From the NCBI GenBank assembly GCA_021845905.1, contig JAJZVA010000001.1, positions 1-64,000 on the forward strand: a DNA stretch of 64,000 nucleotides. The letters are read 5' to 3'. This document shows, piece after piece, positions 1-64,000 of the stretch. Below the pieces are notes generated by a model. That model saw nothing but the letters and a program-made list of their open reading frames with translations, had not been told where the DNA came from and made no database searches. How positions within the stretch are numbered: position 1 is the first letter of the stretch; every line of letters begins with the position of its first letter. A program made the position numbers and the translations under genes. The DNA comes from Pseudomonadota bacterium. GTDB lineage: Bacteria; Pseudomonadota; Alphaproteobacteria; Micavibrionales; UBA2020.

Positions 1-53
1 TCCGGCGAAATGTACGAAAACAATTTTCCCTGATCTTCAAAATTACCGCGCAT
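1..53 (-). CDS. IS5/IS1182-like transposase, N-terminal fragment cut by window edge
   Basis: Minus strand from ATG at 51-53 reads MRGNFEDQGKLFSYISP, resembling IS5/IS1182-type transposase N-termini (MRG...LFSYV..E); GGAGG ribosome site just upstream. Confidence 0.6.
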   Translation of the reverse strand, partial: MRGNFEDQGKLFSYISP

Positions 54-128
54 GACAGTTCCTCCGTTAAAAACAGAGAATCATGTTTTTACCCCATTGG
101 CGAGGGGTTTTTCAGCAGACTGCTAAAG

Positions 129-165
129 GAAAAGCCCGGTCTGCTTTCGCAAGACCGGGCTTCCC
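129..165 (-). terminator. Rho-independent terminator downstream of phoH
   Basis: AAGCCCGGTCT / AGACCGGGCTT stem followed by a T-rich tract on the minus strand, just after the phoH stop. Confidence 0.75.
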
Positions 166-178
166 AGTGTGTAAAGTC

Positions 179-940
179 TTATATGACTTCGAGCATCTTC
201 GCCACCAGCGGGTGACGCACGATGTCCTTGTCCTTGAGGCGACAGACGGCGACGCCTGACAATTTTTCCAGCCGCTCCGCCATGTCGCGCAGACCGGAAA
301 TTCCCTCCAGCAAGTCGCTCTGGTCCGGATCGCCTGTGATGACCATCGTCGAGTTCCAGCCAAGGCGGCTGACGATCATCTTGATCTGTCCATAGGTGCA
401 GTTCTGCGCCTCGTCGATGACGACGAAGGCGTTGTTGAGCGTGCGCCCGCGCATGTAGCCGATCGGCGCGATTTCGATTTCGCCGGTATCGACAAGGTTT
501 TTCAGCCTTTTGAGACCGAGCCTGTCGTTCAGCGAGTCGTAGAGCGGGCGAAGATAAGGCGACATCTTGTCCTGCAAATCCCCTGGCAGGAAGCCGATCT
601 TCTCGCCCGCTTCGACGGCGGGGCGCGAAAGGATGATGCGGTCCACCTTGCCTTTTTCAAACGCCTCGACGGCGGCGCAGATCGCAAGATATGTCTTGCC
701 CGAACCCGCGGGGCCGATGGCCATCACGAGATTGTGCCTCTCCATGGCTTCCATCAGCGTCTTTTGTCCGTCGCTGCGCGGCCGGACGTTTTTCACGTAG
801 CTTTGGTCGCGCCTGTCCATGGCGCCTGCCAGCGGATCCCATGCGCGCTGGTCACGCTGGTCGCCGAAAAGCGCATGCACGCTGTTGACCTCGGGCGCGC
901 GATTTGCACGATAGCCTGCGATTTTGGATTTTTTCCCCAT
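179..940 (-). CDS. phoH: PhoH family ATPase
   Basis: Walker A GPAGSGKTYLA, VIDEAQNCT, TGDPDQSDL; start MGKKSKIAGYRANRAP at 940. Confidence 0.9.
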   Translation of the reverse strand: MGKKSKIAGYRANRAPEVNSVHALFGDQRDQRAWDPLAGAMDRRDQSYVKNVRPRSDGQKTLMEAMERHNLVMAIGPAGSGKTYLAICAAVEAFEKGKVDRIILSRPAVEAGEKIGFLPGDLQDKMSPYLRPLYDSLNDRLGLKRLKNLVDTGEIEIAPIGYMRGRTLNNAFVVIDEAQNCTYGQIKMIVSRLGWNSTMVITGDPDQSDLLEGISGLRDMAERLEKLSGVAVCRLKDKDIVRHPLVAKMLEVI

Positions 941-1033
941 ATTCAGTGCTTTCTCCCTTTCTGTGGCGGTAAGTTGCGTGGACGACGTCTGTGATTGTAG
1001 TGAATTGAGACGCGCGGCGCATGCGCGGGGCAC

Positions 1034-1055
1034 AAAAAAACCTCCCACGGGGAGG
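1034..1055 (-). terminator. Rho-independent terminator (minus strand) with no obvious upstream protein gene
   Basis: CCTCCC-ACG-GGGAGG hairpin followed by 7 T on the minus strand. Confidence 0.65.
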
Positions 1056-1454
1056 CTTTGTAACTTTTGACGACGCGGGTGGCGGGGCTTGCTATGATGT
1101 GGCGCGCCAGAGCTTGCGTGCCGCTGATGGGTGGAAAGACGTGCAGTCTTATCAGATCCAAGTGATTACTCCCTCGTAACCTAACCCTGATTAAACAGTA
1201 CACCCGCAACAGATTCGTGTCATTAAAAAAGTTAAAAAGAAGTTAATGCAATGAACTGCTTTTTAATTCCCGTGCGGGCGGGGATCCGGTTTTTATAAAT
1301 TCGCTGATGCGATTCAACATTCCATTGTCGCGCGCGGCGTTTTTCTTCGGGCGCTCATCTGAAACATATGCGCATCATCACGCGTGTTGATAAAAACAAA
1401 ACGCGCTGGCGCATTCACGGCAACGGCGCGATAAAAATCATGCGGGAATGAAAA

Positions 1455-1760
1455 TCAAAAAGCGTCGGTGATATAGCAGGGCATGCAACGCACGGGCGAC
1501 TGCCCTTCGAATTCCATGACCATGATGACGCCGCGTTCGCGCGCCGTGCTCACGATATCTGCGTTCACGCCTTCGAACACGACGTGATGAGCCTGCGTGC
1601 CGACGCGTATGCTATTGTCGTTGTGAACGGAAAACCAGAACGGACCGACGGAGTCGTTCTGGTCGAGGGCGGGGCTGTGGTAGAGGAAAAACGCCAGAGC
1701 GTTCTTTTCGTTCTTGAAGACTTCGTAGTCCTGAACGACCGTGGCTGCCGTCTCTGTCAT
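1455..1760 (-). CDS. Hypothetical protein with C-terminal CMPC motif
   Basis: 101-aa ORF; start lies 4 nt after the stop of the upstream 55-aa ORF; ends ...SPVRCMPCYITDAF. Confidence 0.6.
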   Translation of the reverse strand: MTETAATVVQDYEVFKNEKNALAFFLYHSPALDQNDSVGPFWFSVHNDNSIRVGTQAHHVVFEGVNADIVSTARERGVIMVMEFEGQSPVRCMPCYITDAF

Positions 1761-1764
1761 GTGC

Positions 1765-1932
1765 TTAGCCCGGGTTGTTTACGCCGCCGGGAACGGACTG
1801 TGCGGGCGCTTCTGGCTTGGCCGCGTGCGTTTGCACGATGCCGGGGCCTGTTTTCAAATATTCGGAGAGAATTTCTCCGGCTTCATCGCGCCCAAGCGCG
1901 CCCACGGCGTCTTTTTTCAGTACGTCTGACAT
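1765..1932 (-). CDS. Small hypothetical protein (55 aa), below the length cutoff of the ORF track
   Basis: MSDVLKKDAVGALGRDEAGEILSEYLKTGPGIVQTHAAKPEAPAQSVPGGVNNPG*; GGGAGG ribosome site upstream; spacing suggests coupling to the next ORF. Confidence 0.6.
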   Translation of the reverse strand: MSDVLKKDAVGALGRDEAGEILSEYLKTGPGIVQTHAAKPEAPAQSVPGGVNNPG

Positions 1933-2030
1933 GAATCGGCACCTCCCATTGATTTATCCATTGTACCCTATAATGGATGAAAATTCTAATAAGGTTATAT
2001 TTACCCAGATAAAACAATGATTTAAACGGA

Positions 2031-3017
2031 TCAGGCGGCGTGGAAAACATCGTTTTCGAAGGCTTCCTCCCACGTCCCCTGCGTCGAAGCCTTGGAGTAT
2101 TCCGTGGCGCGGTTTTCGAAGAAGTTGGTGTGCTCCGCGCCGTTGAGAATAGCGTCCATCCACGACAGCGGATTCTTGCCGATATTGAACATCGGCTGAA
2201 GACCGAGCTGAATCAGGCGGCGGTCGCCGATGTAGCGGATGTAGTCTTTCACTTCTTGTGCCGTGAGTCCTTCGATGCCGCCCAATTCAAAAGCGAGATC
2301 GATAAAAGCATCTTCATGCGTAATGATTGTCCTGCAGGCTTGCGAGATGTCCTGCTTCAGGTCTTCCGTCCAGACTTCCGGATTTTCTTCAACGAAGGTC
2401 TTGAACAGGCGAATGATGGAGAGCGTGTGCAGCGTTTCGTCGCGCACCGACCAGGTGACGATCTGCCCCATGCCTTTCATCTTGTTGAAGCGCTGGAAGT
2501 TCATCAGCATCGCGAAGGATGCGAACAGCTGCAGGCCTTCGGTGAAGCCGCCGAAAACGGCCATGGTCAGCGCGATGTCGCGCTTTGAATCCATGTTGAA
2601 CTGCTGCATGTAGTCGTATTTGTCCTTCATCTCTTTGTATTTGAGGAAGGCGGAATATTCCGTTTCCGGCATGCCGATGGTGTCGAGCAGGTGCGAATAG
2701 GCGGCGATGTGGATCGTCTCCATGTTCGAGAAGGCGGCGAGCATCATCTGCACTTCCGTTGGTTTGAAGACGCGGGAATACTGCTTCATGTAGCAGTTGT
2801 TGACCTCGACGTCGGCCTGCGTGAAGAAGCGGAAGATCTGCGTGAGCAGGTTCTTTTCGGCTGGCGTGAGTTTCTTCTTCCAGTCGCGGATGTCCTCCGC
2901 CAGAGGTACTTCTTCCGGCAGCCAGTGGATGCGCTGCTGCGTCAGCCATGCCTCGTAAGCCCACGGATAGTGGAACGGTTTGTAAACGTGGTTGTTTTCT
3001 TCAAGTAAGCGGGACAT
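2031..3017 (-). CDS. nrdB: Class I ribonucleotide reductase, beta subunit
   Basis: R2 fold signatures: NMETIHIAAYSHLLDTIG, VRDETLHTLSIIRLF. Confidence 0.95.
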   Translation of the reverse strand: MSRLLEENNHVYKPFHYPWAYEAWLTQQRIHWLPEEVPLAEDIRDWKKKLTPAEKNLLTQIFRFFTQADVEVNNCYMKQYSRVFKPTEVQMMLAAFSNMETIHIAAYSHLLDTIGMPETEYSAFLKYKEMKDKYDYMQQFNMDSKRDIALTMAVFGGFTEGLQLFASFAMLMNFQRFNKMKGMGQIVTWSVRDETLHTLSIIRLFKTFVEENPEVWTEDLKQDISQACRTIITHEDAFIDLAFELGGIEGLTAQEVKDYIRYIGDRRLIQLGLQPMFNIGKNPLSWMDAILNGAEHTNFFENRATEYSKASTQGTWEEAFENDVFHAA

Positions 3018-3038
3018 GGATTATTCCTTAAGGTTGAA

Positions 3039-3221
3039 TTATTTCGTTCTCACCAAAATTTTCTTCCCCACTCCGGTCAGGGCGATGCTGAAGCCGCAAG
3101 GTTCGATCAGGTCGAGACGCGAGAGCTTTTCAAGATGTACGCGCGGAATCTCCGCATCGCGGTCGCCTTTGGAGATCGCCGCCAGCGTTTGCAGTTCGTC
3201 TGTCGAAAGTTGCGTTTGCAT
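3039..3221 (-). CDS. Small hypothetical protein between nrdA and nrdB
   Basis: 60-aa ORF, same strand, tightly packed between nrdA and nrdB. Confidence 0.55.
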   Translation of the reverse strand: MQTQLSTDELQTLAAISKGDRDAEIPRVHLEKLSRLDLIEPCGFSIALTGVGKKILVRTK

Positions 3222-3251
3222 GAGGAAATCCTCTCGATGAACGGTTCTATG

Positions 3252-5057
3252 TTATTGGCAGGCCAGACATTCGTCGTATTTGTTGGCGATGCTGCTTTCC
3301 GTTTTTTTGAGCTTGCCGTTGCCGGTGGCGCTTTCTGCACGCTGGATGGATTTGGAACGGCAATAGTAAAGCGATTTCACGCCGCGCTTCCACGCCATCC
3401 AGTGAATCTGGTGCAGGTCGCGCTTGTGAACGTCGGCGGGAACGAAGATGTTCAGCGACTGCGCCTGACAAATATAAGGCGCGCGGTCGGCGGCGTGCTC
3501 GATCAGCCAGCGCTGGTCGAGCTCGAACGCGGTTTTGAACACGTCTTTCTCATCCTGCGTCAGGAAGTCGAGGTGTTGCACGGAGCCTTCGTTGATGGTG
3601 ATGCTCGTCCAGACATCCTCGTTGTTCTTGCCTTTCTCTTCGAGAAGCTTGGCGAGATAAGGGTTGCGCACCGCGTGCGATCCGCAGAGGGTCTTGTGCG
3701 TGTAGGCGTTTGCGGAGTTCGGTTCGATGCCCGGACTGGCGCCGCCGGTGATGATCGAGATGCTCGCGGTCGGCGCGATGGCGATCTTGTTGGAGAAGCG
3801 CTCCATGATGCCGTATTCCTTGGCGTCGGGGCACGGCCCGCGTTCGTGCGCCAGTTTGACGGAGGCGAGATCGGCGCGCGTCTTGATGTGCTTGAACATG
3901 CGCTTGTTCCAGACCTTCGCCATCACGCTTTCCAGCGGGATGCGGCGGCTTTGCAGGAACGAGTGGAATCCCATCACGCCGAGGCCGACGGAACGTTCGC
4001 GCATCGCGGCGTATTTGGCGCGCATCATGCTGTCCGGCGCGCGGCGGATGAAGTCCTCCAGCACGTTGTCGAGGAAGCGCATGATGTCTTCAACGAAGTT
4101 TTCCTGGTCTTCCCATTCGTCGAACTTCTCGAGGTTGACGGACGAGAGGCAGCAAACCGCCGAGCGCTCCTGCCCGTGATGGTCTTTACCGGTCGGCAAT
4201 GTGATTTCGCTGCAAAGGTTGGACATCTTCACGTTCAGGCCCGCGAGCTTGTGGTGCTCGGGGATGACGCGGTTCACGTGGTCGATGAAAACGAGGTAGG
4301 GCTCGCCGGTCTCGATGCGGGCGGTCAGAATGCGGATCCACAGGCTGCGGGCGGATACGCGCTCGATCACGCTGCCGTCTTTCGGACTGGTCAGAGCCCA
4401 TTCCTCGTCTTTCTCCACGGCGCGCATGAACGCGTCGGGAATCAAAATGCCGTGATGCAGGTTCAAGGCCTTGCGGTTCGGGTCGCCGCCGGTCGGGCGG
4501 CGCAGCTCGATGAATTCCTCGATCTCGGGATGGCTGACCGGCAGATAGACCGCCGCCGAGCCGCGGCGCAACGAGCCTTGTGAAATCGCCAGCGTTAGAC
4601 TGTCCTGCACGCGGATGAACGGGATGATGCCGGAGGTTTTGCCGTTGCGGCCGACCTTCTCGCCGATCGAGCGCAGGTTGCCCCAGTAGGAGCCGATGCC
4701 GCCGCCGCGCGAGGCCAGCCAGACGTTCTCGTTCCACAGATCGACGATGCCGTTCAAGGAGTCGTCGCACTCGTTGAGGAAGCAGGAGATCGGCAGGCCG
4801 CGATCCGTCCCGCCGTTGCTCAAAACGGGTGTCGCGGGCATGAACCACAGCTTCGACATATAATCGTAAAGGCGCTGGGCGTGAGCGGAATCGTCGCCGT
4901 AATACATCGCCACGCGGGCAAAAAGGTCCTGAAACGATTCCTCGGGGAGCAGATAGCGGTCCTTGAGAGTGGCTTTACCGAATTCTGTTAAATTAGAATC
5001 GCGGTCGCGGTCGATCTGGACCTTTGCGCCTTTGGCTAATTGTGCGACGTCAAACAT
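3252..5057 (-). CDS. nrdA: Class I ribonucleotide reductase, alpha subunit
   Basis: SRGGGIGSYWGNLR, NLCSEITLPT, ECLACQ C-terminus with Cys pair. Confidence 0.95.
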   Translation of the reverse strand: MFDVAQLAKGAKVQIDRDRDSNLTEFGKATLKDRYLLPEESFQDLFARVAMYYGDDSAHAQRLYDYMSKLWFMPATPVLSNGGTDRGLPISCFLNECDDSLNGIVDLWNENVWLASRGGGIGSYWGNLRSIGEKVGRNGKTSGIIPFIRVQDSLTLAISQGSLRRGSAAVYLPVSHPEIEEFIELRRPTGGDPNRKALNLHHGILIPDAFMRAVEKDEEWALTSPKDGSVIERVSARSLWIRILTARIETGEPYLVFIDHVNRVIPEHHKLAGLNVKMSNLCSEITLPTGKDHHGQERSAVCCLSSVNLEKFDEWEDQENFVEDIMRFLDNVLEDFIRRAPDSMMRAKYAAMRERSVGLGVMGFHSFLQSRRIPLESVMAKVWNKRMFKHIKTRADLASVKLAHERGPCPDAKEYGIMERFSNKIAIAPTASISIITGGASPGIEPNSANAYTHKTLCGSHAVRNPYLAKLLEEKGKNNEDVWTSITINEGSVQHLDFLTQDEKDVFKTAFELDQRWLIEHAADRAPYICQAQSLNIFVPADVHKRDLHQIHWMAWKRGVKSLYYCRSKSIQRAESATGNGKLKKTESSIANKYDECLACQ

Positions 5058-5419
5058 TCCCTGGACTCCCCTAATACTTTTTCTTGTTCTTTTTTATACG
5101 CTTCGTGTTATTTCTTCAGGCGGCATTGCACCGCTTTCGCGGCCGGAGCCAAGAGATACTATACCTTGTTGTCCGACAGTTCCAACCATACCACATGTAG
5201 GATTCCTGTCCACGGCACCGCCTAGCAAAATATTTTTGTTTTGGCTTGGGAATCATCTTGACGAAGCACCAAACCGAGACAATTCCTTGGGTTAGGCATG
5301 ATGAAAAAAACTTCCCCGCATGCGCCAAAAATTGCATAACTGACAGAATACCCCAGTGTAGCATTTAAAAATAAAAAATCGGTTAAACTGCCCACAGAAT
5401 CAATAAGGAGAATCCGGCC

Positions 5420-5782
5420 ATGGCTTATGACACCAACAATATATTCGCGAAAATCCTGCGTGGCGAAATCCCTTGCCAGAAGGTTTATGAGGACGAACAT
5501 GTTCTGGCCTTTCCCGACATCGCGCCCAAGGCGCCGGTGCATATTCTCGTCCTGCCGAAGGGCGCTTATGTGAGCATGGACGATTTCACCGCCAATGCGA
5601 GCGCGGAAGAAATCGCCGCCCTCTTCCGCGCGCTCGGCAACATCGCCCGCGAAAAAGGCATCGACAAAACCGGCTATCGCGTGATTTCAAATTGCGGCGA
5701 GAACGGCGGTCAGGAAGTTCCGCATCTGCATTTGCATTTGCTGGGCGGGAGAACGCTTGGACGGATGGTTGAGGCGGCTTAA
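5420..5782 (+). CDS. HIT family protein
   Basis: Histidine triad QEVPHLHLHLLGG; FPDIAPKAPVHILVLPK. Confidence 0.95.
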   Translation: MAYDTNNIFAKILRGEIPCQKVYEDEHVLAFPDIAPKAPVHILVLPKGAYVSMDDFTANASAEEIAALFRALGNIAREKGIDKTGYRVISNCGENGGQEVPHLHLHLLGGRTLGRMVEAA

Positions 5783-6039
5783 CCCGCAATTTTTTTAAGG
5801 TTGGAAAAAACGGTTTTTGAGTCGCTCCAAACGTCCAGTAAGGTTCCTTCCCAAAAGTATAATGTTGTGTTTGCCGAGTCTGGATACAAATATATGCTCC
5901 ATCCCAATTCGATGCTGAGTTCATTTATATGCGAGACAAGTTCTCCATGCTGATCGGACGTATAGAGAAAACCTAATCCACCATCGAAATATGGACGTTG
6001 TTTGGAAACTATGGTCTGAAACATTTCTATAAACGGCAA
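5779..6039 (-). CDS. Hypothetical protein
   Basis: 86-aa ORF convergent with and overlapping the end of the HIT gene by 4 nt; soluble-looking composition. Confidence 0.5.
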   Translation of the reverse strand: MPFIEMFQTIVSKQRPYFDGGLGFLYTSDQHGELVSHINELSIELGWSIYLYPDSANTTLYFWEGTLLDVWSDSKTVFSNLKKIAG

Positions 6040-6290
6040 CTGATGGGGCTTATATATCGCCCGTCACCCGGATGGTAAAATAACCAATCCATAAATATTA
6101 AAAGCCCTTCCTTAAAGGGTTCTAGCGTTTCTACTATGTTAGATACTAAATTTTCTGTTTCTAGAATTTTATATTTCATACTGATCGCAATATTTGCTTT
6201 TCACCTCTTTGGAACCATATGGCGCTTCCATGATATTACGATCCTGAAGCTATTTCGTACACTCAGTAGGGGATATATATTGAGGCATAC

Positions 6291-7811
6291 TCATTCTTTC
6301 CTCCGCAACCCCTCACCCACTGCCGCAAACACAACCAGCATCAGGAAAAAGAGCTTATCCCCATACCGCGCATAAAGCGTCGGCGGGAGGGGCGCGGGCA
6401 GGATGGTGTCGAGGTCGGCGCTCACATCCAGCGGCCTGATGCCGATGATGCGCCCGAGCGGGTCGATGGTCGCGGAAATACCGGTGTTGGCGGCGCGCAC
6501 CAACGGCAAACCCTCCTCGATCGCCCGCACGCGCGCGCTCTGGAAATGCTGGTGCGGACCGGTGGTTTTGCCGTACCACGCGTCGTTCGTCACATTGACC
6601 AGCCAGTCGGGGCGCTCCTTGCCGCGCAAGGCCACCGCATCCGGAAAAATTGCCTCGTAACAAATCAGCGGGCTGGGCTTCGGCAGGCCGCCGAGATTGT
6701 CGAGCGTCGTGACGCCTTTGCCGGGCGTGAAGTCGCCGATGCCGGAGATGCCCGCCGCGATGGGCGTCATGTCGATGTATTTGCGAAACGGAATATATTC
6801 GCCGAACGGCACGAGATGATGCTTGTTGTAGATGTCGAGCACTTTGGCTTTCTTGTCCAGCACGGCGACGCTGTTGTAATAATGCGTGCCGAGGTTACGC
6901 AGGTCGCCGAGAATGCCGATGCTGTTATCCGGCAGGCGCGCGGCGACGTATTTTGCAAGGTCGGGCGATTGATCGAGATCGCCGATCAGCGCCGTCTCCG
7001 GCCAGATGACGAAGGTGAGCGGTTGCGGCAACTGCGACGGCGCGGCGGTGAGCTTCAGAATATGATTGAAGTTATTCTCCATTTCGGCGCGGTTCCATTT
7101 AAACGATTCCGCGATGTTCGGCTGCACGATGCGCACGGTGTAGTTTTTGAACTGCATCACCGGATGGAACATCAGCCGCGCCTTGCCTGCGCCTTCGACA
7201 AGCAGGAACGAGAGCAACAGCGCAAGCGCGGTTTTTTTGCCGAACGCGGGCGTCGCCGACCACAGAAGCGTCAGCAGCGTCAGGCCGTAAATGCCGATGG
7301 CGGCGCTGACCTGCATCACGGGCAGAACGTGCATCCAGGCATAGCCCGGCAAATTCCACGGAAATCCGGTGAAGGCGTGCCCGCGCACCCATTCGACGGC
7401 GGCGAAGGCCGTGACGAACATCAGCGCGTAGGCCGCGTCGTGGGTGCGGTAGCACCACGCGAGCAACGGGATCAGCCCGTAATAGAGCGCGACGATCACG
7501 GGGCCGATAATGAGCGACAACGGCAACACCCACCAGAACTGGTGAATGTCGACGAACAGCGCATCGCTGATCCAGTAAAGCCCGAAAATGAAATACCCCG
7601 CGCCGAACGCCCATCCGGTGAAGAAGGCTTTGGCCTTATTGGGCGCGCCTTGGCAAAGCCACACCATCGCCGGAATGACGAACAGCAAAACCGGAAACGC
7701 CCCGAACGGCGGCATAGACAGCACCATCACCGCGCCGAGCGCAAACGCCAGCGCGTAGCGTTTGAAGCCGGTCAGGGATTGGATTTTGGGTTTAGTGTTG
7801 GAGAGGTTCAT
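6291..7811 (-). CDS. lnt: Apolipoprotein N-acyltransferase
   Basis: Nitrilase-fold motifs (VIWPETA, NKHHLVPFGEYIPFR, ICYEAIFPD, NVTNDAWYG) after N-terminal TM helices. Confidence 0.95.
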   Translation of the reverse strand: MNLSNTKPKIQSLTGFKRYALAFALGAVMVLSMPPFGAFPVLLFVIPAMVWLCQGAPNKAKAFFTGWAFGAGYFIFGLYWISDALFVDIHQFWWVLPLSLIIGPVIVALYYGLIPLLAWCYRTHDAAYALMFVTAFAAVEWVRGHAFTGFPWNLPGYAWMHVLPVMQVSAAIGIYGLTLLTLLWSATPAFGKKTALALLLSFLLVEGAGKARLMFHPVMQFKNYTVRIVQPNIAESFKWNRAEMENNFNHILKLTAAPSQLPQPLTFVIWPETALIGDLDQSPDLAKYVAARLPDNSIGILGDLRNLGTHYYNSVAVLDKKAKVLDIYNKHHLVPFGEYIPFRKYIDMTPIAAGISGIGDFTPGKGVTTLDNLGGLPKPSPLICYEAIFPDAVALRGKERPDWLVNVTNDAWYGKTTGPHQHFQSARVRAIEEGLPLVRAANTGISATIDPLGRIIGIRPLDVSADLDTILPAPLPPTLYARYGDKLFFLMLVVFAAVGEGLRRKE

Positions 7812-7827
7812 AAGAAAGCAAACCTGA

Positions 7828-8139
7828 TCATGGTATATGCTTCCAAAGCTTATAAATTTCGATCAAGGGTAATGCCAGCGTAGAAAACATGATTACAAAG
7901 CCGTAAATAATCTGCAAGCAAGACAGCGTAATTTTCTTTTCAACCTCAAGCTTCTTTCCATCCCAATATAAACGGCCATTTTCGTCAAAACCTAAGAATT
8001 CTAAGGAATCTACACTCACGGGCTTTACACCTTTCGGCCACCCTTGTTTTCCTATACCAAGAGCTTGAGAGTGGGCCGTAGAAACCTTAGTTCGTGTAAA
8101 CACTTCTCGGGTTGCATCATCAATTTCATAGTCGTTCAT
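7828..8139 (-). CDS. Hypothetical protein with one C-terminal TM helix
   Basis: 103-aa ORF with hydrophobic C-terminal segment. Confidence 0.5.
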   Translation of the reverse strand: MNDYEIDDATREVFTRTKVSTAHSQALGIGKQGWPKGVKPVSVDSLEFLGFDENGRLYWDGKKLEVEKKITLSCLQIIYGFVIMFSTLALPLIEIYKLWKHIP

Positions 8140-8167
8140 TTATAGCCTTTCAAGAAATGGAATAAAA

Positions 8168-9766
8168 TCACATCCTGAATATCCCGAACTTCGGCTCGCC
8201 GATTGGCGCGTTCAAGGCTGCCGACAATGACAACCCAAGCACCATGCGCGTGTCAGCGGGGTCGATGATGCCGTCGTCCCACAGGCGCGCGGAGGCGTAA
8301 TACGGATGCCCTTGCGTTTCGTATTGCTCACGGATGGGTTTTTTGAAGGCTTCTTCTTCCTTGGCGGGCCATTCGCCTTTCATCGCATCTTTTTTCACCT
8401 GCGCCAGAACGCTTGCCGCCTGCTCGCCGCCCATGACGGAGATGCGCGCGTTCGGCCACATCCAGAGGAAGCGCGGATTGAAAGCTCTGCCGCACATCCC
8501 GTAGTTGCCCGCGCCGAAGCTGCCGCCGATGACGACGGTGAGTTTCGGCACCTGCGCGCAGGAGACGGCGTGGACGAGCTTGGCGCCGTCCTTGGCGATG
8601 CCGCCGGTTTCGTATTTCCGCCCGACCATAAAGCCGGTGATGTTTTGCAGGAAGACCAGCGGGATTTTGCGCTGACAGCACATCTCGACGAAGTGCGCGC
8701 CTTTCAGCGCGGATTCCGAGAATAAAATCCCGTTGTTGGCGATAATGCCGACAGGCATTCCAAATAAATGGGCAAAGCCGCAGACCAGCGTCTCGCCATA
8801 GAGTTTCTTGAACTCGTCGAATTCGCTGCCGTCGACGATGCGGGCGATGACCTCGCGCACGTCATAGGGCTTGCGGCTGTCCTGCGGGATGATGCCGTAA
8901 AGCTCTTTCGCGTCGAACTTCGGCGGCACGACCTCCTTCATCGCCAGCGGATTGTTTTTCGTCCGGTTCAAATTGGCGATGATCTGCCGGACGATGGAAA
9001 GCGCGTGCCCGTCGTTCTGCGCGTAATGGTCGGTGACGCCCGACATGCGGCAATGCACGTCCGCGCCGCCGAGATCTTCCGCCGACACTTCCTCGCCCGT
9101 CGCGGCCTTGACCAGCGGCGGGCCGCCGAGGAAAATCGTGCCTTGATTTTTGACGATGATCGATTCATCCGACATGGCGGGCACATAAGCGCCGCCCGCG
9201 GTGCAGGAGCCCATCACCGCCGCGATCTGCGGAATGCCCTGCGCCGACATATTCGCCTGATTGAAAAAGATGCGGCCGAAATGTTCTTTGTCGGGAAAGA
9301 CTTCGTCCTGCAACGGCAAAAACGCGCCGCCGCTGTCCACCAGATAAATGCACGGCAGATTGTTTTGCGCCGCGATCTCCTGCGCGCGGAGGTGCTTTTT
9401 CACCGTCAGCGGATAATAGGTGCCGCCCTTGACCGTCGCGTCGTTGGCGACGATCACGCACTCCTGCCCCGAGACGCGGCCGATGCCGGTGATGACGCCT
9501 GCCGCCGGAACGGCATCTTCATAAACGCCGTAAGCGGCAAAAGCCGAAAATTCGAGAAACGGCGCGCCGGGATCGATCAGGTTCTTCACGCGGTCGCGCG
9601 GCAGCATCTTGCCCCGCGCCAGATGCTTCGCCCGCGCATTCTCGCTCCCGCCCTGCTGGATGATGTGGAGTTTGTCTTTAAAATCCTCCACCACCGTCTC
9701 TATGGCGGTGCGATTGCCTTTAAATTCCGCTGCCTGCGCGGAAAGGTTTGATGCGATCTGTGCCAT
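8168..9766 (-). CDS. Acyl-CoA carboxylase, carboxyltransferase (methylcrotonyl-CoA carboxylase beta type)
   Basis: Full-length carboxyltransferase: [57 protein letters not shown]. Confidence 0.9.
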
Positions 9767-9917
9767 GGACTGAACCTCATTTTAATGTTTGTTCCGGAGG
9801 ATTTTAGAGGAAATACACAGGCTTGGAAACCGGACATCTTTTTATTTACGTAATAATATAATGAAAACTTTTATGAAATAGTTGCGGATTTTTTCAAGTG
9901 GCGTATTAAATTGAGCC

Positions 9918-10874
9918 ATGGAACAAGAAACGACTAAAAAGACGCGCGAACAGCGCCATCCGGAAAAACAACGCCGTGCAGACAGCCCGATTCCACGCAA
10001 GCCGGAGTGGATCCGCGTCAAGGCGCCGACCTCGCCGGAATATCACGAGACGCGCAAGCTGATGCGCAACCTCAACCTTGCCACGGTTTGCGAAGAGGCC
10101 GCCTGTCCCAACATTGGTGAATGCTGGAAGGTCAGGCACGCCACCTTCATGATCCTGGGCGAGACCTGCACGCGCGCCTGCTCGTTCTGCAACGTCTCGA
10201 CCGGCCAGCCGGATGCGCTCGATCCGATGGAACCGTCCCGCGTGGCGATCGCCGTGCAAAAGCTGGGCCTCAAGCACGTCGTCATCACCTCGGTTGACCG
10301 CGACGATCTGGACGACGGCGGCGCGGAGCAGTTCGTGAAAGTCATCTCCGAAATCCGCCGCCTCTCGCCCGGCACGACCATCGAAATTCTTACGCCCGAC
10401 TTCAAGGACAAAGGCGACGCGGTGGAGAAAGTCGCCCGCGCCCGTCCGGACGTTTTCAACCACAACCTCGAAACCGTGCCGAAGCTTTATCCGACCATCC
10501 GCCCCGGCGCGCGCTATTTCACCTCGCTGGAATTGCTCAACCGCGTGAAAAAGGTCGATCCGACGATCTTCACCAAATCCGGCCTGATGGTGGGTTTGGG
10601 TGAAGAAAAAATTGAAATCATGCAGGTGATGGACGACCTTCGCGCCGCCGACGTCGATTTCCTTACCATCGGGCAATATCTCCAGCCAACTCCCAAGCAC
10701 GCGCCCGTCGCCCGCTTCGTCACGCCGGACGAGTTCAAATCTTACGAAACCATTGCCCGCGCCAAGGGCTTTTTGATGGTCTCGGCCTCGCCGCTGACGC
10801 GCTCCTCGTACCACGCCGACGCCGACTTCGAAAAGATGCGCGCGGCGCGGGAAGCGCAGCTGGCCGCAAGCTAG
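9918..10874 (+). CDS. lipA: Lipoyl synthase
   Basis: Radical [14 protein letters not shown]-terminal [12 protein letters not shown] cluster, MVGLGE. Confidence 0.97.
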
Positions 10875-10876
10875 AC

Positions 10877-11323
10877 ATGCCGACCCATTCCGAAACCCGC
10901 ATCCTGCCCTATTCCGCCCAGCAGATGTTCGATCTGGTCATGGACATCGGCAAATATCCGGAATTTTTGCCGTGGTGCATCGGCGCGCGCATCAACAGCC
11001 GGAACAAAAACAATCTCGATGCCGACGTGCTGGTCGGCTACAAGATGCTCCGCGAAAGATTCTCCTCCCGTGTGCATTTCACCGCCGCCAAAGAGATCGA
11101 AGTCGAATACCTCAAAGGCCCGATGCGCCACCTGCACAACAAATGGGCATTCAGGGATTTGGAGGAAAACCGGTGCCAGGTGGATTTTTACGTCGATTTC
11201 TCGCTCAGCACCAAATTGCTTGAAAGTCTGGTCGACCAGTTCTTTCAAAAAGCGCTGATGAAGATGATCAACGCTTTCGAGGCGCGCGCGCTCGAGGTTT
11301 ACGGCGCCAAAGCGTCAAGCTGA
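10877..11323 (+). CDS. RatA/COQ10-type START-domain protein
   Basis: [28 protein letters not shown] and [22 protein letters not shown]; adjacent to lipA as in many alphaproteobacteria. Confidence 0.9.
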
Positions 11324-12376
11324 GACCGCACCGTTCCCGCTAAAAAACTTTCGCCTGAACCAAAAAGCCACATTCACCATGAGGATCAGGACGGGCACCT
11401 CCACCAGCGGGCCGATGACGGTCGCGAAGGCCACCGGCGAGGCTAGGCCGAACGCCGCGATGGCGACCGCGACCGCCAGCTCGAAGTTGTTGCTGGCGGC
11501 GGTGAAAGAGACCGCCGTCGTCTTGCCGTAGTCCGCGCCGATCGCTTTGCCCGTCAGGAAGCTGACAAAAAACATGATGATAAAGTAAATGGAAAGCGGA
11601 ACGGCGATGCGGACGACGTCAAGCGGCAGGCGCAGAACCATGCCGCCCTTCAGGCTGAACATGGCGACGATGGTCAGCAGCAAGGCGACGAGCGTCATGG
11701 GCGCTATTTTTGGCAGAAAATGATTTTCATACCATGGACGGCCTTTTCGCCCGATCAAAACCCTGCGGCTCACGAAGCCCGCCAGAAACGGTATGCCGAG
11801 ATATACCAAAACGCTTCCGGCGATCGTGCGAAAATCGACATGCACGATCCGCCCCGCCATGCCGAACAGCGGCGGCAGCACGCTGAGAAAAAACCACGCG
11901 TAAACGCTGTAAAACAAAAGCTGGAAGACGCTGTTGAAGGCCACGAGCGCGGCGGCGTATTGATTGTCGCCCTCGGCGAGCTGGTTCCAGACGATCACCA
12001 TGGCGATGCAGCGGGCAAGGCCGATCAAAATCAGGCCGGTCATATATTCGGGATAGCCCCGCAAAAACACAACGGCGAGGCCGAACATCAGAAACGGGCC
12101 GATAACCCAGTTTTGCGCCAGCGACAAAAGCAGGATTTTCCAGTCTTTGAAGACAACCGGCAGCTCTTCATATTTCACCCGCGCCAGCGGCGGATACATC
12201 ATCAGGATCAGCCCGATGGCGATGGGCACGTTCGTCGTGCCGACGGAAAGCCTGTCGAGAAATGCGGGCGCGCCCTTGAAAGCGGAACCGATACCCACGC
12301 CGAGGGCCATCGCCAGAAAGATCCACAGCGTCAGGTAACGGTCAAGGAAAGACAGGCGGCGGTTGCAGGACGTCAT
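11315..12376 (-). CDS. ACR3 family arsenite efflux transporter
   Basis: Multi-TM protein with ACR3-type motifs: [38 protein letters not shown]. Confidence 0.9.
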
Positions 12377-12395
12377 GGAAACCTCGTATTTTCGT

Positions 12396-13121
12396 TCAGG
12401 GCGCGTCGCACGAATCCGACGTCACGCGGATGAAGGAACGCTCGCCCGCCGCGACGGTAAAGCGGTATTCCTTCTTGCCCACGACGACGGAATATTCGAT
12501 CGGCAACAGGCCGTGCCGCGTGGCGCTTTTGCCGCCCGCGGCGGTGAAAGTCACGGTGACGGGCTTGCCGGGATCGTACCACGCGTCCTCGCGTCCGCTC
12601 GGGTTGACCGACGGCACGCCCTCGCCCGTGATCGTGACCGCGCCTTTGCCGAAGCTGACGTTGCCGTGCGGTCCTTTGTAAACCGGCGTCTGCATGACGA
12701 AACGCTTGGTGACCGGATCGGTGCAACCGCGCGGCGGGTGGACGGACTGGATGACGTAAAGCAGTCTTTCCGGCTTGATGCCGTCGTCAAGCTGTTGCTT
12801 GACGGCGTCGGTCATCTGTTTGAAAACGCCGGACGGCACATCCTGCTGATATTGCGCCTGCAACTGCTGGTAGCGAACCTGGGTCGACTGCACGGTGGAG
12901 CGCAAGGCGGTGATTTTCTGTTCGAGATCGTCCTTTTGCGCTTGCAAGGCCGCGGCCTGCTGCTTGTACGCCGCCTCCTCGTCGCGCATGTTCGCCGCGC
13001 CCATCCGGTAGGCGATGAAGCAGAAGAAACCGACGAGGCAGACGAGCAAAATAAAGCGCCGCCGCGCCGCCGCCGCCCGCCGCTGGTATCTGCCGCCCGG
13101 ATCCTGCAAAATGAAATTCAT
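12396..13121 (-). CDS. Hypothetical membrane-anchored coiled-coil protein
   Basis: TM segment [19 protein letters not shown] followed by a Q/A/K-rich coiled coil; start chosen at [10 protein letters not shown]. Confidence 0.7.
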
Positions 13122-13170
13122 GACCGTGCACAATAAGCCATAAGCGGCGGCAGGACAAGGGCGCGCATGA

Positions 13171-15504
13171 TCAGGGCCCCGTGCTTTGCGTTTTGTGCAG
13201 GCCGATGCCGGGAGAGAACTCGCCGAGCCCCTTGAACCCGATTTCCAGCATGATCCGGCTGTCGCTGATGCCCGAGGCCACGGTGGCGATGTTGCGGCTG
13301 CCTTCAAGCCCGAAGGTGAAGCATTCGTCGGTATAGTCGATCCCCGCCGAGGCGTTGCGCAGGCCCGGCTGGTTGCCCATGTCATACAGGCCGGCGGTGT
13401 GGAATTTCCATGTTTTCGTGATGTTGTAGGTCTGGTCGATTTCTATTTGCTGGCGCGTGTCGGTGAAGTCCGCGCCGACGCCGGGCTGGTAGTTGGCGGG
13501 CGCGAGGCCGACCACCGGTTTCAGGAAGAAATAGCGGACATTGAAGCGGAAGCGTTTGTCGCCGCCGCTGGCCTGAATCTCGTGGCGGCGCGCGGCGAAC
13601 GACGATCCGTCGAGCAACACGCGGTAATCGGCGAAAAAGTATTTGGACAGACCGAGCTGAATCTGCCCGACGACATCCGAGCGGTTGTTGGCAAGGCCGG
13701 AGCCGTAGGGATAGACCGAATTGCCGTAGAGACGGTAGCTTTCGCCGAGAAAGGCCTTGCCGTATCTTCCGTCGTCTCCGTACAGGCCGCCGCGCAGGCC
13801 GTAGTTGACGCGTCCGCCGTCTTCCTCGCGGTCAAGCCCCGGATAGCGGTTGGTCTGGAAGAGATTGTCGGCGTCCAGCTGCACGTCGACGCTATTGATG
13901 TTCGGAATGGCGGCATAACTGCTCGACGGAAGATCAGGGCTGAGATTGATGGCCACTTCGGGCGCGATCACGGCCTGCGCATGGGCCAGCTCCCTGACCA
14001 GCGGATAGCTGGAAACGAAGCTCGCCGTCGCCATGCCGCGCAGGGTGTTGGGGTTGTTGTTCTGCCCCGGAAGAGCGGTGGCGAGATTTTGCACGGCGTA
14101 CATGTCGGCGCGCCCGTCGAGCGAGACGGTGTTGGAGAAACCGTCCGCCGAGGTGCCGTGCCGCTGCCAGCCGAGGTCGACCGAGCCGGTTTGCTCGTTT
14201 TGCATGTTGGCGTTCTGGCGCAACACCAAAGCCTCGCTCTTCAGCGACCAGCGCCCGCCCCACAAAGCATCGGGCGCGCCCAGCATGTCGCTTTCGACCA
14301 TTGGCAGGATGTCCGGCTGCGTCGTGCCCGTGTTCAGGCGCAAGTCCTGAAAGCCCATGGCGCTGATCAGCGTGTAGTCGCGCCCGGCGAAGCGTTCCGC
14401 GTAGACGTCTGAGGTCAGCACGCCGCTGTTCCTGACGCCCTCGCGCGGCTGGTAATTGCCGTTGTAGAGATCGTAGAAATTGAGATACTGCTGGTCGGAG
14501 GCGCGCTGCAAGTCAAACCCCGTGCGCCATTCGCTGTTGAGGTCGAACCGGCCCTTGGCGAAGATGCTGGCGCGCTGGCGGTTGGGGACGATCGTGCCGT
14601 CCACGTCGCTGCGGTTGGAATTGACCGTGTTGGCGTCGATGCTGAGCTCGCCGTTGGAAAAGCGCTCGCGGTACTGCCCTTTATAAACCGTGCCGGCGAG
14701 AGACGTCGGCTCGACCGCGAGGGTCAGGTCCTTGTCCTTGCTGATGGCGTAATAATAGCCCACCTGCATGTGCGTTCCGACGTCGTTCGACCAGCCATAT
14801 TGCGGGCGCAGGAAGCCGCTTTTCTGCTTTTCCGTCGGATCGGGGTGCGAGAAGATCGGCGACCAGAAAATCGGCACGCCCTCGAAATCCAGCCGCGCGT
14901 TCTTGTAATAAACCATCTTGGTTTTCGTGTTGTCGGTGATCTGCGACGCGCGGATCACCCAGAGCGGGTGCGGGTTGTTCTCGCACACCTTGCAGGCGGT
15001 GTAGGTCGCGTCGGTCATGACGATCTTCGTGCCGCCGTCCTCGCGCTTCGCCTCCGCCGCCGTGAAGCGCGAGCCGTCCGCCAGAAGCGACAAGAGGCCT
15101 TGTATGAAGCCTTCTTTCAGGTGGTCGTGCAACTCCACATATTGCATGAAGTGCACGTCGCCCTTGGCATCGAGCAGGGAAACGTTGCCGATGGCCGTGA
15201 CTTTGTCTTCCGCGAGGTAATAGACCATTTTGTCGGCGCGGAGGATCTGCCTGCCCTGCACGAGCTCGACGTGGCCGATGGCCGTCACCGTCTGGCTGGC
15301 GTCGTCGTGCGTCAGGGAATCCGCCTTGAAATGCACGGGGGTCGTGCTCAAATCCGCCTTTTTGAAAGCGGTTGTCGCCTCCTCCGCCCGCGCGGCGGGC
15401 AACCCTGCAAGCAACAGCGTTCCCGCCACGGTAGCCATGGCGCATAATCTGTATAAACGGGAACGGCGGGAAAACATTCTCAGAATATGCCTTGGTTGGA
15501 CCAA
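13171..15504 (-). CDS. lptD: LPS-assembly protein LptD
   Basis: Signal peptide, OstA-like N-terminal domain, LptD body (PIFWSPIFSHPDPTEKQKSGFLRPQYGWS), beta-barrel C-terminus. Confidence 0.93.
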   Translation of the reverse strand: MVQPRHILRMFSRRSRLYRLCAMATVAGTLLLAGLPAARAEEATTAFKKADLSTTPVHFKADSLTHDDASQTVTAIGHVELVQGRQILRADKMVYYLAEDKVTAIGNVSLLDAKGDVHFMQYVELHDHLKEGFIQGLLSLLADGSRFTAAEAKREDGGTKIVMTDATYTACKVCENNPHPLWVIRASQITDNTKTKMVYYKNARLDFEGVPIFWSPIFSHPDPTEKQKSGFLRPQYGWSNDVGTHMQVGYYYAISKDKDLTLAVEPTSLAGTVYKGQYRERFSNGELSIDANTVNSNRSDVDGTIVPNRQRASIFAKGRFDLNSEWRTGFDLQRASDQQYLNFYDLYNGNYQPREGVRNSGVLTSDVYAERFAGRDYTLISAMGFQDLRLNTGTTQPDILPMVESDMLGAPDALWGGRWSLKSEALVLRQNANMQNEQTGSVDLGWQRHGTSADGFSNTVSLDGRADMYAVQNLATALPGQNNNPNTLRGMATASFVSSYPLVRELAHAQAVIAPEVAINLSPDLPSSSYAAIPNINSVDVQLDADNLFQTNRYPGLDREEDGGRVNYGLRGGLYGDDGRYGKAFLGESYRLYGNSVYPYGSGLANNRSDVVGQIQLGLSKYFFADYRVLLDGSSFAARRHEIQASGGDKRFRFNVRYFFLKPVVGLAPANYQPGVGADFTDTRQQIEIDQTYNITKTWKFHTAGLYDMGNQPGLRNASAGIDYTDECFTFGLEGSRNIATVASGISDSRIMLEIGFKGLGEFSPGIGLHKTQSTGP

Positions 15505-15594
15505 AAGCCAATAATCCTGAAAAATCAGTAGGATGTCAACCGCACACTACATTTCTGTCCGTGTATTTTTATCCAAGATGCCCGAAGGTATGCA

Positions 15595-15786
15595 CTAGCC
15601 TAAACGGAACAGCTTTTTTATCGCATAGACATGGCTTGAGACTTTTACACCAAGCTGAAGAGCTTTAATTTCAGCCGCTTCATCTTTCGGATTAAGTTGC
15701 TTTGCTTGGGTTTTTGACGTTTCAACTTCAAGTCTTTTATTGCCAACATCTTTCATGAACTCTTCTCTGAGTGATCCGTATGACAT
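15595..15786 (-). CDS. Small hypothetical protein
   Basis: 63-aa ORF in AT-rich intergenic region. Confidence 0.4.
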   Translation of the reverse strand: MSYGSLREEFMKDVGNKRLEVETSKTQAKQLNPKDEAAEIKALQLGVKVSSHVYAIKKLFRLG

Positions 15787-16011
15787 TTCTAATCTCCTTT
15801 TTTGTTTATTTAGTTTTTATAGTTTTTATATATTACGAAAATATAAAAATTCTGTAAATCTAAATTCTAAAAATAAAAAATTTTTATTATCAGTATATTA
15901 AGTTATATTTTTCTAACAAACTTTTAAGATGCTCCCATAGGAACTGTCATTATGAAGGCATTTAGCTATGAGAAATCTTGAGCTTCTTTGCTAGAGTGAT
16001 TTTGACAGGAG

Positions 16012-16521
16012 ATGGACATGGACGGATTTAGGCTCAGCGGTGATTTTTACTTTAATGGACAGAATATCCAGTCGACGGATGAGTTCAGTTTTCGGCTCGG
16101 CATTGATTTCGTGAAGCTGTCGAAAGAAGAGCATGTTTTCATGCGCTCAAGAATTTCGGAATATTTGGGGTTGAAAGCCCATGAGATTCCCGTGCCTTGG
16201 GGAGATAATCCCGCGCAATACGAGCATCTGGGCTTTGATACCAAGCCGAAGGATGTGGAGCGTTGCAAAACGATGATCGGACTTTTGAAAGAAGCCTGTC
16301 TTGCCTCGAGCGAGGACGGCGTTGAGCTAAAGGCCAATGGCCGCCGCTACCCGCTGGATTCCGATCATCCGCGGATGGCATCGATAAATGAGTCGGAAGA
16401 GTTGCGCGGGCGCGTGAAAGACTTCAATGCGCTGAAAGCTTTCATAGCGCAAACGCATGCCGACGCATTGCAAGATATGGCCGTAACCGCGAAGAAAAAG
16501 CCGCAAAACCCTGCGCTTTAG
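16012..16521 (+). CDS. Hypothetical protein
   Basis: 169-aa ORF; stop codon TAG lies in the tip of a terminal inverted repeat. Confidence 0.65.
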   Translation: MDMDGFRLSGDFYFNGQNIQSTDEFSFRLGIDFVKLSKEEHVFMRSRISEYLGLKAHEIPVPWGDNPAQYEHLGFDTKPKDVERCKTMIGLLKEACLASSEDGVELKANGRRYPLDSDHPRMASINESEELRGRVKDFNALKAFIAQTHADALQDMAVTAKKKPQNPAL

Positions 16522-16798
16522 GCTCAGGACCTGTTCATTTCGCGAAATTCCGTAAGGTCAAAATAGTAAAGAGGCAAGGGAAAGCAACGCAGGCGGGCAT
16601 GTATGCCCCCGGCAAGTTGATTTTCCCGCCGCATATTTGCCATTTTCACCTCATCCCTTCGAGACGCGGCGAAAATGCCGCCGCGCGTCGTCAAAGCCCT
16701 TGCGCGTACGCTTCCGCTACGCGTCACCGGGCTTTTCCTAGCGTGATCGGTATTTTCGCTCCGCGCGGAATTCACGAAATGAACAGGTCCTGAGCCTA
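16519..16798. repeat. MITE/REP-like non-coding element, copy A, ~280 bp
   Basis: Left TTAGGCTCAGGACCTGTTCATTTCGCGAAATTCCG and the reverse complement of the right end TTAGGCTCAGGACCTGTTCATTTCGTGAATTCCG; interior resembles the element at 50784-51060. Confidence 0.85.
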
Positions 16799-18193
16799 AC
16801 CCTTTTTGAGAAACGCGGGCATGTCGTCTGCACCAAAGCCGCCGTTGTTATCCTCGGCATGTTCGGGGCGATGTTTGCCGTGATTGCGGCGTTCTTCATG
16901 ACGTGCAGGCTTTTCGGAATACTGTTTCGCAGGCGAACGTTCATCCTTGCGTCCACGCCCGCCGTGACGGCGACCATTTCCAGAGCGCTCTGATTTTTCA
17001 TGTTGCGGCTTTTCGGGCGCATCAACCAGCTGTTGACCATCTTCGGCTTTAACCTTAACTTCGCCGCCGAATATATTGATTTTTTTGCCTATTAATTTCT
17101 CAATCTGTGCCACGGCTTTGAAGTCGTTCGGCGTCGAGAAGGTGAAAGCTCGGCCTGTCGCCCCTGCTCTGCCCGTGCGGCCGATGCGGTGAACGTAGTC
17201 CTCGGCGTGGAATGGCACGTCCCAGTTGAAAACGTGGCTCATGCCCTGCACATCGAGGCCGCGTGCGGCGACGTCACTGCAAACAAGGACTTGCACGAGA
17301 TCATTCTTAAAAGCATTGAGCGCGACAGTGCGCTCGGACTGTTCCATGTCGCCGTGCAACTTGTCGGTCTTGATGCCCTTCGAGCGCATGAACTTGCAAA
17401 CATCGTTGATGTCGCGCTTGCGGTTGCAGAAGACGAAGGCGTTCTTGACGTCTTCCTGCTGGAAAATACGTATGAATTCCGACGATTTGTTTTTGGAATG
17501 ATCGATGTTGACGAGGAAGTGCTCGACGCTCGTCGAAGCCGATGACGGTGGAGAAACGCTGACAGTTTTTGGGTTTACGAGGAATCTATCAGCCAGTTTC
17601 TTAATTTCTGGCGGCATCGTAGCAGAAAAGAACAAAGTTTGGCGGATTGGCGGCAGAAGAGAAGCGATTTTTTCCAGATCGGGTATAAAACCCATATCCA
17701 GCATGCGGTCTGCTTCATCTATAACCAAAATCTTAATATCGGCCAGCAAGATCTTGCCGCGGCTGAATAAATCCAGCAAACGGCCGGGCGTGGCGATCAG
17801 CACGTCCACTCCGCGGTCGAGAAGCTTGACCTGCTCATCCATCGACGTGCCGCCGACGATCAGCGCATGGGTCAGTGGGTGATATTTGCCGTATTGGTCG
17901 AAATTCTCGGCGATCTGCGCCGCCAGCTCGCGCGTCGGTGACAGAATCAGGGAGCGCGGCATCCTTGCCTTGGCGCGGCCGCCCGCCAGAATGTCTATCA
18001 TCGGCATGGTGAAGGCGGCGGTCTTGCCCGTGCCCGTCTGCGCGAGACCCAGCACATCCCTGCACATCAGCACGATGGGAATGGCTTGCGCCTGAATGGG
18101 TGTGGGGTGTTCGTATCCGACGTCTTTAATCGCTCTAAGGACCGGCTCGCTGAGGCCGAGATCCGTAAAAGTCGTAGTCTCTTTAAATTCCAT
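16796..18193 (-). CDS. DEAD-box ATP-dependent RNA helicase
   Basis: AQTGTGKTAAF, PTRELAAQI, VIDEADRML, FFSATMP, HRIGRTGRAG; basic C-terminal tail; start set at MEFKETTTFTDLG. Confidence 0.95.
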   Translation of the reverse strand: MEFKETTTFTDLGLSEPVLRAIKDVGYEHPTPIQAQAIPIVLMCRDVLGLAQTGTGKTAAFTMPMIDILAGGRAKARMPRSLILSPTRELAAQIAENFDQYGKYHPLTHALIVGGTSMDEQVKLLDRGVDVLIATPGRLLDLFSRGKILLADIKILVIDEADRMLDMGFIPDLEKIASLLPPIRQTLFFSATMPPEIKKLADRFLVNPKTVSVSPPSSASTSVEHFLVNIDHSKNKSSEFIRIFQQEDVKNAFVFCNRKRDINDVCKFMRSKGIKTDKLHGDMEQSERTVALNAFKNDLVQVLVCSDVAARGLDVQGMSHVFNWDVPFHAEDYVHRIGRTGRAGATGRAFTFSTPNDFKAVAQIEKLIGKKINIFGGEVKVKAEDGQQLVDAPEKPQHEKSERSGNGRRHGGRGRKDERSPAKQYSEKPARHEERRNHGKHRPEHAEDNNGGFGADDMPAFLKKG

Positions 18194-18386
18194 AATGTGA
18201 CGAGGACTTGCCTCTAAATACCCTTTCTCATTTCTGTATAAGCCGTATATACATTGCAAACAGGGGTTTTTCAATGTATTTTGAGTTTTATTTTTACTTA
18301 AATGCAAAGCCTGAGCGCGTGGAGGGCTCGCGCGACGATGGTTTGCTTTGTGAAACAAAGCGTTTTTAAAAAAACGAGGTATCCGT

Positions 18387-19421
18387 ATGGCAAAAAACAA
18401 CCCACAGATGACCATCACGCCGTCTGTCAGCAATCTGCCCGTCAAACTGCCCGTGGCCGCCAACAAGCATGACCATGCGCGCAACCCGGGCACAGAGCTG
18501 AACCTCGACTGGATCGACAACCTGCAAGTTAATTTAAGCGCCGTCGAGCGCCGCACAAGCTCGCTTCTTGGCCGCCGCACGGTCAAGAAGGACTGGCAGG
18601 CGGCATGGTTGCTGAAAGCCCTCTCCTGCATCGACCTCACCACTTTAAGCGGCGACGACACCCCGGGCCGCGTGAAACGCCTCTGCGCCAAGGCGCGCAG
18701 CCCCCTGCGGCATGATCTGGTCGAAGCCCTCGGCATCGAGAGCCTCAACCTCACCACCGGCGCGGTCTGCGTCTATCACGAAATGGTGCCGACCGCCGTA
18801 AAGGCGCTTGAAGGCGCGAACATTCCCGTCGCCGCCGTCGCGGCCGGTTTCCCGCACGGGCTTTCGCCGATGAAGCAACGCCTCGCCGAGATCCGCGCCT
18901 CTGTTTCGGAAGGAGCGAAGGAAATCGACATCGTCATCACACGCGGCCATGTGCTCACCGGCAACTGGAAAGCGCTTTATGAAGAAGTCAAAGCCTTCCG
19001 CGAAGCCTGTGGCGACGCGCATTTGAAATCCATCCTCGCCACCGGCGAACTTGCCACCATGCGCAACGTCGCGAAAGCAAGCATGGTCGCGATGATGGCG
19101 GGCTCGGACTTCATCAAAACATCGACCGGAAAGGAAAGCGTCAACGCCAACCTCGACGTCTCGATGGTCATGGCGCGCATGATCCGCGAATATCTCGACC
19201 AGACCGGCTTCAAGGTCGGCTACAAGCCCGCGGGCGGCATCAGTACTGCCAAGAGCGTGATGGGCTTCCAGTTTTTGATGAAAGAGGAACTTGGGGCAGA
19301 ATGGCTCCAGCCGGATTTGTTCCGCGTCGGCGCCTCTTCGCTGCTCGCCGACATCGAACGCCAGCTCGAACATTTCGTCACCGGCCGCTATTCGGCGAAC
19401 AACAGGCATCCGGTGGGGTGA
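18387..19421 (+). CDS. deoC: Deoxyribose-phosphate aldolase
   Basis: EIDIVITRG, FIKTSTGK, YKPAGGI motifs. Confidence 0.95.
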   Translation: MAKNNPQMTITPSVSNLPVKLPVAANKHDHARNPGTELNLDWIDNLQVNLSAVERRTSSLLGRRTVKKDWQAAWLLKALSCIDLTTLSGDDTPGRVKRLCAKARSPLRHDLVEALGIESLNLTTGAVCVYHEMVPTAVKALEGANIPVAAVAAGFPHGLSPMKQRLAEIRASVSEGAKEIDIVITRGHVLTGNWKALYEEVKAFREACGDAHLKSILATGELATMRNVAKASMVAMMAGSDFIKTSTGKESVNANLDVSMVMARMIREYLDQTGFKVGYKPAGGISTAKSVMGFQFLMKEELGAEWLQPDLFRVGASSLLADIERQLEHFVTGRYSANNRHPVG

Positions 19422-19714
19422 TGGTGAAACAGTTCTATGTGTATATACTAACAAAAGAGAGAAACAGCACGTTTTACGTCGGCATAACTTCGGATTTGGT
19501 AAAAAGAACATGGGAACACAAGAATGAAGTCGCCGACGGCTTCACTAAAAAATACGGGATTAAAACGCTGGTTTATTACGAAGTGTTCGTAGATGCCGAA
19601 AATGCAATCAAACGAGAAAAACGTCTGAAAAGATGGCCAAGGGCATGAAAGATGAAAGTGATCGAGCAACTAAACCCGGAATGGGAAGATTTATACGAAA
19701 AAATTGCACAATAA
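19421..19714 (+). pseudogene. GIY-YIG domain protein interrupted by in-frame TGA at 19646-19648
   Basis: MVKQFYVYILTKERNSTFYVGITSDLVKRTWEHK...KRLKRWPRA*KMKVIEQLNPEWEDLYEKIAQ*: the reading frame past the TGA matches the usual family C-terminus. Confidence 0.75.
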
Positions 19715-19728
19715 CCTCATTCGTCATG

Positions 19729-19780
19729 CCCGCCTTGTACGGGCATCCGGATCCCCGCACAAGGCGGGGATGACAGAAAG
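19729..19780. repeat. Near-perfect intergenic palindrome of the gtcatgcccgc... type
   Basis: gtcatgcccgccttgtacgggcatccggatccccgcacaaggcggggatgac is close to its own reverse complement. Confidence 0.8.
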
Positions 19781-19787
19781 GGATTAA

Positions 19788-20105
19788 ATGTTTAAAGGCG
19801 CCACTATAAAAGACATCGGGATTTTTCTTATCGGCATTGCTGTCTGCGTAGGCGCGTTCAACTATACGCCAGCACGGTTTGAGATTGTTCAACTTGGATC
19901 GTTTCGTGCAGATCAATTCTTGCTAGACAAGTCTACTGGCCGTATCTGGCAAAGCGCGTGTGCAGGCACTCCAGAGGTTGGTGACTGTAAGGGAATGATG
20001 GTCTGGCAAGAAATGTTTGTATCCGGCATTACACCACAAGACTCTCCCGCTACATCAGAGTTTCAGGATTTTATAAACAAACATCAGAAAAAATCTAAAA
20101 AATAG
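19788..20105 (+). CDS. Hypothetical membrane-anchored protein
   Basis: N-terminal TM segment (IGIFLIGIAVCVGAFNY), 105 aa. Confidence 0.6.
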   Translation: MFKGATIKDIGIFLIGIAVCVGAFNYTPARFEIVQLGSFRADQFLLDKSTGRIWQSACAGTPEVGDCKGMMVWQEMFVSGITPQDSPATSEFQDFINKHQKKSKK

Positions 20106-20123
20106 AGCATAAGGAAATATCTC

Positions 20124-22535
20124 ATGACCGCAAAAACAAAAGTCGCAGAAATTTTTGAAACCATGGAATACGGCCCCGCACCGGAGAGCGACGCGACGGC
20201 CAAAGACTGGCTCGCCCAGCATCACAACAAATTCGGCCATTTCATCAACGGCAAATGGGTCGTGCCTGCGAAAGGCAAATGGTTCGCGACCAAAAACCCC
20301 GCTACCGGCGAAACGCTGGCGAAAATCCTCACGGGCACGAAGGCGGACGTCAACGCCGCCGTCAAGGCCGCACGCGCGGCACAAAAGAAATGGCAGGCGC
20401 TGGAAGGTTTCGAACGCGCCAAATATCTTTATGCCCTCGCCCGTCTGATCCAGAAGAATTCGCGCCTGCTCGCCGTAGTCGAGAGCATGGACAACGGCAA
20501 GCCGATCCGCGAAACGCGCGATCTCGACGTCAACCTCGCCGCCCGCCACTTTTACCATCACGCGGGCTGGGCGCAGCTGCTGGACAAGGAATTCCAAGGC
20601 TATGAAGCCCACGGCGTCGTCGGGCAGGTCATTCCGTGGAACTTCCCGTTCCTGATGATGGCGTGGAAAATCGCGCCTGCGCTCGCCGCCGGCAATACGG
20701 TCGTCCTCAAACCGGCTGAATTCACGCCGCTCTCCGCCATTCTCTTCGCCGAGCTCTGCGAAGAAGCGGGATTGCCGCACGGCGTCGTCAACATCGTGCA
20801 GGGCGACGGCTCCACGGGCGCGGAAATCGTCAAGCACCCCGACATCGAAAAAATCGCTTTCACCGGCTCGACCGAGGTCGGCCGCATCATCCGCACCGCC
20901 ACGGCGGGCTCGGGCAAAGCCTTGACGCTCGAACTCGGCGGCAAATCGCCGACCATCGTGTTTGAAAACGCCGATCTCGACAGCGCCGTCGAAGGCGTGG
21001 TGGACGGCATCTGGCTCAATCAGGGCGAAGTCTGCTGCGCTGGCTCGCGCCTGCTGTTGCAGGAAGGCATCGCCGAGAAAATGATCGCCAAGCTCAAGGC
21101 CCGCATGAAAAACATGCGCGTCGGCCAGCCACTCGACAAAGCCATCGACATGGGCGCGATCGTCAGCGAAGAACAATGGAGCAAGATCGACGGCCTCGTG
21201 AAGCGCGGCGTCAAGGAAGGCGCGACGCTCGTTCAGCCTGGCAAGGATTCCTGCCCGAAGGACGGCTGCTTCTACCCGCCGACCATGCTGACCGACGTCC
21301 AGCCCGCCGCGACGGTGGCGCAGGAGGAAATCTTCGGCCCCGTGGTGTCGGTGCTGACCTTCCGCACGCCGGAAGAAGCGGTGCTGCTCGCCAACAACAC
21401 GCGCTACGGCCTCGCCGCCAGCATCTGGAGCGAGAACGTCAACCTCGCGCTCGACATCGCCCCGAAACTGAAGGCGGGCGTGGTGTGGATCAATTCCACC
21501 AACATGTTCGATGCGGCCTGCGGCTTCGGCGGCTATCGCGAATCCGGCTTCGGCCGCGAAGGCGGACGCGAGGGCATGTACGCCTATCTCAAACCCAAAT
21601 TCATCAAATCGCTTCCGGCTTATAAAGAAAGCAAGACCAAACAGAGCGCGGCGAAGCACGTTCCCGCCGCCATCGAAAACCTCGCCAACATCGACCGCAC
21701 GGCCAAGCTCTACATCGGAGGCAAGCAGGCGCGACCGGACGGCAACTACAGCCTCTCGGTCACGGGCAAAAACGGCAAGCTCATCGGTCAGGTCGGCGAA
21801 GGCAACCGCAAGGACATCCGCAATGCCGTCGAAGCCGCGAAGAAGGCCGAAGGCTGGAGCAAATCCGCCCATCACCTGCGCGCGCAGATCCTCTATTACA
21901 TCGCGGAAAATCTCTCCGCCCGCAAGGACGAGTTCAGGAAACGCCTGATCGAGATGACGGACGCGACGCCCGCCGCGGCCGCAAAAGAAGTGGACGAGAG
22001 CATCCGCCGCCTCTTCACCTATGCCGCATGGGCAGACAAATACGACGGCGACGTGCACACGCCGCCCGCCCGCCTTGTCGCCGTGGCGATGAAGGAAAGC
22101 GTCGGCATCCTCGGCCTCGTCTGCCCGGATGAAGCGCCGCTGCTCGGCTTCGTGTCGCTGTTCGCGCCCGCGATGGCGATGGGCAACCGCGCGGTCATCA
22201 TTCCGTCGGAAAAATATCCACTCTCGGCGACCGACTTCTATCAAGTGTTTGATACCTCGGACGTGCCCGCCGGCGTGGTCAATATCGTGACCGGCGACCG
22301 CGCGGCCTTGACCAAAACCCTTGCCGAACACGACGAAGTGGACGGCATCTGGTATTTCGGTTCGGATACGTCAGGCAGCAAGCTGGTGGAAGCATCCTCC
22401 GTCGGCAACTTGAAGCGCACCTGGGTCAACAACGGCAAGCAACGCGACTGGCTCGACCGCGATCAATCTGAAGGCGAAGAATTCCTCCGTCACGCGACTG
22501 AGATAAAAAACATCTGGGTGCCGTACGGGGAGTGA
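20124..22535 (+). CDS. Aldehyde dehydrogenase with tandem ALDH domains
   Basis: ALDH motifs VIPWNFPF, FTGSTEVGRI, LELGGKSP, NQGEVCCAGSRL; second ALDH-like domain from about residue 510. Confidence 0.93.
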   Translation: MTAKTKVAEIFETMEYGPAPESDATAKDWLAQHHNKFGHFINGKWVVPAKGKWFATKNPATGETLAKILTGTKADVNAAVKAARAAQKKWQALEGFERAKYLYALARLIQKNSRLLAVVESMDNGKPIRETRDLDVNLAARHFYHHAGWAQLLDKEFQGYEAHGVVGQVIPWNFPFLMMAWKIAPALAAGNTVVLKPAEFTPLSAILFAELCEEAGLPHGVVNIVQGDGSTGAEIVKHPDIEKIAFTGSTEVGRIIRTATAGSGKALTLELGGKSPTIVFENADLDSAVEGVVDGIWLNQGEVCCAGSRLLLQEGIAEKMIAKLKARMKNMRVGQPLDKAIDMGAIVSEEQWSKIDGLVKRGVKEGATLVQPGKDSCPKDGCFYPPTMLTDVQPAATVAQEEIFGPVVSVLTFRTPEEAVLLANNTRYGLAASIWSENVNLALDIAPKLKAGVVWINSTNMFDAACGFGGYRESGFGREGGREGMYAYLKPKFIKSLPAYKESKTKQSAAKHVPAAIENLANIDRTAKLYIGGKQARPDGNYSLSVTGKNGKLIGQVGEGNRKDIRNAVEAAKKAEGWSKSAHHLRAQILYYIAENLSARKDEFRKRLIEMTDATPAAAAKEVDESIRRLFTYAAWADKYDGDVHTPPARLVAVAMKESVGILGLVCPDEAPLLGFVSLFAPAMAMGNRAVIIPSEKYPLSATDFYQVFDTSDVPAGVVNIVTGDRAALTKTLAEHDEVDGIWYFGSDTSGSKLVEASSVGNLKRTWVNNGKQRDWLDRDQSEGEEFLRHATEIKNIWVPYGE

Positions 22536-22546
22536 TCCCTGAACGT

Positions 22547-22574
22547 CGTCATTCCTGCTCAGGCGGAAATGACG
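22547..22574. repeat. Short palindrome between convergent genes, possible bidirectional terminator
   Basis: cgtcattcctgctcaggcggaaatgacg. Confidence 0.5.
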
Positions 22575-22585
22575 GTTAGGGAAAA

Positions 22586-24613
22586 CTATTCCACCACCCA
22601 GACCTTCTTGCTTTCGGCGAGTTTTTCGTTGTGGGCGCGGATGAATTCGAGGAACTTGTCTTCCGGCAGCGGCTTGGAATACTTGAAGCCCTGCACCTCG
22701 TCGCAGCCTTCTTCTTTCAGCAGGTCTTCGTGGTCTTTCATCTCGACGCCCTCGGCGATGATGCTGAGGTCGAGGCTGTGACCGAGATTGATGATCGCGC
22801 GGATGATCATGCGGTCGTTGGCGTTCATGAGCGAGTTGCGGACGAAAGACTGGTCTATCTTGAGCCGGTCGATCGGGAACTGGCGCAGATAGCTCAACGA
22901 GGAATAGCCGGTGCCGAAATCGTCCACGGCGAGCTGCACGCCCAGCTGGTGCAATTCGTCCATGATGTTGATGGCGGATTGCGTGTCTTCTATGAAGATG
23001 CTTTCCGTCAGCTCAAGCTCCAGCCATTCCGGAGGCAGTTGCGTTTCCGCCAGAACATCCCCGGTCAGCTGGACGATGTCCGCGCGGTGGAACTGGACGC
23101 CGGAAATATTGACCGCCATGCGCAAATGCGGCACGCCCGCGTCCTGCCAGGCCTTGGTGCGCGCGCAGGCATGGCGCAACACCCATTCGCCGATCGGCAC
23201 GATCAGCCCGGATTGTTCCGCGACCGGAATGAACTCTGCGGGAGAAATGAATTTTCCGCCTTCCTTGCTGTTGTCCGGCTTGAACCAGCGGAGCAACGCC
23301 TCTGCGCCGACGATCTCGCCTGTTTTGATGTCGAACTGCGGGTGATAGTGAAGCTGGAGCTGGTTTTCGTCGAGCGCCTTGCGCAGGTCGCGCAGCATTT
23401 GCGAGCGTTGCTGAACGGCTTCGTTGAAATCATGCGAATAGCGGCTGACGATGCCGCGCCCTTCGGATTTGGCGCGGTTCAGCGCGATATCGGAGTTCTT
23501 CAGGATGGTGCTGGCGGTTTCCCCGTCGCGCGGATAGCACGAAACGCCGATCGAGGCGCGCATCAAGAAGCTTTCCTGCATGATTTCCACGGGCTCTTGT
23601 ATCGCCGCGGAAACTTTCTCGGCCAGTTCCTGAATATCATCTTCCGTGTGCATCGGCGCCATCACCGCGAACTCGTCCGCGCTGAGGCGCGCCACGAGGG
23701 CATTTTCCGGCAGGGTTTTTTGCAGTTGTCCGCCGATGACCTCGAGGATCTTGTCGCCGACTTCGTGGCCCATCGAATCGTTGATCTCCCTGAAATGGTC
23801 GAGATCCACCGACAGGACGGCCAGAACGCCTTCCCTGCCAAACGGCTTCTGCGCTATGGTCTTGTCGAGATGCTCCAGAAAATACGTCCTGTTGGGCAGC
23901 CCCGTCAGGCTGTCGAAATAGGCCAGCCGATGAATCCTGTTTTCGGCCTGCTTGTGCATTTTTTTCAGCAGTTTGTCGTTCCTTTTCAGCAACGGCGCGA
24001 GGAGCAGCTGGTTCATGGCCAGCATCAGCACGCTTGTGATCAGTACCGATATCAGGAAAACAATCCCCGCCGCGCGCCATCTGTATCGCGCGATATTTTG
24101 CACGACGCTGCGCGAATTCAGCCTGACGGCAACCAAATAGGCCTGACCGATTTCGCTGGGCGTGAAAATGACATCGTAAAAGGAGCCGTCATCGGCCAGA
24201 AACGATCTCGCATAGTTCATGTCCAGCACCGGACGCAACCCCGGCATCTCGCCGTATTTTCTGATCAGGCTGTCATCTGTCATGCCATAGACGGCGACGC
24301 CCATGACGGGCGTATGATGCATCAGCTTGAACATGTCCCTATCGATGGAGGCCGGTTTTTGCGTGTCGAAATCGTTGATCACCGGCACGAGCGCCGCATG
24401 GGCTTCAGCGCGCAAATCTCCCAGACGTTCCGACTTGTATCTGTTGAGAATATTGAACGCGACCAAGCCTTGTACGATAAAGACAATCCCGAAGACCATC
24501 AAAACGACGCGCCAGCCGGCCCACCCAACCCACAGGTTGGCAAGGCCTTCCTTCCCGCCGCTTGTCACGGACGCGGCAAAAATCTCCGTATTTTGCTGAC
24601 CTGTTCCGCCCAA
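22586..24613 (-). CDS. Membrane GGDEF-EAL protein with degenerate GGDEF (LSADEF) and intact EAL
   Basis: RLSADEFAVM in place of GGDEF; GAEALLRW and DDFGTGYSSLSYL present; two N-terminal TM segments. Confidence 0.93.
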   Translation of the reverse strand: MGGTGQQNTEIFAASVTSGGKEGLANLWVGWAGWRVVLMVFGIVFIVQGLVAFNILNRYKSERLGDLRAEAHAALVPVINDFDTQKPASIDRDMFKLMHHTPVMGVAVYGMTDDSLIRKYGEMPGLRPVLDMNYARSFLADDGSFYDVIFTPSEIGQAYLVAVRLNSRSVVQNIARYRWRAAGIVFLISVLITSVLMLAMNQLLLAPLLKRNDKLLKKMHKQAENRIHRLAYFDSLTGLPNRTYFLEHLDKTIAQKPFGREGVLAVLSVDLDHFREINDSMGHEVGDKILEVIGGQLQKTLPENALVARLSADEFAVMAPMHTEDDIQELAEKVSAAIQEPVEIMQESFLMRASIGVSCYPRDGETASTILKNSDIALNRAKSEGRGIVSRYSHDFNEAVQQRSQMLRDLRKALDENQLQLHYHPQFDIKTGEIVGAEALLRWFKPDNSKEGGKFISPAEFIPVAEQSGLIVPIGEWVLRHACARTKAWQDAGVPHLRMAVNISGVQFHRADIVQLTGDVLAETQLPPEWLELELTESIFIEDTQSAINIMDELHQLGVQLAVDDFGTGYSSLSYLRQFPIDRLKIDQSFVRNSLMNANDRMIIRAIINLGHSLDLSIIAEGVEMKDHEDLLKEEGCDEVQGFKYSKPLPEDKFLEFIRAHNEKLAESKKVWVVE

Positions 24614-24882
24614 ATAAACCCCTTTGCCCGCATTTATTCTGCGGATCCCCTTATAGTTTGCATTTTAAATGAATTCTTTTAAAAATATGTGAAAGAGGGG
24701 AATTATTTTTAAATAATTGATATATATAAGCATTTTTAGACGTTCGGCTTGTTTTTGACCTTGAGCAAAAAACCATTGCTGACGAAATCCGCGCCGATTC
24801 TCTTTTCATGCGCACAAGGTTTGGAAACGCCGTTCATAAGGAATATAATGGAAGATATATTTGATTCTAAAAAAAGAGGTTC

Positions 24883-26115
24883 ATGACAGTGAATACAAAA
24901 CCCTCCATCGTTTTCGTCGATGACCAAAACAACATCCTTCAGGGCTTTCGCCGTTCGTTGCGCAATCTTGAGAACGAATGGGACATTCACTATTCCATCG
25001 GCGGCAAGGAAACCCTGCGCCTCATGGAAACCACGCCGATAGACATCATCGTCTCCGATACCAACATGCCAGGCATGCGCGGCACCGAGCTTTTGAAGGA
25101 AGTGCAGAGCCTTTATCCCCGGACGACGCGGCTGGTGCTTTCGGGCGGCGGCTCGCGCAGCGACGACATTTCAATCCTGCTCCGCACCAGCCACCAGTTT
25201 TTTTCAAAACCTTTCGATATCGACAAGCTGAAAAGCACCGTCGACCGTCTTCTCGCCTTGCGCGAAAAGGTCGGCGACCAAAAGCTGGTCGAGCTTGTGG
25301 CAGGGATTTCAAAACTTCCCTGCGCGCCGCATATCTACGAAGCCTTCAAAAAAGAGCGCGACGGCTCCAGCGCCGACCTTGACGTGATGGGCGGCTATAT
25401 CGCGCAGGATCCCGGCCTGACCGCCAAGATGCTCCAGAGCCTGAATTCCACTTATTTCGGCGTCAACAAGGCGGGCATTCATCCCTTCAAAGCCGCGCAG
25501 AGCATGGGCCCGGGCACGATCAATTACCTTTTCGACGAGGACAACCACTTCCACACCATAGAAAAAAGCCATCCTAACCATGATTTTCTGGCGCAGGTTT
25601 ACAAGCAGAGCCTGCATGCGGCGCTGTTGCTCGAGGCGCTGGCCTCTGCCGAAAATCTGTCCGAAAGCCTTAAGAATATTTCCTATACCGCGGGCATGCT
25701 CTCAAACGTCGGCGCGATCATTCTCGCGTGCGGCCAGCCGGAGGCCTATGCGAAGCTGACGCCGGAGTTCAAGTCTCCCGCGCAGCAAATGCAGCTGGAG
25801 AGCAAGACTTTCGGCGCCAGCAGCGCCAACGTAGGTGCCTACTTTCTCGGACTGTGGGGTTTTCCCGAGGCGATTTGCACAGCCACAGGCCATTGCCAGT
25901 CTCCGGAGACGGCGCCGCAACAGGCGCTGGATCTCACCGCCTTGCTGCATGTCGCGCAAGCACTGGCCAGGGCGGACGATCTTGAAACGCAGAAATCCTT
26001 CCTGAGCATGCCGTACCTTGAAAAAATCGGCGCGGCGGACAAGCTGCAAAAATGGCACGATCTTGATAAAAACGAGATCAGGTCCCTGCCTGCCTTGAAA
26101 GACTGGACGTTCTGA
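24883..26115 (+). CDS. Response regulator with C-terminal HDOD domain
   Basis: REC: IVFVDDQNNILQGFRRSL, VSDTNMPGM, KPF; HDOD-like LQSLNSTYFG. Confidence 0.88.
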   Translation: MTVNTKPSIVFVDDQNNILQGFRRSLRNLENEWDIHYSIGGKETLRLMETTPIDIIVSDTNMPGMRGTELLKEVQSLYPRTTRLVLSGGGSRSDDISILLRTSHQFFSKPFDIDKLKSTVDRLLALREKVGDQKLVELVAGISKLPCAPHIYEAFKKERDGSSADLDVMGGYIAQDPGLTAKMLQSLNSTYFGVNKAGIHPFKAAQSMGPGTINYLFDEDNHFHTIEKSHPNHDFLAQVYKQSLHAALLLEALASAENLSESLKNISYTAGMLSNVGAIILACGQPEAYAKLTPEFKSPAQQMQLESKTFGASSANVGAYFLGLWGFPEAICTATGHCQSPETAPQQALDLTALLHVAQALARADDLETQKSFLSMPYLEKIGAADKLQKWHDLDKNEIRSLPALKDWTF

Positions 26116-26116
26116 T

Positions 26117-27295
26117 CTAAATCCTGTCCGCGATCGCCCGCCAGTCGGCTTCTCTGGCGGCGTACCCTGCGGTTTCGAGAAAATCTCCCCGCAGATACTC
26201 TTTTTCCGTCGCCGGCGGGTATGTTTTCGCCATGGCGTAGGCGCGCGCGGCATGAACGATGGCGAGAATGCTCTTGTCGCATGCGCCGCAACTGTCATCC
26301 GCCCGCAGGGGCTCCGCATGCCAGCGAATGATATGCCGGATATCCTGCGGCAATCCCCATAACGTTGACAGGAACATGCCTGCATCGACGTAAGAGTCAG
26401 CGGGTTTCGCCGCGTCGAGAAGGTCGGCGCATTCCGGCGTTCCGGACTTTTTCCGCCTGTATTCGTAAAGCGCGACCGCGCCGATCGCATGCAAAAGTCC
26501 GGCGACCCAGGCTTTGTCGCATGATTTTTGCGGCAGGTTTTCAGCCTTGGCGATCAGGCGGGCGATCCGCGCCGTCATCAGACTGAAGCGCCACAAGCCG
26601 GTGATGAAAGGATCGTTTTCCAGCGATTTGTCGGGCGGTGCGGCGATGCGCCCTTCCGTGAACAGCGCCTTCAGCCGTTCGACACCCAATGACTCCCAGA
26701 CATAAGAGACCGTGTTGATGTCGCCGCCGGATCCGAAATAGGAAGAGTTCAGGATCTGGAAGATTTTGGCGACGAGGCTGATATCGCGGAGCAGAAGCTG
26801 TTCGACCGTTTGCGTCGACGGATGATCCGCGCGCAACGCGGCGGAAATCTCCGCGTACAGCAACGGCAGGGAAGGAAGCGACGACACGCCAGTCAGGAAA
26901 CTTTTAAGCTCCTGATCCTGCAACGTGTCGCGCGCGGACAAAATGGGTTTTATCGCCGCAACCAGCGCATCCGTGTCCATCGGCTTGGCCATATACTGAT
27001 GGCTGACTTCAAGCAACTGCGCGACGTCCTTGTCCTCGCACTGTCCGGACAGGACGATGCGGACGGCATGGCCGTGCTTTTTTGAGGCTTCGGTCAGAAG
27101 CGCGACGCCGTCCATGCCGGGCATACGGATATCCGAAACGACCACGTCGACGCGCGTTCCGTCCATGGTTTTGAGGGCTTCCGCGCCGCCGGCGGCGAAG
27201 AGCAAATCCCATTCATTGCGGGCGGAGCGCAAATTGCGGCGCAGGCCCTGCAGGATATTTTCGTTATCGTCCACGAAAAGAACAACCGGTTTCAT
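26117..27295 (-). CDS. Response regulator with C-terminal HDOD domain
   Basis: REC: VLFVDDNENILQGLRRNL, VSDIRMPGMDG, KPMD; HDOD-like FQILNSSYFGSGGDINTVSYVWESLG. Confidence 0.9.
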   Translation of the reverse strand: MKPVVLFVDDNENILQGLRRNLRSARNEWDLLFAAGGAEALKTMDGTRVDVVVSDIRMPGMDGVALLTEASKKHGHAVRIVLSGQCEDKDVAQLLEVSHQYMAKPMDTDALVAAIKPILSARDTLQDQELKSFLTGVSSLPSLPLLYAEISAALRADHPSTQTVEQLLLRDISLVAKIFQILNSSYFGSGGDINTVSYVWESLGVERLKALFTEGRIAAPPDKSLENDPFITGLWRFSLMTARIARLIAKAENLPQKSCDKAWVAGLLHAIGAVALYEYRRKKSGTPECADLLDAAKPADSYVDAGMFLSTLWGLPQDIRHIIRWHAEPLRADDSCGACDKSILAIVHAARAYAMAKTYPPATEKEYLRGDFLETAGYAAREADWRAIADRI

Positions 27296-27304
27296 CGCAA
27301 GATC

Positions 27305-29443
27305 CTATGCCGTCGTTTTTCTGTTTTTCTGCTGCGGCTTCGCGTTCGCGACCTCCATGGGGAGCTCGATGATGAACGTCGTGCCTTTCCCCGGTTCCGA
27401 CTCGACCGTCAGGCTTCCGCCGTGCTTCTTGACGACGATGTCGTAGGAAATCGACAGACCCTGCCCCGTGCCTTTGCCCACTTCCTTGGTGGTGAAGAAC
27501 GGGTTGAATATCTTGCTCATGTTCTCCTTGGGGATGCCGCAACCGGTATCGGATACGGCGATGGTCACTTTCTTTTTGGTCGCCGAGGTGGAGATGATGA
27601 TTTTGTTGTTGTCCGGATCGGGCGTATTTCCCGATTTTTCCTCGATGGCGTGCGTGGCATTGACGATCAGGTTCAGGATCACTTGCGTGAGCTTGCCGGG
27701 TATGCACGGCACGGGCGGCAAATTCTCGTCGAATTTCATCTCGACCTGCGTGTAGGATTTCCACTGGTTGCGGGAGACGATAATGGTGTTTTTCAAAGCC
27801 TCGTTGAGGTCGGTGTAAACGATGTCTTCCGTGGCGGGATAGCTGAACCCGCGGATCGCGCCGACGATTTCTATGATCCGACCGACGCCTTCCAGAGACT
27901 GTTCGAGCGCCTGGGGCGTTTCATCGCTGAAAAATCCGATGTCCTGGTTTTTCGCCGACGCGTCGAGCGTCTGCTGCGCCTCCTGCGGCAGGCTTTCCCT
28001 GACGGAGAGGATATCCTTGTAAAACCCGTCATAAGCCTGAAACGCGTCGTTGAGGAACTTTATGTTGTCGCGGACGTATTGCGTCGGCGTGTTGATCTCA
28101 TGCGCTATGCCGCTTGAAAGGCTGCCGAGCGCCTCCATCTTTTGCGCCTGCACCAGCTGCCGTTCGAGGTCCTTGCGGTAGGCGATGTCGCGGAAGACGT
28201 TGACGAAAACGGGGTGACCGTCCTCGCGCGTGACGCTTGTCACGCCAAGCTCGACGGGAAATTCCGTGCCGTCGGATTTTACGCCGGTCACTTCCTGCAG
28301 GCCGCCGTCGACGTGATTGCTGACCCCGCCGCTGATGAAATCCTGCACTTCCTGCATGTATTGTATGGCGGTGTCGGGCGTCAGGAAGTCGCCGATCTTT
28401 TTCTGACGGATCGTCTGCCTGTCGTAGCCGAAAATGCTGCAGGCGCTTTTGTTGAAGGCGACGATGTCGCCCGCCGCATCTATGGTGATGAGGCCGTCCG
28501 CGACGCTGTTGAAGATGGCGTCCAGCTGCCGGGCCGCGGCGGTGCTTTGCTGTTCGGCTTCCTCGGCGCGGCGGAAACCTTCGTGCACCTGCAGCAAAAG
28601 GCTGTTCAGCGCCATGATCACCTCGCCCACCTCGTCGTCAGCGCCTTCGTGCCGGATGATGTAATTCTCCGTGTGGTGCGGGTCCTGGCTCGCGTCGACC
28701 ATGGTCGAGATGATGTTTTCCATCGGCTTGAAGATGTTGAAAAAGATCACCGCGTTGATCAGCAATATCCCGCCGATGCCGAAAACGAGGAACAGCAAGG
28801 GAAACTTGCGGAAGTGCGCCGATTCCGTGAAAGCCCGCGCGGAGAGATCCGACGACTCCTCGTTGATCTTCGTTGAGATCGCGCGAAGATCATTGTCGAT
28901 CACGGCGATCCTGCTATAGGCTTCGGCCATCACTTTTTGGCCCTGCTGCGGGTTGCCGCTGATATAATCGTTCATCGCCACGCGCGGCAGGTCGCGCATC
29001 ATTTTATAGTTCTTCTCGACCGCCGCGCCTTCTGTCGTGAAATCCTCGAGGTTTTGCAGGTAGTCGCCGAACCTGCTGAGATTGCATCTAACGCCGCGCT
29101 CGGCGCTTTGGTCGGGGAGCTGGACGGGCGTTTTGCGCAGGCCGTTGTCGAGGATGGCGAACCAGAACTTGACGGCGCCGAAGCAGCTGATGGTGTCGGA
29201 CAAGACGGCCTGATTGGCCATGATCCGGCTTTGGCTTTCGATCGACTTGTTGCTGGCCCGGGTCTGGGCGATGATGACCTTGTTGGCGTAGAACAAGCCC
29301 GCGAACATCAGGACGCAGATGCCGAGAAGCTTGGTGCGCGTTTTGAAGACGGTGACCTTTTTAAAGGATGTTTCCCGCCCTTTCAGCGGCTCCGCTGGCG
29401 GATTTTGCGACAACCTGTCGGATAACGGGCCATTGTCCATCAT
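27305..29443 (-). CDS. Membrane PAS-domain sensor histidine kinase
   Basis: PAS AIFNSVADGLITIDAAGDIVAFN, H-box SLSSGIAHEINTPTQYV, N-box NLIVNATHAIEE, DTGCGIP, GTGQGLSIS. Confidence 0.92.
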   Translation of the reverse strand: MMDNGPLSDRLSQNPPAEPLKGRETSFKKVTVFKTRTKLLGICVLMFAGLFYANKVIIAQTRASNKSIESQSRIMANQAVLSDTISCFGAVKFWFAILDNGLRKTPVQLPDQSAERGVRCNLSRFGDYLQNLEDFTTEGAAVEKNYKMMRDLPRVAMNDYISGNPQQGQKVMAEAYSRIAVIDNDLRAISTKINEESSDLSARAFTESAHFRKFPLLFLVFGIGGILLINAVIFFNIFKPMENIISTMVDASQDPHHTENYIIRHEGADDEVGEVIMALNSLLLQVHEGFRRAEEAEQQSTAAARQLDAIFNSVADGLITIDAAGDIVAFNKSACSIFGYDRQTIRQKKIGDFLTPDTAIQYMQEVQDFISGGVSNHVDGGLQEVTGVKSDGTEFPVELGVTSVTREDGHPVFVNVFRDIAYRKDLERQLVQAQKMEALGSLSSGIAHEINTPTQYVRDNIKFLNDAFQAYDGFYKDILSVRESLPQEAQQTLDASAKNQDIGFFSDETPQALEQSLEGVGRIIEIVGAIRGFSYPATEDIVYTDLNEALKNTIIVSRNQWKSYTQVEMKFDENLPPVPCIPGKLTQVILNLIVNATHAIEEKSGNTPDPDNNKIIISTSATKKKVTIAVSDTGCGIPKENMSKIFNPFFTTKEVGKGTGQGLSISYDIVVKKHGGSLTVESEPGKGTTFIIELPMEVANAKPQQKNRKTTA

Positions 29444-29705
29444 TGCTTTTCTTTCGTCTCCCCGCCGGAAAAATCCGGCTTTGCCAGTTATAAAGATTAA
29501 CATCACTCTCTTAACAAATTCACAATATAATTTCCCACGGCTTCATATCCGGCTGAAAAAGAACGGAGTTTGCAGTCTTTAAAAGTAAAAAAACGGTTAA
29601 TTTATGAATGTATTCTTTCCAACGTTATGCAGTTGTTAATCAATAATTCAAGAAAATGGAATAGAATGAATATCATATATAGCTTTCAGCGCGCATGCTG
29701 GAATC

Positions 29706-31907
29706 GTGGGGGTTCAGGCTGTGAAAAACAAACTGTCAGGATGGAATACGCCTCCTTTTCGCGCAAGGGCGACGGAAGGGATGCAGGGCGAGCCGCCACC
29801 GCATCTGGAGGGCGTTCCGCACATGTGGCGCAGCCGTTTGAGCTGGCGCATCACGCTGACCGTTTTTGCCGTGATCCTGCTCGTTCAGGGCGCGGCGCTT
29901 TATTATTCGAAACACAGCTTCGAGGCGACCCAACTGGCGCAACTGCGCGCCGTCGCGCGCACGGCCATCGTGCAGCATCTTGAAAAAACCACTTCCGAAA
30001 GCTTGCGGAGAAACGCCATTCCGCTTGATCTTGCCGCCGCCAGCCGCATCATGGCGACCAGCCCTGTGCGCGGCCTCACGATATACGGGCTTGACGACAA
30101 CCAGATCATTTCCTACGGCGAAGGCACCACCTTGCCGCCGCAGGGCATAAAGAACTACCTGACCTCAGCGCAAAACAGATACGAAGTCGTCTACCGTCCT
30201 TCGGATATAAACAGCCCGTTCAACATCGTCGCCTCGATCGACTCGTCGCGGGTGCTCGCTGCGGTCGCGCGTTTCACGGAGAAATCCATCGTCATATTCC
30301 TTCTCATGGCGGGGCTTGTCACCAGCATCCTGATGCTCGTGCTCGGCCAGTGGCTGCTGGAGCCTGTATTGACGCTGCAGAAAAATCTCATTAACGCGGC
30401 AAAAAATCCCAAGGAGCCGGACATTCTCGGCGCGGGAAAGGAAGGACGCGACGAGATCGGCGTCACCTTGCGCATCGCCAACAGCCTGATCCGCAAAAAC
30501 GCCTGGAACATAAAGCAAATGGAACGTCAGACGGAAGAGCGTATCCACCGCCTCGCCTATTACGATACGCTGACCGGCCTGCCGAACAGGATCCTTTTCA
30601 TGGAAAAACTCGAAGAGGCGATCAAGCGCAAGGTCAAGGGAGAAAACAGGCGTCTCAGCGTGTTTTTTATCGACATCGACCATTTCCGCGATCTCAACAA
30701 CACCATGGGGCAGGAAATAGGAGACCGGTTCCTCGAAGCGGTCGGCAGACGGCTGGTCGGCGCCGCGCCGGCCTCCGCCGTCGTGTCGCGGCTGAATGCG
30801 GATACGTTTGCCGTCATGACGCTTCTCGATTATACGGACCAGGATGGTTCGGAAATTCTCGGCCATTTTCTCGAGTCTCTCGCGGCGCCGGTCAATATCC
30901 TTCAGGAGGAATTCGCCGTGCGCGTCTCCGTGGGCGTGGCGACGGCGCCTTACGACGGCCACGATTCGCATGCCATCATGAAAAACGCCGACATCGCGCT
31001 CAGCCGCGCCAAGGACGACGGGCGCGACGCGATACGTTATTATTCCGACGATCTCGATCTCGCCGTGCACAAGCGTTTCCACCTTCTCGGCGATTTGCGC
31101 GAGGCGATGCAGACCGACCAGCTACAACTTTACTTCCAGCCGCAATTCGATCTTGCCACCGGCGCGATCGTCGGCTCGGAGGCGTTGCTGCGCTGGCACT
31201 GCCCCGACAACAGCCCGGAAGGCAGCCATCTCGTGCCGCTTGAAGAGTTCGTGCAGGTCGCGGAGCAAACCGGGCTCATCATTCCGCTTGGCGAATGGGT
31301 ATTGCGCAGGGCCTGCAAGACCGGAAAGGAATGGCGGGACAAAGGCGGCGCGCCCATTTCCATCGCCGTCAACATCACCTCGATGCAGTTTCACCGCGGC
31401 GATATCGTCGCGTCTGTCGCGCGCATCCTCGGCGAGACGGGATTCGACGCCCGCCTTCTGGAGCTTGAGATCACGGAAAGCGTCTTCATGGAAGACATGC
31501 CGACGTCGATAGACACCTTGCGCCAGTTGCACGAGTTGGGGGTTCGCCTCGCCGTCGACGACTTCGGCACGGGCTATTCGTCGCTCGCGGCGTTGCGCTC
31601 CTTCCCCGTCGACCGGCTGAAGATCGACCCGTCGTTCATCCGCAACGCGCTGATCAACGAGGAAGACGCCGCCATCGTCAAGACCATCATTACCCTCGGC
31701 CACAGCCTCGGCGTGAAAGTGCTCGCCGAAGGGGTTGAAACCGCTTTCCACCTCTCGTTCCTCAAGGATCAGGGGTGCGACGAGGCGCAAGGCTTCCAGT
31801 ATACCCGCCCGCTGCCTTCGGCCAGGTTCGAAGAATACGTGGCCGCCTATAACCGCGGGCTTGTGCGCGACAGATTGCACGTCGTCGGCAAGGATACCGC
31901 GTCATAG
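29706..31907 (+). CDS. Membrane GGDEF-EAL protein with degenerate GGDEF (LNADTF) and intact EAL
   Basis: RLNADTFAVM; GSEALLRW; DDFGTGYSSLAAL; N-terminal sensor region between TM helices. Confidence 0.92.
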   Translation: MGVQAVKNKLSGWNTPPFRARATEGMQGEPPPHLEGVPHMWRSRLSWRITLTVFAVILLVQGAALYYSKHSFEATQLAQLRAVARTAIVQHLEKTTSESLRRNAIPLDLAAASRIMATSPVRGLTIYGLDDNQIISYGEGTTLPPQGIKNYLTSAQNRYEVVYRPSDINSPFNIVASIDSSRVLAAVARFTEKSIVIFLLMAGLVTSILMLVLGQWLLEPVLTLQKNLINAAKNPKEPDILGAGKEGRDEIGVTLRIANSLIRKNAWNIKQMERQTEERIHRLAYYDTLTGLPNRILFMEKLEEAIKRKVKGENRRLSVFFIDIDHFRDLNNTMGQEIGDRFLEAVGRRLVGAAPASAVVSRLNADTFAVMTLLDYTDQDGSEILGHFLESLAAPVNILQEEFAVRVSVGVATAPYDGHDSHAIMKNADIALSRAKDDGRDAIRYYSDDLDLAVHKRFHLLGDLREAMQTDQLQLYFQPQFDLATGAIVGSEALLRWHCPDNSPEGSHLVPLEEFVQVAEQTGLIIPLGEWVLRRACKTGKEWRDKGGAPISIAVNITSMQFHRGDIVASVARILGETGFDARLLELEITESVFMEDMPTSIDTLRQLHELGVRLAVDDFGTGYSSLAALRSFPVDRLKIDPSFIRNALINEEDAAIVKTIITLGHSLGVKVLAEGVETAFHLSFLKDQGCDEAQGFQYTRPLPSARFEEYVAAYNRGLVRDRLHVVGKDTAS

Positions 31908-31954
31908 CAACGAAAATCATTGCTTTTTCGGGTTTTTGCGGGATATAAGAAGCC

Positions 31955-32884
31955 ATGAAAAACAGTCCGGAAAGATACGTCGTCGCCGCCCTCTACGCGT
32001 TCGCCTCGCTTGACGGGCTGGAAGAATTGCGCGCAGAAACCGCTTCCGTCTGCGCGCGGCACGATATCTGCGGCACGCTGTTGCTGGCGGAGGAAGGCGT
32101 CAACGGCACGATCGCCGGCACGCGGGCGGGCATCGATGCCGTCCTCTCTTTTTTGCGCGCCTGCCCGGGATTGCATGACCTCGAACACAAGGAATCCGCC
32201 GCGGAAGAAACGCCTTTTCACCGCATGAAGGTGCGCGTCAAAAAAGAGATCGTTACCATCGGTTTGCCGGACGTGAACCCGAATGAAATCGTTGGCGCCT
32301 ATGTCGATCCGCGCGAATGGAACGCGCTGATTTCGGATCCTGAAACCATCCTTATCGACACGCGCAACGATTATGAAGTCGCCGTCGGCACGTTCAGGGG
32401 CGCGGTCAATCCCGAAACGCAAAGCTTCCGCGAATTCCCTTCCTACGTCGCGCGCAACCTCGACAACCAAAAACACAGGAAAGTCGCCATGTTCTGCACC
32501 GGCGGCATCCGCTGCGAAAAGGCCTCGGCCTACATGAAGAAGCTCGGGTTCGAGGAAGTCTATCACCTCAAGGGCGGCATCCTCAAATATCTTGAAACGG
32601 TGCCGGAAAAAGACAGCCTGTGGCAGGGCGAATGCTTCGTCTTCGACCGCCGCGTGACGGTGAAGCACGGGCTGGAAACAGGCTCTTACGCGCTTTGTCC
32701 GTCGTGCCGCCGCCCCGTCGGCGCGGAAGACAAAAAGAGCCCCAAATATATCGAAGGCGTCGCCTGCCCGTGTTGCCACGACATCCTGACGCCGGAGAAA
32801 AAAGCCGCGGCGGCGGAGCGTCACAAGCAGGTGCTGCTGGCGGAAGAACGCGGCGAAAAGCACATCGGCGCAAGGCAGCGGTGA
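31955..32884 (+). CDS. trhO: Rhodanese-type tRNA uridine(34) hydroxylase
   Basis: EEGVNGTIAG, LIDTRNDYEVAVGTF, MFCTGGIRCEKASAYMKKLGF, C-terminal CPSC...CPCC. Confidence 0.93.
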   Translation: MKNSPERYVVAALYAFASLDGLEELRAETASVCARHDICGTLLLAEEGVNGTIAGTRAGIDAVLSFLRACPGLHDLEHKESAAEETPFHRMKVRVKKEIVTIGLPDVNPNEIVGAYVDPREWNALISDPETILIDTRNDYEVAVGTFRGAVNPETQSFREFPSYVARNLDNQKHRKVAMFCTGGIRCEKASAYMKKLGFEEVYHLKGGILKYLETVPEKDSLWQGECFVFDRRVTVKHGLETGSYALCPSCRRPVGAEDKKSPKYIEGVACPCCHDILTPEKKAAAAERHKQVLLAEERGEKHIGARQR

Positions 32885-32894
32885 CGCCTGGCGG

Positions 32895-33614
32895 TTATAA
32901 AGTTCCGGCTTCGTCGTTCGCTGCATCGTTTGAATTCACATGGCGCGCCTCGCGCCCTGAATCGCCGGGCGTTTCGCGCCCTGAATCGCCGGGCGTTTCG
33001 CGCCCTGAATCTATGTGCGGCGTTTCCTGCATGCGGGATTTCTCGCGCTGGATGCGGTATTTCCTGCTGAAATTTTCGCTGTCGCCGTATTCGATGAAAT
33101 CGTTGTAGCATCTGTGCGCGCCGGTCACCTTGCGGGCGTGCTTGATCGGGCACCAGAACTGCTCCGTGCGGCAGGCGATCTCGCGGGCGTAGGCGATCAC
33201 GCCGTTGGCGTATTCGCAATAGATGCAGTTGACCTTCTGGATGATGTTGAGATAAGCGAGATATTTCCTGTCCATGACGATGAATTCCGCGCGCTTCACC
33301 CGCGGTATGCGGTAAACGCGGAAGTTGACGTGCTGGTAGACGGTCATGAAAAGATCCAGCAGCGCGATCGGCACGATCAGGCTGTAAATCAGCGGCGCGG
33401 TGATCACGGCGCCGAGTTTGGAATCGATGAGGAACTTTGAGAGCTTCATCCGCGCCAGGCGGTGGCGCAACACGGCCGCCTGTTCGAAGACGACCTTGCC
33501 CTGCTCGATACTGTAGCGGAATTTCTTGCGCCGTTCTTCCGCGTTCTTGTCGAATTCTTCTTGCAGTTCGGCGACTTTTTCGCGGATTTTGACGACGAAT
33601 TTATCTATTTTCAT
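32895..33614 (-). CDS. Conserved hypothetical membrane protein with Cys motifs and a repetitive C-terminus
   Basis: CIYCEYANG and FWCPIKHA motifs, hydrophobic segment, C-terminal GRETPGDS repeats. Confidence 0.8.
   Translation of the reverse strand: MKIDKFVVKIREKVAELQEEFDKNAEERRKKFRYSIEQGKVVFEQAAVLRHRLARMKLSKFLIDSKLGAVITAPLIYSLIVPIALLDLFMTVYQHVNFRVYRIPRVKRAEFIVMDRKYLAYLNIIQKVNCIYCEYANGVIAYAREIACRTEQFWCPIKHARKVTGAHRCYNDFIEYGDSENFSRKYRIQREKSRMQETPHIDSGRETPGDSGRETPGDSGREARHVNSNDAANDEAGTL
32950..33011. repeat. 24-bp in-frame tandem repeat, about 2.6 copies
   Basis: tcgcgccctgaatcgccgggcgtt repeated exactly, encoding (SGRETPGD)n on the minus strand. Confidence 0.9.
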
Positions 33615-33678
33615 TTTATATATTCCGTAAAATATATGCGCGTGTCATTCCGCTATTTTATATGCTACACCGTAAGGC

Positions 33679-34881
33679 ATGACAAAGCCTATTTTAAAAC
33701 ACCTTGCCGCCGAAGCGCAGGCGCTCGAAACGCAAGGCCTCTTCAAGTCCGAACGGATCATCGTCTCGCCGCAGGAAGCGGAAATCCGCGTAGAGGCGGC
33801 GAACAGCAACGCCCGAAGCGTGATTAATTTATGCGCCAACAACTATCTCGGCCTCGCCAACCACCCGACGCTGATTGCCGCCGCTCACAAGGCGCTGGAC
33901 GATCACGGCCTCGGCATGGCCTCGGTGCGCTTCATCTGCGGCACGCAGGACCTGCACAAGAAGCTGGAGAAAACAGTCAGCGACTTCCTCAAGACCGAAG
34001 ACACGATTTTGTACAGCTCCTGCTTCGACGCCAACGGCGGCCTCTTCGAAACGCTGCTCGGCGAGGAAGACGCCGTCATCAGCGACGAGCTCAACCACGC
34101 CAGCATCATCGACGGCATAAGATTATGCAAGGCCAAACGCTTCCGCTACAAGAACAACAATATGGACGACCTCGAGACGCAGCTGAAAGCCGCCAAGGAC
34201 GCCCGCTATAAACTGATCGTCACCGACGGTGTGTTCTCGATGGACGGCATAATCGCCAATCTGCAGGGCATCTGCGCGCTGGCTGAAAAATACGGCGCGA
34301 TCGTGATGGTCGACGACAGCCACGCCATCGGCTTCATCGGCAAGAGCGGCGCAGGCACGCCAGAGCGTTGCGGCGTCGCCGACAAAGTGGATATCGTCAC
34401 CGGCACGTTCGGCAAGGCGCTGGGCGGGGCGTCCGGAGGCTACACGTCGGGCAAAAAGGAAATCATCGGCTGGCTGCGCCAGCGCTCGCGGCCTTACCTT
34501 TTCTCCAACACCATGGCGCCGCCGATCGTCGCCTCCTCCATCGCAGCGATCGAGCTTATCAAGTCCGAACCGCAGCGGCTGGAAAAGCTCCGCGCCAACG
34601 CTCAATATTTCCGCGCCGGCATGACGAAGCTGGGGTTTGATTTGGTGCCGGGTGAACATCCCATCGTGCCGGTCATGCTCTATGACGCGCCGCTGGCCAA
34701 AAAATTCGCCGACGAGATGCTGAAGGAAGATGTTTACGTCATCGCCTTTTCATACCCCGTCGTGCCGCAGGGCAAGGCCAGAATCCGCACGCAGATGTCC
34801 GCCGCGCACGACACCGCGCACCTCGACAAGGCCGTCGCCGCGTTCGAAAAAGTCGGCAAGGCGCTTCAGGTCATCAAATAA
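33679..34881 (+). CDS. kbl: Glycine C-acetyltransferase (2-amino-3-ketobutyrate CoA ligase)
   Basis: AONS family: [38 protein letters not shown]. Confidence 0.95.
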
Positions 34882-35159
34882 TGATCGCTGCCTTCATGCT
34901 GTTTCTGGCCTACATTCTCCCCGTGCCGATCGCGGCGGCGTGCTTTTATTATCACGTCTTCGGCGGCGTCGCGGCAGTCGGCGCGCGGCTGATTTACATC
35001 GGGGTTTTAAGCGTCGCGCCGTCTGTATTGCTGATGATCTTCGCGCTCGACCGCATCATCCACTCGATCTTTCACGTCATCGGATACGCGATGGTTTTTT
35101 ACGTGATCTATCATCTGGGATTGCCGGGGCATGCCCATACGCTCGTCCGCGCGAAATAA
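34881..35159 (+). CDS. Small membrane protein
   Basis: 92-aa hydrophobic ORF overlapping the kbl stop codon. Confidence 0.65.
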   Translation: MIAAFMLFLAYILPVPIAAACFYYHVFGGVAAVGARLIYIGVLSVAPSVLLMIFALDRIIHSIFHVIGYAMVFYVIYHLGLPGHAHTLVRAK

Positions 35160-35161
35160 AC

Positions 35162-35488
35162 TTAGAGCTTGTGTTTTCTTTTCTTGTCGGCTACCGCGAC
35201 AACGACGCCAGCCGCGCCCAGAAGCAGAATCCCGCCGCCTGAGATTTCGCTTGCGAGAACCAGCCCGGGCTGCACGGTTTTTTCAAAAGGGTCATCCTGC
35301 ATGCAATCCGCCGCCTGATTGTTTGCGGCGCGACATTGCGTCGCCTGCGCGGAGAGCTCAAAGGTTTCGGCAAAGGCCATGGCGTTCGCCTGCGGCGCTG
35401 TCAGGGCAATGGCGCTTCCGCCCAGAGCGGCGGCGCTGAAAACGCCGCAGAGCGCTTTTTTCATTTTAAGTTTCATTTGGTTGGTCAT
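35162..35488 (-). CDS. Hypothetical secreted/membrane protein with signal peptide
   Basis: MTNQMKLKMKKALCGVFSAAALGGSAIALTAPQANAMA signal and C-terminal TM followed by KKRKHKL. Confidence 0.6.
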   Translation of the reverse strand: MTNQMKLKMKKALCGVFSAAALGGSAIALTAPQANAMAFAETFELSAQATQCRAANNQAADCMQDDPFEKTVQPGLVLASEISGGGILLLGAAGVVVAVADKKRKHKL

Positions 35489-35642
35489 GGCGATATCCCC
35501 CTTCATGATTGAATAGTAAAGCTATTCTAAATTATATTTAACATAAAGTAAAGAAAAATATACTATGTAAATATTAAGCGAAAACAACGGGTTGAGAGCG
35601 CGTGAAAGTTGGTGCATGGTTCTCTACAAGGAATCAGGACCC

Positions 35643-36671
35643 ATGAAAGCCCTCTACAAAAAAGAAGCCAAACCCGGAATCTGGATGAAGACCGATGCGG
35701 CGGTGCCCGACATCGGACACAACGACATCCTCATCAAGATCAGAAAAACCGCCATCTGCGGCACCGACATCCATATTTTCAAATGGGACGACTGGTCGGC
35801 CAAACATGTGCCGGTCGGGCTGATCACCGGTCACGAATATGTCGGCGTGGTGGAAAAAGTCGGCTCGGAAGTCAAGGGCTTCAAGCCCGGCGACCGCGTT
35901 TCCGGCGAAGGCCACATCACTTGCGGCCTCTGCCGCAACTGCCGCAGCGGCAAAAAGCATCTCTGCATCGAGCAAAAAGGCATCGGCGTCAACCGTCAGG
36001 GCGCGTTCGCGGAATATCTTTGCCTGCCCGCCAAGAACGCCGTCAAAATCCCCGACAACATCAGCGACGATTTCGCCGCCATCTTCGATCCGTTCGGCAA
36101 CGCGGCGCATACCGCCCTGTCGTTCGATCTGGTCGGCGAGGACCTGCTGATCACCGGCGCGGGGCCGATCGGCGTGATGGCGGCGGCGATAGCCAAATTC
36201 GCGGGCGCGCGCAACGTCGTCGTCACCGATGTGAACGCCTACCGCCTCGATCTTGCGAAAAAAATGGGCGCGACGCGCGCCGTCGACGTGACGAAGGAAA
36301 ACCTCCGCGACGTCATGGCGGATCTTAAAATGACCGAAGGGTTCGACGTCGGGCTTGAAATGTCCGGCAACCCCGACGCTTTCCGACAGATGATCGCGAC
36401 CATGCGCCCCGCCGGAAACATCGCCCTGCTCGGCATTCCGCCCGGCGACATGAGCATCGACTGGGGCAGTTTCATCTTCAAGGGGCTGACGCTGAAAGGC
36501 ATCTATGGCCGCGAGATGTTCGAGACATGGCACAAGATGATCGCGATGGTGCAGTCCGGGCTCGACCTTTCGCCGATCATCACGCACCATTTCGCCGCGA
36601 ACGACTTCCAGCAGGGTTTCGAGACGATGGCGTCCGGACAGTCCGGCAAAGTCATTCTGGACTGGGCGTAA
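35643..36671 (+). CDS. tdh: L-threonine 3-dehydrogenase
   Basis: MDR family: [25 protein letters not shown], zinc-binding Cys cluster, [12 protein letters not shown]. Confidence 0.95.
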
Positions 36672-36679
36672 AGAACGAT

Positions 36680-37084
36680 TTAAAAACCGGGGTTATTTCT
36701 TTTGAATTCCGCGGCGCGTTTTAAGGCGGCGGTGTGTTTGTTTTCCTCGGCCCTGATCATCTCTTCGACGCGCGCGGAAATGTCCTGCCCGGCGAAGCTC
36801 TCAATGATGAAGTCAGCGATGTTCTTTTCCGACGGTTCCTGTCCGCTGGCGCAAGTGACCACTTTGGATTTGCGCGGTTTCTCCGCGTCATAGGCAAGAA
36901 TGGCAATCGCGCCGGCGTCATTCCGGTAGATGGAAAGATCGGGGTTTCCGCCCCGCCACGCAGAGAACGCGAAGCCGGTGTTCACAAAGATATCAAGAAC
37001 CGTGTTGGCAAGGTCGTTTCCGGGTTTGAAACTTGTCAGTTCCGTGCCAGGCTTCAAGGACAAATGGTTAAATGCGTGTTTCAT
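36680..37084 (-). CDS. Hypothetical protein
   Basis: 134-aa ORF convergent with tdh. Confidence 0.6.
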   Translation of the reverse strand: MKHAFNHLSLKPGTELTSFKPGNDLANTVLDIFVNTGFAFSAWRGGNPDLSIYRNDAGAIAILAYDAEKPRKSKVVTCASGQEPSEKNIADFIIESFAGQDISARVEEMIRAEENKHTAALKRAAEFKRNNPGF

Positions 37085-37204
37085 GTAAAATCTTCCTTTG
37101 TATGATATGGCATGTATATCACGCTGTAAATTTTATGTCAATAAACAACTATTGAAACATAAATGTAAATTATATATTGCGTATTTAGAAATTATATGCG
37201 ATAA

Positions 37205-37498
37205 ATAGAATTATGGAGCCTTGCGCTCCGCCCGCAAACAGACCAGCGAAAGGGGGTCGCGGACAAAAGATTTTCATCGCCTTTCCTCAACATCCATTGC
37301 CTGGGGAGACAGAGCTTTGGAGGTGACGCCGGATCGAAACCGTCGCGGCGGATGATGAGGGGAAAGAATGATTTCAGGCCAAAATCGCCCCGCAGGCCGT
37401 TATGCGGGGCCGGTTATTGAACATCGTGAATAATTTTTTGGGGCGCCCCCGCATCCTGCATAAAAAAACGCCCTCCGTTTCCGGAGAGCGCCTTTTTT
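37205..37498 (+). ncRNA. Candidate structured ncRNA of unknown family
   Basis: ~290 nt GC-rich non-coding block flanked by AT-rich DNA; strong GCCCCGCA/TGCGGGGC hairpin (37387-37410); ends in an intrinsic terminator. Confidence 0.3.
37462..37498. terminator. Bidirectional Rho-independent terminator
   Basis: aaaaaaa-cgccctccg-tttc-cggagagcg-cctttttt. Confidence 0.8.
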
Positions 37499-37517
37499 GA
37501 ATATTCCGCAGTACCGG

Positions 37518-38066
37518 TTATTGCTTCGGCGCACCATGACCGCGCGGCGTCGCCTCATTCTTCATATGCTTGGGCAATACCGATTGCAGCTCAAATGTCG
37601 TCTGGCTCTGTTGAGCTTTCTCAAAAGCGGGCTTCGACGTAACGCTCTTGAAGCTTGTGCCGGACTGTTGTTGCGCCGGAGCGGCAGGAGCGCTCGCGCG
37701 CGATGCTGGTTTAATGCCGATCAGTTTGCCAAGGCCTTTGACGCCCATGCTTGCCAGCTTGACCACGCCGCTGACAGCCGCGCCGATGATGCCTCCGACC
37801 GCCGAGCCGACACCCATGACACCGATACCTGCGTAAACACACAAAGGGCTTGTTATAATGGCCGCGCCAAAACCCAGCACGCCGCCTGTGATGGCGCCCG
37901 CCACGCCGTGTGCTACGCTTGTAATCAGCGTATACGTCGTGATCCCGATCGCGAACGGCGCGGCGATCATAAGACCGATGCCTGCAATGATGGATAACCC
38001 TGCGATGAATCCGCCAACAGCACCGCCTGTGGCTTTGGCTACACTCAACCTCTCATTTAATTTCAT
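37518..38066 (-). CDS. Glycine-zipper-rich multi-helix membrane protein
   Basis: GGAVGGFIAGLSIIAGIGLMIAAPF...GVAGAITGGVLGFGAAI...GIGVMGVGSAVGGIIGAAV; start set at MKLNERLS. Confidence 0.65.
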   Translation of the reverse strand: MKLNERLSVAKATGGAVGGFIAGLSIIAGIGLMIAAPFAIGITTYTLITSVAHGVAGAITGGVLGFGAAIITSPLCVYAGIGVMGVGSAVGGIIGAAVSGVVKLASMGVKGLGKLIGIKPASRASAPAAPAQQQSGTSFKSVTSKPAFEKAQQSQTTFELQSVLPKHMKNEATPRGHGAPKQ

Positions 38067-38248
38067 AATTTCTTCTCTCGAATATAAGTCAAATGTTACT
38101 GGAAAGAGATAATGCATGGATAGACCTTTGCCATTTGCCTGTCAATAAGCATCGTCGGGTTGAATTATGTGCAATATGCTATACCTTGAGCCGCTCACCC
38201 TCTTCAGGCAAACTGAAACAATAAAGCATTCATAGAAGGAGATTTCTC

Positions 38249-39799
38249 ATGGCCGTAAAAAGAAAATCCGCCGACATCGCGCATATTCATTCCTCCGCCA
38301 CGGCGGCGCAGCTGCTCGAAAAAATCGGCGTGCCTGCGAAAAATTTTTCCTCCGGCACGCTGAAGGTTTTTTCCCCCATCGACGGCAGAGAGATCGGGCG
38401 CGTAACGCCCGACACTGCCAAAACCCTCGATGCGAAAATCTCCCGCGCGCGCAAGGCGTTTCTGCAATGGCGCTCCGTTCCCGCGCCGAAGCGCGGCGAG
38501 CTGATCCGCCTCTTCGGCGAGACCTTGCGCGAACATAAAGAAGACCTTGGCAAACTCGTCACGCTCGAATGCGGAAAAATCCTCACCGAAGGGCTCGGCG
38601 AAGTGCAGGAGATGATCGACATTTGCGATTTCGCCGTCGGCCTCTCGCGCCAACTCTACGGCCTGACCATCGCCTCCGAGCGCCCCGGCCACAAGATGCA
38701 GGAAAACTGGCATCCGGCGGGCGTCGTCGGCGTGATCTCGGCGTTCAATTTTCCCGTCGCGGTGTGGTGCTGGAACTTCGCGCTCGCCATCGTCTGCGGC
38801 GACAGCGTGGTGTGGAAGCCGTCGGAAAAAACGCCGCTCACCGCCCTCGCCTGCCAGGCCTTGTTCGAAAAGACGCTGGAACGTTATGAAGACGCGCCCG
38901 CGGGATTGTCCGAAGTCGTCATCGGCCTGCGCGATATCGGCGAAAAACTCGTCGACGACAAGCGCGTGCCCGTCGTCAGCGCCACCGGCTCTACCCGCAT
39001 GGGGCGTGAAGTGGCTCCGCGCGTCGCGGCGCGCTTCGGCAAGTGCATCCTCGAGCTTGGCGGCAACAACGCCATGATCCTCAGCAACACCGCCAACCTC
39101 GACCTCGCGCTGATGGCGACCGTCTTCGGCGCGGTCGGCACGGCGGGGCAGCGCTGCACCTCGCAGCGCCGCCTGATCGCGCACAAGGACGTCGCCGACA
39201 AATTCGTCGCCCGCGTCAAAAAAGCCTGCGGCTCCGTGCGCATCGGCAACCCGCTCGACAAAAACACGCTGCTCGGCCCGCTGATCGACAAACAGGCGTT
39301 CGACAACATGCAGGCCGCACTTAAAAAAGCCAAGGCCGCGGGCGGCAAGGTCAGCGGCGGCGAGCGCGTACTGGCGAAGGAATATCCGGACGCCTATTAC
39401 GTCACGCCCGCCGTGGTCGAGATGCCCAAACAGGCCGACGTGGTGCAGCACGAGACCTTCGCGCCGATCCTTTACGTGATGAAATACGCGAAGTTCGACG
39501 ACGCGCTTGCCATGCACAACGACGTGCCGCAGGGATTGTCCTCCTGCATCTTCACCAACGACCTGCGCGAGGCGGAACTGTTCACGTCCTGCACGGGGAG
39601 CGATTGCGGCATCGCCAACGTCAACCTCGGCACCTCGGGCGCGGAAATCGGCGGCGCGTTCGGCGGCGAAAAGGAAACCGGCGGCGGGCGCGAAAGCGGC
39701 TCGGACGCGTGGAAATCCTACATGCGCCGCTCCACCAACACCGTCAACTATTCCAGCGTTCTTCCGCTGGCGCAGGGCGTTCAATTTGACCTCGACTAG
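38249..39799 (+). CDS. Aldehyde dehydrogenase, aminoadipate-semialdehyde dehydrogenase-like
   Basis: ALDH7-type: GVVGVISAFNFPVAVWCWNFALA, LELGGNNA, GTAGQRCTSQRRL, GGGRESGSDAWK. Confidence 0.93.
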   Translation: MAVKRKSADIAHIHSSATAAQLLEKIGVPAKNFSSGTLKVFSPIDGREIGRVTPDTAKTLDAKISRARKAFLQWRSVPAPKRGELIRLFGETLREHKEDLGKLVTLECGKILTEGLGEVQEMIDICDFAVGLSRQLYGLTIASERPGHKMQENWHPAGVVGVISAFNFPVAVWCWNFALAIVCGDSVVWKPSEKTPLTALACQALFEKTLERYEDAPAGLSEVVIGLRDIGEKLVDDKRVPVVSATGSTRMGREVAPRVAARFGKCILELGGNNAMILSNTANLDLALMATVFGAVGTAGQRCTSQRRLIAHKDVADKFVARVKKACGSVRIGNPLDKNTLLGPLIDKQAFDNMQAALKKAKAAGGKVSGGERVLAKEYPDAYYVTPAVVEMPKQADVVQHETFAPILYVMKYAKFDDALAMHNDVPQGLSSCIFTNDLREAELFTSCTGSDCGIANVNLGTSGAEIGGAFGGEKETGGGRESGSDAWKSYMRRSTNTVNYSSVLPLAQGVQFDLD

Positions 39800-40952
39800 A
39801 AAAAAAATCGCCGCGCTGATCGTCGCGGGCGGATCGGGCACGCGTTTCGGCGCGCCCAAGCAATATCTGCCCCTGCTCGGCAAAAGCGTTCTGCAATGGA
39901 GCGTCGATGCATTCGGCGGCATCGCGGACGAGATCGTGGCTGTCACGAACCCCGGCCATCCGCAGCCGGAAAGCGTCCGTTGCGTCGCGGGCGGCGCGAC
40001 GAGACAGCAATCCGTGCGCAGCGGACTTGCGGCATTGCGCGCGTCGAAGCCGGATATCGTCCTGATCCACGACGCGGCGCGGCCTTTGGTCACCCGCGCG
40101 CTCATCGAAACACTTGTCGCGGCGGCGGAGAAATCCGGCGCCGCCATTCCCGCGCTCGCCGTCACCGACACGGTCAAAAGAAACGGGCAAACCGAAAGCC
40201 GCGACAATCTTTTTACCGTGCAGACGCCGCAAGCGTTCGACTTCGCGCTGATCGACACGCTGCATGAGAAATATAAAGATAAATCCTTCACCGACGACGC
40301 GGCGCTGTGCGAAGCGGAAGGGCGCGACGTTACGCTGGCCGCGGGTCAGCCGGACAATATCAAGATCACCCACCAGCAAGATCTCGCCCGCGCCGAAAGC
40401 CTGCTCTCGCTCCGCAACGGCGACGTGCGCACCGGTCAGGGTTATGACGTGCACAAGCTCGTGCCCGCGCAGGGAAAAAAGCTCATGCTCTGCGGCGTTC
40501 CCATTCCTCATGATTTCACGCTCGAAGGCCATTCGGATGCGGACGCCGGGTTGCACGCCCTCACCGACGCGCTGCTCGCCGCCATCGGCGCAGGCGACAT
40601 CGGCCAGCACTTCAGTCCGTCCGATCCGCGCTGGAAGAACGCCGACAGCGCATTGTTTTTGAGGCATGCGGCTCACCTCGTCATCGCGCAGGGCGGGTTG
40701 ATCTCGCATGTCGACGTCACCATCGTCTGCGAAGCGCCGAAAATCGCCCCGCACCGCGCCGCCATGCAACAGCGCATCGCCGATATTTTGAACCTGCCGC
40801 CCGCGCGCGTCAGCGTGAAAGCCACCACGACCGAAGGCCTCGGCTTCACCGGCAGGCGCGAAGGCATCGCCGCGCAGGCGATCGCCACCGTACGCCTGCC
40901 GTTCCTTTTCGCAACCGCGCAAAAAGACGAGGATCTGAAATGGGCAAGCTGA
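39786..40952 (+). CDS. ispDF: Bifunctional IspD/IspF (MEP pathway)
   Basis: IspD AALIVAGGSGTRFGAPKQYLPLLGK, IHDAARPL; IspF RTGQGYDVHKL, GHSDADAGLHALTDALL, KATTTEGLGFTGRREGI; TTG start inferred. Confidence 0.93.
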   Translation: MTSTRKKIAALIVAGGSGTRFGAPKQYLPLLGKSVLQWSVDAFGGIADEIVAVTNPGHPQPESVRCVAGGATRQQSVRSGLAALRASKPDIVLIHDAARPLVTRALIETLVAAAEKSGAAIPALAVTDTVKRNGQTESRDNLFTVQTPQAFDFALIDTLHEKYKDKSFTDDAALCEAEGRDVTLAAGQPDNIKITHQQDLARAESLLSLRNGDVRTGQGYDVHKLVPAQGKKLMLCGVPIPHDFTLEGHSDADAGLHALTDALLAAIGAGDIGQHFSPSDPRWKNADSALFLRHAAHLVIAQGGLISHVDVTIVCEAPKIAPHRAAMQQRIADILNLPPARVSVKATTTEGLGFTGRREGIAAQAIATVRLPFLFATAQKDEDLKWAS

Positions 40953-41449
40953 AACCTTCCCTCAAACCCGTGCCGCCGGGTACGACATTTTCCGATCCGC
41001 GCGTGCTGCTGTGCACATGGTTCGGCTCGGGCCTCATCCGCCCCGCGCCGGGCACGATGGGCACCATCGCAGGCATGCCGTTCGGCTATTTCATTTTCCA
41101 GCAATGGGGCATGAAAGGCCTCGCCATCGCCGCGCTTGTCCTGCTCGTCGCCGCGACGCCGTTCGCGACATGGTACGGCAAAAAGTCCGGCACCGTGGAC
41201 GACCAGTCCATCGTCGTCGACGAAGTCGTCGGCGTGTGGATCGCCGGGATCTTCGCGGGAAACAGCATCGGCCTGTGGATCTGGGCTGGGTTTTTGTTCC
41301 GTCTGTTCGACATCTGGAAGCCGTGGCCGGCGTCGTTCTACGACAACCGTTCCAAAGGCGGATTCGACGTGATGATGGACGACGTCGTCGCCGGATTTTA
41401 CGCGCTGTTCGGGGTCGCCATCGTCGCGCTTGCGCTCATGCATACATAA
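40940..41449 (+). CDS. pgpA: Phosphatidylglycerophosphatase A
   Basis: WFGSGLIRPAPGTMGT, IVVDEVVGVW, KPWPASFYDN, DDVVAG. Confidence 0.93.
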   Translation: MGKLKPSLKPVPPGTTFSDPRVLLCTWFGSGLIRPAPGTMGTIAGMPFGYFIFQQWGMKGLAIAALVLLVAATPFATWYGKKSGTVDDQSIVVDEVVGVWIAGIFAGNSIGLWIWAGFLFRLFDIWKPWPASFYDNRSKGGFDVMMDDVVAGFYALFGVAIVALALMHT

Positions 41450-41458
41450 GGACAGGGC

Positions 41459-41956
41459 ATGCCGCTTTTCTCACCGCAACTGCTCTCGCTGTCGGAGAGC
41501 GTCATCCGCTCCGCCGCCGCGAAAAAACTGAAGCTCGCCACGGCGGAATCGTGCACCGGCGGGCTGATCTCGGGCTGCCTCACCGCCATCGCCGGATCGT
41601 CGGAGGTTTTCGACCGCGGGTTCATCACCTATTCCTACGCCGCCAAAACAGACATGCTCGGCGTGCCGCGCAAAACCATCATCGATCGCGGGGCGGTCAG
41701 CCCGGAAGTCGCGCACGCCATGGCGGAAGGCGCGCTGGAAAATTCCGATGCCGACATCGTCGTCGCGGTGACGGGCATCGCCGGCCCCGGCGGCGGAACG
41801 ACGGAAAAACCCGTCGGCCTCGTCTGGCTCGGTTGCGCCATGAAGGGCAAGATATACACCGTCAGCAGGAATTTTTCCGGAGACCGCTCGGACGTGCGCC
41901 TGCAAACGGTTGAAACCGCGCTCAATATCCTCAAAGACGAAATAGAAGGAGCATAA
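41459..41956 (+). CDS. pncC: CinA family nicotinamide-nucleotide amidohydrolase
   Basis: TAESCTGGLISGCLTAIAGSSEVFDRGFITYS, VTGIAGPGGGTTEKPVGLVW. Confidence 0.93.
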   Translation: MPLFSPQLLSLSESVIRSAAAKKLKLATAESCTGGLISGCLTAIAGSSEVFDRGFITYSYAAKTDMLGVPRKTIIDRGAVSPEVAHAMAEGALENSDADIVVAVTGIAGPGGGTTEKPVGLVWLGCAMKGKIYTVSRNFSGDRSDVRLQTVETALNILKDEIEGA

Positions 41957-41957
41957 A

Positions 41958-43091
41958 ATGCCGAACACCAGCAGCATCACCGACAAAGACTGGAAATATC
42001 CGCAAAAGAAATGCAACCGCGAGGGCTTTTTGCAAGTCGATACAAATCCGCCGCATAAAATCCACTGGGAGGAATACGGCAACCCCGACGGCGAGCCGGT
42101 GATGTTTCTGCACGGTGGCCCGGGCGGCGCGTGCGATCCTGTCTTGTCGCGCTTTTTCGATCCCGAACGCTACCGCGTCATCCTCTTCGACCAGCGGGGT
42201 TGCGGAAAAAGCACGCCGACCGTCGCCGCCGACGGGCCGGAGATCGCGCTCAAAAACAACGACACCGATCATCTCATCGAAGACATCGTCAAGCTCCGCG
42301 CGGAGCTCGGCATCGAAGGAAAAATGCACGTCTTCGGCGGCTCGTGGGGCTCGACGCTGTCGCTCACTTACGCCATCCGCCATCCGGAAACGGTGGAAAC
42401 GCTGATCTTGCGCGGCATCTTCCTCGGCAACCGCGAAGACCTCGACTTCATGTATCAGGGCAACGCCGCAACCTATGCCCGGAATCCCAATGTCATCACC
42501 GCGCCCGGCAGCTACATCTGCTATCCGGAGGCGTGGAAAAAATTCGTCGAGATCATTCCGCCGGAAAAGCGCGGCGACATGGCAAAAGCCTATAAGGAAA
42601 TCTTCGACATGAAGCCCAAAAACGACGAAGAGCGCGCATTGCAGCAAAAAGCCGCCGTCGCATGGTCGGTCTGGGAGGGCACGATCAGCCACCTCATCCC
42701 CGACGTCGCGGAAGCCGAAAGCCATTTCGGCGAGGACAGCTTCGCCGTCTGCTTCGCGCAGATCGAGGCGCACTTCTTCGCCAACAAGCTTTTTTTGCCG
42801 TCAAATTACATCATCGACAACGCTGTCAAACTGAAAGACATTCCGGTGCACATCGTCCATGGCCGCTTCGACCTTGTCTGCCCGCTTTCGCAGGGCGAGG
42901 CGCTGGCCGCCGCGCTCTCCAAATCCGGCAATCCGCCAAAAACCTATAACAAAACCACGGCGGGCCACAGCATGCTGGAGCGCGAAAACTGTCTTGCCCT
43001 GACGGAGATCATGGAAACGCTGCCGCGCATGGCGGGCTTTGCGCCAAAAACCGTTCCGGCAAAACAACGCAAGCACAACAACGGACTATGA
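41958..43091 (+). CDS. pip: Proline iminopeptidase
   Basis: HGGPGGACDP, DQRGCGKSTP, GGSWGSTLSL, HGRFDLVCP. Confidence 0.95.
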   Translation: MPNTSSITDKDWKYPQKKCNREGFLQVDTNPPHKIHWEEYGNPDGEPVMFLHGGPGGACDPVLSRFFDPERYRVILFDQRGCGKSTPTVAADGPEIALKNNDTDHLIEDIVKLRAELGIEGKMHVFGGSWGSTLSLTYAIRHPETVETLILRGIFLGNREDLDFMYQGNAATYARNPNVITAPGSYICYPEAWKKFVEIIPPEKRGDMAKAYKEIFDMKPKNDEERALQQKAAVAWSVWEGTISHLIPDVAEAESHFGEDSFAVCFAQIEAHFFANKLFLPSNYIIDNAVKLKDIPVHIVHGRFDLVCPLSQGEALAAALSKSGNPPKTYNKTTAGHSMLERENCLALTEIMETLPRMAGFAPKTVPAKQRKHNNGL

Positions 43092-43142
43092 CAACGCATA
43101 TCGGGGATTCGCCTTTTCGCAAATAAATGCTAATCTTGAGAC

Positions 43143-44582
43143 ATGCCTGATCACATTCACACGACGGACAAAATTTTCTTCGATAAAACCGGCCTCGATC
43201 CCGCGGGCGTCGCGAGGATCGTCGACGACAGCCTCACCGGCGCGGACGACGGCGAGCTTTATCTGCAATACGTGCAGTCGGAGTTTTTTTCCTGGGACGA
43301 CGGGCGGCTGAAAAACAGCTCTTACGACACGGATACCGGCTTCGGTTTGCGCTCCGTCGCGGGCGAGACGTTCGGCTTCGCCCATTCGTCGGAGATGACG
43401 GACGCCGCGCTGAAACGCGCGGGCGAAACCGTCCGCGCCACGCAGAAAGGCTATGCGGGCAAGATGGATCTCAATCCGCAGAAAACCAACAGCCAGCTCT
43501 ATATCGACGAGAACCCCCTGCCCGCCCTCGCGTTTGAAAAGAAAATAAAGTTGCTGCAGGACATCGACGCCTACGCCCGCGCCAAAGACCCGCGCGTCAA
43601 ACAGGTTTCCATCTCTCTGTCCGCATCGTGGAACGCGGTGCAGATTTTGCGCGCGGGCGATCACAAGGCCGCCGACATCCGCCCGCTGGTGCGCCTCAAC
43701 GTCACGGTTTATGTGGATGACGGAAACGGTCGCATGGAAGAAGGCTACACCGGCCTCGGCGGACGCTATGCCTACGACCGCCTGTTCGATGAAAAAACCT
43801 GGAAGGCGACCGTGGACGAAGCTTACCGGCAAGCCGTGGTCAATCTCTCCTCGGTCGCCGCGCCCGCGGGCGAGATGGTCGTCGTGCTCGGCGCGGGCTG
43901 GCCCGGCATTTTGCTGCACGAGGCGATCGGCCACGGCCTTGAGGGCGATTTCAACCGCAAGGGCACATCCGCTTTCTCCGGCCTGATCGGCAAACAGGTC
44001 GCCGCCAAAGGTGTCACCGTGGTCGACGACGGCACGCTCCCCGACAGGCGCGGCTCCATCACCATCGACGACGAAGGCACGCCTTCGCAACGCAACGTCC
44101 TGATCGAGGACGGCATCCTCGTCGGCTACCTGCAGGATCGCATGAACGCGCGTCTGATGGGCGGCAAATCCACCGGCAACGGACGGCGCGAAAGCTACGC
44201 CGACAACCCCATGCCGCGCATGACCAACACCATGATGCTCGGCGGAGACCATGCGCCCGATGAAATCATCGCATCGGTGAAAAAAGGTCTCTATGCCGTC
44301 AACTTCGGCGGCGGACAGGTGGACATCACCTCGGGCAAGTTCGTCTTCTCGGCGACGGAAGCTTACATGATAGAGGATGGAAAAATCGGCGCGCCGGTCA
44401 AGGGCGCGACGCTGATCGGCAACGGGCCGGACGTCCTCACCAAAGTCAAAATGGTCGGCAACGACATGAAGCTCGACGAAGGCGTCGGCACCTGCGGCAA
44501 GGACGGGCAGAGCGTTCCCGTCGGCGTTGGGCAGCCGACCCTGCGCGTGGACGGACTCACCGTGGGAGGTACGCAGACATGA
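43143..44582 (+). CDS. tldD: TldD metalloprotease
   Basis: HEAIGHGLEGD motif, PMPRMTNTMMLGG, TLRVDGLTVGG. Confidence 0.94.
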   Translation: MPDHIHTTDKIFFDKTGLDPAGVARIVDDSLTGADDGELYLQYVQSEFFSWDDGRLKNSSYDTDTGFGLRSVAGETFGFAHSSEMTDAALKRAGETVRATQKGYAGKMDLNPQKTNSQLYIDENPLPALAFEKKIKLLQDIDAYARAKDPRVKQVSISLSASWNAVQILRAGDHKAADIRPLVRLNVTVYVDDGNGRMEEGYTGLGGRYAYDRLFDEKTWKATVDEAYRQAVVNLSSVAAPAGEMVVVLGAGWPGILLHEAIGHGLEGDFNRKGTSAFSGLIGKQVAAKGVTVVDDGTLPDRRGSITIDDEGTPSQRNVLIEDGILVGYLQDRMNARLMGGKSTGNGRRESYADNPMPRMTNTMMLGGDHAPDEIIASVKKGLYAVNFGGGQVDITSGKFVFSATEAYMIEDGKIGAPVKGATLIGNGPDVLTKVKMVGNDMKLDEGVGTCGKDGQSVPVGVGQPTLRVDGLTVGGTQT

Positions 44583-44992
44583 CGGGACACATCACCTTCA
44601 TCACGCCGGTCTATGCAGGGTTTTTCGGCATCCTGCTGGTCGTGTTGTCGCGGCGCGTCACCAATTTGCGCCGGAAGTACGAAAGCTCCAACAAAATGCG
44701 CGAATCCGGCCATAACGAGCTGAACGCCGCCGTGCGCGCGCGGGACAACATCGTGGAATATGTGCCTTATGCCCTGCTCCTGATGTGGATGCTCGAAACC
44801 ATGCAGTTCAGCGCGCATCTGATTCACGGCCTTGGCATTCTGCTGGTGGTGGCGCGCATGGCGCACCTTCACGGTTTGAGCCAGCCGGGCGGCGACGGGT
44901 TTGGCCGCCGTCTGGGTAATAATCTTACCTGGGCGCATATTATTATCTGTAGCGCATTTTGCTTTTCCGGCGCGTTTGGATTTGTTTTTTAA
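44579..44992 (+). CDS. MAPEG family membrane protein
   Basis: N...RARDNIVEYVPYALLLMWMLE, RMAHLHGL. Confidence 0.85.
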   Translation: MTGHITFITPVYAGFFGILLVVLSRRVTNLRRKYESSNKMRESGHNELNAAVRARDNIVEYVPYALLLMWMLETMQFSAHLIHGLGILLVVARMAHLHGLSQPGGDGFGRRLGNNLTWAHIIICSAFCFSGAFGFVF

Positions 44993-45087
44993 TCCATAAG
45001 AAATAAAATTACAGAAATATACATTGACATATCTATAATGTTCCGTTAAATTCCAGATACATAAAATTCCCAAAAAGGAAATGCAAC

Positions 45088-46872
45088 ATGGCTAGACCAG
45101 ATCCTTCGGCGCATATTGTTGGAATTATTGTCGAAGATCATGGCGCTTTGCATTTCAAGCCTTGCAGTAAAAAAGAAAGATCAAAGACTTACGCGTTGAA
45201 TTCTCTTGGTTCATCCGGCGCAAAAGATGGCGATATTGTCGTCGCAAAACGAATCCCAAGCACACAGTCAAACCCCAAAGTGAGCGTGACACGGGTCCTC
45301 GGGCAAAAAACGACGCCGGGAATACTTACAACGATAAGTATTTATGAACATGGGCTTAGTGAAATATTCTCATCTAACGCTTTAAAAGATGCGAGCTCCC
45401 ATGCCGTGCCGGATCTCGGCAACCGTGAGGATTTGCGCGATATTCCGCTGGTCACCGTGGACGGGCCAGACTCCCGTGATTTCGATGACGCCATATTCGC
45501 CGAGCCGACGCAGGACGGAGGCATGCACCTGATCGTCGCGATCGCCGACGTTTCGTGGTACGTGCGCCCGGGAAGCAAGCTGGATGATGAAGCCTACGAG
45601 CGCGGCAATTCCACCTATCTGCCCGACCGCGCCGTGCCGATGCTGCCCGAAAGCCTCTCCAACGGCCTTTGCTCTTTGAAGCCACATGAGGACCGCGCCG
45701 TCATGGCGGCGCATCTCTGGATCGACCGGGACGGCAACCTGACCAAAAAGAAGGTCACGCGCGGCCTGATGCGTTCAGCCGCCCGCCTCACCTACACGCA
45801 GCTGCAGGCCGCGAAAGACGGCAACCCGGACGCAACTACAACACCGTTGATGGACAGCGTGGTCACGCCGCTTTATGAAGCTTATGACATTCTCAAAAAG
45901 GCCAGCGTGGCGCGCGGCGCGCTGGATCTCGCCCTGCCTGAGTACAAAGCGCAAGTGAACGACAAGGGCGAAACCGTCGCTGTCGCCAAAGGCGACGAGT
46001 CGGAGAGCCATCAGGTCATCGCCGAGTTCATGATTCTCGCCAACAGCGCCGTCGACCAGTTGCTGCATGAAGCCCATGCGCCCTGCGTGCACCGCCATCA
46101 TGCGCCGCCGCCGGATGAAAAGCTTGAAATCCTCCGCGCTCAACTGAAGGTCGCCGGCATCGAATTGCCCGCCAAGGGCGCGATCAAAAGCGCCGCTGAT
46201 TTCAAAGAACTCACTGAAAAGGCGCGTCAGCTCCCCACGGAGGAAGCCGTTGAAACCATTCAGAACGTCGCGCGCGCCCAGTCCAAGGCCAAATACGATA
46301 CGCAAAACGCCGCGCATTTCGGCCTCGCGCTGGAACGCTACGCCCATTTCACTTCACCGATCCGCCGTTATGCCGACCTGCTGAACCATCGCAGTCTCGC
46401 AGAAGCTTTCAACCTCGGCGGCGGCGGGCTGGACGCGACGCAAAAAGGCCGCCTTCCTGAGATGGCGGCTCATGTCAACGACACGGAGATGCGTTCCGTC
46501 AAAATCGAACGCGCGGCGGACGCCCGTTATGCGGCAGATTACCTCTCGAAAAAAACCGGCAGCGCTTTTAAAGGCCACATCACCGGAGTCATCAACGGCG
46601 CCGTGTTCGTCCGTCTCGACGGCCTCGGTTGCGAAGGCATGCTGCCGGTCAAGTTTCTGCCCAAGGACGACTACAGCTTCGATGAGTTCAAAAAAATCCT
46701 CGTCGGCGCGAACAGCGGACGCACCTTCCGCGCGGGCGACGAGATGACCGTGCGCGTGAAAGTCGCGGACGGGCTGAGCGGCGCGATCATCCTGACGCCC
46801 GTCAACGACAACGAGGCCACGGCAACGCCACAGCCGAAACGGCGCCGCAAAGCGGCTTTCTCGCCAAAGTAA
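45088..46872 (+). CDS. RNB-domain ribonuclease, compact RNase R-like
   Basis: VDGPDSRDFDDAIF catalytic motif, YAHFTSPIRRYADLLNHR, C-terminal S1 domain; short N-terminus compared with RNase R. Confidence 0.9.
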   Translation: MARPDPSAHIVGIIVEDHGALHFKPCSKKERSKTYALNSLGSSGAKDGDIVVAKRIPSTQSNPKVSVTRVLGQKTTPGILTTISIYEHGLSEIFSSNALKDASSHAVPDLGNREDLRDIPLVTVDGPDSRDFDDAIFAEPTQDGGMHLIVAIADVSWYVRPGSKLDDEAYERGNSTYLPDRAVPMLPESLSNGLCSLKPHEDRAVMAAHLWIDRDGNLTKKKVTRGLMRSAARLTYTQLQAAKDGNPDATTTPLMDSVVTPLYEAYDILKKASVARGALDLALPEYKAQVNDKGETVAVAKGDESESHQVIAEFMILANSAVDQLLHEAHAPCVHRHHAPPPDEKLEILRAQLKVAGIELPAKGAIKSAADFKELTEKARQLPTEEAVETIQNVARAQSKAKYDTQNAAHFGLALERYAHFTSPIRRYADLLNHRSLAEAFNLGGGGLDATQKGRLPEMAAHVNDTEMRSVKIERAADARYAADYLSKKTGSAFKGHITGVINGAVFVRLDGLGCEGMLPVKFLPKDDYSFDEFKKILVGANSGRTFRAGDEMTVRVKVADGLSGAIILTPVNDNEATATPQPKRRRKAAFSPK

Positions 46873-46886
46873 AACGGAAACATGGC

Positions 46887-48128
46887 ATGAAAAAAGTTTC
46901 GGCGGACACAATCACAGAGTTGACGATTTCCGCCGCGACCACGCCGGAAAACGTCGGCGCGCCGCCCACCGTTCAAGAACTGATCGACGGCATCCGCGCC
47001 ACGCTGACCGGCAAAATAAAGGCGCTTTCCGCCTCTGAAAAAAATGCCGAGGAAACCGCGCCGCCGGAGAAAAAAGCCCAGCCGACCGCGTTTCATATTT
47101 CACGCGAACATCTGGTCCGCGAGCTTGAGGACTTCGAGAATATCATCGCCGATTTGCCGGTCGGTTTCCGTCTCGCGCCGGTTTTGTATTCCACGATCAA
47201 GCATAGAGAGAATGCCGGCATCTATTCGCAATTCAGTTCCTGCGTGAAGCCGCAATTCTTCCGTTTCCTCGCCGAGAACCATGCGGAAGAGCTGAAGGCG
47301 CTCGGCATCTGCTCCAAAGGCATCAAGCGTATGACGCAAGGGCAGAAGCCGGTCGATGAGAGCAACAGGCCTTACGACGTCAACGTCGACCATATCATAG
47401 AGCGGTTCGGCGGCGGCAGGGCTTCGCTCACGGAAGAGGTCGATCCGCAGATGCCGCGCGGCAGCCAGCCGACGCACCTCACCAACCATTTCGCCAATCT
47501 CATGCTCATGCCGCGCGACGTTCATGAGCGTAAAAACAAGCTGAATGAAATTCAGGGTGCGTCGAAGACGCCGTTCGGAGAGAGCAAATGGGTGCTGATG
47601 ATTGTGCCTGAGGTGGACGCGAAACACGCCGGATATGTTTCCCAGCCGCAGCCGACGCCGCTTTCTTCTGTGCCCGGCGTTCCGCAGCGGTCGCGCCGCG
47701 AAACCGCGTTGCAGAACCTGGTCGACGCGACGGCCCAGCTTAACCGCATGATCAATCTGGTGCTTAAGTCTGACGACCCGAAAGCCGTCAATGTCGATCT
47801 GTCGATTGACAGGATGGAAAGAAGCCTGATGGCGGTCTTTAACACGGCGGCGCACAGCCCGCGGGATTTGAAGGATTTGCGCAGGTTCTGCGACCACAGG
47901 AATTTCAGAAGCGTGCGCGAGGATCTTGTCCTTTTGCCGCGGGAAAAAACGGAAAAGTTGCGCCATGCGCTGGATTTGCTGGATACAAAAATCAGCAAGC
48001 GCTTCAACGACAATGCCGATGGCGCAAAAACGCAGCCGGTGATTGTTTCCTGTGCGCCCGCGATGCAGCAAAGACCGGACAAGAAAAAGAAGCACAAGAA
48101 AAAAAGCAAGCGTTACAACAGGCGATAG
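46887..48128 (+). CDS. Hypothetical protein with HNH-like motif
   Basis: VDHIIERFGGG...HLTNHFANLMLMPRDVHERKNKLNE resembles a DH-x-GG...N-L...H-x2-KN beta-beta-alpha metal site. Confidence 0.7.
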   Translation: MKKVSADTITELTISAATTPENVGAPPTVQELIDGIRATLTGKIKALSASEKNAEETAPPEKKAQPTAFHISREHLVRELEDFENIIADLPVGFRLAPVLYSTIKHRENAGIYSQFSSCVKPQFFRFLAENHAEELKALGICSKGIKRMTQGQKPVDESNRPYDVNVDHIIERFGGGRASLTEEVDPQMPRGSQPTHLTNHFANLMLMPRDVHERKNKLNEIQGASKTPFGESKWVLMIVPEVDAKHAGYVSQPQPTPLSSVPGVPQRSRRETALQNLVDATAQLNRMINLVLKSDDPKAVNVDLSIDRMERSLMAVFNTAAHSPRDLKDLRRFCDHRNFRSVREDLVLLPREKTEKLRHALDLLDTKISKRFNDNADGAKTQPVIVSCAPAMQQRPDKKKKHKKKSKRYNRR

Positions 48129-48188
48129 CCCGCCCGCGCAACCGCGCGGTGTTTGGCGCGGGTTTCAGATTTCTTTGCGAAATGCCGG

Positions 48189-49871
<1,683 letters not shown>

Positions 49872-50144
49872 CTATTTGATTTCCTTATGTTTTTTGTCAG
49901 CGCCATTCAGGCTGTGATATAAATAATATCCTTGTTATAGTTATAAAAAGCTTGTTCTGCAAGCTTCGGTTTTTTTTTATTAAAAATAATCAAAATCGAT
50001 GCATAGACCTGATTTTATCGCCCGGATAGCGCGCGCTCATAAGGCGGCGTGTTAGTTTTATTGAAGCTGCCGCTATAATCCTCTAGGATTTAACGAAGTT
50101 CTGACATCAAACCCAAGCCAGTCCACCATTTCGAGGATCCCGCA

Positions 50145-50786
50145 ATGTTGCCGCGCATGCCAGCCTCCAGACACGACACGGATACCGCGCGTCTTATTCT
50201 CGTCGGGCCCATGCAAAAGAGCATTTTGCGCCCCGCGCGGCTCAAATCTCTCACATTGCAAAAAGCCCCGCAAGTCGCGGTGGACGGCGGCGGTGCGTTT
50301 GCCGTCGATCCTGTTTTATGGGTGGGGGACGGCGATTCCGGCATCGTTCCGAAGTCGGTGCCGGTCTGCTTCAAAAGCGATCAGGGTATGACGGATTTCC
50401 GCTTCTGTCTGGAAACGGTGCGTATCTGGAACTGGCGCGAACTACACATCTTCGGCTTTCTCGATGGACGGAAGGATCATGAACTCGCCAACCTCGGCGA
50501 ACTCCACGCGGCTTTGAAAAAACGCCGCGTGCCATCGTCCGCCGTTTTTTATGACGCGAAAAATCGTCCGGTCATCCGTTTCTTTCAGGCGAGGCAACAC
50601 AAAATCAATCTGCACGGGACGTTTTCAGTCTTGGTTATCGAAGCCGCGAAGATCAGCCTCGCGGGGAAATGCAAATATCCGGCGCGCAACGTCGCCCTCG
50701 CTCCGCTGTCCGGCCGCGGCGTTTCCAACGTCGCTTCCGGCGACGTGCGGATCAGCGCGACCAAGCCGTTTTTTATTATTGGCTAG
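50145..50786 (+). CDS. Thiamine pyrophosphokinase-like protein
   Basis: VDGGGAFAVDPVLWVGDGDSG and SDQGMTDFRFCLE resemble TPK GDxDS and DxTDF motifs. Confidence 0.75.
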   Translation: MLPRMPASRHDTDTARLILVGPMQKSILRPARLKSLTLQKAPQVAVDGGGAFAVDPVLWVGDGDSGIVPKSVPVCFKSDQGMTDFRFCLETVRIWNWRELHIFGFLDGRKDHELANLGELHAALKKRRVPSSAVFYDAKNRPVIRFFQARQHKINLHGTFSVLVIEAAKISLAGKCKYPARNVALAPLSGRGVSNVASGDVRISATKPFFIIG

Positions 50787-51060
50787 GGTCAGACCTCATT
50801 AATCTATGGAATTATATAAGCCCTGCGCCGTATTGGATGCAAGGAAAAGCAACGAAAGCGTGGTGGATCCCACGCTGAGTTGCTTTGACGCCGCAGACGG
50901 TGCGGCCGAGGGCTTACCCTTCCGGGCGCGGCGAAAATGACGCCCTGCGGCTTCCAAGGCTTTGACCGTAGCAACCGCTACGCTCTGCAGCCTTGTCATT
51001 GCAGGATCGCCATTTTCGCTTCGCGTAGAATTGCCATAGATTAATGAGGTCTGACCCTAA
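50784..51060. repeat. MITE/REP-like non-coding element, copy B, ~277 bp
   Basis: TIR TAGGGTCAGACCTCATTAATCTATGG at both ends (inverted, 26 bp exact); interior shares gcaagg-aaagcaacg, gcggcgaaaatg-cgcc, ccgctacgc and cattttcgct-cgcg with copy A. Confidence 0.88.
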
Positions 51061-52584
51061 TCACGCGCGGCGGCGCGGCTTTTTCTTTTCGTCGTCAAAA
51101 ATCTCGTCCCACAGTGCATTGACGCGGGCGACAGTCTTTTCATCCATAGCGAGCGGTCTGCCCCATGTGCGGTCGGTCTCGCCAAAGGTTTTGTTGGTGG
51201 CATCAAAGCCGATCTTGCCGCCGAGGCCGCTTTTCGGCGAAGCAAAATCGAGATAGTCGATCGGCATATTTTCCAGCGTCACGACGTCGCGCGACGCGTC
51301 CATGCGCGTCGAGAGCGCCCAGAGAACGTCCTCCCAGTTGCGCACATTGATATCCTCATCAACGACAATAATCATTTTCGTGTAGCTGAACTGATAAAGA
51401 TACGACCAGAAGGCGAGCATCATCCGCCGCGCGTGTCCGGTATAACGCTTTTTGATGGAAATGACGGCGATGCGGTACGAGCAGGCCTCCGGCGGCAGCC
51501 AGCAATCGACGATCTCGGGAAACTGCTGTTGCAGCAACGGCAGAAAAACATCGTTCATCGCGACCGCCATGGTCGAGGCTTCATCCGGCGGGCGACCGAG
51601 ATAGGTGGAAAGATAAACAGGCTTCTTGCGCATTGTAATCGTAGAAACGGTGAAAACAGGAAACGGCTCGACGCTGTTGAAATAGCCGGTATGGTCGCCA
51701 TACGGGCCTTCCATCGCGGTTTCCGTCGCCGAAACATGGCCTTCCAGCACGATTTCGGCCTCCGCCGGCACCAGCATCGGCACGGTCTTGCATGGCGTGA
51801 GCGAGAGTTTCTCCCGCCGGATCAAACCGGAGAAATGATACTCGGAAAGCGTATCAGGCAGCGGCATCACGCCGGAGAGGAGCGTTGCGGGATCGGCGCC
51901 GATCGTTACCGCCAGCGGCATGTCCATGCCGCGTTCCTGCCACTGCCTGAAGTGCCGCGCCCCGCCGCGATGCGGCAGCCAGCGCGCGATCAACTTGTTT
52001 TTGCCGATCACCTGCATGCGGTAAATGCCGACATTGTAATCCGCCGTGTCGGCACTGTCCGGCGGGCGGGTCATGACGAGGTTGAAGGTGATCAGCGGCG
52101 CGGGCTCGCCCGGCCAGAAAGATTGTACCGGCAGCTTGTGCAAATCAACGTCCTTGCCGCGCAAAACGCATTCCTGCACCGGCGCTGGCGCGCGGCGTAC
52201 TTCAGGCTTCATCGCCATCACCGCCTTGAGATCGCCATATTTGCCCAGTGTAGAGAGAATTCCCGACGGAGGGTCGGGTTGCTTCATCGCCGCGAGCCAG
52301 CGTCCGTAATCCTGAAAGCCGTTGACATCACACCCCAGCCCGCGCGCGACGCGCTCCACCGTGCCGAAGAGATTGCACACCACGGGGATGGGGCTGAGCT
52401 TGCCGTTTTTCATGATGGGTTTTTCGAACAGCAAAACGGGCCCGTGGTTTTCAAGCACGCGCTTGTGGATCTCGGTCATTTCCAGAACAGTGGAAACCGG
52501 ATACGCGATGCGTTTCAGTTGCCCTTCGGCTTCCAAAGAGTCCAGAAAATGCTGCAACGACTGATGATCTGCGTTTTTCGTCAT
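51061..52584 (-). CDS. ubiD: UbiD family decarboxylase
   Basis: LPVQSFWPGEPAPLITFNLVMTRPPD, YNVGIYRMQVIGKN, GPYGDHTGYF; start MTKNADHQSLQHFLD. Confidence 0.94.
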   Translation of the reverse strand: MTKNADHQSLQHFLDSLEAEGQLKRIAYPVSTVLEMTEIHKRVLENHGPVLLFEKPIMKNGKLSPIPVVCNLFGTVERVARGLGCDVNGFQDYGRWLAAMKQPDPPSGILSTLGKYGDLKAVMAMKPEVRRAPAPVQECVLRGKDVDLHKLPVQSFWPGEPAPLITFNLVMTRPPDSADTADYNVGIYRMQVIGKNKLIARWLPHRGGARHFRQWQERGMDMPLAVTIGADPATLLSGVMPLPDTLSEYHFSGLIRREKLSLTPCKTVPMLVPAEAEIVLEGHVSATETAMEGPYGDHTGYFNSVEPFPVFTVSTITMRKKPVYLSTYLGRPPDEASTMAVAMNDVFLPLLQQQFPEIVDCWLPPEACSYRIAVISIKKRYTGHARRMMLAFWSYLYQFSYTKMIIVVDEDINVRNWEDVLWALSTRMDASRDVVTLENMPIDYLDFASPKSGLGGKIGFDATNKTFGETDRTWGRPLAMDEKTVARVNALWDEIFDDEKKKPRRRA

Positions 52585-52618
52585 GCCCGCAAGAATGACG
52601 CAGCCAGCGATGCGGTAC

Positions 52619-52632
52619 TTGATCTGGGTCAA
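52619..52632. promoter_or_regulatory. FNR-like box between ubiD and ubiT
   Basis: TTGATCTGGGTCAA versus consensus TTGATnnnnATCAA. Confidence 0.65.
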
Positions 52633-52666
52633 GTCACGCTAAAAATTCCGCGCTATCTTTGTGCGC

Positions 52667-53149
52667 ATGAAAAAAGATCAGCAGCGTTTGAAGTTCCTCG
52701 AGCCCGCCGTCCGCCGTGTGTTTTGCGCGGTGCTGGACGCGCATCCCGAGATCGTCGACCGGCTGGACGATTATGCCGCCAGCCGCATCCGCATCGACGT
52801 GCGCGACGCGCCTTTTTGCATGGTTATGCAAGTGTCAAAACGCGAGATCGGCGTTTACCGTCGTGATGCGAAAGTGAAATCCGATGCGCGGATCGGCGGC
52901 TCCTTCATGACCTTGCTGAAGCTTGCCGAAGGCGGCGGCGACGGCGATTCTCTGTTCTTCAGCCGCGACATCGAAATTTCCGGCGATACGGAGGCGGTGG
53001 TCGCCTTGCGCAATGCGCTGGATGATTCCGACATGAACATTGTCCGCGAAAGCCTCGCCGCGTTCGGCGTCCTCGGTCTGCCTTTGCGCATCTGTTACAG
53101 GGTTTTTCAGGACATGCGGCCGCTCGTCGCGGGCATGTTCGCGCCATGA
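52667..53149 (+). CDS. ubiT: SCP2-type accessory factor UbiT
   Basis: SCP2-like fold (VKSDARIGGSFMTLLKLAEGGGDGDSLFFSRDIEISGDTEAVVALRNALDD) directly upstream of ubiU. Confidence 0.88.
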   Translation: MKKDQQRLKFLEPAVRRVFCAVLDAHPEIVDRLDDYAASRIRIDVRDAPFCMVMQVSKREIGVYRRDAKVKSDARIGGSFMTLLKLAEGGGDGDSLFFSRDIEISGDTEAVVALRNALDDSDMNIVRESLAAFGVLGLPLRICYRVFQDMRPLVAGMFAP

Positions 53150-54153
53150 CGAAGCAACAAGGACGCAAAACGCCTGAGCTGGTCTGCCCCGCGGGCACGC
53201 CGTCGGCCTTGCGCGTCGCGGTGGATGCGGGCGCTGACGTGGTCTATTGCGGATTTCGTGACGAGACCAACGCGCGCAATTTCCCCGGCCTCAATTTCAG
53301 CCGCGCGGAAATGGCTGAAGCGACGGAGTACGCGCACAAGCGCAAGGCGCAAGTTTATGTGACGGTCAACACCTTCCCGCAGGCCGGAAAGACGGATCTG
53401 TGGCGCAAAGCCGTCGACGACGCGGTCGGTTGCGGGGCGGACGCGCTGATCGTCGCCGACATGGGGCTTGCATCTTACGCCGCGAAAACGCACCCCGATA
53501 CGCGCCTCCATCTTTCGGTGCAGGCCTCGGCCTCCAATCCCGACGCCATCAAATATTATTGCGAGACGTTCAACGTCAAACGCGTCGTATTGCCGCGCGT
53601 TTTGAGCGTAACGGAAATCACCGCGCTCAATGACGAGATCCCTTGCGAGACGGAAGTGTTCGTTTTCGGCGGGCTCTGCGTGATGGCGGAAGGCCGCTGC
53701 CTGTTGTCTTCCTACGCGACGGGAAAATCGCCCAACATGAACGGCGTCTGCTCGCCCGCGGGCGACGTGCGCTACGAACAGGGTAAGGATGGCAGCATGG
53801 ATTCCAAGCTCGGCGTCTTCACCATCAACCGCTTCGCAGAGAGCGAGACCACAGGGTACCCGACCATCTGCAAAGGCCGTTTCAAATGCGGCGGCAATAC
53901 AGGCTATATCTTCGAAGAGCCGAGCAGCCTCGATGCGCTCTCGATGATGCCTGACCTGCTGCAATCCGGTGTTGCGGCATTCAAGATCGAAGGCCGCCAG
54001 CGCGGACGCGCCTACACGGAAGCCGTGGTCAAAGCTTTCCGCAAGGCGCTTAGCGATTATGCGCGCGGCTGGCCGGTAAAAACCGACGCGCTGATCGCCC
54101 TCGCCGAAGGCGGGCAATTGACCGAAGGAGCATACAAAAAAACATGGCGGTAA
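53146..54153 (+). CDS. ubiU: U32 family protein UbiU
   Basis: ELVCPAGTPSALRVAVDAGADVVYCGFRDETNARNFPGLNFS; Cys cluster CSPAGDVRY...CKGRFKC. Confidence 0.92.
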   Translation: MTKQQGRKTPELVCPAGTPSALRVAVDAGADVVYCGFRDETNARNFPGLNFSRAEMAEATEYAHKRKAQVYVTVNTFPQAGKTDLWRKAVDDAVGCGADALIVADMGLASYAAKTHPDTRLHLSVQASASNPDAIKYYCETFNVKRVVLPRVLSVTEITALNDEIPCETEVFVFGGLCVMAEGRCLLSSYATGKSPNMNGVCSPAGDVRYEQGKDGSMDSKLGVFTINRFAESETTGYPTICKGRFKCGGNTGYIFEEPSSLDALSMMPDLLQSGVAAFKIEGRQRGRAYTEAVVKAFRKALSDYARGWPVKTDALIALAEGGQLTEGAYKKTWR

Positions 54154-55037
54154 AATTGACATTGGGCCCTGTGCTGTTCAACTGGGCACCTGAAAAATGG
54201 CGAGATTTCTATTTCCGCATGGCGGACGAAGCGCCTGTGGACATCGTTTACGTCGGCGAAGTCGTCTGCTCGAAGCGTCAGCCGTTTTACAACAAATTAC
54301 TGCCCGAGGTCGTTGAACGTCTGCAAAAAGCGGGCAAGGACGCGGTGCTTTCGTCCCTCGCCATGGTGATGAACAAGCGCGAGGCAAAAACAATGCGCGA
54401 ACTCGCCGCAAACGACAAGCTGCCCGTCGAAGTCAACGACGTTTCGGCGCTCGCAAAGCTTGACGGGCGCGATCATGTCATCGGGCCGTATATCAATGTC
54501 TATAACGAGGACACGCTGGCGCATCTCGCAGAGCGCGGCGCGCGGCGTGTCTGCCTTGCGCCGGAAATTTCTTTCGCGACGGCGAAAATTCTCAGCACGG
54601 CGGGAAAAAAATACAAAACCGACATCGAAGCGCAGGTCTTCGGCCGCATGCCGCTGGCCGTCTCCGCGCGCTGCTATCACGCCCGTCTGCACAACCTTTC
54701 CAAAGACAACTGCCTTTTCGTCTGCAACAAGGACCCGGATGGGCTGCCGCTGAAGACGCTCGACGAGCGGGGCTTCCTCGCCGTGAACGGCATCCAGACG
54801 CTCTCCGCCGCCTGTCTCGACCTTGCGGAAAAAATGGGCGAAATGCAGCTTGCTGGCATCCGCCATTTCCGCCTCTCGCCGCACGACTGCGACATGGTGA
54901 AAGTCGCCACTCTCTACCGTCAGGCCGCGGACGGCGACGCAAGCGTGGCGGAGAAGCTCAGGCAACTTCTCCCCGCAATGGAATTCTCCAATGGTTATTT
55001 CGCCAGTGAGGCCGGTTATAAATGGATTTCAGCGTGA
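54144..55037 (+). CDS. ubiV: U32 family protein UbiV
   Basis: LGPVLFNWAPEKWRDFYFRMADEAPVDIVYVGEVVCSKR; Cys pattern; overlaps ubiU end. Confidence 0.92.
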   Translation: MAVKLTLGPVLFNWAPEKWRDFYFRMADEAPVDIVYVGEVVCSKRQPFYNKLLPEVVERLQKAGKDAVLSSLAMVMNKREAKTMRELAANDKLPVEVNDVSALAKLDGRDHVIGPYINVYNEDTLAHLAERGARRVCLAPEISFATAKILSTAGKKYKTDIEAQVFGRMPLAVSARCYHARLHNLSKDNCLFVCNKDPDGLPLKTLDERGFLAVNGIQTLSAACLDLAEKMGEMQLAGIRHFRLSPHDCDMVKVATLYRQAADGDASVAEKLRQLLPAMEFSNGYFASEAGYKWISA

Positions 55038-55147
55038 TTTCTTTTATGATTATCTGATTTTTATGCAAAAAAAAGAGGCTGTGATACTGGACAAAAATAA
55101 CATCACAATGTAACTTCCTTTTGGAATAAAGAGGAAGATAGTCTGTT

Positions 55148-55939
55148 ATGCTTAAATCCACCCAGTCGCCAGACGCTTTTTTGCGCGGATTGAACTTTTT
55201 TACTGGCCTGGCAGAGGCTGACATGGAAGCTTTTCGCGCCGCCATGGTGGTTAAAGACTATACAAAAGGCCAGCATCTCTTTCACCAGGGTGACTTGGCC
55301 GACCGCTTCTTCATCATTCTCAAGGGGTGGTGCAAGCTTTATCGCGGCACGACGGAAGGCGAAGAATCCATCGTCGCCGTCTTCACGCGCGGAGACGTGT
55401 TCGGCGAGGCCGCCATTTTCGACAACGCCGACTATCCCGTCTCGGCGGAAGCGGCGGAAGACTTGAGCCTGATCGAAATTCCCGCAAAAATCCTCAAAGA
55501 GCGCGCGCGTGAAAACATCGACATCACCTCGCGCCTCATGGCCTCGATGTCGCGCGAGATGTACAAACTGCAAATCGAAAACGAGCACAAGGCGCTGATG
55601 GATGCCCCTCAGCGCGTGGGCTGCCTTTTGCTGCAACTGTCGTCAGACATGGTCGGCAGCGGCGGCACGTTCCACTTCCCTTACGATAAATCCCTCGCCG
55701 CGCAACGCCTCGGCATGAAATCCGAAACCTTTTCCCGCGCGCTGGCCAATCTCAAGACAGTGGGCGTCACGGTTCGCGGGCCGGAAATTACCATCGACAA
55801 TTTCGATCGTCTGATCGACTACAGTTGCGGCCATTGCACGGCGACGCAAAGCGACTGCCGCGGCTCCTGTCGCGAGAACGACTGCGCTTCGTGCGGACAG
55901 AAGCTCATCCGCTTCGGCGCCCCGCAAAAAGAAAGATAA
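55148..55939 (+). CDS. Crp/Fnr family regulator with C-terminal Cys-rich tail
   Basis: cNMP-binding fold (FHQGDLADRFFIILKGWCKLY), HTH (SLAAQRLGMKSETFSRALANL), tail CGHCTATQSDCRGSCRENDCASCG. Confidence 0.92.
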   Translation: MLKSTQSPDAFLRGLNFFTGLAEADMEAFRAAMVVKDYTKGQHLFHQGDLADRFFIILKGWCKLYRGTTEGEESIVAVFTRGDVFGEAAIFDNADYPVSAEAAEDLSLIEIPAKILKERARENIDITSRLMASMSREMYKLQIENEHKALMDAPQRVGCLLLQLSSDMVGSGGTFHFPYDKSLAAQRLGMKSETFSRALANLKTVGVTVRGPEITIDNFDRLIDYSCGHCTATQSDCRGSCRENDCASCGQKLIRFGAPQKER

Positions 55940-55943
55940 CCTT

Positions 55944-56276
55944 TCAAAACCAGAGGATTTTCTCCAGTTCCCGTTTCAGCTCCGCCTGCGTGAGCGTTTC
56001 GAGATCGCGGTGTATCTCGGCGATCACCTGCGCGCAAACCGGGCTTTTGATCGTCTGGCGCAATGCGTGCAGCATGCGCGGCGCGCCGAGCAAAACGAAA
56101 CGGTCGGCATGCTCGCGCGGCGCGGCTTTTTCTTCGAGCCATGCGGCGATCCTTTGCGCGAAGGCTTCGTCCGACATCTCGAAGAAGATTTGATCGTTCA
56201 CGGCAATGCCGTCCGCCTGACGGCTGAACAGGCGCGCCGCATGCGGTTCAACCGCCACTACAGAAATTATTGACAT
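55944..56276 (-). CDS. Host attachment family protein
   Basis: FVLLGAPRMLHALRQTIKSPVCAQVIAEIHRDLETLTQAEL resembles the family (PPRMLGxLR...EIxKDLT). Confidence 0.7.
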   Translation of the reverse strand: MSIISVVAVEPHAARLFSRQADGIAVNDQIFFEMSDEAFAQRIAAWLEEKAAPREHADRFVLLGAPRMLHALRQTIKSPVCAQVIAEIHRDLETLTQAELKRELEKILWF

Positions 56277-56342
56277 TTTGTAATAATAAAACCTCGTTTA
56301 CTGCAACTATCTTTATTTGACACTGAATGGGTCCGGTCGTGA

Positions 56343-56356
56343 TTGATGAATGTCAA
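56343..56356. promoter_or_regulatory. FNR-like box upstream of second Crp/Fnr gene
   Basis: TTGATGAATGTCAA. Confidence 0.55.
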
Positions 56357-56479
56357 TTTTTGAAAAAAACACAATAAGGACTTCTCCTGTACAGATTTGA
56401 CATGCGGATTTATTGGCGGTGTGGAAGTGCAAAGCGTATAATCGCAGTGCCGCAAAAAATATAGAAACCAGGCAAGACC

Positions 56480-57229
56480 ATGAAAAACAAAAATTGCACC
56501 GACCATTCCCTGCGCGATCTGCCCTTCTTTTCAGGACTGAAGGAAGAAGACATGCACGTGCTTTTTGCGGCAGGAAAAGTGAGAGACTACAGCAAAAGCG
56601 AGCATATCTTCCGTCAGGGCGACGCCGCCGACCGGCTTTTCATTGTCCTTCAGGGGCAGGTGAAACGTTATTGCGTCACGGCGGACGGCGAGGAAACCAC
56701 GGTCATGCTTTGCATGCGCGGGGATGTTCTCGGAGAAGCGTGCATCTTTGAAAGCTCCAGTCATACCTTTTCAAGCGAAGCCACTACCGACGCGCGGATG
56801 CTGGAAATCCCCGACGAAGCCTTGCGCGAACGCGCGAGAGAGAATTCCGACATCCCGATCCGCGTGATGGCAGCTCTGTCGCGCGACATGCACAGGATGC
56901 AAATGGAAAACGAGCACAGGGCACTTATGAACGCGCCGCAACGCATAGGATGTCTGTTGCTGCAAGCCTCATCCGGCATTGAAAGCGAAGGCGCTGGAGG
57001 CACGTTCGGTCTGCCTTATAGCAAGGCTCTCGCCGCCCAGATTCTCGGGATGCGGCCGGAAACTTTTTCACGCGCGCTGATGCAGCTCAGATCCTTCGGC
57101 GTCTCCGCCCCGCGCGAGCGGGATGTCACCATTGCCGATTATAACAGGCTCATTGATTATTGTTGCCAGCATTGCACGTCCCTGCCCGGCGAATGCCGCG
57201 GCTCGAAGCGCCAGAGGAAAGTTCATTAA
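56480..57229 (+). CDS. Crp/Fnr family regulator, paralog of 55148-55939, with C-terminal Cys motif
   Basis: FRQGDAADRLFIVLQGQVKRYC, HTH ALAAQILGMRPETFSRALMQL, tail CCQHCTSLPGEC. Confidence 0.92.
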   Translation: MKNKNCTDHSLRDLPFFSGLKEEDMHVLFAAGKVRDYSKSEHIFRQGDAADRLFIVLQGQVKRYCVTADGEETTVMLCMRGDVLGEACIFESSSHTFSSEATTDARMLEIPDEALRERARENSDIPIRVMAALSRDMHRMQMENEHRALMNAPQRIGCLLLQASSGIESEGAGGTFGLPYSKALAAQILGMRPETFSRALMQLRSFGVSAPRERDVTIADYNRLIDYCCQHCTSLPGECRGSKRQRKVH

Positions 57230-57234
57230 TGAGA

Positions 57235-58605
57235 TCAAACCGCCTGAGCGTGGCGGGGTGCCTCTGCGGCGCCTGAGGGCTTTAAATAAGCATCGAACGC
57301 GGAAGCCACAAGCCGCGTCAACGGGCGGCCCGTTTCGGTGATTTCGGTTTTCTTGTCACCCAGATTCACGAGTCCGTCGGCGGCGTAACCTTGCAACGCC
57401 TTTTGCGCGGATGCCCATGTTTTTTCCGCCCAGTCCGCACCTCCGGAAACCGCCGCGAGATCGACCGAACCATAGCACATCACCTCGCTTATCACCGCGC
57501 GGCGATAGATGTCTTCTGCCGAGAGGATGCAGGCCTTGATGGCGGGAAACGCGCCGTTTTCAACTTTTTCGCGATAGTCGCGGTTCATCGCAGTGTTCTG
57601 CACATAAGCGTTGCCGTAGTCTGAAATCGCAGTCTGGCCGAAGCCGATCAGATAGTCTTCCATATCCGTCGTGTATCCTTGAAAGTTGCGGCGCAGACGA
57701 TGTTCCTTATAGGCGACGGCGAGATCGTCCTCCGTCAGAGCGAAATGGTCGATGCCGACGGGCACGTAGCCCTGCGCGATCAGGTCGGCACGCGCGGTCT
57801 CGGCCATATCGAACCGCTCGAGCGTGCCGGGCAGCGGGTGCGCTTCCAGCTTCTTTTGGTGTTCCTTGAACCACGGCACATGCGCATAACCGAACAGCGC
57901 GACGCGCTCGGGTTTGAGCGTTTGCAGCATTTTCATGCCGTCATGGATTTTCTCGGATGTTTGCAGCGGCAGACCGTAGATCATGTCGAAATTGATGCTC
58001 CTCACGCCTGCCTCGCGCAGCCAGCCGACGCATTGCTGAACGAATTCATAAGGCTGCACGCGGTTGATGGCCTGCTGCACATCGGCATGGAAATCCTGCA
58101 CGCCGAGGCTGGCGCGGTTGACCCCGAGCTTTACCAGAGATTGTACTTTGTCTTTATGCAGAATGCGCGGATCCATCTCCATGGCGACGACCGGCTGCTC
58201 CGCCAGCGTGAATTCTTTTGCGATCAGCACGAGCAAAGCCTCAAGATCTTTGGTCGGCGCGAAGTTCGGCGTGCCACCGCCGAAGTGAATATGCGACACG
58301 CGCTGCCGCCGCCCGATCGCCCGTGCCGTCAGCTTTATTTCCTCGCGCACGACGTCGAGATAGGCGCTGATCGGCTTCTCTTCGTTCACCACTTTTGTAT
58401 GGCAGCCGCAATAGGAGCAAAGATGACGGCAAAACGGAATGTGAATATAAAGCGATACGCTTTTTTCTTCAGGAATGGCATGAAGACGCGCGGCAAGATC
58501 CGGCTGAGCGGGTGCGTCCTTGAAGTGCGGCGCGGTCGGATAGCTGGTATAACGCGGCACCGGCGCATCATATTTCAACAATAAATCGCGCATAATTTCT
58601 TCCAT
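57235..58605 (-). CDS. hemN: Oxygen-independent coproporphyrinogen III oxidase
   Basis: YIHIPFCRHLCSYCGCHT radical SAM motif, VPRYTSYPTAPHF. Confidence 0.95.
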   Translation of the reverse strand: MEEIMRDLLLKYDAPVPRYTSYPTAPHFKDAPAQPDLAARLHAIPEEKSVSLYIHIPFCRHLCSYCGCHTKVVNEEKPISAYLDVVREEIKLTARAIGRRQRVSHIHFGGGTPNFAPTKDLEALLVLIAKEFTLAEQPVVAMEMDPRILHKDKVQSLVKLGVNRASLGVQDFHADVQQAINRVQPYEFVQQCVGWLREAGVRSINFDMIYGLPLQTSEKIHDGMKMLQTLKPERVALFGYAHVPWFKEHQKKLEAHPLPGTLERFDMAETARADLIAQGYVPVGIDHFALTEDDLAVAYKEHRLRRNFQGYTTDMEDYLIGFGQTAISDYGNAYVQNTAMNRDYREKVENGAFPAIKACILSAEDIYRRAVISEVMCYGSVDLAAVSGGADWAEKTWASAQKALQGYAADGLVNLGDKKTEITETGRPLTRLVASAFDAYLKPSGAAEAPRHAQAV

Positions 58606-58661
58606 GAGATTCGCCTCGCTTTTTGACTGCATTGATTTTGGTCTACACCCGTACCGCAAGC

Positions 58662-58675
58662 TTGACTTATATCAA
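58662..58675. promoter_or_regulatory. FNR-like box between hemN and nrdD
   Basis: TTGACTTATATCAA. Confidence 0.7.
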
Positions 58676-58798
58676 ATCACGTTAAAAAAAATTTAACCGT
58701 TTATGACGTCGGCAAGCGGTGTCTCATAAAAATTCCCGTTTCTTTTCATGCAACTGTTGGCCGTGTCATAAAAACGCCGGAAATCCCGCTCCTTTCAC

Positions 58799-58812
58799 TT
58801 GACCCAGGTCAA
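58799..58812. promoter_or_regulatory. Second FNR-like box upstream of nrdD
   Basis: TTGACCCAGGTCAA, perfect TTGAC/GTCAA dyad. Confidence 0.6.
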
Positions 58813-58850
58813 GCGGGAAATCCGCATATGGGGCATCTTTGGCTTCTGGG

Positions 58851-58866
58851 GCACAACATCTGGTGT
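58851..58866. promoter_or_regulatory. Possible NrdR box upstream of nrdD
   Basis: GCACAACATCTGGTGT versus ACACWATATWTWGTGT; a weak half-site ACACTA follows at 58881. Confidence 0.35.
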
Positions 58867-58927
58867 CATCAAATACAAAAACACTACGAAAAACAACGAA
58901 TTCATCGATTCGGGGAGTACGAGACCT

Positions 58928-60931
58928 ATGTCTGAAGCACAGCACGCCAAGCTTGAGGAAAAAACCAAAACAGCCGCCACACCTGACGACAACATCGTCA
59001 AAATTTTCGGAGGAACCATGGTCGATTGCAGCGAGGCCGTTTCCGAATATATCTCCGGCAGTGACTGGCGGATCAAGGCCAACGCCAACACCGGCTATTC
59101 CAACGCCGGATTGATCAGCAATGTCGCGGGCAAAGTCATCGCCAACTACTGGCTTGACGAAGTTTACTCGGCGGAAGAAGGCCGCGCTCACCGCGACGCA
59201 GACTATCATATCCACGATCTCGACTGCCTCACCGGCTATTGCGCGGGCTGGTCATTGCGCGCGTTGCTCAACGAAGGCTTCAACGGCCTGACGGGGCGCG
59301 TTTCCAGCCGTCCACCGAAGCATTTCCGCGAGGCTTTAGGGCAGATGTCCAACTTCCTCGGTATCTTGCAGTCCGAATGGGCTGGCGCGCAAGCCTTCAG
59401 CAGTTTCGACACCTATCTTGCACCTTACGTCTTCTATGACCGCTTGAATTTCAAAGAAGTGAAAAAGGCGATTAGGCAGTTCGTCTATAACCTCAATGTG
59501 CCCGCGCGCTGGGGGCAGTCTCCATTCACCAACATCACGCTCGATATCCTGCCGCCGGAAGACCTGAAACGTCAGGCGCCGACAAAGAACGACCTGCACC
59601 TCTTCGCAGGCGCGGACGATGCCGCGCTGCTGGCGGAGGCGCAAAAGCGTGACTTTGGCATCCGCAACCTCGAAGACATGCGCTATGAACATTTCTCACA
59701 TGAGATGGAAATGATCGACATCGCCTATTACGAAGTGATGACCGAAGGCGACAGCACCGGCCAGCCCTTCACCTTCCCCATCCCGACCGTCAATATCACT
59801 GAAGATTTCGATTGGGACAGCAAAACAGCACAGGCGATTTTCGAAAACACCGCCAAGGTCGGCAGTTCCTACTTCCAGAACTTCGTCGGCAGCCAGTGGA
59901 TGTGCAATGAAAAAGGCGAGCGCGTGCCCAATCCGGACGCTTATTCGCCCGGCGCGGTGCGTTCGATGTGCTGCCGTTTGCAGCTCGACTTGCGTGAGCT
60001 TCTCAAACGCGGCAACGGGCTGTTTGGTTCCGCCGAGATGACGGGCTCGATCGGCGTCGTCACCATCAATCTCGCCCGTCTTGGTTACAGATATAAAGGC
60101 GACCTCAAAGGCTTGATGGCCGAACTCGAACGCCTGATGGATCTTGCCAAGTCGACGCTGGAGAAAAAGCGCGTCTTCGTGCAAAAGATGTACAACCGCG
60201 GGCTTTACCCTTATACTGCGCGCTACCTGCCGTTTTTGCGCAACCATTTCAGCACCATCGGCGTTAACGGCATGAATGAGATGATTCGCAACTTCACCGG
60301 CGACGATCTCAACATCACCGACCCCACTGGCATCAGGCTTGCCACCGGCGTGCTCGACCACATGCGTGCGCGTATCCGTCAGTACCAGCAGGAAACAGGC
60401 AACCTCTACAACCTCGAAGCGACGCCCGCCGAAGGCACCACCTACCGCTTTGCCAAGGAAGACAAAAAACGCTTCCCCGATATCCTGCAGGCGGGAGCGG
60501 ACGAAAACATTTACTACACCAACTCCTCGCAAATCCCCGCCGGACACACGGACGATCCGTTCGAGGCGCTGGAGCTGCAAAACCAGTTGCAATGCAAATA
60601 CACCGGCGGAACGGTTTTGCACCTTTACATGGGCGAGAAACTCTCCAGCGGCGAAGCCTGCAAGCGCTTCGTCAGAAAAGTGATCGAAAATTACCAACTG
60701 CCCTACATCACCGTCACGCCTGTTTTTTCGACCTGCACCACGCACGGCTACCTCGACGGCGAACAGCCTGAATGCCCGCACTGCGGCGAGAAAACCAGCG
60801 TCTGGACGCGGGTGATGGGCTACTTCCGCCCCGTTTCCAGTTTCAATCTCGGCAAGAAGGGAGAACATGCTGAGCGCGAGCACTTCATAGAGCGGCGCAT
60901 CTTCACCGCCGACCTGTTCGATAAATGCTAA
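58928..60931 (+). CDS. nrdD: Anaerobic ribonucleoside-triphosphate reductase
   Basis: HIHDLDCLTGYCAGWSL, CTTHGYLDGEQPECPHCG Zn site; start MSEAQHAKLEEK. Confidence 0.94.
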   Translation: MSEAQHAKLEEKTKTAATPDDNIVKIFGGTMVDCSEAVSEYISGSDWRIKANANTGYSNAGLISNVAGKVIANYWLDEVYSAEEGRAHRDADYHIHDLDCLTGYCAGWSLRALLNEGFNGLTGRVSSRPPKHFREALGQMSNFLGILQSEWAGAQAFSSFDTYLAPYVFYDRLNFKEVKKAIRQFVYNLNVPARWGQSPFTNITLDILPPEDLKRQAPTKNDLHLFAGADDAALLAEAQKRDFGIRNLEDMRYEHFSHEMEMIDIAYYEVMTEGDSTGQPFTFPIPTVNITEDFDWDSKTAQAIFENTAKVGSSYFQNFVGSQWMCNEKGERVPNPDAYSPGAVRSMCCRLQLDLRELLKRGNGLFGSAEMTGSIGVVTINLARLGYRYKGDLKGLMAELERLMDLAKSTLEKKRVFVQKMYNRGLYPYTARYLPFLRNHFSTIGVNGMNEMIRNFTGDDLNITDPTGIRLATGVLDHMRARIRQYQQETGNLYNLEATPAEGTTYRFAKEDKKRFPDILQAGADENIYYTNSSQIPAGHTDDPFEALELQNQLQCKYTGGTVLHLYMGEKLSSGEACKRFVRKVIENYQLPYITVTPVFSTCTTHGYLDGEQPECPHCGEKTSVWTRVMGYFRPVSSFNLGKKGEHAEREHFIERRIFTADLFDKC

Positions 60932-61635
60932 CGGAAAATCTCACCCTGCCGATCTACGCGCTGACGCCCTTCACGCTACTCGACTTTCCGGGGCGGACGG
61001 CCTGCATCGTGTGGTTTTCAGGCTGCAATATGCGCTGCGGCTACTGCCACAATCCGGATATTGTGCGCGGCGGAAAGGGAAAATACACGATCCACGAAAC
61101 GCTGGCGTTTCTTGAAAAGCGGCAGGGATTGCTCGACGGCGTGGTGCTCTCTGGCGGCGAGGCAACGCTTTATAAAGATATCATGCCTTTCACTGAAAAG
61201 ACGAAAGAGCTTGGCTACGCAGTCAAGCTCGACACCAACGGCACGCGGCCAGGCATTGTCCGCATGATGCTCGAGAAAAACCTGCTGGATTACGTGGCGC
61301 TCGATTACAAAGCGCCGGAAACGGCCTATCGCAAAATCACGCAGACAGACCTCTTCGCGCCATTCGGAGAAACGCTCGAAATGCTCTGTATGCAAGATGA
61401 CGTGCCGTTCGAAGTGCGCACCACGGTACACAGCGACCTGCTCGGCGCTGAGGAGATCGACGCCATCACGGCGGATCTCGCGCACAAAGGCTATCGTGGC
61501 GCCTATTACGTGCAAAACTATATCAACAACAATGGAGAACAAGTGCTGGGCGCCTTGCCAGCGCAGAAAAAACCGCTCGACATAGAAGCTCTTGCCCGCC
61601 CGCGTGATTTCACGCTGGTGTTCCGGAATTTTTAA
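60925..61635 (+). CDS. nrdG: Anaerobic RNR-activating protein
   Basis: Radical SAM GCNMRCGYCHNPDIV, VVLSGGEATLY; overlaps nrdD stop. Confidence 0.94.
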   Translation: MLTENLTLPIYALTPFTLLDFPGRTACIVWFSGCNMRCGYCHNPDIVRGGKGKYTIHETLAFLEKRQGLLDGVVLSGGEATLYKDIMPFTEKTKELGYAVKLDTNGTRPGIVRMMLEKNLLDYVALDYKAPETAYRKITQTDLFAPFGETLEMLCMQDDVPFEVRTTVHSDLLGAEEIDAITADLAHKGYRGAYYVQNYINNNGEQVLGALPAQKKPLDIEALARPRDFTLVFRNF

Positions 61636-61770
61636 GGCTTTCCCGCCCGACGGTCATTTTAAAAATTTTCTATATAAAATCAAATAGATAGACAGGAATG
61701 TCTCCCGGCAAAAATCACTGTATAAAACAGCGGCGTTTATGTTATTAATACTGCACAACGCGCATCTGAC

Positions 61771-61844
61771 GCGGGTGTAGCTCAATGGTAGAGTTCTAGC
61801 CTTCCAAGCTAGCTATGCGGGTTCGATTCCCGTCACCCGCTCCA
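61771..61844 (+). tRNA. tRNA-Gly (anticodon TCC)
   Basis: GCGGGTG/CACCCGC acceptor, GGTTCGATTCC T-arm, loop CTTCCAA, encoded CCA. Confidence 0.95.
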
Positions 61845-62011
61845 AAAACCACTTCCAAAGACTTCTTGTAGCTTCCCAAGACATCCTTAAAACCACTGAA
61901 AATAAAGCATTTACAGGCGTTTTATTGTCCTGTAAGATTTATCTTAATCCAAGAGCAGCCTAAAATTTTAGGGGTATGTTTTGGGGGTACTTTTAAGCGT
62001 GGGGGTATCTC

Positions 62012-63031
62012 ATGAAGCTAAATGATAAAAAATGCCATAATGCAAAGCCCGAATCCAAGCCATACAAGATGGTGGATGGTGGCGGCCTTTATCTGCTGGT
62101 AACACCGGAAGGTCAAAAATACTGGCGTTTGAAATACCGTTATTTGGGTAAGGAGAAGCTTCTCGCGTTGGGCGTATATCCGCTGACAACGCTGGCGGAA
62201 GCCCGAGAAGCACGGAATCAGGCGAAGAAAATGCTGGTGGCTGGAAAAGACCCGTCCGCCGTAAAGAAGGAAAACAAAAGAAAGGCTTTGCGAGCATCCA
62301 GAAACACCTTTGAAGCCGTTGCCCTTGAATGGCATGAAAAACAGAAAGATATATGGACACCGCATCATGCCGTCAACGTCATGCGCAGACTGAATATTGA
62401 TATATTCCCTTATATCGGGAAACGTCCGATTGCGGATATTGATCCACTGGAATTGCTGGACGAGGTTTTGAGAAAAATAGAAAAGCGGGATTCGCTTTAT
62501 ATGGCTTCCCGCGTCAAACAGATATGCGGACAGATTTTCCGTTATGGCGTTGCTACCGGAAGATGCAAGCGTGATCCATCCACAGACTTGCGCGGCGCTC
62601 TAAAAACGAACAAGACGCGGAATTATCCGGCATTGGATATCAAGGAAATGCCGGAATTTATGACCATACTGGAAAAGAATGATGCTCGCCTGTTTGCCAG
62701 TACGCGCCGCGCTATCCGTTTGCTCATGCTGACATTCACGCGCACAACGGAACTTATACATTCGACATGGGAAGAATTTGACCTTGTAAACGCCATGTGG
62801 GAAATCCCCGCTGAACGGATGAAAATGGGCAATCCGCATCTTGTGCCGTTATCGCTGCAAACAATAGCAATCCTGAAAGAGCAAAAAAAGGAAACGGGGC
62901 ATTTGAACGTGCCTTGGGTTTTTCCCAGCCAAGTCCGCCCCAGAGAACCTATGAGCAATAATACGGTTCTTTTCGCCATCGGGCGCATGGGATACAACAG
63001 GCCACAGCAACGCTGCCGGATGGTAGGTTGA
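62012..63031 (+). pseudogene. P4-type tyrosine integrase, truncated at about codon 328
   Basis: N-terminal domain (GLYLLVTPEGQKYWRLKYRYLGKEKLLALGVYPLTTLAEAR) and first catalytic Arg region (TFTRTTELIHSTWEEFDL) present; normal homology ends at GRMGY(N) before the H-x2-R and Tyr region; the tail is antisense cas1. Confidence 0.9.
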
Positions 63032-63238
63032 GCCGCAAAGTACAATCATGGCTCCGTCATCCATCAGGCGATTTATCAGGTTGAACGAGATGCCGCCATT
63101 CTTGCTTCCTAAAATCAGAACCCCAATATCTTCAACCGGAATTTGGGAAACTTCCTGCCCATCTTTTGAAACGACGAGGAAGCCCCTATTAAGGTTGAGG
63201 TAATGGCCGTCATTCTGGATTTCAATTACCCGTTCCAT
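62996..63238 (-). pseudogene. cas1: Truncated type II CRISPR-associated Cas1, about 81 N-terminal residues
   Basis: MERVIEIQNDGHYLNLNRGFLVVSKDGQEVSQIPVEDIGVLILGSKNGGISFNLINRLMDDGAMIVLCGSTYHPAALLWPV fits type II Cas1 N-termini; then runs into antisense integrase. Confidence 0.85.
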
Positions 63239-64000
63239 GCTTTTTAACGACTTCGGTGTTTAAGGAGCCGGGATCATGAATTCTACCCGTGGGAGAGACA
63301 AATATTTTCCTTGCATTAGTCTCTAGAATTTTATTGAAGGACAAAAATATTTGAATTTTTTCCTCTTTCTGCCGCTCCACTATATTTCCCCCTTCAAAGT
63401 GCTCAGTAAGGACTATGATTTCATTGGCGGGTCTAAGGCTCATAATCCGTGCCGTTTTTTCTTCGCCCTTGTGATCCAGTCTCAATAAGTCCCCCTTATG
63501 TACTTTTATTAAAAGCTTTGCGGCAGGGTGTGGGCGCAACGAGTTCTGATCTTTTTGGTTGGCATCAAAAAGGGAAACGCCCATGTGGACAATTTTCCCA
63601 TCCGGCATCTTCCAGAAAGATACATGGTGAATATCACCGGGGCTGACGCCTTTTATATGCTCCAAATGGCCTTGTTTATGCCGTATCAGTTTCACGGTGG
63701 CATCTTTCTTCAGAATGCGTACACGCCGTATCCCGTTTTCCTCTCCGTATTTTTGTAAGGCGGATTTCAGGGCCTCCGTATCAATTGTCTTCTTTTCCTT
63801 TTTGCCTTTTTGCTTTGTTTCTCCGGGCTGGGAATCAAGGATTTTTTCCAATTCAGCGCGGATCAATGGATCACGTATCTGTCCGACTTCGTTTTGAGTA
63901 AGGCCAGTCAGAGACTTGCGCGTAACAATATTAAATTCGTTTTCCTTTTCCCATTCTGTGCGTTTGTCGGCCTCCGGAGGCAGGGAGGGATGATAAATAA
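63222..64000 (-). CDS. cas9: Cas9-like protein (probable type II-C), C-terminal part; continues beyond window
   Basis: Open frame to the window edge reading ...NIVTRKSLTGLTQNEVGQIRDPLIRAELEKIL...RRVRILKKDATV...HHVSFWKMPDGKIVHMGVSLFDANQKDQ..., resembling RuvC-III end and PI region of II-C Cas9; stop overlaps cas1 start by 17 nt. Confidence 0.8.
   Translation of the reverse strand, partial: IYHPSLPPEADKRTEWEKENEFNIVTRKSLTGLTQNEVGQIRDPLIRAELEKILDSQPGETKQKGKKEKKTIDTEALKSALQKYGEENGIRRVRILKKDATVKLIRHKQGHLEHIKGVSPGDIHHVSFWKMPDGKIVHMGVSLFDANQKDQNSLRPHPAAKLLIKVHKGDLLRLDHKGEEKTARIMSLRPANEIIVLTEHFEGGNIVERQKEEKIQIFLSFNKILETNARKIFVSPTGRIHDPGSLNTEVVKKHGTGN

Follow-up and report, generated by a model that had tools for sequence, protein, structure and literature searches.

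Remnant of a type II-C CRISPR-Cas island at a tRNA-Gly gene, very probably left without guides by one recent deletion

Type II-C cas9 and tracrRNA genes without cas1 and cas2 are known from CampyICE1, an integrase element at tRNA-Met (PMC8743540), and 22% of type II cas loci were counted as having no CRISPR array nearby or none at all (PMC5294841). As to guides, assays in E. coli and in cell-free reactions showed that the Cas9 of Campylobacter jejuni uses host RNAs (ncrRNAs) without an array (PMC8224270), and for array-less III-G loci a recruitment of crRNAs in trans has been proposed (PMC12669027). Chromosomal targeting by CRISPR can also delete or remodel islands (PMC3630108). Here, we describe a locus at which cas9 and its tracrRNA gene are intact while array, adaptation genes and integrase are missing or cut. 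The window, by which we mean the whole stretch of DNA analysed, corresponds to positions 1-64,000 of contig C8 (296 kb) in a genome of 2.42 Mb (26 contigs, 98.8% complete).

The island and its junction

The locus runs past the edge of the window, and the contig positions below use the same numbering. It consists of the following features:

61771-61844, plus strand: tRNA-Gly(TCC), the integration target (ARAGORN; Rfam tRNA, 71.7 bits)
61825-61890, plus strand: attL, the 3′ end of tRNA-Gly and 46 further nt, a direct repeat of attR
62012-62997, plus strand: integrase remnant, residues 1-328 of about 413 (Pfam; intact copy in the same-genus genome G004)
62995-62998, no strand: proposed deletion junction (integrase compared with G004, cas1 with G419, and DNA comparison of both sides)
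62995-63238, minus strand: cas1 remnant, the first ~82 of ~300 residues (TIGR03639 residues 3-85; 59% amino acid identity to the cas1 of G419)
63222-64000, minus strand: 3′ part of cas9 within the window; full gene at 66488-63222 on the contig, 1,088 aa
66566-66664, plus strand, past the window edge: tracrRNA, upstream of cas9 and divergent from it (alignment with the tracrRNAs of seven relatives; folds)
66908-66972, past the window edge: attR, differing from attL by two substitutions and one missing base

The 66-nt att repeat occurs at two places on the contig with 95% identity, and the pair brackets the whole tRNA-int-cas1-cas9-tracrRNA set. The element between attL and attR measures 5.1 kb and contains the int remnant, the cas1 remnant, cas9 and the tracrRNA gene, and nothing else. 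A tyrosine integrase beside the 3′ end of a tRNA gene together with flanking direct repeats characterises P4-type tRNA-targeting elements, and the tRNA-Gly(TCC) and the att repeats bear out an earlier sequence-only reading that had placed a P4-type integrase next to its target tRNA. A joined-flank search for the empty site in relatives gave none, and the flanking genes are not syntenic in G004. Elsewhere in the window, ARAGORN called a 103-nt tRNA-Phe (28472-28574) that is probably spurious; a normal-length tRNA-Phe is present on contig C6.

The integrase ORF (62012-63031, plus strand) matches the Pfam families Arm-DNA-bind_3, Phage_int_M and Phage_integrase. Its arm-binding and core-binding domains are whole, and the Phage_integrase catalytic domain (R, H-x-x-R, H, Y) is incomplete, ending at position 119 of the 172-position profile, at residue 328. 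The C-terminal block that contains HGFR, a later His and the nucleophilic Tyr is absent from the remnant and present in the integrase of G004, which is intact (413 aa), lies at tRNA-Gly and shares 94% amino acid and 92% DNA identity with the remnant over the common part. The alignment of G004 with the window is gap-free from the tRNA to GGATACAA at 62997 and divergent beyond, where the ORF continues past the junction through antisense cas1. The cas1 ORF (63238-62849, minus strand) in turn matches the Cas1 profile only at residues 7-82 of 283 positions. Its alignment with the closest cas1 (G419, 59% amino acid identity) extends to residue 84, ending in HPAALLWPVVSH (~62987-62998), and from about residue 82 onward the ORF is antisense integrase. 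HMM and alignment scores are far above chance.

The sequence-only reading had put the loss of integrase homology at about 62995 and that of cas1 homology at about 62996, and had noted that cas1 overlaps the end of a cas9-like gene. Comparison with the intact G004 integrase places the first point at 62997, the two truncations meet at 62995-62998, the earlier positions are correct to about 2 bp, and the cas1 start at 63238 overlaps the cas9 stop at 63222 by 17 bp. Alignment of the junction to int and cas1 homologues points to a 3-bp microhomology, the CAA at 62995-62997 that both sides would have had in common, an inference insofar as neither parental sequence of this island is known.

Of about a dozen integrases of the int subfamily (at least 70% amino acid identity) fetched from the order, all but one adjoin a recognised tRNA-Gly(TCC), no tRNA having been called at the exception. 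The fetched stretches around them contain no detectable cas genes, so that CRISPR was one of several cargoes carried with this integrase. In G004, the intact tRNA-Gly integrase is directly followed by a 216-aa ORF without an NCBIfam match (L061:9476-10126), and its counterpart in G010 (L107:2456-3073) is 45% identical, a cargo common to the islands of these relatives.

Cas9, tracrRNA and the missing guides

The cas9 gene is cut by the window edge and complete on the extended contig, as the sequence-only reading had thought possible. The 1,088-aa protein matches TIGR01865 with 614 bits over positions 2-1070 of 1070, and in an alignment with 10 relatives all catalytic residues of RuvC I-III and HNH are present: D9 (RuvC-I), the RuvC-II E, the HNH E-H…N and the RuvC-III H..D. 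The arginine-rich bridge helix and the C-terminal motifs are kept as well, and the E that takes the place of D before the HNH His is usual in this clade. The protein has the domains that define a type II-C Cas9; its closest relatives lie outside the genus, the nearest being ~50% identical. The tracrRNA likewise has the anti-repeat and terminator of a type II-C system. Its anti-repeat, GTAACAAG element, stem and terminator are intact and align with the tracrRNAs of seven relatives. An Rfam search of the tracrRNA region offered no better identity and returned just sub-threshold leader matches to the terminator hairpin.

Where a type II-C system has cas1 and cas2 adjoining cas9 without a fourth cas gene, this island has an 82-residue cas1 remnant. 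It carries no cas2 and no array, and there is no gene other than the cas1 remnant between cas9 and int. Matches to cas1 in the genome are confined to this remnant and a second system on contig C6. In most relatives, the anti-repeat and the repeat of the same system agree along 20-25 nt apart from about one mismatch, so that the lost repeat can be predicted and the search for it is calibrated. A pattern search of the whole draft assembly with the predicted cognate repeat, GACCGCAAATTTCTATCTGCTA, allowing three mismatches, found the tracrRNA itself as the sole match, and by this search an array with repeats pairing with the tracrRNA is absent from the assembly; none was found on the island either. 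Given an assembly in 26 contigs, the array may lie on unassembled DNA or on a lost plasmid. Lacking two defining features, the adaptation genes and the array, the locus is a remnant of a type II-C system and not an intact member.

We also considered a natural single guide. Neither the island nor the tracrRNA leader contains a repeat-like segment, and the candidate in the leader, at −10.7 kcal/mol, scored no better than shuffled sequences and was dismissed.

Two loci in other genomes deserve mention. A Cas9 that is 43% identical (G450:C40, L123, 7571-10831) has no detectable cas1 or cas2 and a two-repeat mini-array directly downstream; the same stretch holds an integrase-like gene and, read by eye, a DarT/DarG-like pair, and represents an adaptation-less type II locus with a minimal array. 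In a Hyphomicrobiales II-C locus, a lone near-perfect repeat (one mismatch in 29 nt; L032:9759-9787) lies off-array between tracrRNA and cas9.

The second system of the genome is a complete type II-C system (G000:C6:50001-66000, L038, 4549-13122). It forms an island at tRNA-Phe with an intact P4-type int, a small AlpA-like gene, a 25-repeat array, cas2, cas1, cas9 and tracrRNA in convergent layout, and its other flank holds two genes that by eye resemble a HigB/HigA pair; a second att copy for this island was not found within the 30 kb read. By analogy, it presumably displays the layout that the C8 island had before the deletion. The orphan tracrRNA pairs with the C6 repeat at −9.7 kcal/mol, compared with −37.6 kcal/mol for its own predicted repeat. 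Because of this weak pairing, the C6 system cannot plausibly supply crRNAs, and we discarded C6 crRNAs as guides for the orphan Cas9. The same genome contains another decayed tRNA island on contig C7 (L040, 8017-9903), where tRNA-His is followed by an integrase fragment of ~165 aa and two tandem tRNA-end repeats of 26-27 nt.

Proposed deletion history and rival readings

We consider it very likely that the locus is a type II-C island crippled recently by a single deletion, with Cas9 and tracrRNA left without guides. The ancestral order would have been tRNA, int (plus strand), possibly other cargo, array, cas2, cas1 and cas9 (all on the minus strand), tracrRNA and attR. One illegitimate recombination at ~3 bp of microhomology would then have linked codon 328 of int to codon 82 of cas1, at the expense of the entire array, cas2, the catalytic region of cas1 and the catalytic C-terminus of the integrase. 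The remaining island, in which cas9 and the tracrRNA gene are both intact, would be incapable of spacer acquisition, would make no crRNAs and would have no working integrase of its own. The Cas9-tracrRNA pair is probably inactive as immunity, and Cas9 would now be idle and decaying.

The age of the event can be judged from int. Over the 328 common codons, this branch has accumulated 25 synonymous and 7 non-synonymous changes, and the branch of the intact G004 copy has 23 and 5, respectively. No stop or frameshift has arisen in the remnant since the split; the cas1 remnant is likewise free of frameshifts. Without an excess of non-synonymous changes, int must have been constrained for most of that time, which makes the deletion recent. 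An intact cas9 is therefore expected even if it is useless, and its integrity is no evidence of function or selection.

These results largely agree with the sequence-only reading, which had proposed a single deletion of the C-terminal part of the integrase and most of cas1, probably together with cas2 and the array: Cas9 is intact, no cognate repeat is left, int is intact at the tRNA-Gly of a relative, and the C6 island has the layout expected. Of its claim that the island cannot excise itself, the loss of the island's own integrase stands, whereas immobility is less certain, as at least three further integrases of the same family in the genome could act in trans. Its fixed or orphan effector does lack local adaptation, and the array is gone as well, but given the recent deletion a retained function finds no positive support. 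A comparison with relatives recovered the intact int at tRNA-Gly in G004. Among the genomes compared, one per species, an intact version of this very island, with the same integrase and this cas9, was not found. For this reason, and with the nearest Cas9 only ~50% identical, the single-deletion history is built on two half-matches and an analogue.

One version of this explanation, with the same anatomy, also names a cause. A spacer against the island's int would have led Cas9 to cut int, and microhomology repair would have removed the target together with the array and the adaptation genes. One breakpoint within int, another that spares Cas9 yet removes every guide, and the inferred 3-bp microhomology would all suit such a self-provoked deletion, and there is precedent for chromosomal CRISPR targeting that deletes or remodels islands (PMC3630108). 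We nevertheless regard it as unlikely, since ordinary illegitimate recombination accounts for the same junction and no spacer of the surviving C6 array matches the C8 island; the lost array is unreadable.

Alternatively, Cas9 and tracrRNA might have been retained as an effector that still acts, guided in trans by host-transcript ncrRNAs or incoming arrays. The full-length Cas9 with all its catalytic residues and the conserved anti-repeat, stem and terminator of the tracrRNA would fit such a role, as would the host-transcript guides of C. jejuni Cas9 (PMC8224270) and the in-trans suggestion for III-G (PMC12669027). However, the int and cas1 remnants are just as free of frameshifts, int without relaxation, so an intact cas9 is expected this soon without any function; moreover, the genome holds no repeat-like sequence at three mismatches, and neither the tracrRNA leader nor the island provides a natural single guide. 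We thus consider retention for such a role quite improbable, host RNAs are unlikely to serve as guides here, and there is only a very slim chance that a guide-less Cas9-tracrRNA pair is still expressed and useful, with guides from host transcripts or incoming arrays, beside an orthogonal, complete II-C system.

An assembly chimera or MAG contamination, by which a cas9 fragment from elsewhere came to adjoin an integrase island, could explain why this Cas9 has its closest relatives in other genera, but is highly improbable. The main reason is that the entire unit stands between attL and attR, both of them copies of the same tRNA-Gly end. In addition, the 296-kb contig has host-like genes with same-genus homologues on either side, and the junction lies inside two convergent genes, arranged as the second island would lead one to expect.

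Significance and comparison with known systems

Under the single-deletion history, the locus would provide a snapshot of a mobile II-C system just after the one-step loss of guides, adaptation and integrase, with a scar that is readable to the base and with an intact counterpart available for each half. It adds to the integrase islands at tRNA genes that carry a type II-C system, and this genome has two such islands whose repeats and tracrRNAs do not cross-pair. It might also serve as a natural test of whether an array-less Cas9-tracrRNA pair is lost or is re-armed by an array from elsewhere. With regard to defence, the locus is most likely only in decay, and its importance is for that reason moderate.

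The P4-type tRNA-Gly islands of relatives (G004, G010, G009 and others) share the integrase subfamily (70-94% amino acid identity) and the tRNA-Gly(TCC) target with the C8 island. Their integrases are full length and no cas genes were detected alongside, whereas here int is cut and cas9 is aboard. CampyICE1 resembles the C8 island in combining II-C cas9 and tracrRNA, without cas1 and cas2, with an integrase element beside a tRNA gene, and the species that harbour it often have a second, chromosomal II-C system. In contrast to the C8 island, which has no array, a cut int and a length of only 5.1 kb, CampyICE1 retains a conjugation module and an integrase alongside three short arrays. The orphan cas9 of non-agricultural Campylobacter coli (PMC4607530, PMC8743540) is similarly present without adaptation genes; it has been discussed together with spacers and possible spacer exchange, whereas here no repeat is left and a deletion scar is visible. 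Finally, the isolated array-less type II loci (PMC5294841) kept cas1-cas2, which are lost here as well. Most features of the C8 island thus have published precedents.
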